From NCBI RefSeq assembly GCF_032118995.1, contig NC_092665.1, positions 8,179,501 to 8,243,500 of the forward strand: a stretch of DNA of 64,000 nt, given 5' to 3'. The translations under genes and the position numbers were made by a program. This DNA is from Asterias amurensis (taxonomy: Eukaryota; Echinodermata; Asteroidea; Forcipulatida; Asteriidae). Below the pieces are notes generated by a model. The model did no database searches. It saw only the letters and a list, made by a program, of their open reading frames with translations, and was not told the DNA's origin. Below are positions 1 to 64,000 of this stretch, one piece after another; the first letter of the stretch is position 1, and each line of letters starts with the position of its first letter.

Positions 1-1053
1 GGGATGTTGGAAATGTTTTATCAGAGAGCACGGGAAGACAACATTGCAAGAAAATTCCCAAAGTTCACAGAATACTTGGCAAGAGTTTTTGAGAAGCGCA
101 ACACTTGGGCACTTTGCCTCATGTTTTCCATGCCTTTTGACCAAAGCAACACACATCAAGTTTTTAAGGCAGCGATGCAAGTAACCAAGGATAAGCTTGT
201 CATGCCTTTAAAGGCATTCAATGTGGTGCAGTTAGTTGACTTCCTTGTCACTAGAACAGATCCATTCTATCGGATGAAGCTCACTGATGCTGTTAACAAT
301 AAAGCAGACTGTCTTCCAGGTTTGCAAGGGGAGCAGAATGTTAGCTCAGATGGTATTGTCCAGTTAACAGCTACAGAATATGAGGTACCAGGTGAGAAAC
401 AGGATGACACGTACACTGTTAATATGGAATTGCTCATGTGTACATGTTCCATTGGACACAGTGGTTACCCCTGTATACATCAGGGTGCTGTTGTTAAGAT
501 GCTTAATCTACCCACTGTGAACTTTATTCCACTCAACAACCAAGTACAGGAAGAAAAGCTTCATTACATTGCTACTGGTCAAAAGAGACAGTTGTCATTA
601 GTTGAGCCAAGTCAGCCAAGAAAGAAGCCTCCTTCTGAACCAGTAACATCTATTGCACCTCAGGGTACCAGACGAGATACACACATTGCTACTGGTCATA
701 AGAGACAGTTGTCATTAGTTGAGCCAAGTCAGCCAAGAAAGGAGCATCCATCTGAACCAGTAACATCTATTGCACCACAGGGTACCAGACAAGATCAAGA
801 AACTGCTGTAGATGCTACTTCTATTGTTAATGTGAGAAATAAAACAGAGACATTGGCTGATAATACAGCTGACATAGAACTTGAGAAATTTTCAAATATG
901 TTGGATAATTTGAAAGAATTTATCTCACATAAGGTGCAAACAGGTGATGCAGCAATGTATCGACAGGCAGTGAGAGCTTTTACACAAAACTATGAATCCT
1001 TGACAACAGACTCACTGTTAATATCAGCCATGTTCAATTTTGGCAAAGTTTGA
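1..1053 (+). CDS. SWIM zinc-finger protein, C-terminal part (5' end outside window)
   Basis: The frame is open from the first base to the stop at 1051-1053, so the ATG at 4 is probably internal and the gene begins upstream of the window. Seen: a SWIM zinc finger with C146-x-C148-x8-C157-x-H159, preceded by about 140 residues of helical, transposase-tail-like sequence and followed by a low-complexity basic tail. The tail holds a 39-residue tandem duplication (two 117-bp units, 571-687 and 688-804). SWIM domains bind DNA or protein and are common at the C-terminus of MULE/Mutator transposases and their domesticated relatives. I infer a MULE-type transposase or a host gene derived from one. No catalytic DDE region is in view. 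A host SWIM protein unrelated to MULE remains possible. Confidence 0.7.
   Translation, partial: GMLEMFYQRAREDNIARKFPKFTEYLARVFEKRNTWALCLMFSMPFDQSNTHQVFKAAMQVTKDKLVMPLKAFNVVQLVDFLVTRTDPFYRMKLTDAVNNKADCLPGLQGEQNVSSDGIVQLTATEYEVPGEKQDDTYTVNMELLMCTCSIGHSGYPCIHQGAVVKMLNLPTVNFIPLNNQVQEEKLHYIATGQKRQLSLVEPSQPRKKPPSEPVTSIAPQGTRRDTHIATGHKRQLSLVEPSQPRKEHPSEPVTSIAPQGTRQDQETAVDATSIVNVRNKTETLADNTADIELEKFSNMLDNLKEFISHKVQTGDAAMYRQAVRAFTQNYESLTTDSLLISAMFNFGKV
571..804 (+). repeat. 117-bp in-frame tandem duplication in the SWIM gene
   Basis: Two near-identical 117-bp units, second starting at 688. The unit encodes a 39-residue segment rich in Ser, Pro, Lys and Arg that includes QLSLVEPSQPRK. The length is a multiple of three, so the frame is kept. 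Confidence 0.9.
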
Positions 1054-1249
1054 CAATATGAGGCATTTCATAAATTTGTTAAATAGGATTCACTTTTAAG
1101 ATCTTACAGAATAAATTATTGTTGAGAATGTCACAATGAAACCATAGAATCGTCATCATCATGGCCCATCCAGTCATAAACGACAGTGAGTTTGTCGTCT
1201 GTCACAGTCATCAATGTAGCCTAGAGAGCAGATTGTGTACCAGAGGGAA

Positions 1250-1480
1250 TTGCAGAACGACTGGAGGAGCAATTCTAAGCAACAATCTCCAAGGTGGCAA
1301 CCATGTGGCAACTGGGACGTTGAAAGCAGGACATCTTTGAAGTGCAGCCTGGGTCGTTTATGTAGACGTCGGGCATCAGCCAGTTCAATTAAGAAGATGT
1401 CCTGCCGGGAGGTAGCCGGTTTCAGTCTGCAGACATGAAAAGTCCAGCGAAGGCAGCGCACTCTCAGCATGGTGAACATA
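1250..1480 (-). mobile_element. LINE open-reading-frame C-terminal fragment
   Basis: Minus-strand translation gives a run with LRW-x-x-HV-x-R, then an ELADARR stretch and RPRLHFKDV. This matches the usual C-terminal tail of LINE reverse transcriptases (LRWxGHVxRM ... RPxxRFKD). The fragment is short and decayed and has no RT core. The clade cannot be fixed from this piece. Confidence 0.5.
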
Positions 1481-1861
1481 TCAGTTATACTATAGTGAGT
1501 TTAAGGATGGAGGTGTTCGGGAACCAATCAAACCAGGAGATGCCAAGTATGGAGCGAAGGCAACAAAAGTAGAGTGGGTTCAGGCGACTTTCCTTGCGAC
1601 TGTATGTGGGCCAAGACACACTGCAATAAAGTTAATCTCAAATATCATAGATTCCCTTGAATTAATTGATCTTTGCAGAGTTGATTATTTTTAAGTGTCT
1701 ATTATCATCTTTGGGGTAATACTGACTCGTCAGATATTGTTCCTGGTTAAAAACAGATCACTCTATGGTCACTTTGACTCTTTCCAATGATAACAAAAGG
1801 GGCAGAGGTTTTTGGAAATTCAATTCTTTATTTTTGTTTGTAAAAACAAAAACTTCGTCAA

Positions 1862-2310
1862 GTATATTACCAAAGTCAACACCTCAGATAACCCTAGTAT
1901 TCTCTGGGAAGTTAATAAAAGCGAGATTAGGGGCGAGATTAGAGGTGAAACAGTCGAGTATGCGAGGTGTTGAATTCCCCGAGATGTAAGCAGAGGCAGC
2001 TAGAGAAGATTTTTGAAAGCAGGGCTAGGAGGGCTATTGAGGTACAGGGCATGTTGGATTGAGGTTGGTGAAAAGAAAAGCGTTTTCCTAGTTTAGAAAA
2101 ACAGAATTTTAAGATTAAGTCCTTTTCCAAACTTGGGTGTGAGAACGAGGATGTCATCACAGATCAGGCTGAAATTTTGAAGCAGGGGCTCAATTTTTAT
2201 TCAAAATTATATCATTCTGATTCTACAGAGCAGGATCAATTCGACGTGTTTCGTCCCAACAATGTTGACAACAAATTATCCGAAGATGACAATTTGTTTT
2301 GCTTTTTCTG
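1862..2310 (+). mobile_element. L1/Tx1-like LINE fragment (endonuclease-RT linker)
   Basis: Frames on the plus strand give patterns typical of the L1/Tx1 linker between endonuclease and RT: an ILWE-V-K-EIRGE stretch near 1890-1950 and then DVITDQAEILKQG-LNFYSKLYHSD at 2150-2230. The frame is broken at least twice. The piece is 5' and 3' truncated. Confidence 0.55.
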
Positions 2311-2479
2311 TGATTTGTTGTCTTTGTATGCATATGGGATAAAACAAGTAGAAAAATACATCTAAAAATATAAACAAAATATGTTGAGACCTGAACTTTT
2401 GTGTACTTTCATTGGGGAAATGCTTGTGATTAATATAAGACCATTTTTAAAGGCCTAGTATTTACCAACAGAGAGTGGG

Positions 2480-2745
2480 CTCGGGAGTCGTGACACTTGT
2501 GTCCCTGAGCAAGTCACTTAACTATAATTGCTTCTCGCCACCCAGAGGAAAATGGTTACCAGTTGGGGCAGAGATGGTTCTTGTGATTGACTTAGCCGAG
2601 TAGCGCATTGTTGCACAGGGCTCCCTAGGGAGCTGAGATGGTTTAAGGAATGATTTAAGGCCCAGTGACCAGGGGTAATAATGTGTTGCGCTAGGGAACG
2701 CCCTTCGGGCGTGAAAAGTGCTTTATAAAAACTACCTAATATGAT
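2480..2745 (+). mobile_element. SINE, 5'-truncated copy of the family at 63433-63777
   Basis: It shares with the 63.4-kb copy the ordered blocks CCTGAGCAAGTCACTTA, GCTTCTC-CCACCCAGAGG, CTAGGGAGCTGAGATGGTTTAA and a CGCCCTTCGGGCGTG...GCTTTATAAA tail. The tRNA-like head is missing here. The central block resembles the conserved core found in several animal SINE families; I do not assign the exact superfamily. Confidence 0.75.
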
Positions 2746-3411
2746 AAGTATAATCTGTTGATTATTGGATGGGTATGAAAGGAATGGATGAATGAATGCA
2801 CCTGCATTTAATTGTTCTTTACAGAAAGAACAGAAGAAACCCTTACAGCCTTAGCCGAGCCAAAACATGGCTTTTAGCATTTTATAAAGGCATTCTATTT
2901 TTTAATGAATTCCCTTACTATTTTTCTCTCTAGCCACTAGAATTTTCACTCATCCATTTCCAGCACGACTTAAAATTCCTCTTTTTGGCGAGCTGTGAAG
3001 CAGGCCTATGCAAGACCAATTTCCGTCTGGCGTTACAGTTAATTATTTTATGTACAAGCCCAAGTGAGATTGTTATGTATAATTGCCAGTCATTTTCTGT
3101 AATCTTTAGCTATGTTATGTTCTCCAGTAATGTTGAAGTTTTTGGAATAGAAGAAATGTTAAGTTTTTGGAATAAAAAATGTTAACTTATTTTCTGGCGA
3201 CTCAAACATTGACCTTCCTGCTTTTAAAAGAACCAAACTCGAACCAGTTACATGTAGATGTTAAAAGCATTGATCTATAACACCCTGTACATATTTTCAC
3301 TTGATACATTATTCCTATATCCTATAACAACCAATGTACGATACCTTTAGCAATGATAGCTTCTTGGCACCTTATAAATATGTTAGGGTTTTTTTGTACG
3401 AGTTGTTAAAT
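2746..3411. other. No gene recognised
   Basis: AT-rich sequence with only short chance reading frames. I see no domain, splice pair or repeat structure here. Confidence 0.5.
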
Positions 3412-3540
3412 CAAGAATTGACTGCTTTTACTCATGCTACATGTATGGTAGAAACTACATCCCCTAACTGTTTTATTTTATCCCCTGCTCATTCTATTTT
3501 CTTCTGAGGCGAAGCTCAGAAAAAAAGAATGCTGTAGTAA
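3412..3540. repeat. Left part of a small hairpin repeat split by the DIRS-like element
   Basis: The block near 3414-3452 (ATTGACTGCTTTTACTCATG) is the inverted complement of 7434-7467, directly beyond the other end of the DIRS-like element. A second hairpin lies at 3491-3531 (ATTCTATTTTCTTCTGAG and its complement). I infer that the retroelement landed in an existing palindromic repeat. Confidence 0.55.
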
Positions 3541-3590
3541 AATTTCTCAATTAAACGAAATGTAATAGAATGAAATTGAAGTTTAATTTT

Positions 3591-3751
3591 GATTCTACCG
3601 AGTAACCACTAGCACTGAAGGACTTACGTGAGATTGCACCTGCCACCGGTATTTCGTCGTCACACTTGAGAGAGTTCTTTGTTAAAAGGAAACCTCTCCC
3701 TATATAAGTGAGCCCCAAGGTTCACACCCCAGAGCATTTTTGTAGACAATA
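3591..3751. repeat. Right inverted terminal repeat of the DIRS-like element
   Basis: It is the inverted complement of about 7275-7427, over some 155 bp with few differences apart from a short divergent stretch. Both repeats contain a TATATAAG box, which could act as the element's promoter. The right end carries about 50 bp beyond the shared repeat (3541-3590). Confidence 0.9.
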
Positions 3752-3836
3752 CAAATGAGCTTTTTGCAGTTCATTGGGAGGGAGTGTCAAATATTAATAT
3801 TTGTAATGACAATAGTCACCCTAAAGAGGGAGGGAG

Positions 3837-3957
3837 CGTAAGTCCTTCAGTGCTAGTGGTTACTCGGTAGAATCAAAATTAAACTTCAATTTCATTCTAT
3901 TACATTTCGTTTAATTGAGAAATTCTACCTCATAACCACCTAGCACTTCGGCCTTAC
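3837..3957. repeat. Internal complementary region of the DIRS-like element
   Basis: 3837-3920 is complementary to the right terminus (3541-3634) and 3918-3957 is complementary to the left terminus (about 7390-7427). The two halves abut exactly as the joined ends of a circle would. This is the template-like region known from DIRS1. Confidence 0.9.
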
Positions 3958-6900
3958 GTGAGATGTTTGGAGCCATCACAAAAAGGTCAAAGAACAAAAG
4001 GTAACAACGTAACGTACCGTCTCAATGACACATCATTTATTCAGTGAAACATTACAAGCTGATCGTCCGTTTCAAATAAAACATTACTTATTCTGTGAAA
4101 AAGCAGAATGACTGAGTATACTCTCAGCAAAACAATTATACTCCCCTGTATCCTCTACAGGTTTATCATAAAACTTAGCAAACGTCGATGATCTCGACCA
4201 TCCTGCAGCTTTCATGATTGTTGCAAGTGGTACACCTTTCCTTGAAGCTGCACTACATGCAGCTGCCCGTGTACTGTGGGCGGTAAATTTGTCCGTCCTT
4301 ATACCTGCATCTGAAAGTCCTAGCTTTATCCATCTGCCTATCGTTTCTGACCCCACTGCTTTGTGGGGTGGTACATAACTTAGAAAAAGTTTCTTTTCTC
4401 CACCTCTGACAGATTTAGTTTTCTCAAGATAAACTTTTAAAACACTCGTAGCACAAAGTAAATGATCATGAGGGTAAGCAATTAAATCAACTTCTGCATG
4501 AGGTTTACCAACTCTACTTGTTTTGGTAAGTGCCTCGATAGTAAATTTAACAGAATTTGCCCTAACTTGGGCTGAATTAATGTTCATAAAAGATAGTGTC
4601 TGGCAACGTTGCCCCGATGTAAGGGCAGTAAGAACTACCAGTTTCATGGTAAGCTTTTTCAACGAGAGTCCCTCATTAGAACCGAGAGTTCTTAAATAGT
4701 CCAGCACCACAGTCGCATCCCATGTATGTGAGTATCGAGCCTTTGGTGGTCTCAGATTGAACACCCCTTTCATCAGTCTCTTAACCAATGGATGAGAGCC
4801 CACTGTGACGCCCTCAAGCGTCGGGATCACTGCCGACAAGGCACTTCTGGTAATGTTTGAACAAATTGTGGGGTTAAGTTTCCACTCGAGATCATCCCGA
4901 AATTGTCGGGATGCCGTGTCTGCCAGAATATTTTGCACACCAGGGAGGTGTGAACTGGACAGCCAAATTTTCCGTGCCATGCACCATAGCCAAATCTCCC
5001 TAGCTAAGGAATGTAGCAGTTCGGATCCCGAGCCACCAAAGTGTTTTAGGAAAGCAACCACCGTAATGTTGTCAGATTTAAGGTGGATTGAAACACCGTT
5101 TTCTTCTGAGAAGAATGATTGCAATGCTAATGAGCAAGCCTTTAACTCAAGCCAATTGATATGATGAGTGGCTTCACATTTTGACCATCTGCCGCCTGTT
5201 GTGCGACCGTTGAAATGTGCCCCCCAGACCAAGCTGGAAGCATCAGTTTCTATTACGCAATTAGGGTCATGTCTATGCATGGGAGCAAAAGTTATTGGCA
5301 GTTCATTTATCCACCAATTTAAATCACAAATACCTTCTTTGGTAAAGCTCATTTTTGCTTCAAAATCGCCATTATGTTCTGATAATGCCAGGTTCTTCTG
5401 GTTTTCTATTGTTCTTCTAAACAATGGCCCATACGGTACCGCCAGTTCACACGAAACCAACAGACCGATTATCCTGGCAACGTCTCGAATTGTCGGAGAC
5501 TGTTGGCGTAAAAGTTTACGGATTGAGTAAATAATGCTCTGTACCTTTGCAGGTGGGACAGAGAAAGTCATTTGATCTGAGTCTAAATGAAATCCCAAAA
5601 AATCTATCTGTTTGGTTGGGGTAAGAATTGACTTTTTGTAATTTATTGTAAACCCTACCCCATTGGTGAGAATGGTTCGGGCTCGAACATTGCAACAGCA
5701 TTCCTGAAACGTTCTTCCAATAAGAAGGGAATCGTCAATATAGTCACACGATTCACGAGGCAACCAGTGGTTTCATTACTTTCGTAAACACACGTGGGGC
5801 ACCCGTATCAGTTGAATTGCCGTGCGGATAGTTTCCATTTTAAAATGAAAATACTCCACAAATTTGTGAAGCCCCTTCAGATTTATTATAGGGCGAGACG
5901 AACCATCCTTTTTTGGCCGAATGAAAATATTCGAAATAAATTCACCTTCGACGTGGTTCGTTTTTACTATTGCTCTTTTATCGAGCAATTTGGCAATTTC
6001 AGAGGTTATAATTTCAGCCTCGTGTGGTTCACACTGCAAATCCCTTGGAATGCGTGTTTGGTATGGCCTTTTAGTGAATTCAATATGATAGTGCTGAACA
6101 GCGTCGAGCACCCATTGATCAGACGTAATCTCGCGCCATTGGGCTATATGATATGCGAGTTTACCTGCCATAAATAATTTCGCAACTTGATTTTGAGTAT
6201 TATCACATTTGTGCTCACTCACCGTTTTACAAGGTTTTACTTGGTTGCGGTTTGTTGCCGTGTTTCTGCTGGCTTTCTCTGTTGCCAGCGTTTTGGGCGA
6301 AAGGAGTTTCCCTGACGCGTTTGCCCGCCACGATGGGAAAAAGTCTTGGCATTTCCCCTTTGCCTGCCGCGATCCGAAAACGAGTGGAAAACTGTTGGTT
6401 TAAGTCGGGCTTTATGAGTTCTCTTCGCCGGAAGTTCAACTCGGTGGTTGCATGGTCAATTATGGCCAATGCATCCAGTAGGTTTGTTACCAAAACCTTG
6501 TGATCCAGGCTTTTATTGGTGCTCATTAGAGCCTCAATGCAGGTTACAATAGGCACCATGCCTTTCAGCGCCACCTGCTCAACCTTTTGTAACTTGATGT
6601 CCATTGATCTTGTCTTTGATTGCAAAGAATTCCATATTTCTGGATTAACTCTGGTACAATCAAGTTCTGGAATGTTACATGGTCGCTTGAAACTATTAAG
6701 TTTTTCTGCAACCTTCACTTCTGATGATTTGTGTCGGAGTAACTTGCTGATAACACCGGCCAACTTCTCGTCAACTTTGGCACCTGTATCCTCTTCGGAG
6801 TAGAATTGCTCTACCACGCTGAGTACCCCGGCTGATGAATTATCACCAGCGTCGGGGGTTTTAGGAGGTTGTTGATGAGCTGGTCAGTCGCAAGAGAGTC

Positions 6901-7274
6901 ATCACTCGATGTGCATGCCCCTTGGTCTTCCGCTGGCGTAACATGGTCGACCTTCTGTCGTTTCGCAGAGCTTGAACTCCCCAGCGAGGCCAACACTGTA
7001 GACTGTAGGGTCTGCATTACGTCTGCCATGGTTGCCATCTGCTCTTGTAGAGACCCAAACTGTTGCCGAGTGACCCCGGCGTTTGATGATTTGTTGGTCA
7101 TTTTCTTTGGCTTCGGCTTTGCCTTTCCACCCGATGGATTACCACCGGAGGCAGAGATCGAAGTAGAAGGGCCAGCAGTTGACACCGTGCCGCTTAACTC
7201 GAAGTCCGAAGGGTCGTCGAGTAGGCCAAGAATATCTGAAGATAGTTGTGTAGACATCGTCGAATTATACCGGT

Positions 7275-7427
7275 CACAAAAATGCACTGGGGTGTGAACC
7301 TTGGGGCTCACTTATATAGGGAGAGGTTTCCTTTTAACAAAGAACTCTCTCAAGTGTGACGACGAAATACCGGTGGCAGGTGCAATCTCAATTAAGGCCG
7401 AAGTGCTAGGTGGTTATGAGGTAGAAT
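7275..7427. repeat. Left inverted terminal repeat of the DIRS-like element
   Basis: Inverted complement of 3591-3751. It ends in GAGGTAGAAT; the last AAT is also the first trinucleotide at the other end (3541-3543). Confidence 0.9.
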
Positions 7428-7469
7428 CACGAGTTTTAACCATAGCATGAGTTAAAGCAGTCAATACTG

Positions 7470-7831
7470 TTAAAGACACTGGACACAATTGGTAATTGTC
7501 AAAAACCAGTCTTCTCATTTGGTGTGTGCCCAAAAAACAAGTCTGTCGACTCAATTGGTCGGCGAAGTTGCGAGATAATAATGAAATAAAAAACACCCAT
7601 ATCACACGAAGTTGTGTGCTTTCAGATGCGCGATTTCGGGACCTAAAAATCTGAGGTCTCGAAATCAAATTTCCCGGAAAATTACTTCTTTCTCAGAACT
7701 ACGCCACTTCAGAGGGAGCCGTTTCTCACAATGTTTTATACTATCAACCTCGCCCCATTACTCATTACCTAGTAAGGTTTTATGCTAATAATTATTTTGA
7801 GAAATTACCAATAGTTTCCACTGCCTTTATT
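7470..7831 (+). mobile_element. TTAA-flanked MITE, family A, copy 1
   Basis: It begins TTAAAGACACTGGACAC and ends with the inverted counterpart ATAGTTTCCACTGCCTTTA. The body is shared with 44992-45596 and 59703-60089. TTAA ends and terminal inverted repeats of about 30 bp suggest a non-autonomous piggyBac-like element. The right TTAA has decayed. Confidence 0.85.
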
Positions 7832-8725
7832 AGCAGGGAGACTTAACTGAAGTTCCCATTAAGTGACTTAAATGCTACACAACCAAACGTTCCGTTATTG
7901 GAGAAAATTGAAGCAGTGAAGTTGAACTTTTTCCCAAACTATAGTTTTGGAGACTGCTTATCTTCTCTTTTTTAAGACAAAAACTTCTTCATTTTTACAG
8001 ATCTGTCAATATGATATAATTCTTGCAACTGGTTTTGCCTCAAACACAAAGGTCACTTTGTGAAAAAGGAAAACAAAATTATCTGGCACTAAGTGCTGCA
8101 TACAAATCAATGAACATCCAGATAACGCATCTCTGGAAACTAAATGCAAAATCTGCAGCATGCGAGTCTGGCCTCATTCTAAAACTTGATGAAAATATGA
8201 GGAAATGAGAATACAAGTAATTTGTACAAAATCTGATTTGACAAAATGTTGTGCTTTTTGACATACTACATGTAGGTCACTTCTTGGGAACAGTGATGAA
8301 TTGATACCAGTCGTTCTTTTTGTTAACATCATCTTGTGGTTTTTATCATCTTGTGAAACTCTCAAAAAGGGTATTAAACGAACTCATTCAGTAGAACTTT
8401 ATGCTTTAATTTTGATTGTCTTTTATTGAAAACTTAATATCAAATATTAAATCATGGCTTGTAATGTTCCAGTTCAAAATAGTACTGACACACTCGCTCT
8501 CAAGTTAAATAGTTTTACACATAAAGAATGATTATGTGAGCAACACTAAATTGATGAAATACTGAAGGTATTGAGTGCAACTCCATTTAGTTCTTCTTTG
8601 AGGGATATTACATCAATAGGAAAATACAGTGCCCATTTATTTCAGTGAGTTGTGAGTGTATTGAATATGAAGTATTGTGGCTGGCCTGACTGTTCCCTGA
8701 GGATTACATTACAGTATGAATGATT
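7832..8725. other. No gene recognised
   Basis: AT-rich DNA. The only item I can point to is a GGTCACTTTGTGAAAA motif at 8051-8066, which also recurs in the 45.7-kb element. Confidence 0.4.
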
Positions 8726-9023
8726 ATATAACTGACATACAGATCCTTGTCATTTGATTGGTGGAACTTACTTCACGTGACATTCACTATTACTCCCATC
8801 CACACCTGCGATCAAAAAGACCTATTCGCCCATGGGGAATAGCATTTCCCATTCAACAGTTAGTTTCATCCTTGTTCCCAATGTTTTTGAGCAGTACAGC
8901 GCCGCTGCTAAAACAAAGGAGCACCTGTGTAAAAGGTTGTGATCCGATTTGTGCATTGTTACAGCTACGCAATGCTATATGATTTTTTGTTCGTATAACA
9001 AGGATCTATATGTCAGTTATATA
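8726..9023. mobile_element. MITE with 25-bp terminal inverted repeats
   Basis: The left end TATATAACTGACATACAGAT is matched by the inverted ATGTCAGTTATATA at the right end, with AGATCCTTGT / ACAAGGATCT inside. About 300 bp, no coding capacity, with a TA-rich boundary. Confidence 0.75.
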
Positions 9024-9049
9024 AAACAAACAGTTATACATGTATAAAA

Positions 9050-9211
9050 CAAATATTGAGTGGCTTTAATTCGTGGAATGGAAGGGATATTATCGCTCGG
9101 TAGAATTTGGACTGTTCCATTTCACTCGGCTTCGCCTTGTGAAATGGAACAGTCCAAATTTTACCTTGCGATAGAATTCCTCCCATTCCACTCTGAGCCA
9201 CTCAATATTTG
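9050..9211. repeat. 160-bp near-perfect palindrome
   Basis: The arm starting AAATATTGAGTGGCT is complementary to the arm ending AGCCACTCAATATTT. The middle GGACTGTTCCATTTCAC pairs with GTGAAATGGAACAGTCC around a loop near 9130. It looks like a hairpin MITE or foldback core. Confidence 0.85.
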
Positions 9212-10070
9212 TATAGTATCACACTATAAGGTCCTTATTATTTGTACAAATTGGTTACATTACCATTTAATTACTAAATAATATGGATACCGGTAATATA
9301 AAATGATGTAAAGTTTCCATTAGTAAACAGATAGCATGTTATTACCCCAGTGTACATTAAAAGATTCTCATCTTTTTCAATTGTCCATTTATTTTGAATT
9401 TGTTTTTCCTATATAGGCCTAAACGTTCTAAATCTTTGAACTCAGAAGTAGTTATCTTATTCAAACTTGTTATGAAAGCAAGTTTAAGGCCTAATCTGTC
9501 ACTACAATCTGTTCTTTATACATAATCTATTCTATTATATTACCTGAATGATGAGCTACATGTACATTCTTCTTGTTTCATTGAACAGAACACAACGTTC
9601 CTGGTAACATGCAATCTTCTGACAAGAAGAGAGCTACTACTTGCCAATCAAAACAGCTTGTGGTTTAAATGCATGAACAGATGTACACTCATATTGTTCA
9701 CATGCCATGTACAATGTAAATGTAACAGTTGATGGTGAAGAAAAACTTAGCTAAAAAAACACCTGTAATGTCCCTTTATATGTACATACTTTTGAAAGTT
9801 TATTTCATTTAAAAATAATGCTCATGATGTGACGCCACTTGTGGAAGAAACGTAACCAAAATGCATCAATTTCATTGCTACCACCTACAAGTTTTATTGT
9901 GGTAGCGCAAGCTTTAACCTCCCAAGTTTCTTGTTGCTCCAGTAATGTCACATGCTAAATCATGAGCCTTGCTTGTTTTGGGAAGGCAATTTGACATGGC
10001 ATAATGGTCAAGGCAGTATGGCACAAATTCTTGAAAGGTGATTTTATTAACGGCCCCATGGTTCGACTGT

Positions 10071-10291
10071 AGCAGAGTCTAAGACCATGAAGCAGAGTCT
10101 AAGACCATGAAGCAGCATCTAAGACCATGAAGCAGAGTCTAAGACCATGAAGTAGAGTCTAAGACCATGAAGCAGAGTCTAAGACCATGAAGTAGAGTCT
10201 AAGACCATGAAGCAGAGTCTAAGACCATGAAGCAGAGTCTAAGACCGTAAAGCAGAGTCTAAGACTATGAAGCAGAGTCTAAGACCATGAA
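10071..10291. repeat. 20-bp minisatellite, about 11 copies
   Basis: The unit is AGCAGAGTCTAAGACCATGA with scattered single-base variants (GTAG, CATC, GTAA, CTAT). No reading frame is kept, since 20 is not a multiple of three. Confidence 0.95.
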
Positions 10292-11397
10292 GACTGTGTC
10301 TGAAACGGCTCCTATAGGTATGGCTATGGCTAGATGTCTACATTATCATGTGGCACCAGCCTTAGCCATAATCGTAGCCACCAATTCAGATATGGCCAAA
10401 GACTCTGCTAAGTGGAAAATGAACCAGACATAAAACATGAACCTCCCTGAATCATGAGAATACACAGCTTATTGTTGGAGTCACAATAGAGTAATTATTT
10501 TGTATATGAAAGTAAAGACACAGTATAGACCCACTGCGTATGACGTCTTACTCTCAAAAACGGGGCAGATCATTGAACAATAGCTGTTCTCTGTGCGTAA
10601 AAACGGCGCCTGACCTCATCATACCTGTAGCGTTTCACATTTATGCAAGTGGGAGCTATTGAATTCTTAAACAATACAGTAACAGCCTCCAAACAATGCA
10701 CCTAACTTTGGGTGTCAACTCTCTTTTGTATACGATTTTGACCCAAAATGACACAAACAATAGGTAAATGTCAGTATTCTGCGCGTATTGCAAGGGGTCT
10801 ATACATGTATGTGTGGTCACATTCTAATCTAAAATGTTCAACAAAACTTTAAATTAAAATGTTAACGAGTAAAACCTACTTGAATGAAAACGATCAGTCG
10901 TGATCTTCGCTGAATTTCATTCAAAATATTTACAGTCAATAAGGAAATTGAGTCAAACGAGTATAAATAGATTTTAACTGCAAAAAGAAAATTGTGTACT
11001 ATTTTGAATCCATTGCTTTTCTGAAAGATCCTCGAAAAGCTGTTACATCATCACTTTTGTAACATTATTACTTGGGAGCTCCAATTTGTATAGCCGCTTT
11101 AATGCAGCATGGAGGTATAACAATAGCAAACTCCCACACATGACGTCAAAGCATTGTCGTTTTAATGCACGCCGTCAATGGCAGATGTGTTTCTAATTTT
11201 TTCAAAACCTTGAGGTTGGGACCTGATTTTCTAATTGATTTTTATCAAATATTCAGAAGTGTACAGTTAACAAAATGACATTTAAATTTAAAAAAACACG
11301 ATATAAACAAGTTTTAATAGCATTTACATCAAAAGTTATTTGTTTAAGCACTTCCTTAACTATGCTGATTTTGAAAGACAAATTTCACTGATTCCAT
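10292..11397. other. No gene; probable ACOT7 3' UTR and downstream DNA
   Basis: This lies directly beyond the ACOT7 stop on the minus strand. A weak ATTAAA signal on that strand sits near 11313-11318. I see no other coding signal. Confidence 0.35.
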
Positions 11398-11514
11398 TCA
11401 AGAGCAAGATGCTGCATTTTGATGTTGTTTTTTTCCCTTTGAACGAGCTTGTTTGCGTAATTCATACCTTGCTGCTCCTTCCTTAAATCTGGATATCTCA
11501 CCTTCGGTCTGTAC
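11398..11514 (-). CDS. ACOT7: ACOT7 exon 7 (terminal)
   Basis: It follows a CTCCAG acceptor and encodes residues 323-360, including VQTEGEISRFKEGAARYELR and a basic tail, then TGA. It aligns with the PETEDEKKRFEEGKGRY end of human ACOT7. Phase 0 joins exon 6 exactly. Confidence 0.9.
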   Translation of the reverse strand, partial: VQTEGEISRFKEGAARYELRKQARSKGKKQHQNAASCS

Positions 11515-14500
11515 CTGGAGTAAAACAAAATAAAGGGAAAAGGTTGTGGTATTGTCTCGACTTGGAGATTAAATCAACGCTCATGACTTATTTATCGTAT
11601 CATTGGGGATTTCAATCTACCAAACATTAAATGGGAAAATCATCAAATCAGCAACAGAAATGGATACAACACAGCCGCTGCAAAAAAGCTAGTTTCCCTC
11701 ACTGAAGAATATGGTCTGTTCCAACATGTGAATCAAGCAACTAGAATCCAAGGTGACACAATAGAGAACATATTGGATCTCGTATTCACAAACAAACCCA
11801 ACCTGATTAAGAGACTCTCTTTAACTGATGGACTGTCAGATCACAACACAATTATTGTCGAGTTCAACATGGCTCCTAAGCTAAAACGTCGACCAGAACG
11901 CACAATGTTCATTCCAAGTAAAGCAGACCAAACAGGTACCAGAACGCACAATGTTCATTCCAAGTAAAGCGGACCAAACAGGTACCAGAACGCACAATGT
12001 TCATTCCAAGTAAAGCAGACCAAACAGGTACCAGAATGCACAATGTCATTCCAAGTAAAGCAGACCAAACAGGTACTAGAACGTACAATGTCATTCCAAG
12101 TAAAGCACACCAAACAGGTACCAGAACGCACAATGTTCATTCCAAGTAAAGCAGACTAAACAGGTACCAGAACGTACAATGTTCATTCCAAGTAAAGCAG
12201 ACCAAACAGGTACAAGAACGCACAATGTCATTCCAAGTAAAGCACACCAAACAGGTACCAGAACGCACAATGTTCATTCCAAGTAAAGCAGACCAAACAG
12301 GTACCAGAACGCACAATGTTCATTCGAAGTAAAGCAGACCAAACAGGTACCAGAACGTACAATGTCATTCCAAGTAAAGCACACCAAACAGGTACCAGAA
12401 CGCACAATGTTCATTCCAAGTAAAGCAGACTAAACAGGTACCAGAACGTACAATGTTCATTCCAAGTAAAGCAGACCAAACAGGTACAAGAACGCACAAT
12501 GTCATTCCAAGTAAAGCACACCAAACAGGTACCAGAACGCACAATGTTCATTCCAAGTAAAGCAGACCAAACAGGTACCAGAACGCACAATGTTCATTCC
12601 AAGTAAAGCAGACCAAACAGGTACCAGAACGCACAATGTTCATTCCAAGTAAAGCAGACCAAACAGGTACCAGAACGCACAATGTTCATTCCAAGTAAAG
12701 CAGACCAAACAGGTACCAGAACGCACAATGTCATTCCAAGTAAAGCAGACCAAACAGGTACCAGAACGCACAATGTTCATTCCAAGTAAAGCACACCAAA
12801 CAGGTACCAGAACGCACAATGTTCATTCCAAGTAAAGCAGACTAAACAGGTACCAGAACGTACAATGTTCATTCCAAGTAAAGCAGACCAAACAGGTACA
12901 AGAACGCACAATGTTCATTCCAAGTAAAGCACACCAAACAGGTACCAGAACGCACAATGTTCATTCCAAGTAAAGCAGACCAAACAGGTACCAGAACGCA
13001 CAATGTTCATTCCAAGTAAAGCAGACCAAACAGGTACCAGAACGTACAATGTCATTCCAAGTAAAGCACACCAAACAGGTACCAGAACGCACAATGTTCA
13101 TTCCAAGTAAAGCAGACTAAACAGGTACCAGAACGTACAATGTTCATTCCAAGTAAAGCAGACCAAACAGGTACAAGAACGCACAATGTTCATTCCAAGT
13201 AAAGCAGACCAAACTGGTACCAGACACACAATTTTCATTCCAAGTAAAGCAGACCAAACAGGTACCAGAACGCACAATGTTCATTCCAAGTAAAGCAGAC
13301 CAAACAGGTACCAGAACGCACAATGTCATTCCAAGTAAAGCAGACCAAACAGGTACCAGAACGTACAATGTCATTCCAAGTAAAGCACACCAAACAGGTA
13401 CCAAAACGCACAATGTTCTTTCCAAGTAAAGCAGACCAAACAGGTACAAGAACGCACAATGTTCATTCCAAGTAAAGCAGACCAAACAGGTACCAGAACG
13501 CACAATGTTCATTCCAAGTAAAGCAGACCAAACAGGTACCAGAACGCACAATGTCATTCCAAGTAAAGCGGACCAAACAGGTACTAGAACGCACAATGTT
13601 CATTCCAAGTAAAGCAGACCAAACAGGTACTAGAACGCACAATGTTCATTCCAAGTAAAGCAGACCAAACAGGTACCAGAACGCACAATGTTCATTCCAA
13701 GTAAAGCAGACCAAACAGGTACCAGAACGCACAATGTTCATTCCAAGTAAAGCAGACCAAACAGGTACCAGAACGCACAATGTCATTCCAAGTAAAGCGG
13801 ACCAAACAGGTACTAGAACGCACAATGTTCATTCGAAGTAAAGCAGACCAAACAGGTACTAGAACGCACAATGTTCATTCCAAGTAAAGCAGACTAAACA
13901 GGTACCAGAACGCACAATGTTCATTCCAAGTAAAGCAGACCAAACAGGTACTAGAACGCACAATGTTCATTCCAAGTAAAGCAGACCAAACAGGTACTAG
14001 AACGCACAATGTTCATTCCAAGTAAAGCAGACCAAACAGGTACCAGAACGCACAATGTTCATTCCAAGTAAAGCAGACCAAACAGGTACCAGAACGCACA
14101 ATGTTCATTCCAAGTAAAGCAGACCAAACAGGTACCAGAACGCACAGTGTCATTCGAAGTAAAGCAGACCAAACAGGTACCAGAACGCACAATGTTCATT
14201 CCAAGTAAAGCAGACCAAACAGGTACCAGAACGCACAATGTTCATTCCAAGTAAAGCAGACCAAACAGGTACCAGAATGCACATGGTTCATTCCAAGTAA
14301 AGCAGACCAAACAGGTACAAGAACGCACAATGTCATTCAAAGTAAAGCACACCAAACAGGTACCAGAACGCACAATGTTCATTCCAAGTAAAGCAGACCA
14401 AACAGGTACCAGAACGCACAATGTTCATTCCAAGTAAAGCAGACCAAACAGGTACCAGAACGCACAATGTTCATTCCAAGTAAAGCAGACCAAACAGGTA

Positions 14501-17500
14501 CCAGAACGCACAATGTTCATTCCAAGTAAAGCAGACCAAACAGGTACCAAAACGTACAATGTCATTCCAAGTAAAGCAGACCAAACAGGTACCAGAACGC
14601 ACAATGTTCATTCCAAGTAAAGCACACCAAACAGGTACCAGAACGCACAATGTTCATTCCAAGTAAAGCAGACTAAACAGGTACCAGAACGTACAATGTT
14701 CATTCCAAGTAAAGCAGACCAAACAGGTACAAGAACGCACAATGTCATTCCAAGTAAAGCAGACCAAACAGGTACCAGAACGCACAATGTTCATTCCAAG
14801 TAAAGCAGACCAAACAGGTACCAGAACGCACAATGTTCATTCCAAGTAAAGCAGACCAAACAGGTACCAGAACGTACAATGTCATTCCAAGTAAAGCACA
14901 CCAAACAGGTACCAGAACGCACAATGTTCATTCCAAGTAAAGCAGACTAAACAGGTACCAGAACGTACAATGTTCATTCCAAGTAAAGCAGACCAAACAG
15001 GTACAAGAACGCACAATGTTCATTCCAAGTAAAGCAGACCAAACAGGTACCAGAACGCACAATGTTCATTCCAAGTAAAGCAGACCAAACAGGTACCAGA
15101 ACGCACAATGTTCATTCCAAGTAAAGCAGACCAAACAGGTACCAGAACGCACAATGTCATTCCAAGTAAAGCAGACCAAACAGGTACCAGAACGTACAAT
15201 GTCATTCCAAGTAAAGCACACCAAACAGGTACCAGAACGCACAATGTTCATTCCAAGTAAAGCAGACCAAACAGGTACAAGAACGCACAATGTTCATTCC
15301 AAGTAAAGCAGACCAAACAGGTACCAGAACGCACAATGTTCATTCCAAGTAAAGCAGACCAAACAGGTACCAGAACGCACAATGTCATTCCAAGTAAAGC
15401 GGACCAAACAGGTACTAGAACGCACAATGTTCATTCCAAGTAAAGCAGACCAAACAGGTACTAGAACGCACAATGTTCATTCCAAGTAAAGCAGACCAAA
15501 CAGGTACCAGAACGCACAATGTTCATTCCAAGTAAAGCAGACCAAACAGGTACCAGAACGCACAATGTTCATTCCAAGTAAAGCAGACCAAACAGGTACC
15601 AGAACGCACAATGTCATTCCAAGTAAAGCGGACCAAACAGGTACTAGAACGCACAATGTTCATTCCAAGTAAAGCAGACCAAACAGGTACTAGAACGCAC
15701 AATGTTCATTCCAAGTAAAGCAGACTAAACAGGTACCAGAACGCACAATGTTCATTCCAAGTAAAGCAGACCAAACAGGTACTAGAACGCACAATGTTCA
15801 TTCCAAGTAAAGCAGACCAAACAGGTACTAGAACGCACAATGTTCATTCCAAGTAAAGCAGACCAAACAGGTACCAGAACGCACAATGTTCATTCCAAGT
15901 AAAGCAGACCAAACAGGTACCAGAACGCACAATGTTCATTCCAAGTAAAGCAGACCAAACAGGTACCAGAACGCACAGTGTCATTCGAAGTAAAGCAGAC
16001 CAAACAGGTACCAGAACGCACAATGTTCATTCCAAGTAAAGCAGACCAAACAGGTACCAGAACGCACAATGTTCATTCCAAGTAAAGCAGACCAAACAGG
16101 TACCAGAATGCACAATGTTCATTCCAAGTAAAGCAGACCAAACAGGTACCAGAACGCACAATGTTCATTCCAAGTAAAGCAGACCAAACAGGTACCAGAA
16201 CGCACAATGTCATTCCAAGTAAAGCAGACCAAACAGGTACCAGAAGGCACAATGTTCATTCCAAGTAAAGCAGACTAAACAGGTACCAGAACGCACAATG
16301 TTCATTCCAAGTAAAGCAGACCAAACAGGTACCAGAAGGCACAATGTTCATTCCAAGTAAAGCAGACCAAACAGGTACCAGAACGCACAATGTCATTCCA
16401 AGTAAAGCAGACTAAACAGGTACCAAAACGCACAATGTCATTCCAAGTAAAGCAGACCAAACAGGTACTAGAACGCACAATGTTCATTCCAAGTAAAGCA
16501 GACCAAACAGGTACTAGAACGCACAATGTTCATTCCAAGTAAAGCAGACCAAACAGGTACCAGAACGCACAATGTTCATTCCAAGTAAAGCAGACCAAAC
16601 AGGTACCAGAACGCACAATGTTCATTCCAAGTAAAGCAGACCAAACAGGTACCAGAACGCACAGTGTCATTCGAAGTAAAGCAGACCAAACAGGTACCAG
16701 AACGCACAATGTTCATTCCAAGTAAAGCAGACCAAACAGGTACCAGAACGCACAATGTTCATTCCAAGTAAAGCAGACCAAACAGGTACCAGAATGCACA
16801 TGGTTCATTCCAAGTAAAGCAGACCAAGCAGGTACAAGAACGCACAATGTCATTCAAAGTAAAGCACACCAAACAGGTACCAGAACGCACAATGTTCATT
16901 CCAAGTAAAGCAGACCAAACAGGTACCAGAACGCACAATGTTCATTCCAAGTAAAGCAGACCAAACAGGTACCAGAACGCACAATGTTCATTCCAAGTAA
17001 AGCAGACCAAACAGGTACCAGAACGCACAATGTTCATTCCAAGTAAAGCAGACCAAACAGGTACCAAAACGTACAATGTCATTCCAAGTAAAGCAGACCA
17101 AACAGGTACCAGAACGCACAATGTTCATTCCAAGTAAAGCACACCAAACAGGTACCAGAACGCACAATGTTCATTCCAAGTAAAGCAGACTAAACAGGTA
17201 CCAGAACGTACAATGTTCATTCCAAGTAAAGCAGACCAAACAGGTACAAGAACGCACAATGTCATTCCAAGTAAAGCAGACCAAACAGGTACCAGAACGC
17301 ACAATGTTCATTCCAAGTAAAGCAGACCAAACAGGTACCAGAACGCACAATGTTCATTCCAAGTAAAGCAGACCAAACAGGTACCAGAACGTACAATGTC
17401 ATTCCAAGTAAAGCACACCAAACAGGTACCAGAACGCACAATGTTCATTCCAAGTAAAGCAGACTAAACAGGTACCAGAACGTACAATGTTCATTCCAAG

Positions 17501-20500
17501 TAAAGCAGACCAAACAGGTACAAGAACGCACAATGTTCATTCCAAGTAAAGCAGACCAAACAGGTACCAGAACGCACAATGTTCATTCCAAGTAAAGCAG
17601 ACCAAACAGGTACCAGAACGCACAATGTTCATTCCAAGTAAAGCAGACCAAACAGGTACCAGAACGCACAATGTCATTCCAAGTAAAGCAGACCAAACAG
17701 GTACCAGAACGTACAATGTCATTCCAAGTAAAGCACACCAAACAGGTACCAGAACGCACAATGTTCATTCCAAGTAAAGCAGACCAAACAGGTACAAGAA
17801 CGCACAATGTTCATTCCAAGTAAAGCAGACCAAACAGGTACCAGAACGCACAATGTTCATTCCAAGTAAAGCAGACCAAACAGGTACCAGAACGCACAAT
17901 GTCATTCCAAGTAAAGCGGACCAAACAGGTACTAGAACGCACAATGTTCATTCCAAGTAAAGCAGACCAAACAGGTACTAGAACGCACAATGTTCATTCC
18001 AAGTAAAGCAGACCAAACAGGTACCAGAACGCACAATGTTCATTCCAAGTAAAGCAGACCAAACAGGTACCAGAACGCACAATGTTCATTCCAAGTAAAG
18101 CAGACCAAACAGGTACCAGAACGCACAATGTCATTCCAAGTAAAGCGGACCAAACAGGTACTAGAACGCACAATGTTCATTCCAAGTAAAGCAGACCAAA
18201 CAGGTACTAGAACGCACAATGTTCATTCCAAGTAAAGCAGACTAAACAGGTACCAGAACGCACAATGTTCATTCCAAGTAAAGCAGACCAAACAGGTACT
18301 AGAACGCACAATGTTCATTCCAAGTAAAGCAGACCAAACAGGTACTAGAACGCACAATGTTCATTCCAAGTAAAGCAGACCAAACAGGTACCAGAACGCA
18401 CAATGTTCATTCCAAGTAAAGCAGACCAAACAGGTACCAGAACGCACAATGTTCATTCCAAGTAAAGCAGACCAAACAGGTACCAGAACGCACAGTGTCA
18501 TTCGAAGTAAAGCAGACCAAACAGGTACCAGAACGCACAATGTTCATTCCAAGTAAAGCAGACCAAACAGGTACCAGAACGCACAATGTTCATTCCAAGT
18601 AAAGCAGACCAAACAGGTACCAGAATGCACAATGTTCATTCCAAGTAAAGCAGACCAAACAGGTACCAGAACGCACAATGTTCATTCCAAGTAAAGCAGA
18701 CCAAACAGGTACCAGAACGCACAATGTCATTCCAAGTAAAGCAGACCAAACAGGTACCAGAAGGCACAATGTTCATTCCAAGTAAAGCAGACTAAACAGG
18801 TACCAGAACGCACAATGTTCATTCCAAGTAAAGCAGACCAAACAGGTACCAGAAGGCACAATGTTCATTCCAAGTAAAGCAGACCAAACAGGTACCAGAA
18901 CGCACAATGTCATTCCAAGTAAAGCAGACTAAACAGGTACCAAAACGCACAATGTCATTCCAAGTAAAGCAGACCAAACAGGTATTCAACATGCTCTGAA
19001 TTACTTCCTTAAGGAGTATATGTCTTCTGCTTTGGATATGTCAGTGGATGACAAATGGAACATGATTGCCACCAAAATCACTGAAATAATGAACAAATTT
19101 GTCCCTACCCGCATGACCTCATCAAGACACAACCTACCAGGGTTTACAAAGGACCTAAAAAATAATATGTAAACTTGAAAAACGGTTGTACAAGGCAAAG
19201 AGAACAAATCTTCACAGTGACTGGCAGAAGTCTTGTGACGCAAGGAAAATCATCCACAAGAATCTCAAATCTGCTCAATCCACATACATCAGTGAATTCT
19301 TGACATCGACCATTACAGAAAAACCAAAGTCATTTTGGAACTTCATCTCCAAACTCTGACAAGACAACAAGGCATTGGTGACCTTTACAATGAAGGGAAC
19401 ATCATTAGTGAGGACGCGCAGAAAGCAGACATTCTAAACAATCAGTTCAAAAGTGTCTTCACTGAAGAGGGATCCTCTACAATGCCAGATACGGGGGAAA
19501 GCCCATACGGATCAATCGGGAAACTCATCATCTCACTTAAAGGGGTCAAAGACCAACAACTTAAGATAAACCCATCTAAATCACAAGGACCAGACGGTAT
19601 CCCACCTTGGTTTATAAAAACATTTGCAGATCAACTAGCACCAATTCTTCAGGACTTGTTTCAGTAGTCAACCGACTCGGGCCAAGTCCCCAAAGGTTGG
19701 AAGGAGGCCAATGTTACGGCATTATTCAAAAAGGGAAGTACATGTAGAACGGATCCTGCGAATTATAGACCAGTTTCATTAACACCAGTCTCCAAACTCC
19801 TTGAACACATTCTACATAGTCACATTATGAAACATTTTGAAGAACATCAAATACAGATTATCAACATGGTTTGTGTGCTAAAAGTTTGCTTCAAGAAAAG
19901 TCACCCCCACCAGCTATACCTTTTGTGGCAAACAACTAGAATCTGTGGAATCTCACAAGTAGCTTGGCGTTCATATCACCAACACATTAAACTGGTATGT
20001 TCAAACAGCTTCAGTTACTTAGAAAGCCCAACAAGTACTTGGTGTCATCAAAAGGAACCTCAACAAATGCCCTGTTCATGTAAAATCACTAGCCTACACA
20101 AGTTTGGTTTGTCCCATCCTAGAGTATGCCACAGCAGCATGGGACCCACATAGTAAAAAGAACTGTCAAGCCCTGGAAAGAATTCAAAGACAAGCAGCTC
20201 GCTTCACCACAAATAATTACAGTAGAACGCTAGGTACAGTCACCAGTATACTAGAAGAACTTAGCTGGAAACCACTAGAAATAAGAAGGAAAGCTAGAAG
20301 ACTAGCTATGTTTTACAAACTTGTTAATAACTTAGTTGAAATCCCTCTTGAAGACTTTGCACAACATTCCACTCGACCCTCAAGAAAACACAGACTCCAA
20401 TTCCATCAAATTTGTCACTCAACCAAAATCTACAGCAACAGTTTTTTTCCGGCCACCTTTAAGGACTGGAACGCCTTACCCGGTAGTGTGATTTCCAGCA

Positions 20501-23500
20501 ACTCATTAGATATCTTCAAAGACACTCTCGCTAAGCACTTCAAAAATCAAGCCATCCCATCCACACAATGCGCAAAGCTGGTGTGATGTGTCTTTAGGCA
20601 TTTTTTTGCAGGCTCAACAATACAGATACAGATACAGGTATTAATAATCATTAGATGAGATTTTTTATACAGGGCTTATAACACTTGTAACAGCCACTAA
20701 TGCTGCTCTCACACTGTGGCGAATATTCTTGAGAATAATGAATATTTCAATTTCGCGGTGAATTCGCCAAAAAATTGCGATTGTATAGTGAAAATTTTCA
20801 TCTTCATCATCCCTCCGTTGTCCCTCGACCTCTTCTCACCAATATCTTACGACACCTCCCAAGGGCGATATGCCATTAATATTCGCAAGTTTGTCTAGGA
20901 GACTTTTGCAATACATTCTTAATGGCACTTTGAAAAGAACACCCGTTCGCAAGCATTGGTTACCGTTAGTAAGCATTGGCAATCCATTGGGAAGCGCTCG
21001 TAAACATTGCACATTGCAAATTCTGTAAAATACTGGTAAAGTATTGGTAAACCATTCGTAAGACATTCATAGCACTGGTGAAGCAATGGTAAAGCATTTT
21101 TAACATTTGCAACAGTGGCAAAACATTCGAAAGGAAGTTACAAACGTTAAGAATGTAGAACGTTGACAACACTGGGTAGCTTGGAAAATCGAAAAAACGA
21201 TGGCGAATTACCGTCTTCACAACATTCGCTGAAGTTTAGGAAACGCTTGTATTGCTGCTCTCACAGAGTGGCAAATGTTCTTTCAAAGATGAATAGTTGA
21301 ATTTCGCGTTGAATTCGTCAAAAATGGTCGTTGGATATTGAATTTTTTCATCTCTGTCTCACCCCTCGATCGTCCACAGTCGGCCCTCTCACCAATATGC
21401 TTACGAACGCTTGCCAATGCCTTTACGAACATTGACAACGCTTACGCACGCTTTACCAATGTGACCAAATTGACGGTGAATGACCGTCTTCGCAACATTC
21501 TCTGAAATTTACAAACCGTTTTCTAAATTGACCGATCTTCATAAGGAGGTGGGGAATAATTTGTAACTGTTCACAATTTGCTGCTGTGTTTCTGGCAGTG
21601 GCTGTATGCCAGTGTACCACACAGCACCTTGTATACCATTGGTAAGGTAAGGTAAGGATCATTTGTTTGCAACCATAAACAGGTTGGATTCGTTATAAAA
21701 ATACATTCAAAGTTAAAAAATACATCACATAAACTGTAAAAAAAGAGAATCTTTATTTACAACTTATAAGGTGCTACATAAATTCACCTCATAATTTAAA
21801 AATATCAACTATGTCTTTTAACTATTATTTAGTTGAAGCACCTTATGAGTACCTTATTGATGGATGTGCACTATATTCAACTCGGGGTTGGTAATTATTA
21901 CACATTGATAACAAGTACTCCAAGGTTTGCATTACCTACATGTAGCGCCCTCTAAAGTAGTCTCATAGGAGAAGCCGTTTTCCAGTGCATCACAAGGAAA
22001 AGGTTTCCACAAGTATTGGTCCAAACTTGGTCCAAACCCAGTTTTTAATTTGTTCGCTCATGAATTGCAGAATAGCTAGGTTGTATTTGTTTGTATTTCC
22101 AACATAAGACGAGGCCAGAGCATGTTAATCACATCCATGTCAGACGACATTTCAAGGTCCTTAACTGCCCAGAGTGCTGCCGAGTTTTTAAACAAAATGA
22201 GTGGAACCTGTAGGAGTTTCAGTAGTTTAGTACATAATCTAACATGAATTCAGGGTGATATTAGTGGAACCTGTAGTAGTTTCAGTAGTTTAGTACCATA
22301 ATCTAACATGAATTCAGGGTGATATTAGTGGAACCTGTAGTAGTTTCAGTAGTTTAGTACCATAATCTAATATGAATTCAGGGTGATATTAGTGGAACCT
22401 GTAGTAGTTTCAGTAGTTTAGTACATAATCTCATATGAATACAGGGTGATATTAGTGGAACCTGTAGTAGTTTCAGTAGTTTAGTACATAATCTAATATG
22501 AATTCAGGGTGATATTAGTGGAACCTGTAGTAGTTTCAGTAGTTTAGTTCATAATCTAATATGAATTCAGGGTGATATTAGTGGAACCTGTAGTAGTTTC
22601 AGTAGTTTAGTTCATAATCTAATATGAATTCAGGGTGATATTAGTGGAACCTGTAGTAGTTTCAGTAGTTTAGTACCATAATCTAATATGAATTCAGGGT
22701 GATATTAGTGGAACCTGTAGTAGTTTCAGTAGTTTAGTACCATAATCTAATATGAACTCAGGGTGATATTAGTGGAACCTGTAGTAGTTTCAGTAGTTTA
22801 GTACCATAATCTAATATGAATTCAGGGTGATATTAGTGGAACCTGTAGTAGTTTCAGTAGTTTAGTACATAATCTAATATGAACTCAGGGTGATATTAGT
22901 GGAACCTGTAGTAGTTTCAGTAGTTTAGTACATAATCTAATATGAACTCAGGGTGATATTAGTGGAACCTGTAGTAGTTTCAGTAGTTTAGTACCATAAT
23001 CTAATATGAATTCAGGGTGATATTAGTGGAACCTGTAGTAGTTTCAGTAGTTTAGTACATAATCTAATATGAATTCAGGGTGATATTAGTGGAACCTGTA
23101 GTAGTTTCAGTAGTTTAGTACCATAATCTAATATGAATTCAGGGTGATATTAGTGGAACCTGTAGTAGTTTCAGTAGTTTAGTACCATAATCTAATATGA
23201 ATTCAGGGTGATATTAGTGGAACCTGTAGTAGTTTCAGTAGTTTAGTACCATAATCTAATATGAATTCAGGGTGATATTAGTGGAACCTGTAGTAGTTTC
23301 AGTAGTTTAGTACATAATCTAATATGAATTCAGGGTGATATTAGTGGAACCTGTCACCTGTAGTAGTTTCAGTAGTTTAGTACCATAATCTAATATGAAT
23401 TCAGGGTGAAACCAAAGTGTTTCCTCAAACATCTCAAACAGAATAGGAAGAAACTTACCTTCAGATGTGGGATGTCTAAAACCTCTTTGTTATTGCTAAG

Positions 23501-26500
23501 AGACACAAAGGTGAAAAATGCATGCACAGCCCTCTGCTTCTTAGAATGTCCTTTAAACATGGTCTCCATGTCCACAAATACTTCAATCTCTATGGAATGC
23601 TTACTGGTAAAAGAAGGTCGACCCACAACATGCATCACAGATCCTAAAAGTGGTGAAAGTTAGTAGGAGAACCAGTGCATTAATTCAACTATTGTTTAAC
23701 CTCCTAAAAACGCACGCATTTACAGACTACTGAATATTCTTGACACAACTACAACATGTCTTGTATAAAAAGATATAAAATAAGGGAATCAATGTGTGGT
23801 GATGAGGTTTTCAACTAGGGGTTCAAACCCAACGAGGCCTGGTTCTTGATAATTTTACCGAGATGAAGTCGAGGTAAATTATCAAGAACCAGGCCTCGGT
23901 GGGTTTAAACCACTAGTTGAAAACCAATTCAACACACTTTGATTCCCATTCATAAATACCTTTTCGGTAATAAACATCAACACTTTTTGGTCAAAAAGTA
24001 AAATAAACGCAAACATTATAATTGTTCAATGATTTCTTTCAACACAACACCCCTCCAGCTTTTAAATGGTAAGGCCCAAGGGTAAACAACTCCTTATAAG
24101 GGAATGCTGTGCGCATCGCGCATATCGCATGATGTGACACAACTGTTTCAGCCATTGCTCTCGACCAATAGGAATGAAGAAACTGTCTTATAAGCACAGG
24201 TGCAAGCTCGGGTGTCAAGCCCGTGTTTTTCACACTTTTTACTGGTCATAAACAGGTTTTACACATAAAGGTTTATACACACCCACGTGACGCGCTCTCC
24301 ACCAATAGGAATAGCGAAACTGTCCGAGGTATTTATGAATAATGCTTTATATACAGCAATATTTTTTACAAGGGATTTTTATTTATCATTAAGGCAAAAG
24401 ACACAAAAATTAACTTGACCCCTATCTGACTGTTTACTGTTTCATTTTCACATCAACTATTTCCTTTCTGTCTTAATTTGACTACTTATTTCTTTCTACT
24501 TTATTTATAACTATGGGGGAATTATTTTGATTATTCACCTCCTTTTAGCCAATTTCCATTCTGGAGTTTCACTCACTGCTTTGGATTTATTTTTTATAGG
24601 CCTACACACAACAACAAAAGTTAATCTAATTTTATGTTTTCTATATTTACTGGTTTTTACTATAAAACGATGGCCTCAAGGCCACAGTTGGGTAGTGATC
24701 TGTTTCATTTCCAAGCTTATGCCTTTATATTTTGGTTTCTGCTTCAATTATATTTGATGTTTTTTATGCTTATGAATAACAACCAGCTAAAGAGAAATTT
24801 AATCCTCATTCTATTGTCGTTATCTCCCCCCCCCCCCACCCCGGTACAGTTATTTCAACCAGAAGGACAAACAGTGTCATGCACAATTGCCAAATTATGA
24901 AATGTGATTTTAAAATGTGATGCTATAAAAGGTTACTACTACACTTATCGTAAAAAAGACTGCAAGACAAACGACAGGATGCTGGAGCACATTGATATAT
25001 ACAGACTCACTGAACCATCAAGAAAAGCAGTTTGGAAAAGAAAAAAGAAGTTGCACAACGATGTGATAACACTTGACTTTACCTCTTGGTATAGGTTGAT
25101 GGAAGTTAACTGCATCCATAGATGCAGTTACTACTGTTGTTTTGCAGTGTTTAAATGCGGTGATTCCAGCTACTTCATCCATTAATTTCATTGTCACACC
25201 TCCATTAACGTAACTAGCAAAATTGCAATCAGTAACACCAGCTAGATGGATCAGGCTTGACTGAGCATAAGGAACTGAGTGTTCTGTAATACCTAAAAGG
25301 AAAAATAAAGATTTTCAAGTAATTAAATTTTACAAAAGAATGAAAAAAAAAGAACAAATGTTTCCTCAAACAAAAACAATCACATTCTTCTTTCAATTCT
25401 AAACAATCTTTGTTCAAACAAACAAAGATATTTAAGGCCCTGGCATGGATATTGGTTGTCTTAAGCCGTGTTGGCACTGGATTAATATTTTGGGTAACTT
25501 GACCATGACGCTGGGTAACATTCCGATGGGTAAACTGTCCCACCGTCCACACTTAGATTTTTTTGACTCGGGTAAACTTACCGAGACCATGGGTAAACTA
25601 ACCGAGCTGGCCCCCTGCGCAACTTTGAATAGTTTGATAATCACGAAAGTGTTATTCTTCCATGGCAAAACAGGTCAGCTTCTTCAGGTCATGGACTGAT
25701 GGGAGATTTCACAGAGTCGTCGCGTCCACATTGGACTTTCTGGCTCAGTTAAACTGTTTTCATGCGTATACCAAGAAGCATGGATATTGTGCAACGCTTC
25801 TCACATGCACAGCGCTGCCATCCCATAGTGATCAATCTCTGATATCCCATAGTTATCCATCACCAATCCCGTGGATGTGCTTTTCTATTGCCGTCATCTT
25901 TACTAGCGTGCTTGACTTCCAAATGGGAGAAAGAACTGCCGTGCATGCGAGGCTGTGTAGGGGAAATTCCCCTTGGCCAGCAATACCACGTTGTTGTGAA
26001 GGTTGGGAAAAAAACTGAAAAAGTACATGGATTTACGTAACTTGCACGTGTGTCGCTGTGTGAACGAATCGGAATGAAAAATCGCTTGAGGTTTTCAAAC
26101 TTTTACTTAATCAGAACCGATGGTATAAAACACAAAAAAATAAACGTGTTCTGATTCATGGAATATGGATAATATTTTGGTGAGTTTTTTTGGCTGTTTG
26201 TATCAATATTTTGTTTGTTTTAGAGTCGTGTTCACGTTTGTTTTAAGTGCCCCTATCCTCCCAACAGTAGAACTGTTTTTCGCATTCGATTGAGCCATTT
26301 TTATCCAATGTATAACATGTTCTGATGATCGTCCAGGGCACTCAGTATCTCGGTGCGTGAATCTGATGAATAGAACCAGATGTAAGAGCAATGGGGTCAC
26401 ATCTACTTTGACCTCTTAAAACCGAAGATAAACCGGATAGGGTTTAACTCTGTGCTGTCTGAACGCAATGGGGTTTTATTTTTACGACCACCCCCCGCTG

Positions 26501-29500
26501 CTCGTAAAAGTTAAACCGGTTCGGGTCTATGTGGGTCTAAGTTAGTACGCTGTCTGAACATACTTTTTTTCTTTTTTTTTTCAATTCAATATTGGTTTAT
26601 TTTCATAAAAAAATACAAGACCAAATAAAAAGTCATAGACTAATGGCATTTGGTTAACAATAAAATTACATCAAAAATATATGTACAAGTTTACATGATA
26701 AAACAATAATTATTATTAAAAATATTATTTACAACTTGAAAACACCAGCACTAAAAATAAGTGGCAGCTTCAAAATAGCGCCCTCTTCACTGTGGTTTAT
26801 GCAGCCCTGTTGCCTGATGCAGATTTATTAATCTTTTTGTTCACACCAAGATTATTTTTGTTCTTTCCCTATGGTGCTCGCAGCTACAAACTGTACATAT
26901 TTTTTTCAATGATCATATTGCAGAAACAAACCTTGTTCACTTTTTATGTTAGTGCAGTGAAATTAAGAATGAATACGTAGTTGCAACTTACAATTGTCTT
27001 GATCCATCAGATGTTCTACCTCTGCCATAGTGAAGCTAACAGTACTACCAAGACCCTGTCTCCTTCTTGCTTCTTTCTGTTTATTGTAACGCTCCCATCC
27101 AGCAGCCTCTTCCTCTGCTGACAAATAACTTATCTTTGGTATAGGAAGGACCTTACCCAAAGTCTTCACACTTGTAGGTACATACCATAGGGTTGCCTTG
27201 TTAGTCATTCTTTTGGTGCCTGAGTGAAAAATGTCATGGTTTAAGATGTGACATTAAAATAAAAGATATTATAAGGTCAAAACCAGCTTTGATTTCTTCA
27301 GTTACATTGGCCATGAACGTACTTTCTACATATTGGGAGAATCCCTTGACCTGCAAAGCAAAAAGTCTTTCATTATAACATTTCAACCCTAATCCTAGTC
27401 AAAGTCCTAGTTAATGAAAAATGGACTTGAGACCACAGATCATGATGAGACTAGCCTCGAGTCCTCCAGGACTGTGTCAGTGATACCATAGTGCCATTGT
27501 CGTCAACTGCCACCTCCTCGCATGCTCCCAGATGGTTGATTGAAGTTTACAATTTCAACACATACCAAGGATTTGCTTTGGGCAGACAGCCTCGACACTT
27601 AAAAACATATTCATGTAAATTGTCCCATACGACCTAATACATGGTTAAAGGTACAACCAAAAACTAATGACAGAACATGATAAACCTATGCTTATATTCA
27701 TAAGGTGTACCAGCCTGGTTCAGATCTCATTAAGTGTTTTATAATGAAATATCTCTCTCTCTCTCTCTCTAGTCGACCGAGGTCGGAATCATGTTGGGGC
27801 TCGCAGGTACTTGTAGTTTTCATCTTCGTTTAGTTGCACACTGCTACTTGTTTTGATGTCAATTTTGTCATTGGTGATGATATTGATTGTTAGATATTCG
27901 GTTTTTGACTCATTAAGTCTTAGGCCCACACTTCCAGCATGCCTTTCAACATTTCTCAGTAGCTCTTGGCCATTGCGCTGATCATCGCTGCAAAGGCAAA
28001 TATCATCAGCGATATCCAGATCACATAGGACTTCTTTAGGGTATCTGGAGCATTTCTTTGGTTGAGTGTAAAACCTTGTCGCTCTGCGTCTGTGGTTGAC
28101 TTCCTCATTATGTAGTCCAATTAAATAATGAACAAAAATGGGGCAAGTGTGTCGCCTTGTAAAACTTCTTCTTTGATTTTGAAGGGATCAGTATGGCTTC
28201 AGGAGAAAGAACAATTGCTTCAGTGTTTTCGTGCATGGCTTGGATTGCGCAGACCATCTTCATGGTATTCTATACGCCCTCAGTATTTTGAACATTTTCC
28301 CCCTGTGAATTGAATCAAATGCCTTTCGAAAGTCGACAAATGTTACCATGAGGGGAAGATTGTGGATAACTGCTTCTTCCATTATGCGCCTCAGAGCTAG
28401 GATGTGTCCAACAGTACCCCTGCCTTTCCTAAATCCATTTTGGTTCCATTTTAGCTTCTCTTCAAAAGGGATTCTGCATCTGTTGAGTATGAGTCTTTGT
28501 ATATTTTAGCTGCAATAGGGGTCAGGCTTACACCTCTGTAGTTGGTGGCCAGATTAAGGTTGTCCTTCTTGGGTAGAGGGACTATGCCGCTTCTTGCAAA
28601 TTCGAGTGGTTTTTCTGTTGAGTTTAGTATGAAGTTGCAAAGAGATAAAAGAATAACTTTGAATAACTCTGCCAGAATTCCTGTGGAACTTCATCAAGAC
28701 CTGGAGCTTTGCCAGCCTTTGAAGCCTTGAAAATCGCATTGAGCTCTTCCATAGTGAAACTCTCTGATTTCTAGGTCACAGTCGGAAACAGTTTCAATGC
28801 TTTCACTGTCGTCTAGTATTGAAGGTTCTTCTCCCAGTAGAGCTTCAAAATGGTCTTTCCACTGTTTCTGTCGTTCCTCGGGTGTATTGCCGTTAAGCCT
28901 TCCTTGGGTTTTTGTTTTTCTACCAGTCATGTGGTCAATTGTTTTCCAGGCTGCTGATGGATTGTTCCGATTGAAGTTGTCAGATACTTCATCAAATCTT
29001 TCTTTGTAGTAGTCACTTTCTGCTGTTTTGTAGGCTTCAGAGAGCTGGCTTTTTAGTTTTTGTACCTCGCTTTGTTCGGTTGCCATTTGCAGTTGTTCTT
29101 TCGCATCGGCAACTGATTCATTGTTGTACAGGGTTGCTGCTTTAGTTCTCCGCTTCCTTTTTGGGAGAAGTTTAGGGGCCACCTCTTTATTTGCTTGTAC
29201 CAGGTATGTGTACTCTTCACATGGGTCTGTGGTGTTGATTGAGAGTGCAGAAAATCGGTTTTGAACAGCAACGGTGAACTTCCTCTGCAATTCTGCATCT
29301 GTTCGAAGAACTTTCCAGTCTAGCATCATTCTTTTCTGAGTCGATTGTTTTGGTGCTCTTAGGCTCAAGACTATGCGGCAGGTGAGGATACGATGATCTG
29401 AGCCAACACTTCCGAATGAGCTGTAGGCTTCGATGTTACGAATGCTATTTTTCCATTTAGTTCTCACCAAGATGAAATCTAACTGTGCGTGGTAGCCTGA

Positions 29501-32500
29501 TGGATATGTGAAGGTCCATAGTCACTCTTTTGGTTTCTGGAAATTTAAGTTAACAGGAGTGAGGTCAGTTTTGTCGATGAGGTCTTGAAGGAAGTCGCCG
29601 TTTCGGTTTGTACATTTGTGGAATATATACTTGGCAGTAGAATGGCCAACCTTGGCGTTCATGTTTCTTCCAATTAGAAGAAAGTTGTGCTTTGGAATTC
29701 CTTCTATAGCTGTTTTGAGATGTCTGTAGAATAGTTTTGCCTTGTCTTAGCAGCTGGCGTTTGTTGGGCTGTAGCAGGTGATGATGGTAGTGACTGGGCT
29801 TCCACTGAATGATGCTTTGAGTATTCTAGCGGAGATCTTTTCCACATTTTGTAGACATTTGCTGGCATGGGGACGCAAATGTCCCACTCCCCCAACTGCT
29901 GCACAAATTTAATTTCTAGTTGTAAAAGATGTTAGTAACAACCAACCGTTATGAAGTATAAGACCTGTGCCAGCCATGGAATGGATAGTGCATTGTTTGC
30001 TGTTGAAACATAGAGCTCAAACTTTTCAGAGAAAGTTTAATCCCCAAAATTCAGAACAAATTTTGCTTAGGTAAATATTTATGAATATCAATACACAATG
30101 GCTTGAAGTAAAATTATCTCATACGGTCACCAACCAAAAATGTGACAAAGATATTTATGAGACTACTGTTTCTAAATTGTTTAAACAAAAACAGCAACAT
30201 TTTGAATTGTTTTGTAACATTTTTTTTCTAGTATACCTTCCCAGTCATATACCAACAGCTTACTGCTGTCACCCAAATCTATTTGAATCTGGACAGTAGA
30301 GTGCTCTCAAAAAATCTTTTAAAAGATGACTTAATACTTGTCAGAATTAAATCAAAGACTCAACCATATATACTGTAAAGATTACTTCCTGCACATTGAC
30401 TGACCCTTTCCAACAATAATACAGAAGATGTTTTCCTCTAGGCCCCACATGAAGTTATCTGCTATACGATGATGTAACCTTCATGTATGTGTACTCTATG
30501 CAGCTCATCCTCTTCATTCTTACCATGCATTACATCCTCTGCCCATACTCGTACTTGTACTTCCATGGAGTGGTATGCTGTGTGTGTTATCTCTGCATGA
30601 AGTTGGGCAACTTCTCCTATATACATAGGTTGTACAAAGTCCGTCTTCTCCACCCGTACTAGACCTGCCACACACTGCTCAAATTCATCCTCTGATGTGG
30701 ATTCCTATATTAATGTCGATGCAAAAATATCATCAACGTGAATCATGCAGTGACATTTCTTGATCACGTATACACAAGGCATACATGAGAAAATAACCCA
30801 TCAGCTGCTTGTTTAGTTTGAAGCGTACAATGTTCCTTGATAAAGTAATGTTATCTTTAAATTGCTACAGATCTTAAGATGGTGTTTCATGGCCAAGCAG
30901 TCAAGTACACCAGACTCAATTGCTAGGGTTTCTGACAATCAGAGTGTGGGTTTTAGTCCCAGTCTTGACACTTATGCTGTATTAGACTGTGCTACCCTCT
31001 CTATAGAGTCGCTTGAGGGCCCCCTTCAAGCTAGCCAGAGGGTGAGTTTTTTCTAACTCACATGGTTTTTAACACCATTGCAGCCATCCTTACATAAATG
31101 AATTTGATCCACGATTTACTACTTATAGAACACTCTCCTCAATTTTAGTCATCACTTTAGACACTTCGAACCACAGTCATGTAAGTAGAGCTATTCCCTA
31201 GGCTTTTACAAAATTATTTATCACAGCTTGCCAAAACGATGTTTTTCTGGGTCAATCTGCTCTATATTTGAATTTGTGCCTCACCTAGATTCACCCCCGT
31301 ATTTAATTCAGCAAATAGGTTCAGATTTCTCAGACTTTTGGAACTCCATATTCTTGTAGATATTGCATTTCCACCTGGTCATTCCATGAATAAGTGTATT
31401 TTGGTCTTTTAATATCGATACTTAGTAGTTAAGGAGCGATCCCTGTTTCTTATTTACGAACATACCACTACTGGCCAAATTGGTGGAGCCATCCCTGTTT
31501 TTAAGGATTTGGCTTGTATTTACCATTTAAAGGTATTTTCGTATTTTTAACTGTTTTCTCATAAACATTGTTACTTGTTTTTTGTTTTAAAGACTATTGA
31601 GAAGCAAACAAAGGTTTTCTCATGTAGGCCTATTTCTTACAGTTCATTGTGAAATAAAGATCAGCTTTGGAAACTGGAGCTCTGAACTCTGGCAGACTCA
31701 AATTTATTTTATTGTTGAAACTAGCTGGCAATTTTGGGTTACGCTACACCACACGCTACACCCTCTTAACCCAGTACATATGCCAAGCAAGACACTAAAA
31801 TGGAGGCAGGTGCTATATTTGAACAGCTCTGCAAACACCATGTAGAATCAGCACTTTGAGATGCCATTGGGCGCGATGAAAGCACTGTAAAAATTGTGCA
31901 TATTGTTAAACTGCATAAACTGCTTTTAAAACTCAGTGGGTCCATATTGTAACATTCAACCGTACTTCCAAAAGAATCATGGCATTGAAATCACATTACT
32001 CAAAGCATGTCTGAAGCTTTGCATCCAGTGTGGAAAATAGGAACAAGTAACATGAACTACTGAACTTGCAGAAACAACCATGATTTAATCTCTTTTACAA
32101 TAAGCCAGGGTGGTCTCAAACAGTAATACTCTGCTCATCTTCATGCATTTGAAATATCAAAATATTTGTTTGTCTCCTGCAAGACGAGCAGAGTTTACAC
32201 GTACTGTGTGAAACAACAAGACCACATTGTTGTCTCTTTTCAGAGCCAATACTCCTCCCAAAAGAAATTTACTCATCATCTGCAAGATTAAAGGTACACC
32301 TTGCCTTGGATCGGTTGAGTTGGTCTTTGAAAAGTGTTTGTAACCGTTAGTTATAAATTGCAATCGGTAGAAAGATGTTGTAAAAGTAGAATACAATGAT
32401 CCACACAAAAGTGCCTCGAAAAGTTACCTCGTTGACTAACACGGTCGGCCATTTATGGGAGTCCAATTTTTGACTCCCATATAAATGACTGACCGTTTTA

Positions 32501-35500
32501 GTTCGCACAGTAAAAGGAAAACCACCCAATTTCGAGGCAAATTTGTGTGGATCATTGTATTCTACTATTAGAACATCTTTCCAGCATGCATATTTTTTTT
32601 ATAAAAACCGGTAACAAATGGTTTTTTATAGACCAACTCATCCGATCCAAGGCAGCGTGTCCCTTTAAATACATTGTAGATACTTGCTTTTATTATTATT
32701 ATAATAGTTATTATTTATTATTATTCCTAGTTATACTGACGTGTCTCCTCATGACATTACAGTGTCTAGTTGAAACAATCAGGCCTGCTTGTTCAATCAT
32801 CTTCAAAATAACACCTCCATGAACATTTCCTGATATATTGGCATCTTGTGGACCCATCAATCTGTAGTAATCAAAATAAAAAACAAACTTATCACAGACT
32901 CATACTTTTGCAAATAACATAGTAAATGAAAAGGTCAGTTAGAAAGGTGTTTGGGTTTGAACAAAGACAATTTTACTGGAGCGAGACTTGAAACACAAAC
33001 AATGATCGGGTGATGAATAATACTAATAGGCAGAACATTTAGTCAGCACCGGCTTTCTTTCAGCAAACTTCAACAATAAAACAATGCAGTGACTGCTTTT
33101 GGGGACTAGATCAAATTTTACTGTGACAAACATTAGTTTCCGTATCCACAGACATTATGACACATTGAACCCATCCCATTGAAATAGCACCCGGGCTAGT
33201 CATCTTGCCTTGCTCTCTACCAACCGCCACGCCTCTACTCAAGCTTGCGATCAGCTTCTGACAACACACGCCTGACAACACCCAACCATCAGAACACTCT
33301 CATCTGCTCACAACCCGACTTTATCCTTTATTGCTCCTCGAATGTGGAACAACCTCCCAGTACGCATCAAAATTGTAACTCTTTGCCATTGTATTTAGGC
33401 CTACATGTATATCAAAGGAGGTCCTGTTTTCAAGGTGTCCTTAAAATCGTGGCAAATCTTTTACCTCTCTGTGCGCAATGTAAATAGTCCCTAGATAAAA
33501 AATTTGTGGTTTTATTTGCCAAGCAAAGACTCGCCTCTCCCTTGACCAAAACTTAGAAACACGAAAGGCTCCACTGGTTATTTGCCCTTGTAATGCCCTT
33601 GTAATGCAAACTGCTTGCTTTAGAGTCATACACAGAGTCTCACAGAACACTTGTAGTCACTGCAGATGTTTCTTCCTGGTATGGCTTTACCGGGAAACCA
33701 TTCTTTCTTGAAAACAGGAAAAACTCAAAACAAATGGGACCAGTTGAAGTCATTGAAGATTGGTGTGTGGTGTGAAAATTTCAATGTCCATCAAGTTTTA
33801 ATATAATTATGTTTGCATACTTCATATACACAAATAAAGATAATAGATCGATCCAGTAGGCTCCGCCCACAACGCACGTGTGAGCAAGAACACGTGGGGC
33901 TCTCCAATGCCTTCCTGCACAACTCTGCCCCGTGCGCCAAGATACGCGCACGCATGTCGGACCTTATTTGTCGGACCTTCGTTGCGTTGTGAATGGTCAA
34001 TACGCAATGGGGCAGAGCTTATTGGATTGGTCTGTTAAGGCATCGTTATATATTTATTAGGCATCATTTTTTCAAAAATTAGGCATATATATATACCGTG
34101 AAAACAGGTAAGAATACTAGTAGTTCCATTTGTTTTGCTCTTTTCAGCGCTTTGATCTTGATGTAAAGGCACTTTATAAATATTTTGTTGTCTCTGTCCT
34201 TACTCATAGATGTAGTATACACATGATGTAAGTTAGGATGGGTTACTTGTCCTAACTGCTGAGCCTGCTTAGTTTCTGAATGTGGACAATTTTCCTGTTA
34301 TCCTACTGAAAACACATCAGACATGACACCAGGATAGATTAGCATGATATTTTTAGGTGTGTCAGAAAATTACAAGGGATTTCAGAATATTATTCTAGCC
34401 CTGGTTTTACAAATGGTTTGGAAAAGTTTCCGTATGGCGCCACCACTTTTTCATTCGATAGTACATCTAATTTACCTCAATCTCCGTGGAGGCTGGTCAT
34501 CTTGCCACCTAGCTAGCTAGCCACCTAGCTAGCTCGCCACCAAAAAAGCCGCCCCCTGCCAAAGTCGCCCCCTAACCGGCTCGCCCCGAGTTGTTACAAA
34601 GTCGCCCCCTGACAATGTCGCCCCCAGCCAATGTCGCCCCCCTAGCAAATTTGCCCCCAGAAAATAATTTTAAAGGGTTCTTTCAGGTTCTTTCAGGTTC
34701 TTTCGGGTTATCAAGTGGAGAGGAGAAGCTGGCAAGGGGGGCGACCAGACCCTGCAACCCCTGATGATCCTGAACACCCGGCAGCTACATGTACTCTCCC
34801 CATCAAAACTGAAGATTTTACTACAGCCGAAGTGAGGAAAGCCATCAAAACGATGAAAAACAACAAGTCACCAGGCATTGATTGTATCACTGCAGAAATG
34901 CTGAAAGCAGGTGGTGAGGAATCCATTCAGTGGATGTGCACGATCTGTAACCAAGTGTGGAAGTCCGGAATTGTCCCAGATGACTGGAAAGATGGCACTA
35001 TCATCTGTACCCCAAAGAAAGGAAGCCTTGCTGATTGCGACAACTGGAGGTGTGTAACCTTAACTGTCTGTTCCTGGCAAAGTTGATTCTGCAAGATGAT
35101 TCTGAATCGGTCTGTGACCTGGTAGATAATGGGCTTCGTGAGGAACAGGCAGGTTTCAGACCGAAATGCTCCTGTGCAGAACAGATCTTTACTCTCGGTC
35201 GCATCATTGAGAAGAGCCAGGAGTTCCAGGTGCCTCTTGCAGTCAGTTTCATTGACTTCAGTAAGGCTTTTGACAGTATTCATAGGCCTTCCTTGTGGGG
35301 AGTACTCCTTTCATATGGCATTCTGGAGAGGATAGTCAAAGCGATAGGAAACATCTAATGACAACTCCCGCTGCCGTGTTTGGACCGAAGACAGTCTCAG
35401 TGACTGGTTCCAGGTACTAACTGGTGTGCGCCAAGGCTGTATCCTGTCTCCTATTCTATTCGCTGTGGCCGTTGATTGGGTTCTGAACAAAGCTACAAAG

Positions 35501-37011
35501 GACCATGGAATCGTTTGGACTGGAGGAGCCAAAGTGTCCGACCTTGATTTTGCTGATGATATCGCAGCATTGTCCGAAAATACCCAGGGTCTCCAAACTG
35601 TAATGGACTCCATCAGTGATGCCTCAGCTAGACTGGGTCTTATGATCAGCAGAAAGAAAACAAAAATCATGGTTTCAGGTGATCACCAGACAACACCTGA
35701 CATTCTCGTTGGCAAGATAAAGTTGATGTAGTGGATGACAGCCAGGGATCAACAACCAGCTTAATAAAATCTGGACAAGCAAGAAGTTCTCTCTTCAAAC
35801 AATTCCAATGTGCTTTCTACTTTACTCTATGGCTGCAAACTTGGCACTTAAAATCAAGTCAAGAGAAGAAACTTGATGCATTCGACTCAAGATGCCTAAG
35901 GAAGGTCTTGGGCATTAAGTGGGATGACTTCGTCGGCAACGAGGAGGTCAGAGAACGATCACAACAAACTCCAGTGTCCAATACAGTCTGTGGGCGGCGC
36001 ATGAACTGGTTGGGCCATGTTTTGCGGCTTCCCCCTTTGAGACTCGCCAATCAAGTCCTGTGGTGGAACCCACCGGGAAGGAGGAGGAGAGGCCGACCTA
36101 AAATGAACTGGCACCAGACTGGAGCGACGTCAGGTCACTGACTGCTGACCGATCTGCCTGGAGAGCGTTGACTGCCTCATGCGTCGGACGACGCAGGAGT
36201 GCCTAAGTCTAAGTCTAAGTGTGCGCGTCGCGCGTATCGCATGATGTGGCACAACTGTTTTAGCCGTTGCTCTCGACCAATAGGAATGAAGAAACTGTCT
36301 TAAAAGTACAGGTGCAAGGTCGTGTGTCACGCCCATGAATTAACACTTTTTACCGGTCATAAACAAAGAGTTATACACACCCACGTGACGCGCTCTCCAC
36401 CAATAGGAATAGAGAAACTGTCTTAGGTATTTAAGAATATTGTATTGGATTAGGGTTAGGGTTAGGGTAAACCTGTATTAAATTTAACTTTTACAGAGTA
36501 GATTTTCAATGTTAGGGGGTAGGGATCATGTAGTTTTTAGGTCATAGACCTTCCACAAGCACATCATTACTTCATACGGAATTTTTCTTGAAAAGATTTT
36601 AACTATATTTTTTTACCATTATTTAGCCTTCATTATTTTCCGAACAACATCTGGGGGCGACTTTGCTAGGGGGCCACACTGGCTGGGGCGCAATGAATGT
36701 TTGGGGCACATTGCCGGGGGCGACTTTGTTTCAACCCGGGGCGAGCGGGGTAGGGGGCGACTTTTCAACAACTCGGGTCGGGGTGAGCTGCGTAGGGGGC
36801 GACTTTGTTAGGGGCGAGCTTACAGTTTACACTTTTCAGTTGGCGAGATGACCAGCAATCAGCATTCACCTCAATGTCAATGAGATCCCTTTTTGTAAAA
36901 ATAAGTGAAAAAAAGTGGTGGCGCCGTCCGGAAAGTTATCCAATGGTTTACTCACCTGCAAACTTCAACGGATTTCTGCTCCCCAGGCGTTGTAACACCA
37001 CTAGTTGCCAT
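11398..37011 (-). CDS. ACOT7: Cytosolic acyl-CoA thioesterase 7 (ACOT7), complete 7-exon gene
   Basis: It hydrolyses long-chain acyl-CoA to free fatty acid and CoA; the vertebrate enzyme is cytosolic and mitochondrial. Exons (minus strand): 37011-36956, 32861-32756, 30704-30524, 27219-26992, 25292-25083, 23643-23459, 11514-11398. The sum is 1083 bp, 360 codons plus stop, in phase throughout, close to the 338-380 aa of human isoforms. Two hotdog domains are visible: residues about 20-180 (GNVHGG, Asn31) and 190-322 (MKLMDEVAG, Asp229). These match the catalytic Asn and Asp known in mouse ACOT7. The second domain has VNGG where the human protein has VHGG. The N-terminus resembles the short cytosolic human isoform, with no targeting peptide. 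The exon 2 donor (AAT|GTCATG) and exon 3 acceptor are the least certain joins. Introns hold most of the window's large repeats. Confidence 0.93.
11596..11891 (+). mobile_element. CR1/L2-like LINE, 5' piece (endonuclease)
   Basis: A continuous frame carries the EEP endonuclease motif IIGDFNLPNIKW, then LDLVFTNKP and GLSDHNTIIVEF. The LINE runs opposite to ACOT7, inside intron 6, starting about 80 bp from exon 7. It is 5'-truncated. The frame runs straight into the first satellite unit (PERTMFIPSKADQTG). Confidence 0.85.
11892..18984. repeat. 7.1-kb satellite of 45/46-bp units, derived from LINE coding DNA
   Basis: About 155 head-to-tail units. The 46-bp monomer runs from ACCAGAACGCACAATG to CAGACCAAACAGGT; a common 45-bp form lacks one T in ATGTTCATT. 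Read in the LINE frame, one monomer encodes PERTMFIPSKADQTG, and the flanking LINE frame continues directly on both sides. Higher-order structure is present: 13924-16440 and 16441-18957 are the same block at a 2517-bp offset. It lies in the last intron of ACOT7. The short open frames inside are artefacts of the repeat. Confidence 0.97.
13924..18957. repeat. 2517-bp higher-order duplication within the satellite
   Basis: Private variants recur at a constant offset of 2517 bp: CGCACAGTGTCATTCGAAG at 14141 and 16659 (and 15972 and 18489), GCACATGGTTCATT near 14281 and 16798, AGAAGGCACAATG at 16241 and 18758, and the ACCAAAACGCAC unit at 16421 and 18938. Confidence 0.85.
18985..20640 (+). mobile_element. 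CR1/L2-like LINE, 3' piece (RT and C-terminal domain)
   Basis: It resumes the same LINE after the satellite: IQHALNYFLKEY, then a thumb/palm start with NPSKSQGPDGIPPWF and ANYRPVSLTPVSKLLEHI at 19580-19810. C-terminal motifs follow: KYLGVHITNTLNW, PILEYATAAWDP, FFPATFKDWNALP. The catalytic RT palm (YADD block) is missing between about 19868 and 19880, an internal deletion of several hundred bases, and frames shift several times. The 3' end shows GATACAGATACAG short repeats, as in CR1/L2-type tails. Confidence 0.85.
20703..21510 (+). repeat. Two diverged direct copies of an unclassified repeat
   Basis: CTGCTCTCACACTGTGGC-GAAT at 20703 recurs as CTGCTCTCACAGAGTGGC-AAAT at 21255. Both are followed by TCGCG-TTGAATTCG and a CTCACCAATAT block. 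Each ends in a stretch of short degenerate units around CATTGGTAA / CATTCG. No coding potential; class unknown. Confidence 0.65.
21512..22198. other. Intron DNA, no gene
   Basis: Within ACOT7 intron 6. A small inverted pair (TTATAAGGTGCTAC near 21766 and GTTGAAGCACCTTAT near 21833) is visible. Nothing else is recognised. Confidence 0.4.
22200..23408. repeat. 63-64-bp tandem array, 19 copies
   Basis: The unit begins GTGGAACCTGTAGTAGTTTC and contains AGTTTAGTACCATAATCTAA and TATGAATTCAGGGTGATA. Unit starts fall every 63-64 bp from 22201 to 23344; the length change is one C in GTACCATAA / GTACATAA. The last unit has a 6-bp insertion (CTGTCACCTGTAG). The array ends about 50 bp from the exon 6 donor of ACOT7. 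Confidence 0.97.
23459..23643 (-). CDS. ACOT7: ACOT7 exon 6
   Basis: Residues 261-322, second hotdog domain: GRPSFTSKHSIEIEVFVDME and AFFTFVSLSNN. The acceptor is TTTTAG and the donor GTAAGT. The 63-64-bp tandem array ends about 50 bp beyond this donor. Confidence 0.95.
23780..24355 (+). repeat. Palindromic dispersed repeat, family D, copy 1
   Basis: The core 23803-23945 is a near-perfect hairpin (GAGGCCTGGTTCTTGATAAT against ATTATCAAGAACCAGGCCTC). It is followed by a tail with CACGTGACGCGCTCTCCACC and AATAGGAATAG-GAAACTGTC. Related pieces are at 36222-36440, 40140-40657 and 42123-42445. Probably a non-autonomous DNA element. Confidence 0.75.
24361..25082. other. ACOT7 intron 5, no gene
   Basis: AT-rich with a run of C near 24826-24838. 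No feature recognised. Confidence 0.4.
25083..25292 (-). CDS. ACOT7: ACOT7 exon 5
   Basis: Residues 191-261: YAQSSLIHLAG, then VNGGVTMKLMDEVAG with catalytic Asp229, HCKTTVVTASMDAVNFH. The acceptor is CTTTTAG and the donor GTAAAG. Confidence 0.95.
25293..26991. other. ACOT7 intron 4, no gene recognised
   Basis: About 1.7 kb. It contains an unclassified middle-repetitive-looking stretch with GGGTAAAC words (25490-25600) and an AT-rich block at 26570-26750. Neither shows clear ends or a coding domain. Confidence 0.4.
26992..27219 (-). CDS. ACOT7: ACOT7 exon 4
   Basis: Residues 115-191: MTNKATLWYVP, then the linker between hotdog domains with many Glu, Lys and Arg. The acceptor is TTCACTCAG and the donor GTAAGT. 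Confidence 0.95.
27752..27770. repeat. (CT)n microsatellite
   Basis: About nine CT repeats directly at the 3' end of the minus-strand RTE-like LINE. Confidence 0.9.
27772..29930 (-). mobile_element. RTE-like LINE in ACOT7 intron 3, broken
   Basis: Read on the minus strand. Endonuclease motifs come first: TIITCYSPTN, NMNAKVG, then QLDFILVRTKW and GSDHRIL (29700-29380). A 250-residue linker (28694-29470) is still open. RT motifs follow: LATNYRGVSLTPI, FVDFRKAFDSIHR (near 28340) and CDLDIADDICLCSDD (near 27990). It stops after KYLRAPT, so it is 3'-truncated. Several frameshifts and stops are present. The endonuclease-RT layout fits the RTE-like group often annotated as craniofacial-development-protein-2-like. 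Confidence 0.85.
29931..30523. other. ACOT7 intron 3 remainder, no gene
   Basis: AT-rich. I see nothing supportable. Confidence 0.4.
30524..30704 (-). CDS. ACOT7: ACOT7 exon 3
   Basis: Residues 55-115: CVAGLVRVEKTDF, IGEVAQLHAEITHT, HSMEVQVRVWAEDVM. The donor is GTAAGA. The acceptor is chosen as TATAG at 30705 so that phase 0 follows exon 2; a nearby CAG would shorten the exon by about four codons. Confidence 0.85.
30705..32287. other. ACOT7 intron 2, no gene
   Basis: AT-rich intronic DNA with no clear repeat ends or coding signal. Confidence 0.4.
32288..32668 (+). mobile_element. TTAA-flanked MITE, family B, copy 1
   Basis: Ends TTAAAGGTACACCTTGCCTT and the inverted AAGGCAGCGTGTCCCTTTAA, with GGATCGGTTGAGTTGGTC / GACCAACTCATCCGATCC inside. 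The centre is a palindrome (TTTATGGGAGTC / GACTCCCATATAAA). TTAA boundaries suggest a piggyBac-type non-autonomous element. A relative forms the right half of 37533-38135. Confidence 0.85.
32756..32861 (-). CDS. ACOT7: ACOT7 exon 2
   Basis: Residues 19-54: GPQDANISGNVHGG with catalytic Asn31, ILKMIEQAG, IVSTRHCN. The acceptor is TACTACAG. The donor GTCATG is weak; an alternative GTAATG five bases earlier would give a stop on joining to exon 3, so it is disfavoured. Confidence 0.88.
33230..33490 (+). mobile_element. LINE 3' fragment
   Basis: A plus-strand frame gives LSFIAPRMWNNLPVRIK and later FKVSLKSW, the usual C-terminal end of CR1/L2/Jockey-type LINE proteins (APRLWNSLP ... FK..LK). Very short and decayed. 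Confidence 0.5.
33491..34394. other. ACOT7 intron 1, no gene
   Basis: A GC-richer stretch at 33840-34020 stands out from its AT-rich surroundings, but no feature can be named. Confidence 0.35.
34395..34672. repeat. Left arm of foldback element
   Basis: Inverted relative to 36648-36945. The outer part holds TATGGCGCCACCACTTTTTC; the inner part is a degenerate array of GTCGCCCCC words (at least six). Confidence 0.8.
34705..36219 (+). mobile_element. RTE-like LINE, RT and C-terminal part, broken
   Basis: RT motifs in order: IKTMKNNKSPGIDCITAEML, AGFRPKCSCAEQIFTL, VSFIDFSKAFDSIHRPSLW, MRQGCILSPILFAVAVDW and DLDFADDIAAL (FADD, about 35541-35570). The C-terminal tail RMNWLGHVLRL ... GRRRRGRPK follows at 36000-36100. 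At least three frame changes separate these parts; the endonuclease is missing (5' truncation). It ends in TAAGTC hexamer repeats at about 36198-36219, a common LINE 3' tail. Confidence 0.88.
36222..36440 (+). repeat. Family D fragment, copy 2
   Basis: It shares GTGGCACAACTGTTTTAGCC, CGACCAATAGGAATGAAG and CACGTGACGCGCTCTCCACC with 24110-24345. Confidence 0.8.
36449..36471 (+). repeat. Interstitial telomere-like TTAGGG x3
   Basis: Three TTAGGG repeats in a row plus a partial one, matching the common metazoan telomere unit. Too short to indicate a real telomere. Confidence 0.7.
36648..36945. repeat. Right arm of foldback element
   Basis: Contains GGGGGCGACTTTG words in the opposite sense to the left arm, then AAAAAGTGGTGGCGCC at the outer end. 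Confidence 0.8.
36956..37011 (-). CDS. ACOT7: ACOT7 exon 1 (initiator)
   Basis: The ATG at 37011 opens a frame giving MATSGVTTPGEQKSVEVC and two bases of an Arg codon, then GTGAGT. It matches the start of the human isoform (MSGPDVETPSAIQICR) in length and in the CR at the junction. Confidence 0.85.
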
Positions 37012-37284
37012 CTTGGAATAGGCTACTGATGACATTGACAGTAGTGACTGACTGTTTTTAAAAAGTTTTTTTTTTTCAGTGATCGGGTCTTGCTGATGAA
37101 GTTTCGCTGGTGTTGCCGAACCACCACCGTTAATATTTATGAAACAACTAAATGAACAAGATGATGACGAGAATGATCTCCGTACATTGGCAGCACTTTT
37201 TTTTGAGTTTGTAAATGTAAGACCACGTCCATATAAACAATTGTTTGACACTGACTTAGTTCTTCGAAGAAAATTTGCCATTAA

Positions 37285-38370
37285 TAAAAAGGGGGTCCTA
37301 CCAAAAGCCGACAACAAGCCGACAACGCCGACAACAAGTCTATAGCGTCGCCAACACGCCGCCAACAAGTCTTAAATACCTCAAAAATGGCAAATAAACC
37401 ATATACATTTTAGAACTATGTGTGTTTTGTAATATAAACATAAATTTAATGGAAAAACTTCACGAAAAGTGTGAATTTTTAACCAGAAAAAAAACTTAAC
37501 ATTCACGGAGAACGGTCGGACGCCATCTTGGCTTAAAATCGTGTTTGGATCAGTCCATTATGATGCGGGTGAGTCAGACTTAGCAATAGAGGGCGGGCGT
37601 CATGCACTGTGCACATAGACCTTTTCGCAAATATCGGGGCGCGCGCGTAAAGCTTGGAATTAGGTGCATTGTGGTCTAGCTGGTAGCAAAATTTGATTCA
37701 TATCTATCCCACAATGCACCTCATTCAACAGTCTGCGCTTGCGCATTGGTATTTGCGATAAGGTCTACTGCAGTGAAGGTCTTCACATAAAGCCCGCCCT
37801 CTGTTGTTGACAAGTGCTAAATCTACCCGTATCATGTTGTAAAAGTAGAATACAATGATCCACACAAACATGCCTCGAAATTGCGTGGTTTTCCTTTTAC
37901 CTCGTCGACTAACACGTCGGCCATTTATGGGGGTCAAAATTTTGACTCCCATAAATGGCCGACCATGTTAGTTCGCACAGTAGAAGGAAAACCACGCAAT
38001 TTCGAGGCAAACTTGTGTGGATCATTGTATTCTACTTTTAAAACATCTTTCCAACCATATGCATTTTATAAAAAACGGTTACAAACGCTTTTGTTTTGAC
38101 CAACTCGTCCGATCCAAGGCAACGTGTTCCTTTAAGCCAAGATGGCGTCCGACCGCTTTCCGTGCAAGTGAAGTTTTTTTCTGGTTAAAAATTCACACTT
38201 TTTGTGAAGTTTTTACATTAACTTTATGTTTATATTACAGAACACATATAATTCTAAAATGTATATGGTTTATTTGCCATTTTTGAGGTATTTAAAACGT
38301 GTTGGCGGCGTGTTGGCGGCGCTCTGGACTTGTTGTCGGCTTGTTGTCGGCTTTTAGTAGGACCGATAAA
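37285..38370. repeat. Long palindrome split at its centre by a TTAA insertion
   Basis: Left arm 37285-37532 and right arm 38136-38370 are inverted copies (AAAAGCCGACAACAAG, GGCAAATAAACCATATACAT and AATTTTTAACCAGAAAAA on one side, complements on the other). The inner ends read CGCCATCTTGGC-TTAA and TTAA-GCCAAGATGGCG, so the original centre was a TTAA. It lies upstream of ACOT7 exon 1. Confidence 0.9.
37533..38135. mobile_element. Composite TTAA-bounded insertion (family B relative plus nested MITE)
   Basis: TTAA stands at both edges (37533-37536 and 38132-38135). The right half matches family B (CAACTCGTCCGATCCAAGGC, TTTATGGGGGTCAAAATTTT hairpin). The left half (about 37565-37830) is a separate palindrome with ATGCGGGTGAGTCAGACTTA and AGAGGGCGGG inverted at its far end, replacing the expected left terminus. 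Confidence 0.75.
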
Positions 38371-39140
38371 AAGGCCATAAACAGGAGCGACTTATGTGGC
38401 ATAATCAGCCTTACTTTTGTTTCAAGGAATTAAGCTTCGCGTAGTGTGGCCCATACTAGCTCGCTGAGATATCGTTTACACACCGTACTGTACATGTAGT
38501 CCGACATTAAAAAAAAAGTTTAATTAGGATACATACGTACGACTATTTGGGTTTTTGTCCCAACTTGATAATCATGTAAAATTGCCATTGGGATTTCACC
38601 ATAAATCACAGACGGTGATCGTTCAAGCAACGTGGATTGCATGCTGGTATGTGTGTGTGTGCGCTGTGCATATTGACACGCTGCATGCAGCAGTAGACTT
38701 GATTTCAAGTCTGAGACTGCGATTGTCATGTTGTTTCTCTGCATAGATCTAGATCTGGATCTGGATCGATACTACAATCAATCTCCCAATGTAGGTTGCC
38801 GGACGAGTCGAAATCAGTTCGCACACGAGAGCACTGATTTCGCGAGAGCACTATCTCAGCGTGTGGGCCGATTTAACGACTTGTCCACAAGTCTACAGCT
38901 ACGGCTAGATCAGCGCGTCTGTCAGTGTTGAAGAATGGCAGACGCGCGCGCCCTAGCCGTAGCTGTAGCCGAAGTCGCCAATTCGGACACGGCTTTCCTT
39001 GTATACTTTAAGCGGGATTCCGCGCTTCGCGCGGCGACCCCGCTAAAAAGCTTTTCGTATAAAATGCTGCAAATAATGTAAGGGGGTGGTGGAGCACAGT
39101 GTCACAATACAAATCACCGTAGCATTGTGAAATCGTATAC
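38371..39140. other. No gene recognised
   Basis: Moderately GC-rich, with GATCTAGATCTGGATC short repeats near 38746-38767 and a CpG-rich patch at 38780-39050. A block GTGTGGGCCGATTTAACGAC is echoed near 47305. No gene or clear element ends. Confidence 0.4.
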
Positions 39141-40140
39141 ACTTGCCCGTCTTCTTTCCATTTCTTATTATGTTGACGATCCCATCCATATTTTCCAGTT
39201 TCGCGCGGGTCCCGCTATCGGGTAGGCCTACTTTCCCAGTCCATTTTATACCACGTTTTGTTTATTTTTACGTTCAGTTTATTAGTTTTCTATCCCGTAT
39301 CGATTATGAGTCATTTTTATGTTCTTTCCCGAGGGCCTGTATTTTCCCGGCCCGTATTTGTATTATTATTATATATTTTTTTTTGCCGTACACCCCCGTC
39401 CCTGTCCCACCTTGCGCCCCTTCCTGCTCTTCCGTCCGAGATCTAACCCGCACCTCGAGCTCGGTGTGCCTTCGTCCCTGCGAGAAAGATGGCATTGTTC
39501 TTTGCTTGCCACTGTTTGCCCATACTCATGTTTTCCAGTTTCGGCGCGGGAGTCCGGCTAGTGGTTCTTTCCCGGTCCTTATACCCCGTTGCGGGACCCG
39601 CTAGAAATCATTGTGAGACGCACACCTTGCCCGTCTTTTTCCCCGTTTCTTTATTTTGTCCCGCTAGTCCCAGTCCCGTGTTATACCCGTTTCGTCTATG
39701 CTGTTCCCGTTCGTCAATATTGTTTCCCTGTCCTGTATCGTTTCCAAGTCCCTTTTCTTGTTTTTCTCTTACATCCGGATCCCAAGCCCCCATTCATTTT
39801 ATCACGTCATTTATTTTGCCTTTCCCCCACTCCCTGTCCCAACCCACCGTGTGCCCCTTGCCTCTCCCGTCCCATCCCGCACTCCCATCCCCGCAGACTG
39901 CCCCGTGCGTTTTTGGCATTGATTTTTAGGGGTTCTTTTCACGTTTCACGGTTGTATTTCCCCCGTTCAGTTTAACATTTTCCTATCCCATATCCCTTAT
40001 TATGATGTGCCTTTTATTTGTTCCTTTGTTCCCCAGCCCCGGTTCATTTTCCACGTCATTTTTGTTTTGCCATTCCCACGTCCCCCGCTCAACAGACGTA
40101 CCACTTAGTGTCTTTTCCTCCTGTCCCGGTCGCTATTTTT
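39140..40140. repeat. 1-kb pyrimidine-skewed region with degenerate repeats
   Basis: The plus strand is overwhelmingly C and T. TTTTCCAGTTTCG-CGCGGG occurs at about 39196 and 39530, and CGTTCAGTTTA...TCCTATCCC-TAT at about 39271 and 39964, suggesting decayed tandem copies. The open frames here are due to base skew. Confidence 0.7.
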
Positions 40141-40657
40141 TCCACTGTTAAAGATAACAATCATTGTTGAATAAGGGAGTAAAAGGGTAGCGACGAGTTC
40201 TTTAATATTTTTAGGCCGTTTAAAGCCGGCAGGGTCGAATTGCCGTGTGATAAAAGCCCGAGCCGAAGGCGAGGATCGCACGCGTCACGGCAACGACCCT
40301 GCAAGGTTTAAACGGACGTGTAAGAACGATCAGCTCAGTCACTATTTTTTTAAATTCCTATTCATAAATGCCCTTTAAAAATACATTCTGAATACCCAAG
40401 ACAGTTTCGCTATTCCTATTGGTGGAGAGCGCGTCACGTGGGGTGTTTACAGAGAGCAACGGCTGGAATAGTTGTGCCACATCACGCGATATGCGCGACG
40501 CGCATGTTTTGACCAAAAAGGTAGTTATAATGTGAATCAAAGTGTGTTGAATCGGTTTTCAACAAATGGCTTAAACCCACCGAGGCATGGTTCTTGATAA
40601 TTTACCTCGACTTCGTCTCGGTAAAATTGTCAAGAAACAGGCCTCATTGGGTTTAAA
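40140..40657 (-). repeat. Family D repeat, copy 3, left part
   Basis: Contains a strong hairpin at 40205-40325 (GCCGTTTAAA, AGGGTCGAATTGCCGTG and complements), then the reverse of GACGCGCTCTCCACCAATAG at 40415-40440 and the GAGGCATGGTTCTTGATAAT core. It continues at 42123-42445 beyond an inserted element. Confidence 0.7.
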
Positions 40658-42122
40658 CTAGTCTGGTTCCCAGACCCAAAAATCTCCGACTAGGCTCTGT
40701 CGAATTTAGGGTCCGGTATCACCCAAAATCACGTGACCAAAAAGGAGGAATTCCTCCTTTTTCGAAGTTATCCGAAATGTTCCGAACGTGTTGTCGTCAT
40801 CATTCGGACAGTATCGTTGATGGTCGGTATGGAGTCATGATATCAGTCCTGTCGGCCGTAGATCCAGGAGTTTTTATGCCAGCTATTGTTATTTAAAGCC
40901 AATGCAGGCGTTGTGCCTAATTAAAACGTTTGCAAAGCGATGCGACAAGTTCAAAATAATATAAACCTGGGAAATCGCTCCGGGATCTGGTAAGTTTTTG
41001 TCTTTTTTCTTCAAAAATATTTTCTCAAAGGTGTTTTGACTTGAGTTTTCATTGGACATTGATTGAGGATTAAGTGTCATGATTTTTGAAAAGTGGTAAA
41101 AATGGGGCAAATCTGGTGACTAGCTCGTCAGCAATTTCACGAAGGGCCAAAAACCTTAAAAATCTATAAAAAACGGATTTTGATTTTTTTTGGTGGATTT
41201 GACTATTGTGATCGGGATCTAACTATTTACGAAGCTATAGGTCTCAAAATTGTCTAGTTTCTTAATTACGGTAATTTGATGAATGACAAAAACCTCAAGA
41301 ACCTGGAATTATGTTTTCACGAAGAGCCATAAACTTTTTTGTATTTTTGTTGTATACCTTACCGCGGTGGTTGTACAGCTGGCGCAGTGCCAATCATGAG
41401 CGCGCCGGCTTTTGCGTTTTCACGAAGAGCCAACAACTTAAAAGGACAAAAAATAAGTACCACCCGGAATTGCGTTTTCACGAAGTGCATAAAAGTGTAT
41501 TGCTCTACCGCGTGGAATTATCCCTTGGCACGGTGCCAAAAGTGGGCGCTCCGGTTTTTGCGTTTTCACGAACAGCCGAAAAGTTTATACACGACGCGCT
41601 GCACGCAGACCATGTTTTGTAACGTTTTCACGAAGAGAACATTTTGTTACTTAAATAATAACTCATTAATTAAACACGTTAGGGACAAAGTTGAAACAGA
41701 TTTGTATGATTTGGGATCTCTTCTTCCCTGACATGTAAAACATTCCAAGATTAAATTTCGAATAATCTACCAACTAGTAGTTTCAAAATTAGCTAAACTT
41801 AAAACGCGGTTTTCTCGAAACGGACAAATTTGGCTGCAGGGGACTTTTTGGCCCATCGTGAAATTGCTGACGCCTTTTGAAATTATACGTGTTGAACCAG
41901 ATTGTCATTTGCCGATCAAAATAATCTCGTAACATTCCGGCCTGGCGGCCGTCGGGAGCGAGGAGGGTTTAGTTATCGCAACTAGTGCAGACATGGTTTC
42001 CCTGGAGATGACCCCCGACCCTGACAAGTTGCGTCATGCTCTATTCTTAACCGTGGGTTATACCTGACCTAAGACTTTTAACAAGAGACGTCGAGGAATC
42101 TTTGGTCATGTGACCAGACTAG
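40658..42122. mobile_element. 1465-bp non-autonomous DNA transposon with 7-8-bp target duplication
   Basis: Ends CTAGTCTGGT and ACCAGACTAG, flanked on both sides by GTTTAAA(C) at 40651 and 42123. Inside are five or six copies of a TTTTCACGAAGAGC-type word between 41310 and 41640 and an inner inverted pair (GTCAGCAATTTCACGA at 41126, TCGTGAAATTGCTGAC at 41857). No transposase is recognised. It interrupts a family D repeat. Confidence 0.8.
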
Positions 42123-42445
42123 GTTTAAACCACTAGTCGAAAACCTCTTCACCACACATTGATTCTCTTAATTACAGACACTACAGTTGAAAATTCGAGG
42201 TTTGAAATACTTTTTGTGTGAAAAGTAATATTGCGCGTGTGATGTGTGGTTGCGCGCACGCTTAGAAATAGATTACGCGCTGTTACGAAGCTATTAATTG
42301 CGCGTTCCGCGTGAGTATTTTGCGCGCCGACACGCGGAAGCCAGCCGGTTATAAACACTGGTCACTATCAACCGTTTAAATACCCCCACGTGACGTGCTC
42401 TCCATCAATAGGAGTAGAGAAACTGTCTGGGGTATTTAATAGGCG
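42123..42445 (+). repeat. Family D repeat, copy 3, right part
   Basis: GTTTAAACCACTAGTCGAAAACC, CACCACACATTGATTC and CACGTGACGTGCTCTCCATC match copy 1 beyond its core. Confidence 0.75.
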
Positions 42446-43086
42446 CAATTCATATGTAACAGCGCGTATTATTTTTCTAAGCGCGCACGGTAATCTATTT
42501 ATATGCGTTATAATGGTGGTGAGTGTAGAAGAGAGAATAATTAAAATATTTCCACGCTGCAGTCAACTCGTTTTGTTTTTTGCACTTGGTGAAAACAGAT
42601 TTGATTGTTGAATCTATTCTTGAAAGGATTTAATCCAGTTGAATTTGTTGGAATTGTTTGGTTCTTCTCCATACAATTTCTATGTGAGATTTTGAGTGGA
42701 TCGAAAACACAATTTTTCCTTGTTCCTAATAAAAAGTCAGTGGTCTTTGTTCCTGTTTTATCAAATTGCCTCGCGGTCTTCACTCGATCTTAGACACTTT
42801 TCATTGCAAGCGAATTCACCAAAGCAATATGTATCATAGCCTTGCTCAAGGCAGTCGAATTATTCACTCCGAAAAAAAGACCGCCGCTGTATAAAAACCC
42901 ACCCGTATTCACTGTGCGTAACATCGCACGACACGATGCCCCCGTACACTATCCGCATGCGTCGGCCGTCAGGCCGTCAGCCTTGTAGGGTCTGTGTTGA
43001 AGCCACTGACCTCATTACTAAAATAGGCGAAGAGTTCCCACGGTCAGCTCATTACTATAATGCCCGCGAAAGACGAGACATGTTTG

Positions 43087-43410
43087 GTGGCACGGTTGGC
43101 TTGTGCGTAAAGCGCTCGCCTATAACCAAGGTGACCCCGGTTCAATTCTCGGTCGGGGCCACATGTGAGTTGAGTTGTGCGTTGGTTCTCTGCTGTGCCA
43201 CGAGGGTCTTCCAGACTATCCGGCTTTCCTCCCTCAGGAAAAAAATCAAACACTTTCGATCTTGGCTGTGCTCCGTGGTCATAATGGGTTGATGTGGCTG
43301 GCAGCTGAATGCGCCCTTGCATGCCTGCTTCTCGAACACGTTGTAGCCGCGTCCTTCGCAATTCAGCTCTTAGCTGCGAGTAAGGATGATTAGCCCCCTA
43401 GCCCTGGCGG
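43087..43410 (+). mobile_element. tRNA-derived SINE
   Basis: The head resembles a tRNA: GGTTGGCTTGTGCGTAAAG (A-box region) and CCGGTTCAATTCTCGG (B box) spaced about 40 bp apart. A body follows with GAGTTGTGCGTTGGTTCTC, CCGGCTTTCCTCCCTCAG and GATGTGGCTGGCAGC. Confidence 0.75.
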
Positions 43411-43460
43411 CCTTACACTTTCGTATTGTACTACAGTGACGTCCTGGACATCAGGGTACA

Positions 43461-44023
43461 TTTCTGGGGCGGAAAATTTTCACAGCTTCATAACTCAAAT
43501 CTTACCTGCAAGAAAGCACAAATTTCAACAGATTCACATTCCATGGCAGCATATGTTTTTCTGCGGTGGGTTTTGATCGTCATATATTCTTCACAAATCC
43601 GTAATTTTCATGAAATAATGCAGCTCCCAACGTTAATGAATTCCCATTTTTGTTCGTACTCTCACAGTCTGCCGTGTGTACGCAAGACGCACGACGCGCA
43701 AATTTTGAATCGTGTTGTTAACGCTGTGCAGTCAAGATACGGTGAGCAAGAATTCATGCGTCTAAGCTTGCATCATGCGTCTTGCACGCGAATGTATACG
43801 CACGACAACAGACAACACTGTGAGAAAACGATCGAAACGGGAATTTGTTAACGTTGGAAGCTGCATTATTTCACAAAAATGACGGATTTGTGAGGAAAAT
43901 ATGAGGATCAAAACCCACCGCAGAAAAATGTATGCCGCCATGGAATGTGAATCTGTTGAAATTAGTTGCTTGTTGCAAGTAAAATTTAAGTTATGAAGCT
44001 GTGAAATTTTTCCGCCCCAGAAA
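43461..44023. mobile_element. Long-TIR element nested in the 1.7-kb element
   Basis: The left arm 43461-43637 starts TTTCTGGGGCGGAAAATTTT; the right arm 43848-44023 ends with the complement. Arms of about 177 bp enclose a 210-bp loop that itself contains small inverted words. No coding capacity. Confidence 0.85.
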
Positions 44024-44991
44024 CGGGCCTCAATAGTTAGGACTCTGTTCCTGTGTACAGAGAAAGAGTCCTATATAGGGCTAATTAGCCCCCCAAATTA
44101 TTATTATTACATCACACACCACCACGGACGCTCAGCGAGCATGATAGGCGTGCGTGATTGGATGTCAAAATGAATAATTCATTTGCCTCACATCCTGTGT
44201 TGTCTGATAGGTCTGACGAAAGATATACATATTCATGGCTGCATACTAGCATATCCGAGAGCCCCCCCCCCCAATTTTTCCACTAGTGGAAATTTTTCAA
44301 TACAACACATTAAACCCGGAAGTTACAGACCCGACAAGGCTTTCGGCCTGACGGCCTCCACGTGCGAGTGCGGATAACTTGTGTGCTGCACAGTAGTCGT
44401 ACGATGTGACAGTGTGTATACGGGTGGGCCATGCGGTGTGATCGCACGCACCACGCACAGGACATACGGGTGTGTTTACACAAAGATAGTATAGCGGCGG
44501 CGCGTCTTTTCGGAGCGAATAATGCGACTCCTTGAGCAAGGCTATATTTATCAGAAATCTATTTAGTAAATTCTCTAGTGGTCCATTTCCCCAGGTTACT
44601 TTGCATAGGCGAATACCCGAATTTTAAAATGATGGGGGCATAGGAGCGACTTGACTTGCTCTCTGAGGTTTATATAGTGAATTTATAAATGAATTGAATT
44701 TAAAACATCTATCTGAATCTTAATACATTTTCTCGTCTGAGTTTTTGTTTAGAAATAATAAATGTCATTATCGTTTGATTTACGGAAATGTGAAGTCTCA
44801 TCTTTATTTGCAGTTCACGAACTTTGTCTTATACACTTTCCTGTGGTTAGTTTTATTGGGAAACTTCAACAAAAAAATACGTAGCAATATATCAAATAAT
44901 CGTGGAGGATTGATCGTCATGTTTTTCTCTTCTTTCCTGTACAATAATCTAAATTTTTATTTTTTTCAAAACACTTTCCACTTACACTAAA

Positions 44992-45596
44992 TTAAAGACA
45001 CTGGACACTATTGGTAATAGTCAAATACCAGTCTTTTCACTTGGTATATCTCAACATGATGCATAAAATAACACACCGTGAAATTGAGCTCGATTGGTCA
45101 TCGGACTTGCGAGAAAACTGTACTGTATATGAAAGAAAAACAAAAAAAACTGTTCACACTAAGTTGTGTGCTTTCATATGCTTTATTTCAAGACCTCAAA
45201 TTCTAATTTGAGGTCTCGAAATCAAATTCGTGGAAAATTACTTTTTTCTCGAAAACTACGTCACTTCAGAGGGAGCCATTTCTCACAATATTTTACTCTG
45301 CAAAAAAATAGTGATATACATGAATGGGGTTAGAAAGCATACAGAAAAAAGCAAGGGGTAAACAATGAATGGGGGACAAAAGGGGGGGGGGTTGAAAGAA
45401 AGGGACTGGCTTGACCAGAAGAAGATGGAAACACAAGGGAAAATATCAAGGGTGGGGAGGTGGGGGAAAAAACAAAAGGTTTATTTAGTCGTTTCCTTCT
45501 TGGATGTTCTTGGATGTTCCATCAACTATCAACCTCTCCCCATTACTCGTTACCAAGTGAGGTTTTATGCTTATAATTATTTTGAGTAATTACCAA
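44992..45596 (+). mobile_element. TTAA MITE family A, copy 2, interrupted
   Basis: It starts TTAAAGACACTGGACACTAT and carries the family body to about 45297. A purine-rich insert of about 220 bp follows (GGGGGACAAAAGGGGG words), and the family resumes near 45525. The right terminal repeat is lost. Confidence 0.85.
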
Positions 45597-46384
45597 GGTG
45601 TTGATAAACTACCCATTTGAAGGAATTGCGCCGCCATTTACGCATCATAAATAGCGCACTTGTGGAGAATGTCCGTCGCGGTGGGGATAGTATGGTGGCC
45701 CTGAAGGGACATCACACATCGCAAATATCTTTGCAAATATCGTCGTTCGTACCACGAACTGACCTAACTCGTTCACTGTTTTAAAAAACGTGTTCAGAGA
45801 AAATCACGATTGAAGTTGCACTACTTTTGAAACTGCTGTTTCGGAGTCTGCTTACCAACTTTATTGTGTTATTTTATGACGAAAAAAAAGCTGAATACTT
45901 TATTCATACAGAACTATCAATGTGTTTTAATCCCTAAAACTATTTTAATAAGTAATTAATTCCTAAACAGATGGGTCACTTTGTGAAAATGAAAATTTCA
46001 TTTTTGCCTGCAGCGCGCTGTGTACAAACCAATGCGTAATAGAGACCTATCGAGATCGGTCACTTTGTGAAAATACTACGCTCCCCAGTTAGGTCACTTC
46101 GTGGTACGAAAATTTGCATGCGCGCCATAATCGCGCGCGCTGTAGCGCATAGTTTAACCATTGGTAAAGCGACGTATCTAGATAGGTCACTTTGTGAAAA
46201 GACAAAATGGCAAGTCCAGCGATGCGTCGTTTATATTAATTAGTGTAATTACCAAACTATTACACATTAGGCACTGAAACTTGCTGATTATGTTAACAGC
46301 ATTGAGTTTGTCAATAATTTGTTTTAAAACAAATTTGCGAAAATGTGTGATTTTGTGTCAGTTAGGTCAGTTCGTGGTACGACC

Positions 46385-46620
46385 GACGATATTTGCGATG
46401 TCGCAAATATCTTTGCAAATATTTGCGATGTCGCAAATATCTTTGCAAACATCTTTGCAAATAATATTTGCGATGTCGCAAATATCTTTGCAAATATTTG
46501 CGATGTCGCAAGTATCTTTGCAAATATTTGTGATGTCGCAAATATCTTTGCAGATATTTGCGATGTCGCAAATATCTTTGCAAATATTTGTGATGTCGCA
46601 AATATTATTGCATACTTGAT
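46385..46620. repeat. 30-bp palindromic minisatellite, left array
   Basis: About seven units, each holding the dyad ATTTGCGATGTCGCAAAT followed by ATCTTTGCAA. Because the unit is 30 bp and lacks stops, both strands stay open. Confidence 0.9.
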
Positions 46621-47009
46621 CGCATACTTCTTCGCATAGTTTGCATATTTGTGTCCGATATTTATTCAAGAGCCTAGAAGGTTGTTAGGGTTCCAGCCTT
46701 CATTCCATTACTATGTACACAGCGAGTTGTACTATGTACACAATGAGTTGGTAAAGGCGCTCGTGGTGATAGTCTTTTTTCGTGCATTACATTTTTGCGG
46801 GCTGTGCGTGCTATCCGGTGTGCCGCGTGCGCGCAAGTTGTAATGGCATCAAAAAAACACGGGCGCGGACTGTATCAGACTATCCACCCATGTGTACATG
46901 TTAATGGAATGAAGGCTGGAACCCAAACAACCCTTTAGGCTCTGGAAAAATTTCTCGCCAAAAAATATGCAAATTATGCAACAAAGTATGCGACAAGGTA
47001 TGCGATAAA

Positions 47010-47165
47010 AATGTTCGACATCACAAATATTTGCAAAGATATTTGCAAAGATATTTGCGACATCGCAAATATTTGCAAAGATATTTGCGACATCGCAAAT
47101 ATTTGCAAAGATATTTGCAAAGATACTTGCGACATCGCAAATATTTGCAAAGATATTTGCCATGT
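47010..47165. repeat. 30-bp palindromic minisatellite, right inverted array
   Basis: Same unit in the opposite sense (GCAAAGATATTTGCGACATC), about five units. Confidence 0.9.
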
Positions 47166-47196
47166 GCGATGTCCCTTCAGGGCCACCATAGGATAG

Positions 47197-48408
47197 CGTT
47201 GTTCCGACACTCCACGATTCTTGTGGTATTCTTGCGAGACTGCTGTCTCCGCGAGACTCGAGCAGTGATCTCGCGAGAGCACCGCGACAACTAGACTAAC
47301 TCACCGCGTGGGACCATTAACGACTTGTCCCCAAGTCTAGCCAACGCAAAGCACTTTGCGTTAGGTGTAGTACATTATGTGTACACGTGTGGCTAATAAT
47401 AATATTGACGTCACCATTTACCAATCAATGTTGTCATCAGTGCTTAGTAACAGACAACTGTTTATAGCTCAACAAAACGCCGCGAAAAAAACATTGTCGC
47501 AGTGAGTTGGCAATGTGAAGTCGTACCAAAATCCAATGAAATTTTGTCAAAGTGTGTGTTTTGACATAGAGTAAGGATGTCCTTACTCTATGGTTTTGAA
47601 AGGACAGAAATATAATGTTGATGTCAGTTCACGTATATATGACTCTGAGGAAAATGCTAGCTTGATGATACACCGTGGATGGTCAATACAGTATCAACAA
47701 CACTGCCGTACTATCTACGACTCCGTCTTCGCACTGAACTGCATTGATATCGCACTGCACGATAGTGACGATGTAACGTACAGCTTCAAGTAATACAGCC
47801 GATCAGTACAGTGTTCATGCTCAAGTTTACATGATTTTGTCTTTCATGTCATGATGGATAGAACAAGGAGCTCATTGTATTGTAGGGCTGTTGCGGTTGG
47901 CGGTGTCGTATGCAAGCTGCACTGCTCTTCTTCCAATTGACAACCTTTTCCGTGGGATGTATGCACTGGATATTCAGTTGTTTTTACCACCACCTGATCG
48001 TGTGGTGACTTAAAAGTTTGCACTAAAAAATATTGGCATTAAAAAGCTATCAATGTTGTACTTCACTTGTATGTAATTATTTGAAATAGTGTATTTCAAT
48101 TGAGGAGGTCCAGTGTAGCTGCATAAAAAGTGCAAGCAATTGCAGTCCAGTATGCTTAGTTAGCTACTGGCTGATCTGAATACCTTTTCTTTGTTTTTAC
48201 AATGCAATATTGTCCTCGGACTTCTTACAAATGACATTGAAATACCAAACTACAGTTATGTGTTGTACATGTACATGAAGCATATTGCAATTCTGCTAGG
48301 AATTACTTGCAATTTGTATGATATATGTTGATTTTTAAAGTGAACACAGTCACAGTGTTATAGGCTACTTACACTTTAAAGAAAACTATTTCACCAAGAA
48401 ATTTCATC
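47197..48408. other. Upstream region of the 48.4-kb gene
   Basis: Contains a perfect hairpin near 47567-47595 (CATAGAGTAAGG / CCTTACTCTATG). Promoter elements cannot be assigned with confidence. Confidence 0.35.
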
Positions 48409-48796
48409 ATGGCAAAAGTGCTACCCCCGGCTAGCTATTTAACAGTAAAAAGAGGACCTTCTGCTCCACTTAGTGGAAGTTCATCTGAGGGGGAGAACTC
48501 TGACCTTGAAGATATACCACCATCACCGTGCAGTAGTACATCTAGTGGTCCAATCTACATACGCCCAGCTGGATTTAAGCATCATGCTCAAGAAATCCAG
48601 GCCTTGAAGTTACGCACTTGCAGCTCTGTTAAGTTGAAAAAAAAGATAAAAAAGAATGCTGCCATGACTGTTCCTAGAGACACTTTGTTTTGTCCAGATG
48701 TCCAAGATTCTGGAAGGGACAAAAACAATAATAACAGCAATAGCAATAAACTCTCTTCAGTTCCACAGAGCAGGGCCAAACAAAAGACAAAAAAGG
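48409..48796 (+). CDS. Unrecognised gene, exon 1
   Basis: The ATG at 48409 in the context ATCATGG starts 129 codons plus one base; the donor is GTAAGC. In-frame sequence beyond the donor soon stops. Confidence 0.8.
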
Positions 48797-51700
48797 GTAA
48801 GCATTCAATTAAATGTAGTCATGCATGAACATTTTAAATTGTCCTGCCGTCGATTTCACAAAACTCTTCCTAACTTTAGACTAATCTTAGGACTTGGTCT
48901 GGGACGAGTCCCAACCCTGCACTGTAGCATGCGGACCTTAAGATTAATCCCAAGTTAAGACGAGTTACTCGTCCTAACTCGAGGTAAGACGAGTCCTAAC
49001 TCTTTGTGAAATCGACCCCTGGGATGTAAACTTGGCCTTGGGGTCTTAAAAAAGAAAACACTTTAAGTTGTTGATCTTCGACACATAAAAAGGACTGTAC
49101 AGACTGTAGTTTGGAGCCCGCAATTTTTTTTTTCTAAAGACGCATAAATGCGTATTGTGTGGATGGGATGGGTGAATATTTGAAGTACTTCAAGTGAGAG
49201 AGTCTTTGATTTGAAAATGTCTAACTAATGAGATGCTTGAAAAAAACTGCTGTCGTAGATTTGGGTTGTGTGACGAAGTTGATGGAACCAAAGTTTGTGT
49301 TTCATTCATGTACATGTATCCGTTTGCTACTCCTAGAACTATGCGATTTCGTTTCGCTATCAAGATGATAGCAAAGCGAAATCGCATAGTTGTAGGAGTA
49401 TCCATTTGCTATATCATAGTAAAAATTAATTATGTAAAAATGTGCGGGACGTAACTTGTTTGAAATGAACAAATGCACTGAGGATTTGAATTTTTTTTTA
49501 ACTTAAATCAGTTCCTTGAGGAACGAGCCAAAGTTGATTTGACTAGCTTTGTTTAAAGAATCAAATTAGGTTAAATTTCTGCCCAGTCGCACTCAGATTG
49601 CGCCATTAATTGTCTATAATGGCGTATCTTAGATATGTGATGAGATTTAGCAAAAAAAACCACCCCTACAAACTCGGCTAACACACATAATTGTTGTTAT
49701 CAATTCAATGTGCGTGTACAACAAAAAGTTGACTTTTTCCAGTTTTGGTTGACAGGTTTTGGATAGACTCCACTACTGAAAGCGAAAGGCCAAAGGGCTT
49801 AAAATACGGGTTTTTTAAATATAAAACCAATTGGACACAGCCAAATAAAAGTGTTGTTTTCGTTGGGTCCTATAACCCGACGATGGCTATTATTTGATAG
49901 CAAGATGAATTTTGACAAACCTTGTTATGCAGCGATATCTTGATTTGATATTGATTACGTCGAGATTGTTCAATAGGTTTGTCAATGTTTATTGGTTAAT
50001 GTTGACTAGCCTACATGTGTGTAGCCTGTCTCAAGTAATAATAATAGATTCTATGGCCTATAAAAGACAAATTTGGTGCATTCTTGACTATTAAATGCAT
50101 CCCCTTTATACACAATGAAAGCACTCGCTAAAAAATGCACTCACTGAGGCCCCTAGTGCTAGATCCCCTTTACACAATGTATGAATACACTCGCTAATTC
50201 AGTTCAATTCAAAAAAATTTAATCAACCTTTGCAGGCAATTACAACAGTAGACCTGCTCCATACAAATATTAAGAGAAATATACAATATACATTTATTTA
50301 AAAAATATAAAGATTATTTGACAGAATGACATAAGCAGATACGTACAAATGGTTGAAACCACATCAATTAATACAAGTGAATACATGTAAAAACATTAAT
50401 TGAAAAGTACCCTCACTGAGGCCAAATGAGGCACATCTTTGTAATATATAGCAATTTTTCCAACCCGTATTCAGTTTGACAAAATGAATGCACCCCACAT
50501 TTTAAAAGGTGTAGTTTGGATGTACAGAGGACGGATGACCAATTGATACAAAATCCAAAAATCCATTTTCATTACCATGATGGAGATTTGTCCTGATGCT
50601 TGTATTGCACCATACACTAAGTGTGTACAACCGTGTAATGAAGCAGAAACACTATTGTGATGCCATAGCAACTGTTGCTATGCAACCTTCTTTCATGTAT
50701 AAAATAGGTTTCTTGTGGTGATGGTCAACGTTGAATATGAATAGCATGCAGGCATTTCTAAAGTAATAATTCATGAGATAAAAACAAAAAGAAAATTGTA
50801 TTTCATTGGTTAATTTTTCATGTTATGTAAATTTGTCATTTGCAAATGTCTTAACATTTTTTACAAAGTGACATCATTGCTAAATTGTTGTTCAAAATTG
50901 TTTTATGATGTGAATATTTATCAGATCTTTTCTGCTATTTTAAAATGTGCAATGTCTACAGTTGTGCAAATATTGTGTTTTCCTTAAAAACAAACACAGA
51001 ATAGACACACACAAACTCGGCAACCGCTAATTCTCTGAAAATTATAAAAATCCCTTCAAGTGACAGAGAATTATTCATGTACATTGTACAAGTAGACCCC
51101 AAACCTTGACCCTAATGACACAACCTTCCTCGTTATAATGAACGGCCGAAAATGATTATTAGGAAGCCTGAGATATTAAATTGTAAAAGCATTGAGGCAG
51201 TAGTATACATGTTAGACACTGTTCTTTTCAAAATGGAGGATGAATGATGCATCCTTAAAGCCATTATACACTTTCGGTACAGAAAAGAAAGAAAAAAGTT
51301 CACAGATTTACAAATAACTTAGAGGGTTTACAGAAGATAATGGTGAAAGACTTCTCTGGAAATTTTATTCCATGAAATGCTTTACTTTTTGAGAAAACAT
51401 TAAAACAATATAAATTCTCGATAGCGAGAATTACGGATTTATTTTAAACACATGTCATGACATGGCGAAATGTGCGGAAACAAGAGTGGGTTTTCCCGTT
51501 ATTTTCTCCCGACTCCGATAACCGATTGAGCCTAAATTTTCACAGGTTTGTTATTTTGTATCATAATTGTTGTGATACACGAATCTTAGTGTGGGACTTG
51601 GACAATATTGTTTACCGGAAGTGTATAATGGCTTTAAGTCAAATGACAAGGATCTGCATGCCGTTTAAAGGCTTCATGATAAGATGTACAATTTGTCATT

Positions 51701-54700
51701 TTGTAAACAGTAAATTTTTAAACACAGTCTACTTCTTTCAATGTAGGTAGAGGTAGCCATGCTGGTTCGTAGAATAACAGTTTTAGGTCACCAGTGCCAG
51801 ATCATGTCTTAAAATATTTTAAACAAAAATATTGTTCAAGACGGACATTTGTTGTAGCATGTATAGGTCAATGATTGCTCTATATATTTAAAGTCACCTG
51901 GAAGTGGTATTTTTTTTAAATAAAGCTTTTGTCACTAAAATATGTGTTTTTATGAGAGGAATGTGAATAAAAAGTTAAGGTTTAAAAATATTAGTTTTGA
52001 TTGTATTTACAAATTTACGAGTAGGCCCCGACCCGAGAGGGCGCTGTTCATGACGTAATTCAAGGCGCGATATTTGAAGAGAAAATTTGTAGTCAGGCCC
52101 CCGTACATTACGTCTGGGAACATGGCACATCAAAACAAATTTAGACACGATTTTACACACATACGTACATTGAAACTTGAACATGTTGAACGCCTAGTGG
52201 TTTTTACAAAAGCTATTGCTGCTATTTTTATTTAACTATGCGACTTTTTAGTGACCAAATGGGTTGTAAGATGTGGGTCTGCCTACGTATTATTATAGAA
52301 ATACGGCCACGGAGCAGACTGCACGCACGCACTATGGCTGCTGTATAATGTGCGGATGGTCACATAGGACCTGCACACACGGTGAATCGCATGCGATACC
52401 AACAAAAAATCGTGTCACTTGGCAAAAGCTAAAAACATACCCTCAAAGTTCAAACTTACCCGAATTTTTTCACGTTTAGCAAATGCTCCTCTGGGTTCGT
52501 CACGTCTTTCAGATACCTTCTTCGACTTCCCACTAGCTGGAAAAATTGTTGGGACGGCGTCGTGTTTAAGAATGGCTCTTCTCGTCATGTCAAATGAGTG
52601 GTGTATCCCGGATTCGAAGCACGACGGCTCGAAGTGTTCGCTGCATAGCGCTGAAAAAAACGTCGGACCGGACCACTTTGCTAATCTGACTTTCGCAGCC
52701 CACAACCGCCTATACTTGGGATCTGCAGGAAACAGATGAAGACTGACCCCATCTTTAGTTGTTTTGCTGCATCCAGCAGCAATACACCTGGTCGGCATTG
52801 CCGGAAAAATGCCAGAAAAAAAACCTTTTTCGCAGCGTACAAACTCACGTCGTACAAATTACATGTACTTTTGCACGTGTGTTTATCTACGCATCGAGGG
52901 GGGTCTTTGTTTGATCGAGGCAAAGTCTTCCTTTCCCTACGTCACAAAAGGGGTAGGCGGAGTCAACCCCCAAGCACTTAATTAATTTTTTTAACATATA
53001 AATCGTGACAAACAATTACTCAAAAAATTGTTTTATTGTTAATAAACATATACTCTTATGTTTAAAAGAAAAAAATCCTATTTCCAGGTGCCTTTAAATG
53101 TATGCAAATATTCTGAAAAGTTTCGTTTTTTTTTTCCTAAGCCATAAACAGTACTTGTGACTTCTTTTAAAAAAAAAGAGAATATAAAACCATTTAGGAG
53201 CTTTTCTTTTGAGTCCAAGCCAAATTGTAATTTACATCATGACTCGAGCTCAAACAAGAAAATAATGTCTCTTTTTTCCCCCTCTTTTGTTTAAACATTA
53301 ATTGTAAGTTTCAATGTGGCTTTGCTTAAATTAAGGAATTTGGATTATGGTTTAATCGCCAAACCCTAGTTTATAATAGATGTTAAATTTGCATCGTGGA
53401 TAAAGAATATTAATTTTTTTTTTTTACCCATACACCGATGTGTGTTAGCACTGTATACTCAGTACTTTCCCGAGTCCTGTGAAAAAATATCACAGGCATG
53501 TTACTCGGGTAACATATAATTAATAAACCCTAGTTTTGAGTCATCTGACATAAACAAGCGCACTAAAAATGAAAAATTTAATTTCATCAGGCCTACCCAA
53601 TACATAGGCCTACCCCATATATAGGCCTACCCCATACATAGGCCTACCCCATACATAGGCCTACCCCATACATAGGCCTACCCCATATATAGGCCTACCC
53701 CATACATAGGCCTACCCCATACATAGGCCTACCCCATACATAGGCCTACCCCATACATAGGCCTACCCCATATATAGGCCTACCCCATACATAGGCCTAC
53801 CCCATATATAGGCCTACCCCATACATAGGCCTACCCCATATATAGGCCTACCCTATACATAGGCCTACCCCATATATAGGCCTACCCCATATCCCCATAC
53901 GTGTAGAATCAACATGAATATAAACTAGTTTCTGAGAACAAAACATTTGATGGTTTTGTCTTTATTGGAGTGAGATATCAAATTGTCATGCACCAACAAT
54001 TATCACTTTAACAGTTTCAAAGATTAACCCCAACTATTATTATTATTATTATTATTATTATTACTTTGTTTTTATTAAACCATATGAATAAATAGCCTAC
54101 TGAATAATATTTATTAGGCTATTTATTAATTTTATGTTTTTTCCCCCTTCTTTTTTTATGGGGGTGGGGGGGGGGTATTTTTTGTTGATAATTTTAAGGT
54201 GTGGGGATATGACATTGTTGTATTAATATTTGTTCAATAAGCTCTTTTAGTCCTTGACCACTGACTGCTTATTTTTATTCAGATCCTTTGCCTATGAAAC
54301 TACGAGCCTTACCACAGTCCTTTTGGCAACAACCAAATACAGTCAACACAGCACCCCCTGGAGCAATGTATACTGTATTACCACCCGTCTCTAAAACAGA
54401 GCAACCATGTATTGCTGAAATTACAGGTAAGTTTGGGTTTTTTAATGGTCTATTTTCGCATTGTATTGTAGAAATGATCAACATCTTGATGTAAATCGTT
54501 GTAATTGGCTCATCACATCTCACAAGGACAGATTGATAATACTTTATGAAATCCTGATATCTGATTACTATGTATTGGCAAATGAGAGTTCTTGCCTTTG
54601 GCTGTAAAAAGCTGCTCAATAACAAGCATTGACAATTCATCAAGTGTTGCAGCAGCTTTTCATTGTTCATAATTACTACGAATTAAGTTGATAACTTTTT

Positions 54701-56350
54701 TAAGTTTCAATAAAATATTTGAATTTGTTGAAAAAAGGCAGTCTAGGCCTATTTTTTCAAATTCTATTGATGTCCGCCCCTCACACATAAAAAACAACCC
54801 TGCTTTTAAAAACCCTAAAGTGAATTTCACTTATAATACATTGATAACATCGTAGCAAGTAAACATACAAGTTCAAATCATTTTGAATCTGCTGTTTCAC
54901 TAATCAGTTTATTGCTTTACAGGTGTGGCTATCATTTCATTTTATTAATTCATTTTAAATTTATTTATTTTCATGTACTTAAAGCCATTATACACTTTCG
55001 GTAAACAGTATTGTCCAAGTCCCACACTTCGTGTATCACAACTTATATATAAAATAACAATCCTGTGGAAATTTAGGCTCAATCGGACATCGGAGTCGGG
55101 AGAAAATAACGGGAAAACCCACTCCTGTTTTCGCGCGTTTCGCCGTGTCATGACATGTGTTTATAACAAATCCGTAATTCTCGTTAACGAGAATTTATAT
55201 TGTTTTACCGTTTTCTCAAAAAGTAAAGCATTTCATGGACTAATATTTCAAGAGAAGTCTTTCACTATTACCTTCTGTAAACCCTGTAAATTATTTGTAA
55301 ATCTGTGACCTTTTTTTTTTTCCTGTACCGAAAGGATCCAATGGCTTTAAGGATTATTGTAATTAGCGCTGTGCTTTAGTTATACTAAGTAGAGCGTTTT
55401 AAATGCCATTTGTTATTGTTTAAATTACTATTAAATGTATTTTCCTAATAATTATAATTATCATTAGGAAAATACATTTGTCTATTGATTTCCATCCCTC
55501 ATGTCGAGGCCGGAATTGGATCCCGCTCTAGTAGAGTAAAATCCACATGACCTTATTAGCAGGAGGGTATTATGCACAGACAGTTTGTATTGGCAAGATG
55601 CTCATATTTTCATCCCTTATTAAAACTTGACCAGGATAGGCAGTGTGCTATTTTTGTTAACTCTTGGATGCAATTAAGTCAGTAGCTACATGTATGTCAT
55701 ATAATTAATTGGACTTGGGAATTGCTATGAGTCTATGTTGCAATGATGTTTCTTTACAGTACAAACTGTGGTTGTTTATTGATACAGTCATCAGTGTGCA
55801 ACAGTCTTGTTTTGCAAAACATAAAACGAATGTCATTGTCATATTAAATGAATGTAGTTCTTTCTAGGGGTAGTGACTGCCCCCAAAAGTGAGTTTGAAT
55901 ATCGTTCAATATACTCTGGCAAAACTCAACGCATCGTTTCTCATCCTTGATGGTAGAATTAAATTGTGTTTTTAAAGGTAATTTACCGTGCTGCTCTGGT
56001 CTCAGTCTTTGGAACATCTTCTCTACCATGCTTGCAGTAGGAATCTTGTAGGTTTGAGTCGAATCTGCTGTAAATTGAAGCTTCATTTTGTCAATGCTTT
56101 ATCACATGTGTAAAGGAAAACACTTGTTTTCATATTGAGTTATATTCTTGTCAAGCCTGCTGTAATGAAATAATTAGGGAATAATAGTGTAAGGACCCGG
56201 TCTTAACCGTGTTGGTGCCTGGCCGCTGTTAACAGACCAAGCCAGAGCATCAGCGTGGTCCACAGCGGCCAGGCACCAACCAAAAACTAGGTCATAAAAA
56301 TTACGTAGTGAAGACCTAGTCTTCAGCTCAGCACTGTTATTCCCAAATAT

Positions 56351-56385
<35 letters not shown>

Positions 56386-58378
56386 TCATGTTCATACAAG
56401 GGCCACATTTTGCTGTCAAACTGTGAGCCCTGCTAAATTTAAACAAGAGAAGACCATATATGAACATAATATGGGTTTATTTACAAGTTTCAACGTGTAC
56501 TTAAATGCATGTTAAGATAAGCACAAAGCGCAAACACTAGATGTACAAAATATATGCAGGTTTAGAGGCCACTTATTCGCTAGTTTCCAGGTCTTTACAT
56601 CACATATAATACATCCCCACATGATCAGGTTATGTCAAATTGAAGTTTGGTAACTGTCAAAATTGTTTACCTATAGCACAACGTTGAAATAACTAAGCTA
56701 TCTTTCTTCAATAAGATTATGGATTATAATTGATGTTAAAGAATAGTAATTTTGGTTTTTACCCATACACCGATGTGTGTTAGTACTGTATACTCAGTAC
56801 TTTCCCGAGTCCTGTGAAAAAATATCACAGGCATGTTACTCGGGTGGGATTCGAACCCACCCTTGCAATTCTAGAGCAGTGTCTTAACATCTATTATATC
56901 GTTGCGGTACCCGCTGCCAAAACATAGGATTCGAACTGCCTCTAGCTGCCGGGCAACCTCGGTAGTCTAGTTGGTAAGACACTGCTCTAGAATTGCAAGG
57001 GTCGTGGGTTCGAATCCCACCCGAGTAACATGCCTGTGATATTTTTTCACAGGACTCGGGAAAGTATTGAGTATACAGTGCTAACACACATCGGTGTATG
57101 GGTAAAAACCAAAATTAATATTATGGATTATGTTTAACAATTTTATTCTATTGACAATTTTAATTTGTTCCACCCAGATGTGCGGCCAGTTACACCAACA
57201 TCAGACCAAGAGGCAAAGCAAAGCAAATCAGTGGTGAAATGTGAACGGTTAGAGAGACCTCAAAAAACACATTCACAATTTGATAGGCAAGATACTTGCA
57301 GATCAGTTGAGACATTACAAGATGCATCCAGAGAGGGAGAAACAGACACTCTTGTAAAGGAACGTATCAAACCCAAGCAACTTAAACCTGCAGCTAGAAG
57401 GATCCTAAGAGTATCTGCAACAAGTTCCAACCTTCTTGCTAAGTTATTTGATGGAATAGAAAAAGACAAGAAAAGTAACGTAAACTCATCAATCAAAAGA
57501 GGAAGGTAAGCTGATAAGAAGAAGTCAAATCATTTTAGCAGTCTGACAAATGGTCTCTAGTGGGTCCAAAAGTGTTTTATTTGTTCCGAATCCTGACGTT
57601 TTATTGTATTGTGTTAACCTTGTTTTGTTTTTCTGATTGTCATTAGGAAACCCATTCACATTGTCACCTACAAAGCAAGTTACCTATATGTAGCACCTCA
57701 ATGTCAACACATTCATGATTCTTTTACACAAAACATAACAAATTGATAAAGCAGTGAAAAGGAGAGAATGAATACATTCAGGTTCTAAATGTGACACATT
57801 TTTGTGAAAAACACACAAAGGTGTTACACTGATTGTCGTACCTTTGCAATGAAGTATTAAAATAATTAGACACTCAAGCTGTGCACTGAGTAGCCTACTG
57901 ACATGACTGAACAAGTACCCAACATCTGCATTCATTCATATCAAGTTAATAGACATGCTGGATAAGAGTAGTAAAAACAGCCAAGGTTGAAATGTTTGAA
58001 AGTACCAGTCCAAGATAACATTCCAGTTACAAGCTGTCTTACTCAAGACTAAATGCAAGTGGCCAGTAGGTTTGCTACGTATTTATTGGAGTATTGATGA
58101 ATAAAAGTTCTAACTGTTTGATTGTTCACAGACCTAAGAGAGACTGTTCACAGTCGCATCACAAGCATGTGATTGGTGAAGATCCATATTTGATAGATGC
58201 TGTGGCAGATGGGCTCTTACCACTACTGAGTATTGAATCACATCGACAGAGTGTTGGACCTTCTTCACATCTATCAGTTGTAGCAGTGAAAGATGGCGAT
58301 AAAATGCTAACTTTACCATCATTAAGTATTGAACAAAACTATCCAGCCATGTTGTCAGAGCTTGTCAAAGCATTATAA
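48409..58378 (+). CDS. Unrecognised host gene, complete 4-exon CDS (368 aa)
   Basis: Exons 48409-48796, 54283-54426, 57178-57505 and 58132-58378 join in phase (1107 bp, 368 codons plus stop), each with a clean GT-AG intron. The protein is Ser-, Lys- and Pro-rich and looks disordered. Visible parts: an acidic Ser-rich stretch (SGSSSEGENSDLEDIPPSP), a basic KLKKKIKKN, a conserved-looking exon 2 block (MKLRALPQSFWQQPN), and KRGRPKR at residues 284-290, an AT-hook-like motif formed across the exon 3-4 junction. No enzyme fold or membrane segment is seen. I infer a nuclear, perhaps chromatin-linked protein; the function is unknown to me. A candidate AATAAA lies at 59116. Introns carry TTAA MITEs, minisatellites and an antisense THAP exon. 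Confidence 0.8.
48849..49016. mobile_element. Hairpin MITE, family E, copy 1
   Basis: Ends GTCGATTTCACAAA and TTTGTGAAATCGAC, with internal TAGGAC / GTCCTA and TTAAGATTAATCCCAAG words. Same family as 61208-61367. Confidence 0.85.
49327..49400. repeat. Perfect-type hairpin
   Basis: ACTATGCGATTTCG-TTCGCTATC pairs with GATAGCAAAGCGAAATCGCATAGT around a tiny loop at 49360-49368. Confidence 0.85.
49413..51254. other. Intron 1 of the 48.4-kb gene, no feature
   Basis: AT-rich. I see no repeat with clear ends and no coding signal. Confidence 0.4.
51255..51637 (+). mobile_element. TTAA MITE family C, copy 1
   Basis: TTAAAGCCATTATACACTTT at the left and AAGTGTATAATGGCTTTAA at the right, both with TTAA. 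The body matches 54979-55350 in the opposite orientation (CATGTCATGACATG, CGTTATTTTCTCCCGACTCC). Confidence 0.92.
51638..52459. other. Intron of the 48.4-kb gene; candidate region for further THAP exons
   Basis: Lies beyond the THAP exon donor on the minus strand, where a next exon is expected, but none can be recognised. Confidence 0.3.
52460..52798 (-). CDS. THAP zinc-finger protein, first exon (113 codons)
   Basis: The ATG at 52798 opens a THAP domain: C2CH zinc ligands C5, C10, C52 and H55, the conserved Trp33, and the closing AVPTIF motif at 81-86. THAP domains bind specific DNA and occur in transcription regulators and P-element-type transposases. The exon ends after KIR at a GTAAGT donor, in phase 0; the exons beyond it are not found. 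It lies antisense within intron 1 of the 48.4-kb gene. A domesticated or decaying transposase is an alternative to a regular THAP gene. Confidence 0.85.
53400..53513 (-). repeat. Family F fragment (tRNA-like palindrome relative)
   Basis: ACCCATACACCGATGTGTGT and TTTCCCGAGTCCTGTGAAAA match the outer arm of 56746-57125, ending at the tRNA-like boundary ACTCGGGTAACA. Confidence 0.85.
53589..53892. repeat. 17-bp minisatellite, about 18 copies
   Basis: The unit is AGGCCTACCCCATACAT with an ATAC/ATAT variant. AGGCCT is a self-complementary hexamer in every unit. Confidence 0.95.
54034..54062. repeat. (ATT)n microsatellite
   Basis: About ten ATT repeats, some 220 bp before exon 2 of the unrecognised gene. 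Confidence 0.9.
54283..54426 (+). CDS. Unrecognised gene, exon 2
   Basis: Acceptor TTTTTATTCAG, donor GTAAGT. Encodes PLPMKLRALPQSFWQQPNTV and a TVLPPVSKTEQPC stretch, the most conserved-looking part. Confidence 0.85.
54979..55350 (-). mobile_element. TTAA MITE family C, copy 2
   Basis: Inverted relative to 51255-51637, with TTAA at both ends and the same CATGTCATGACATG core (as its complement). Confidence 0.92.
55433..55479. repeat. Short perfect hairpin
   Basis: AAATGTATTTTCCTAAT and ATTAGGAAAATACATTT flank a 13-bp AT loop. Confidence 0.9.
56211..56280. repeat. Hairpin, GC-rich
   Basis: GTTGGTGCCTGGCCGCTGT pairs with ACAGCGGCCAGGCACCAAC around a 32-bp loop. Confidence 0.9.
56355..56382. 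repeat. Poly-T tract
   Basis: 28 T in a row; possibly the reverse of a retroposon tail, but no body is recognised next to it. Confidence 0.8.
56746..57125. repeat. Family F palindrome with a tRNA-like unit in each arm
   Basis: The arms 56746-56900 and 56975-57125 are inverted copies. Each carries CATACACCGATGTGTGT, CCCGAGTCCTGTGAAAAA and a tRNA-like block. It lies in the third intron of the unrecognised gene, just upstream of exon 3. Confidence 0.88.
56956..57027 (+). tRNA. tRNA-like sequence (probably SINE-type, not a working tRNA gene)
   Basis: A box TAGTCTAGTTGG and B box GGTTCGAATCC are intact; D stem GTCT/AGAC and T stem GTGGG/CCCAC pair. The acceptor stem has two mismatches and the anticodon stem two, so a functional tRNA is unlikely. 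An inverted partial copy is at about 56840-56890. Confidence 0.45.
57178..57505 (+). CDS. Unrecognised gene, exon 3
   Basis: Acceptor TTGTTCCACCCAG, donor GTAAGC. Charged residues dominate; ends with KRG and two bases of an Arg codon. Confidence 0.85.
58132..58378 (+). CDS. Unrecognised gene, exon 4 (terminal)
   Basis: Acceptor TTGTTCACAG. Starts by completing Arg then PKRDC; includes a DPYLIDAVADGLLPLLSIE helix-like stretch and ends SELVKAL-stop. Confidence 0.85.
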
Positions 58379-59285
58379 ACAGCCATGTTGTCATAGCTTG
58401 TCAAAACATTATGATCAGCTAAGCAATTCACCGCGTCTAGAAATCTCACAGGACTTTATTTGTTCTTAGATACATGTATGCATGAAAATCATGTAGATCT
58501 TTGGTTCCCCAACTTACGGATGTTGAAACGACTGAACCAGCTGTTTGCTGCAGTTATATATTGACCTCTATCAGGGTTGTTACATGGATTGCTGCAAAAT
58601 GATGTTAGTTTCAATTATACTACTGTCAGCACTAAGGTAACAGATAGTTTTAGATACATTCTGAAATATGTTTTCACAGTAAATCAATTTAAACTCATGG
58701 AAAAAAAGAAAGGTTAACTTCATTTGTTGTAAGGCAAGGCAAACATTTTGATTTGATGTTTGCCTTAAATTGTTATATGTCAACAGTTATGTTAAAATGT
58801 ATTATTTTAAAATACATAAGTCAAGTAGAAGGATATCATTGAAAAATGAATGAATGAAAATATAAATGGTTTATTCCTAAAAATATGTCAACTTTTGAGT
58901 ACACTGTTGTACATTATAGATGCAAAAATTACTCAGCACCTCTGTAAAACAGCCAGCTCTTTTAACTTCAATTATAATTTTTGTTCTCTGCATCAAATCT
59001 TAGTACATGTAAAAAGTACAGAATTGAAAGTTGAACATTGTCACACAGGTATATGTGACAGTGTGTGTGTTTGCGCATGTAAGCACATGCGTGATAATGC
59101 AGCAAATGTCACTTAAATAAAAGAAAAAACTTGACATCCAAGTTCTGATAACATAAAATGTGTTCAACCGTATTAATGTAAATTGGGGTGAAGTTAATAG
59201 CTTTCAAAGAATTAAGAGCAAATGATGGATGGAGTAACTTTTCTACCCTGGAAACCTTGTGGCATGTCAGGGCTATAAGCCCTAT
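58379..59285. other. 3' flank / probable 3' UTR of the unrecognised gene
   Basis: AT-rich, with AATAAA at 59116-59121 as a candidate poly(A) signal and a TG-rich patch near 59060. Confidence 0.4.
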
Positions 59286-59439
59286 ACGCCTCTCTTAATA
59301 TTTATGCATGACGTCATAATTCTTGTCCAAAATGAGGCTATGGGTGCAAGTCCCCCATCACTTGCAGTGGCTGCAAGTTTTTTGGTTAGCATTGTGACTA
59401 ATTGTGACGTACCTCATGCATAAATATTAAGAGAGGCGA
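59286..59439. mobile_element. MITE with 30-bp terminal inverted repeats
   Basis: CGCCTCTCTTAATATTTATG at the left and CATAAATATTAAGAGAGGCG at the right, with TGACGTCA / TGACGTACCT inside. Confidence 0.85.
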
Positions 59440-59702
59440 ATAGATACGTCACTGTGACAATGGGTTTGCCTCAAGCCATGTGTAGTACAGACAAATTCAA
59501 AGTGGTAAGTACTGGTGTTTTCTGTCATTACTGGGAGGCAATAAATATGCAAAGAGTTCAATTTCACACCACAGGGGCATTTTCGACCAATGGTGTTGAT
59601 GCAACTACAAAATGCAAGCAATACCTGATTATAAAAAAAAAGACACCCCCTCCCGTCCCCAAAAAATAAAATAAAAATTTGGTTGAAAACACAGTACAGG
59701 CC

Positions 59703-60089
59703 TTAAAGACACTGGACACTGTTAGTAATTGTCAAAGACCAGTCTTCCCAGGTGGTGTATCTCAACATATGCATTAAATAACAAACCTGTGAAAATTTGA
59801 ACTCAGTTGGTCTTCGAAGTTGCAAGATAAAAATGAAAGAAAAAACACCCTTGTCACACGAAGTTGTGTGCTTTCAGATACTTGGTTTCGAGACCTCAAA
59901 ATCTAATTCTGAGAGGTCTCAAAATCAAGTTCGTGGAAAATTACTTCTTTCTCGAAAACTACATGTACGTTCAGAGGGAGCCCTTTCTCACAATGTTTTA
60001 TACATCAACCTCTCCCCAATTACTTCTTACCAAGTAAGGTTTTATGCTAATTATTAGTTTGAGTAATTACCAGTTGTGTCCGCCTTTAA
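59703..60089 (+). mobile_element. TTAA MITE family A, copy 3 (most complete)
   Basis: TTAAAGACACTGGACACTGT to GTTGTGTCCGCCTTTAA, 387 bp, with TTAA at both ends and the full family body. Confidence 0.92.
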
Positions 60090-61207
60090 ACAAATTGAAC
60101 TGATTTATAAATTTGATTGGTCTATCTATCTTAAAGCATTGTACTTCTATGGCAAATGGCTGCTCTGACTTGATGAAACACATAACTGTGGCAAATGAAT
60201 GGTTTAAAGTCAACACACATTGGGCCGAATAAATAAAAACTAGCAATTACTTATCAAGTTGAAGGTTCAGCATTAGCAAGAAGACTGAAAAGTAAAAGAT
60301 CAGGCATGAACATTTTGCTCGGGATTACCTTTCACTTATAGACATATAAATAAAAACGATATTGTACTAATATACTATAGCAATTACTTGTATTTTTACA
60401 AGCTACTGTATGAGGAGCTTGAGATTTTACTTACACAACAGTGTTGCATATAATTATGACTCGGTATCAGGTCAGTATTAAAGGGTTATTTTTCCCTTGG
60501 CCTAATGATCCAACTATAAATGTTACTTATAAATTTGTTGTGTACTTTATTGCTCTAAAAGTACCAAACTTTGGAGCTCTGGCGTGGAGAGGCTGGCTGT
60601 TTTCTCATCATAGCCTCTGTCACCATCAAAAACTTGACTAAGTGGAAACTGCCCCGTCTGCATTTCAGTTAATCGCTATTGATCTGCGAGTCCATGCCTC
60701 TATTGTTATACTCCTGAATACCCCACTAGTGTGCTTTTCTCTGACCATTTACTAATCCGTTCAAGTAAATGTTGTTTTTCCATTAAACATTTATTTTTAA
60801 ATAGAGATTTGGGCAAATTCTCATGCCTGATCTTAAACTAATTGAAATTTGTTAATGCTAGCCTTTATACAGCCCAGTATCTTGTGAAACTATCAGGTAA
60901 TAGTAAAATGTTGGTTTTATTTACATCTCAATAAGAAGAGTCCCTCAAGCATTGATATTACCTACTAGTTTGACCAATTACTAGCAATATTAAGGCTTAC
61001 TTTTATTTATAAGGATTTAAGTATAGTAAAAGCAAATGCTAGTTTTTATTTATTCGGCCCATTAAGACAGCCACTTTAACAATTGTGGGTAATTGTAAAT
61101 CCTGTGTTAAACTTCTTGCAGGATGCAGTCTGAGTCTAATCCTATCTCCATAGAGGTTGTAATCTGAGGTTCAGCAGGAGCAATTGCTACATGGGTTCAG
61201 AAACCTG
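60090..61207. other. No gene recognised
   Basis: AT-rich intergenic DNA; the GGCCGAATAAATAAAAACTAGC block near 60222 has an inverted echo near 61046 (GCTAGTTTTTATTTATTCGG), suggesting one more decayed inverted-repeat element of about 850 bp. Confidence 0.45.
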
Positions 61208-61367
61208 CGGCTGATTTCACGAAACCCTAGGATTAATCCTAACTCGAGTTAGGACGAGTAACCCGTCCTAACTTAGGATGGGTTCTACGTATTTGAATAC
61301 GGAACTGAACCCGTCCTAGCTCCTAAGATTAATCCTAAGTCAGGAAGAGTTTGGTGAAATCAACTGC
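61208..61367. mobile_element. Hairpin MITE, family E, copy 2
   Basis: CTGATTTCACGAAA and TTTGGTGAAATCA ends, with CTAGGATTAATCCTAA and CCTAAGATTAATCCTAAG inside. Confidence 0.85.
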
Positions 61368-62197
61368 AGTGTGGACAAATGTCTTGTCTCTATGTGCATG
61401 CAAATATTTATACAATCGTCTCTAGTTGGTATATTGAATTAAAGTGGGATTTAAAAGAATATGTACATTTGTACATACAAAACAAATGTGTGCCCAACAT
61501 AAAGATAGATAGCACTATTTTTTATATATATTTGTGGTAACTTGTATAATGTGAATAATAATGAGATAAGAAATATATTTATGAGGCTTGTTTTGTTTTT
61601 CTTTAAACTTGAATTAAAATTGTCAAAACAAAATAACAAATGCTGTTGTTTATTGCAATATTGCAAATTATCTGACTGTTTTTATAACATAATAATATTG
61701 GTATTTTACTTTGTGGTTGTTGTAGTTTCAAATAGAACATGCACGGAGAAGAATACTGAATGAGTCGCATCCACGCAAATCAGTTGTCTGAGTACCATTT
61801 TTGTAATGAGCCTGCGTGGCAATTTTATGAAACTTCCTTTTGGACATGTTTTGACAAACTGACAAAGTTTGGGTGTATGGCATGCAACACAAATTGTACA
61901 AGTGCCTTATAATTCATGTTGCCATTTTGTCCTATACACATGTGTCTGTGATATATAGGTTTGCCATACAGTGTATGTCAGTGGGTATCCGGACTCGGAC
62001 AAGTTTCGGTAGTAATTCAGCATTCTCCAGGTTTCAGGATAACCAGAATGTACTACACGACTATTATCTGATAATGTTGGCCCATTTGACTTGGGGCCAG
62101 TTCCATAGAGCTTATAAGCACAAACAAATTGCTAAGCATGAAATTTCTTCCTTGATAAAAAATCAGGATTATCAACCAAAAATGTCCACATGATTTT

Positions 62198-62215
62198 CAG
62201 AATAACAACAATAAT

Positions 62216-62261
<46 letters not shown>

Positions 62262-62268
62262 ACAACAA

Positions 62269-62305
<37 letters not shown>
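62198..62305. repeat. (AAC)n-(AGC)n compound microsatellite
   Basis: AAC/AAT triplets pass directly into AGC triplets. An open frame of Thr then Ala runs through but has no other gene signs. Confidence 0.95.
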
Positions 62306-62307
<2 letters not shown>

Positions 62308-63432
62308 ATAGAAACTTTGTCGGTTATCCTGTTTTTATCAATGAAGAAATTTCATGCCTGTGTTATGAATTTGTTCATGATGGGAAATTGATTTGTCATG
62401 AAAACAATTAAATTTAAAATGCTTTTACTAAGAACTTTTTATATCGAAAAGTTGGTGCCACAGTTTAGTGCTTTGCGACATCATCAAATGCCTTCAAATT
62501 GCCCTGTGTGAAAAAATGCATGTCACTGGATCGATGTGATATGGCAGTGAATCTCATTGAAATCAAATGTACCCATAGTATAATAATGATAGATATTGCA
62601 GCTGTTAATAGTCTGAATCAAGCAAAGACATGAGTGTAACATGGGAGATGTCTCACATGTACCCTTTCATCAGGGGACAACTATGGTAATCTGCAGCTGA
62701 CTATTTTGTTCACATGATGACACTAGTCTACAGACAGTTGAGGAATTAGAACTTCATTGTCATTAAACATGTTAAATATAATATTCTGTTGTACATGACA
62801 ATTGTATTGTTTTCTATATGAAGTAAGACGTGAAGCTTTTGCACAGGGAACTATATAGTTTACTGATGACAAATGTGAACATGTAGGAATACTTTCTTTA
62901 TTGAGAAAGCGTTGGCTTGGAGGACTCTGAGGTGTGATAACTGACTTTTCAAAATTGTTTCATATTTTCTATGTGACAAATTTCCAAGTTTCTATTGATT
63001 CATGTAAAATGAAATAATCGTGCACATTCTCTTAATAAAGGCCAGGGATGTGACATCTCAGCTTCTGTGTCTGACTGGAGATGTTTTTAGTAAACGCTGT
63101 TGAACAAACTGAAATTTAAATTATATGGAGATAGTGAAAGACTGGGCATTCAAATCTGTGATTATAAGATTAACAAACTCCATGATCAAAGTACTTTCAT
63201 TATTAACTTGGTGCTTCAATATCCATTACTCCAGAAATATCTGACATAAAAAATAAACTGCATTCGGGAAAGTTAACAAAAATTCTAATTTTTAAAGAAA
63301 AGTATTTTGTTGTGGTGCTATTGTAACCTTTTGCAAAATAGCTGACATATGTTTTTGCTAAGGTTTGAATTCAGAGGAGTCAAGTTACATGAATAGTTGA
63401 GAGCAGTAGTGCAGCCTGGTTGTGCATGTAGG
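62306..63432. other. No gene recognised
   Basis: AT-rich; no element ends, motif or coding signal found. Confidence 0.4.
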
Positions 63433-63777
63433 GGTGTCATGGCGGAGTGGAAAAGAGTACCCAACTCAAGCTCTGGTGTTTCTGTTCAGCACAGTGTAGG
63501 TTTTCGAATCCCGGTCGTGAAACTCATTTCCTTGAGCAAGACACTTAACCATAAAAGCTTCTCTCCGCCCAGAGGTAAATGGGTTCCTGCGAGGGCAGGG
63601 AGATTGCTATTGTGATTGATTAGCTTCAAGTCATGGTAGTGCACTACGTATTTGGCAGCATGGGCAGTATACTCCCCAGGGAGCTGAGATGGTTTAAGAG
63701 GTAATGTGGAAGTGCTCTGAGACGCCCTTTGGGTGTATGAAGCGCTTTATAAAATCCGACTATTATTATTACATAAT
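63433..63777 (+). mobile_element. tRNA-Ser/Leu-like SINE, near full length
   Basis: The head GTCATGGCGGAGTGGAAAAG (A box) and GGTTTTCGAATCCCGG (B box) resembles a type II tRNA. The body has CCTTGAGCAAGACACTTAAC, CTCTCCGCCCAGAGG and GGGAGCTGAGATGGTTTAAG, and the tail AAGCGCTTTATAAAATC then ATT repeats. Same family as 2480-2745. Confidence 0.85.
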
Positions 63778-64000
63778 GTCCACATACTTTAAGCTGTGCA
63801 ATCTAGTTTTAAGTGCGTCCATATCATAATTCCGTTTTAGTAACTCGCTGCATCAATAATATCCATCACATGATGCAGTTTTTGTTTTGCCATGAAAATA
63901 ATGTTGCAATAACAAGTCCAAGTTGAATAACACAATGTAACCATTCATTTCCATGCATTTAAACTTTTTTATTAAATCTTCAATGTCTTATCAAATCTCG

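Follow-up and report, generated by a model that had tools for sequence, protein, structure and literature searches.

A tandem array of 155 units, present at a single locus of the Asterias amurensis assembly, interrupts a degraded, truncated LINE, in the linker between its endonuclease and RT regions, within the 64,000-nucleotide stretch of DNA that was analysed (hereafter, the window). Very probably, a 46-bp stretch of the ORF of this truncated LINE was duplicated and then enlarged in place, presumably by in-register misaligned exchange. The array and the two parts of the LINE that enclose it are as follows.

11553 to 11891, + strand: 5′ part of the LINE, with the rest of the endonuclease domain and the start of the linker (by similarity to another LINE copy, C16, and by Pfam).
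11892 to 18983, + strand: array of 155 units of 46/45 bp (by TRF, segmentation, the frame test and the genome pattern search).
18984 to 20586, + strand: continuation of the LINE, with linker, damaged RT region and C-terminal region; it holds stops and frameshifts, and 20586 is a provisional end.

TRF placed the array at 11892-18984 with a period of 46, 155.0 copies, 95% matches and a score of 13045. Segmentation yielded 155 head-to-tail units on the forward strand (11892-18983), 117 of them 46 bp and 38 of them 45 bp long, a unit size within the range of about 10-100 bp for TE-derived minisatellites. The last full unit stops at 18983; the A at 18984, which equals the first base of the unit, is the first base after the array. 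By our column assignment, the base missing from the 45-bp units is one of two adjacent Ts. Of the 155 units, 60 belong to the most frequent type, and units differ pairwise by 1.84 edits on average (~4% per site). The KpnI site, GGTACC, is present 120 times in the array.

Similarity between the host LINE and the C16 copy starts at 11553, and Pfam Exo_endo_phos_2 matches 11602-11937 (E 1.4e-12). The upstream piece contains GDFNLP and SDHN, residues typical of such endonucleases. Pfam found nothing meaningful in the downstream LINE pieces, where RT and C-terminal motifs were recognized by eye. Near 19884, the LINE of the window lacks ~480 bp that are found in the C16 (476 bp) and C7 (485 bp) copies. 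Relatives in the genome with open frames of up to 1,193 aa match across the endonuclease and the linker. When the end regions of the LINE were compared for a target-site duplication, a single 8-bp match came up, and it does not lie at matching ends. The LINE is inactive and a passive source of sequence; LINEs are given as 0.25% of the A. amurensis genome in the genome report (PMC10625585). Outside this genome, no match was confirmed in viral contigs, prokaryote genomes, phages, plasmids or solved structures; as these collections consist mostly of non-animal DNA, the negative result carries little weight.

The original prediction held that the monomer is LINE protein-coding DNA, that the upstream LINE frame runs into the first unit, and that the downstream frame resumes after the last; all three points were borne out. 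The LINE frame 5′ of the array reads ...MAPKLKRRPERTMFIPSKADQTG and continues into unit 1 (11892-11937), which is in the LINE frame, and the frame 3′ of the array picks up as ...IPSKADQTGIQHALNYFLKEYM. When the array was reduced to between 0 and 6 kept units, the LINE frame was open across the site with one kept unit only; with four, the downstream frame resumes too, but a stop lies inside. The source of the unit in the LINE ORF is the endonuclease-RT linker, RPERTMFIPSKADQTG. Reading the monomer in the LINE frame, as had also been proposed, is correct for unit 1 but does not carry over from unit to unit, since 46 is not a multiple of 3. Stop codons interrupt all three forward frames of the array (65, 59, and 67 stops), and it is non-coding.

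If one unit is native to the LINE, other copies of the element should hold exactly one at this site, and those that span it do. Among close LINE copies, C16 alone extends across the site into both flanks. Its local alignment with the window scored 935 when one unit was kept and 843.5 when none was, and two to five units lowered the score to 909, 886, 863, and 840. The C16 unit differs from unit 1 of the array at 6 of 46 positions, and a short deletion lies directly before it. A tblastn search of the genome gave 51 LINE matches, of which 30 were read at the DNA level. Two of the 30 loci are the window's own flanks (L028 and L031), two repeat counted loci (L046 and L051), and two have no single match across the site (L045 and L052). 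Each of the remaining 24 distinct spanning loci, C16 included, has about the length of a single unit at the site, with a largest insertion of 3 aa and a largest deletion of 5 aa over query residues 86-132; several of them are near-identical to each other, and so stand for fewer than 24 independent lineages. As a match would be broken up by a long insert, the non-spanning loci among the 30 were also checked. Repeated unit hits that mark an array occurred among the 30 loci in the window's two flanks only, and L045 and L052 had none. Two further copies bear on the site in part: at the DNA level, the C9 match starts inside the unit and continues, with a few small gaps peculiar to it, into the right flank, leaving the left edge uncovered, and the C7 copy begins downstream of the array site. 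The description of the growth as in place rests on LINE paralogues within this one assembly.

The prediction had also proposed probing the genome for the monomer. A 26-base unit pattern, with up to 2 mismatches, matched 155 times on the forward strand and 0 times on the reverse strand of 23 contigs (491,506,623 bp), and the same pattern read backwards had 0 matches in the genome. Within the window, the pattern occurs at 155 places between 11911 and 18957, all of them on the forward strand. Since the array by itself accounts for 155 matches, every match of the pattern in the genome lies in the array; the C16 unit exceeds the limit of 2 mismatches and hence falls outside this count. As far as the 491.5 Mb assembly shows, the array has not spread, and the search turned up no second array of this unit, such as the more diverse one without LINE flanks that had been named as contrary evidence.

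These results bear on the alternative that the LINE received or captured a ready-made minisatellite array by insertion. TEs elsewhere do carry and disperse tandem arrays, as the reviews PMC12628747 and PMC6947457 describe in their treatment of the subject. Here, however, one unit is native in C16 and in all 24 spanning loci (C16 among them), the unit is found nowhere else in the assembly at up to 2 mismatches, and the left and right flanks of the array join at the same unit phase, an agreement that, by our reasoning, a foreign array would reach about once or twice in 46. We therefore consider insertion or capture very improbable. The claim of about 155 copies grown in place agrees with the count of 155 units, the LINE flanks on both sides and the single unit in other copies.

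That the array was kept for a function, as a coding repeat or as regulatory or structural DNA, is the least probable of the explanations considered, and we found no point in its support. Stops in all three forward frames and the presence of 45-bp units speak against it, as do unit variants that fall on all codon positions of the unit-1 frame and the restriction to a single locus. An Rfam search of the array returned no match, and its folding was weakly above that of shuffled sequences (z about -1.8). The array has no evident function.

Under the mechanism that we favor, growth in place from LINE sequence, the 46-bp linker stretch of the LINE ORF would first have undergone one tandem duplication, at a joint with no more than 1 bp of homology. 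Homology at this first joint amounts to 0 bp on its left side and 1 bp on its right; a short repeat already present at a 46-bp spacing therefore does not account for the unit. A pair of 9-bp direct repeats brackets the array.

11863 to 11871, + strand: TTCAACATG, left member of the direct repeat.
18985 to 18993, + strand: TTCAACATG, right member of the direct repeat.

Replication slippage or exchange at this pair, following the model of Haber and Louis as it is outlined in PMC3389668 and PMC6947457, could be supposed to have given birth to the array. The two bracketing copies are the only ones on the forward strand of the window (one further copy lies on the reverse strand, at 52182), and a 9-bp pair within flanks of 30 to 40 bp was found at 1.4-2.1% of random window sites, larger arrays being excluded, in a test made after the pair had been seen. 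There is also precedent in the human data compiled by Ahmed and Liang, in which direct repeats of 5-20 bp flank 300 TE-derived arrays (PMC3389668). By our arithmetic, however, the two copies are 76 bp apart once the array is cut to one unit, and slippage between them would give a unit of 76 bp rather than 46 bp; as a direct source of the unit it was rejected on this ground. C16, moreover, does not have the exact pair. Because of the misfit in spacing and its absence in C16, we regard the pair as an unexplained lead, and birth at this pair as unlikely.

Growth of the array beyond the first joint is recorded in the order of its unit types. The string of unit types contains two nested block duplications.

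12486 to 14316, + strand: older 40-unit block, copy 1, units 14-53 (1831 bp).
14317 to 16147, + strand: older 40-unit block, copy 2, units 54-93 (14 edits from copy 1).
13950 to 16466, + strand: youngest 55-unit block, copy 1, units 46-100 (2517 bp).
16467 to 18983, + strand: youngest 55-unit block, copy 2, units 101-155 (one edit between the copies), reaching to the exact edge of the array.

The younger and older blocks scored 54 and 27, respectively; when the unit order was shuffled 200 times, the highest score was 12. A further high row, at a lag of 95 units (score 27), is the sum of both lags, and all other rows scored below 12. The two copies of the 55-unit block share an exact run of 2156 bp, and the scored core of the 40-unit block has 11 edits in 1740 bp. 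Together, the two duplications made 95 of the 155 units. Without them, 60 units are left, with a mean difference of 2.06 edits (~4.5%), and the best signal among these, a score of 6 at lag 15, is no higher than the best of 300 shuffles (95% point 5), so that the readable record starts with the two blocks. The order of events follows from the divergences (~0.04%, 0.8%, and 4.5%) as long as these were not reset by conversion between units.

Applied to this record, the favored mechanism would have in-register misaligned exchange, whether as unequal exchange of sisters or homologues or as an equivalent recombination-dependent repair, enlarge the array to ~60 units, after which a 40-unit block and then a 55-unit block would have been duplicated. 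One feature of the younger duplication fits less easily: its end coincides with the edge of the array, where a random crossover would rarely stop, and a different mechanism or a fault in the assembly may be at work there. We also weighed whether the 55-unit duplication, or the length of the array in general, is an assembly artefact. Both the 2156 bp of exact identity and the shared edge speak in favor of such a fault. Against this, if the assembly is the one described in PMC10625585, it was made with hifiasm from ~15-kb HiFi fragments, and the 7.1 kb of the array would fit in one read; the joint has 30 bp common to both sides (29 left and 1 right, exact), which is short for a false long-read overlap. 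We judge an artefact to be quite unlikely.

Aligned with the C7 copy over 804 columns, the LINE of the window shows 39 mismatches and 21 gaps; with C16, over 1307 columns, it shows 85 mismatches and 99 gaps. Judging from sequence divergence, the array may have started to expand at an early stage in the history of this LINE insertion. A plausible but tentative reading, which we hold with slightly less than even confidence, is that the array grew by whole blocks in temporal order, through ~60, 100, and 155 units, and that the last jump was recent enough to be segregating still; the locus would then be changing in the population to this day. If so, the birth of a satellite could be traced across individuals, and, should expansion continue, the general model of TE-born tandem arrays would become traceable step by step. 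At this one locus, the single ancestral unit and the LINE flanks on both sides can be read together with the sequence in which the last two expansions took place.

The original description of the locus as satellite birth from a mobile element is well supported as to birth in place. The word satellite goes beyond the evidence: a satellite DNA family has many or very long arrays, and here there is one locus of 7.1 kb. The array is a single-locus minisatellite, with the source TE on both sides; the other copies of that TE that span the site carry the unit there a single time.

Both TE-derived minisatellites and satellites that stem from LINE ORF2 have already been described, and the principle is not new; a 2022 review states that any part of a TE may be the source of a satellite (PMC9659126). 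Among the LINE ORF2-related satellites that it lists are PROsat (Phodopus, L1), Pvc20 (Phoca, L1), and HinfI/SCR1 (chicken, CR1). Like the array, they share sequence with LINE coding DNA, but they are described as satellite DNAs, whereas the array is one locus with a 46-bp unit and its source LINE on both sides. In the Ogre LTR retrotransposons of Lathyrus, as portrayed in PMC7004042, a tandem array inside a retrotransposon was likewise lengthened, there into satellites; the dispersed Ogre elements already hold short arrays, whereas here the other LINE copies have one unit and a single dead copy has the array. PMC6947457 covers minisatellites of human and mouse that arose from Alu, B1, and MaLR elements; these also derive from part of a retroelement, with a SINE or LTR source instead of a LINE ORF.

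Further counterparts are human. According to the figures that Ahmed and Liang (2012) report in PMC3389668, 7,276 human minisatellites and satellites are TE-derived, and 300 have flanking short direct repeats. As in the array, their units are part of a TE that was duplicated locally over time. Most of the 6,817 that lack flanking repeats or a truncated end unit have two units, whereas the array has 155, comes from a non-vertebrate LINE and allows the order of its block duplications to be read. What is new here is that the array records its own growth, in two ordered block jumps.

There are at least four minisatellites in the 64-kb window: the 46-bp array within the LINE, a second large array with a 63/64-bp unit, and two smaller arrays with units of 20 bp and 17 bp. 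Hence LINE sequence is not necessarily required for the birth of arrays here. Tandem repeats noted besides the 46-bp array are as follows.

10071-10292: minisatellite, 20-bp unit, 11 copies
22200-23409: second large array, about 19 copies of a 63/64-bp unit
46389-47160: cluster of 30- to 72-bp tandem repeats, containing ATATTTGC and its reverse complement
53589-53891: minisatellite, 17-bp unit, 18 copies

The 63/64-bp array lies outside the LINE. When two of its units were used as patterns to search the genome assembly, all nine matches fell within the array itself. The 46-bp array, for its part, is flanked by a 9-bp direct repeat, TTCAACATG, at 11863-11871 and 18985-18993; these are the only plus-strand copies of this sequence in the window.

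We also noted, at 49149-49302 on the minus strand, a further piece of LINE 3' region, from this LINE or a relative of it, in two parts with 81-84% identity. Approximately 28 kb upstream of the window start, the protein search of the genome found a LINE relative, L030 (G000:C18:8150680-8151186), with 48-49% identity to the query and a reported open frame of 1,170 aa.

Other features noted in the window are listed below.

4084-5763, minus strand: tyrosine recombinase-domain ORF of 559 aa (Phage_integrase, E 3.6e-8)
52415-52798, minus strand: THAP-domain ORF (E 5.9e-16)
56956-57028, plus strand: tRNA match (Rfam, 48.1 bits)

The tyrosine recombinase ORF looks like part of what we take to be a DIRS-type element.
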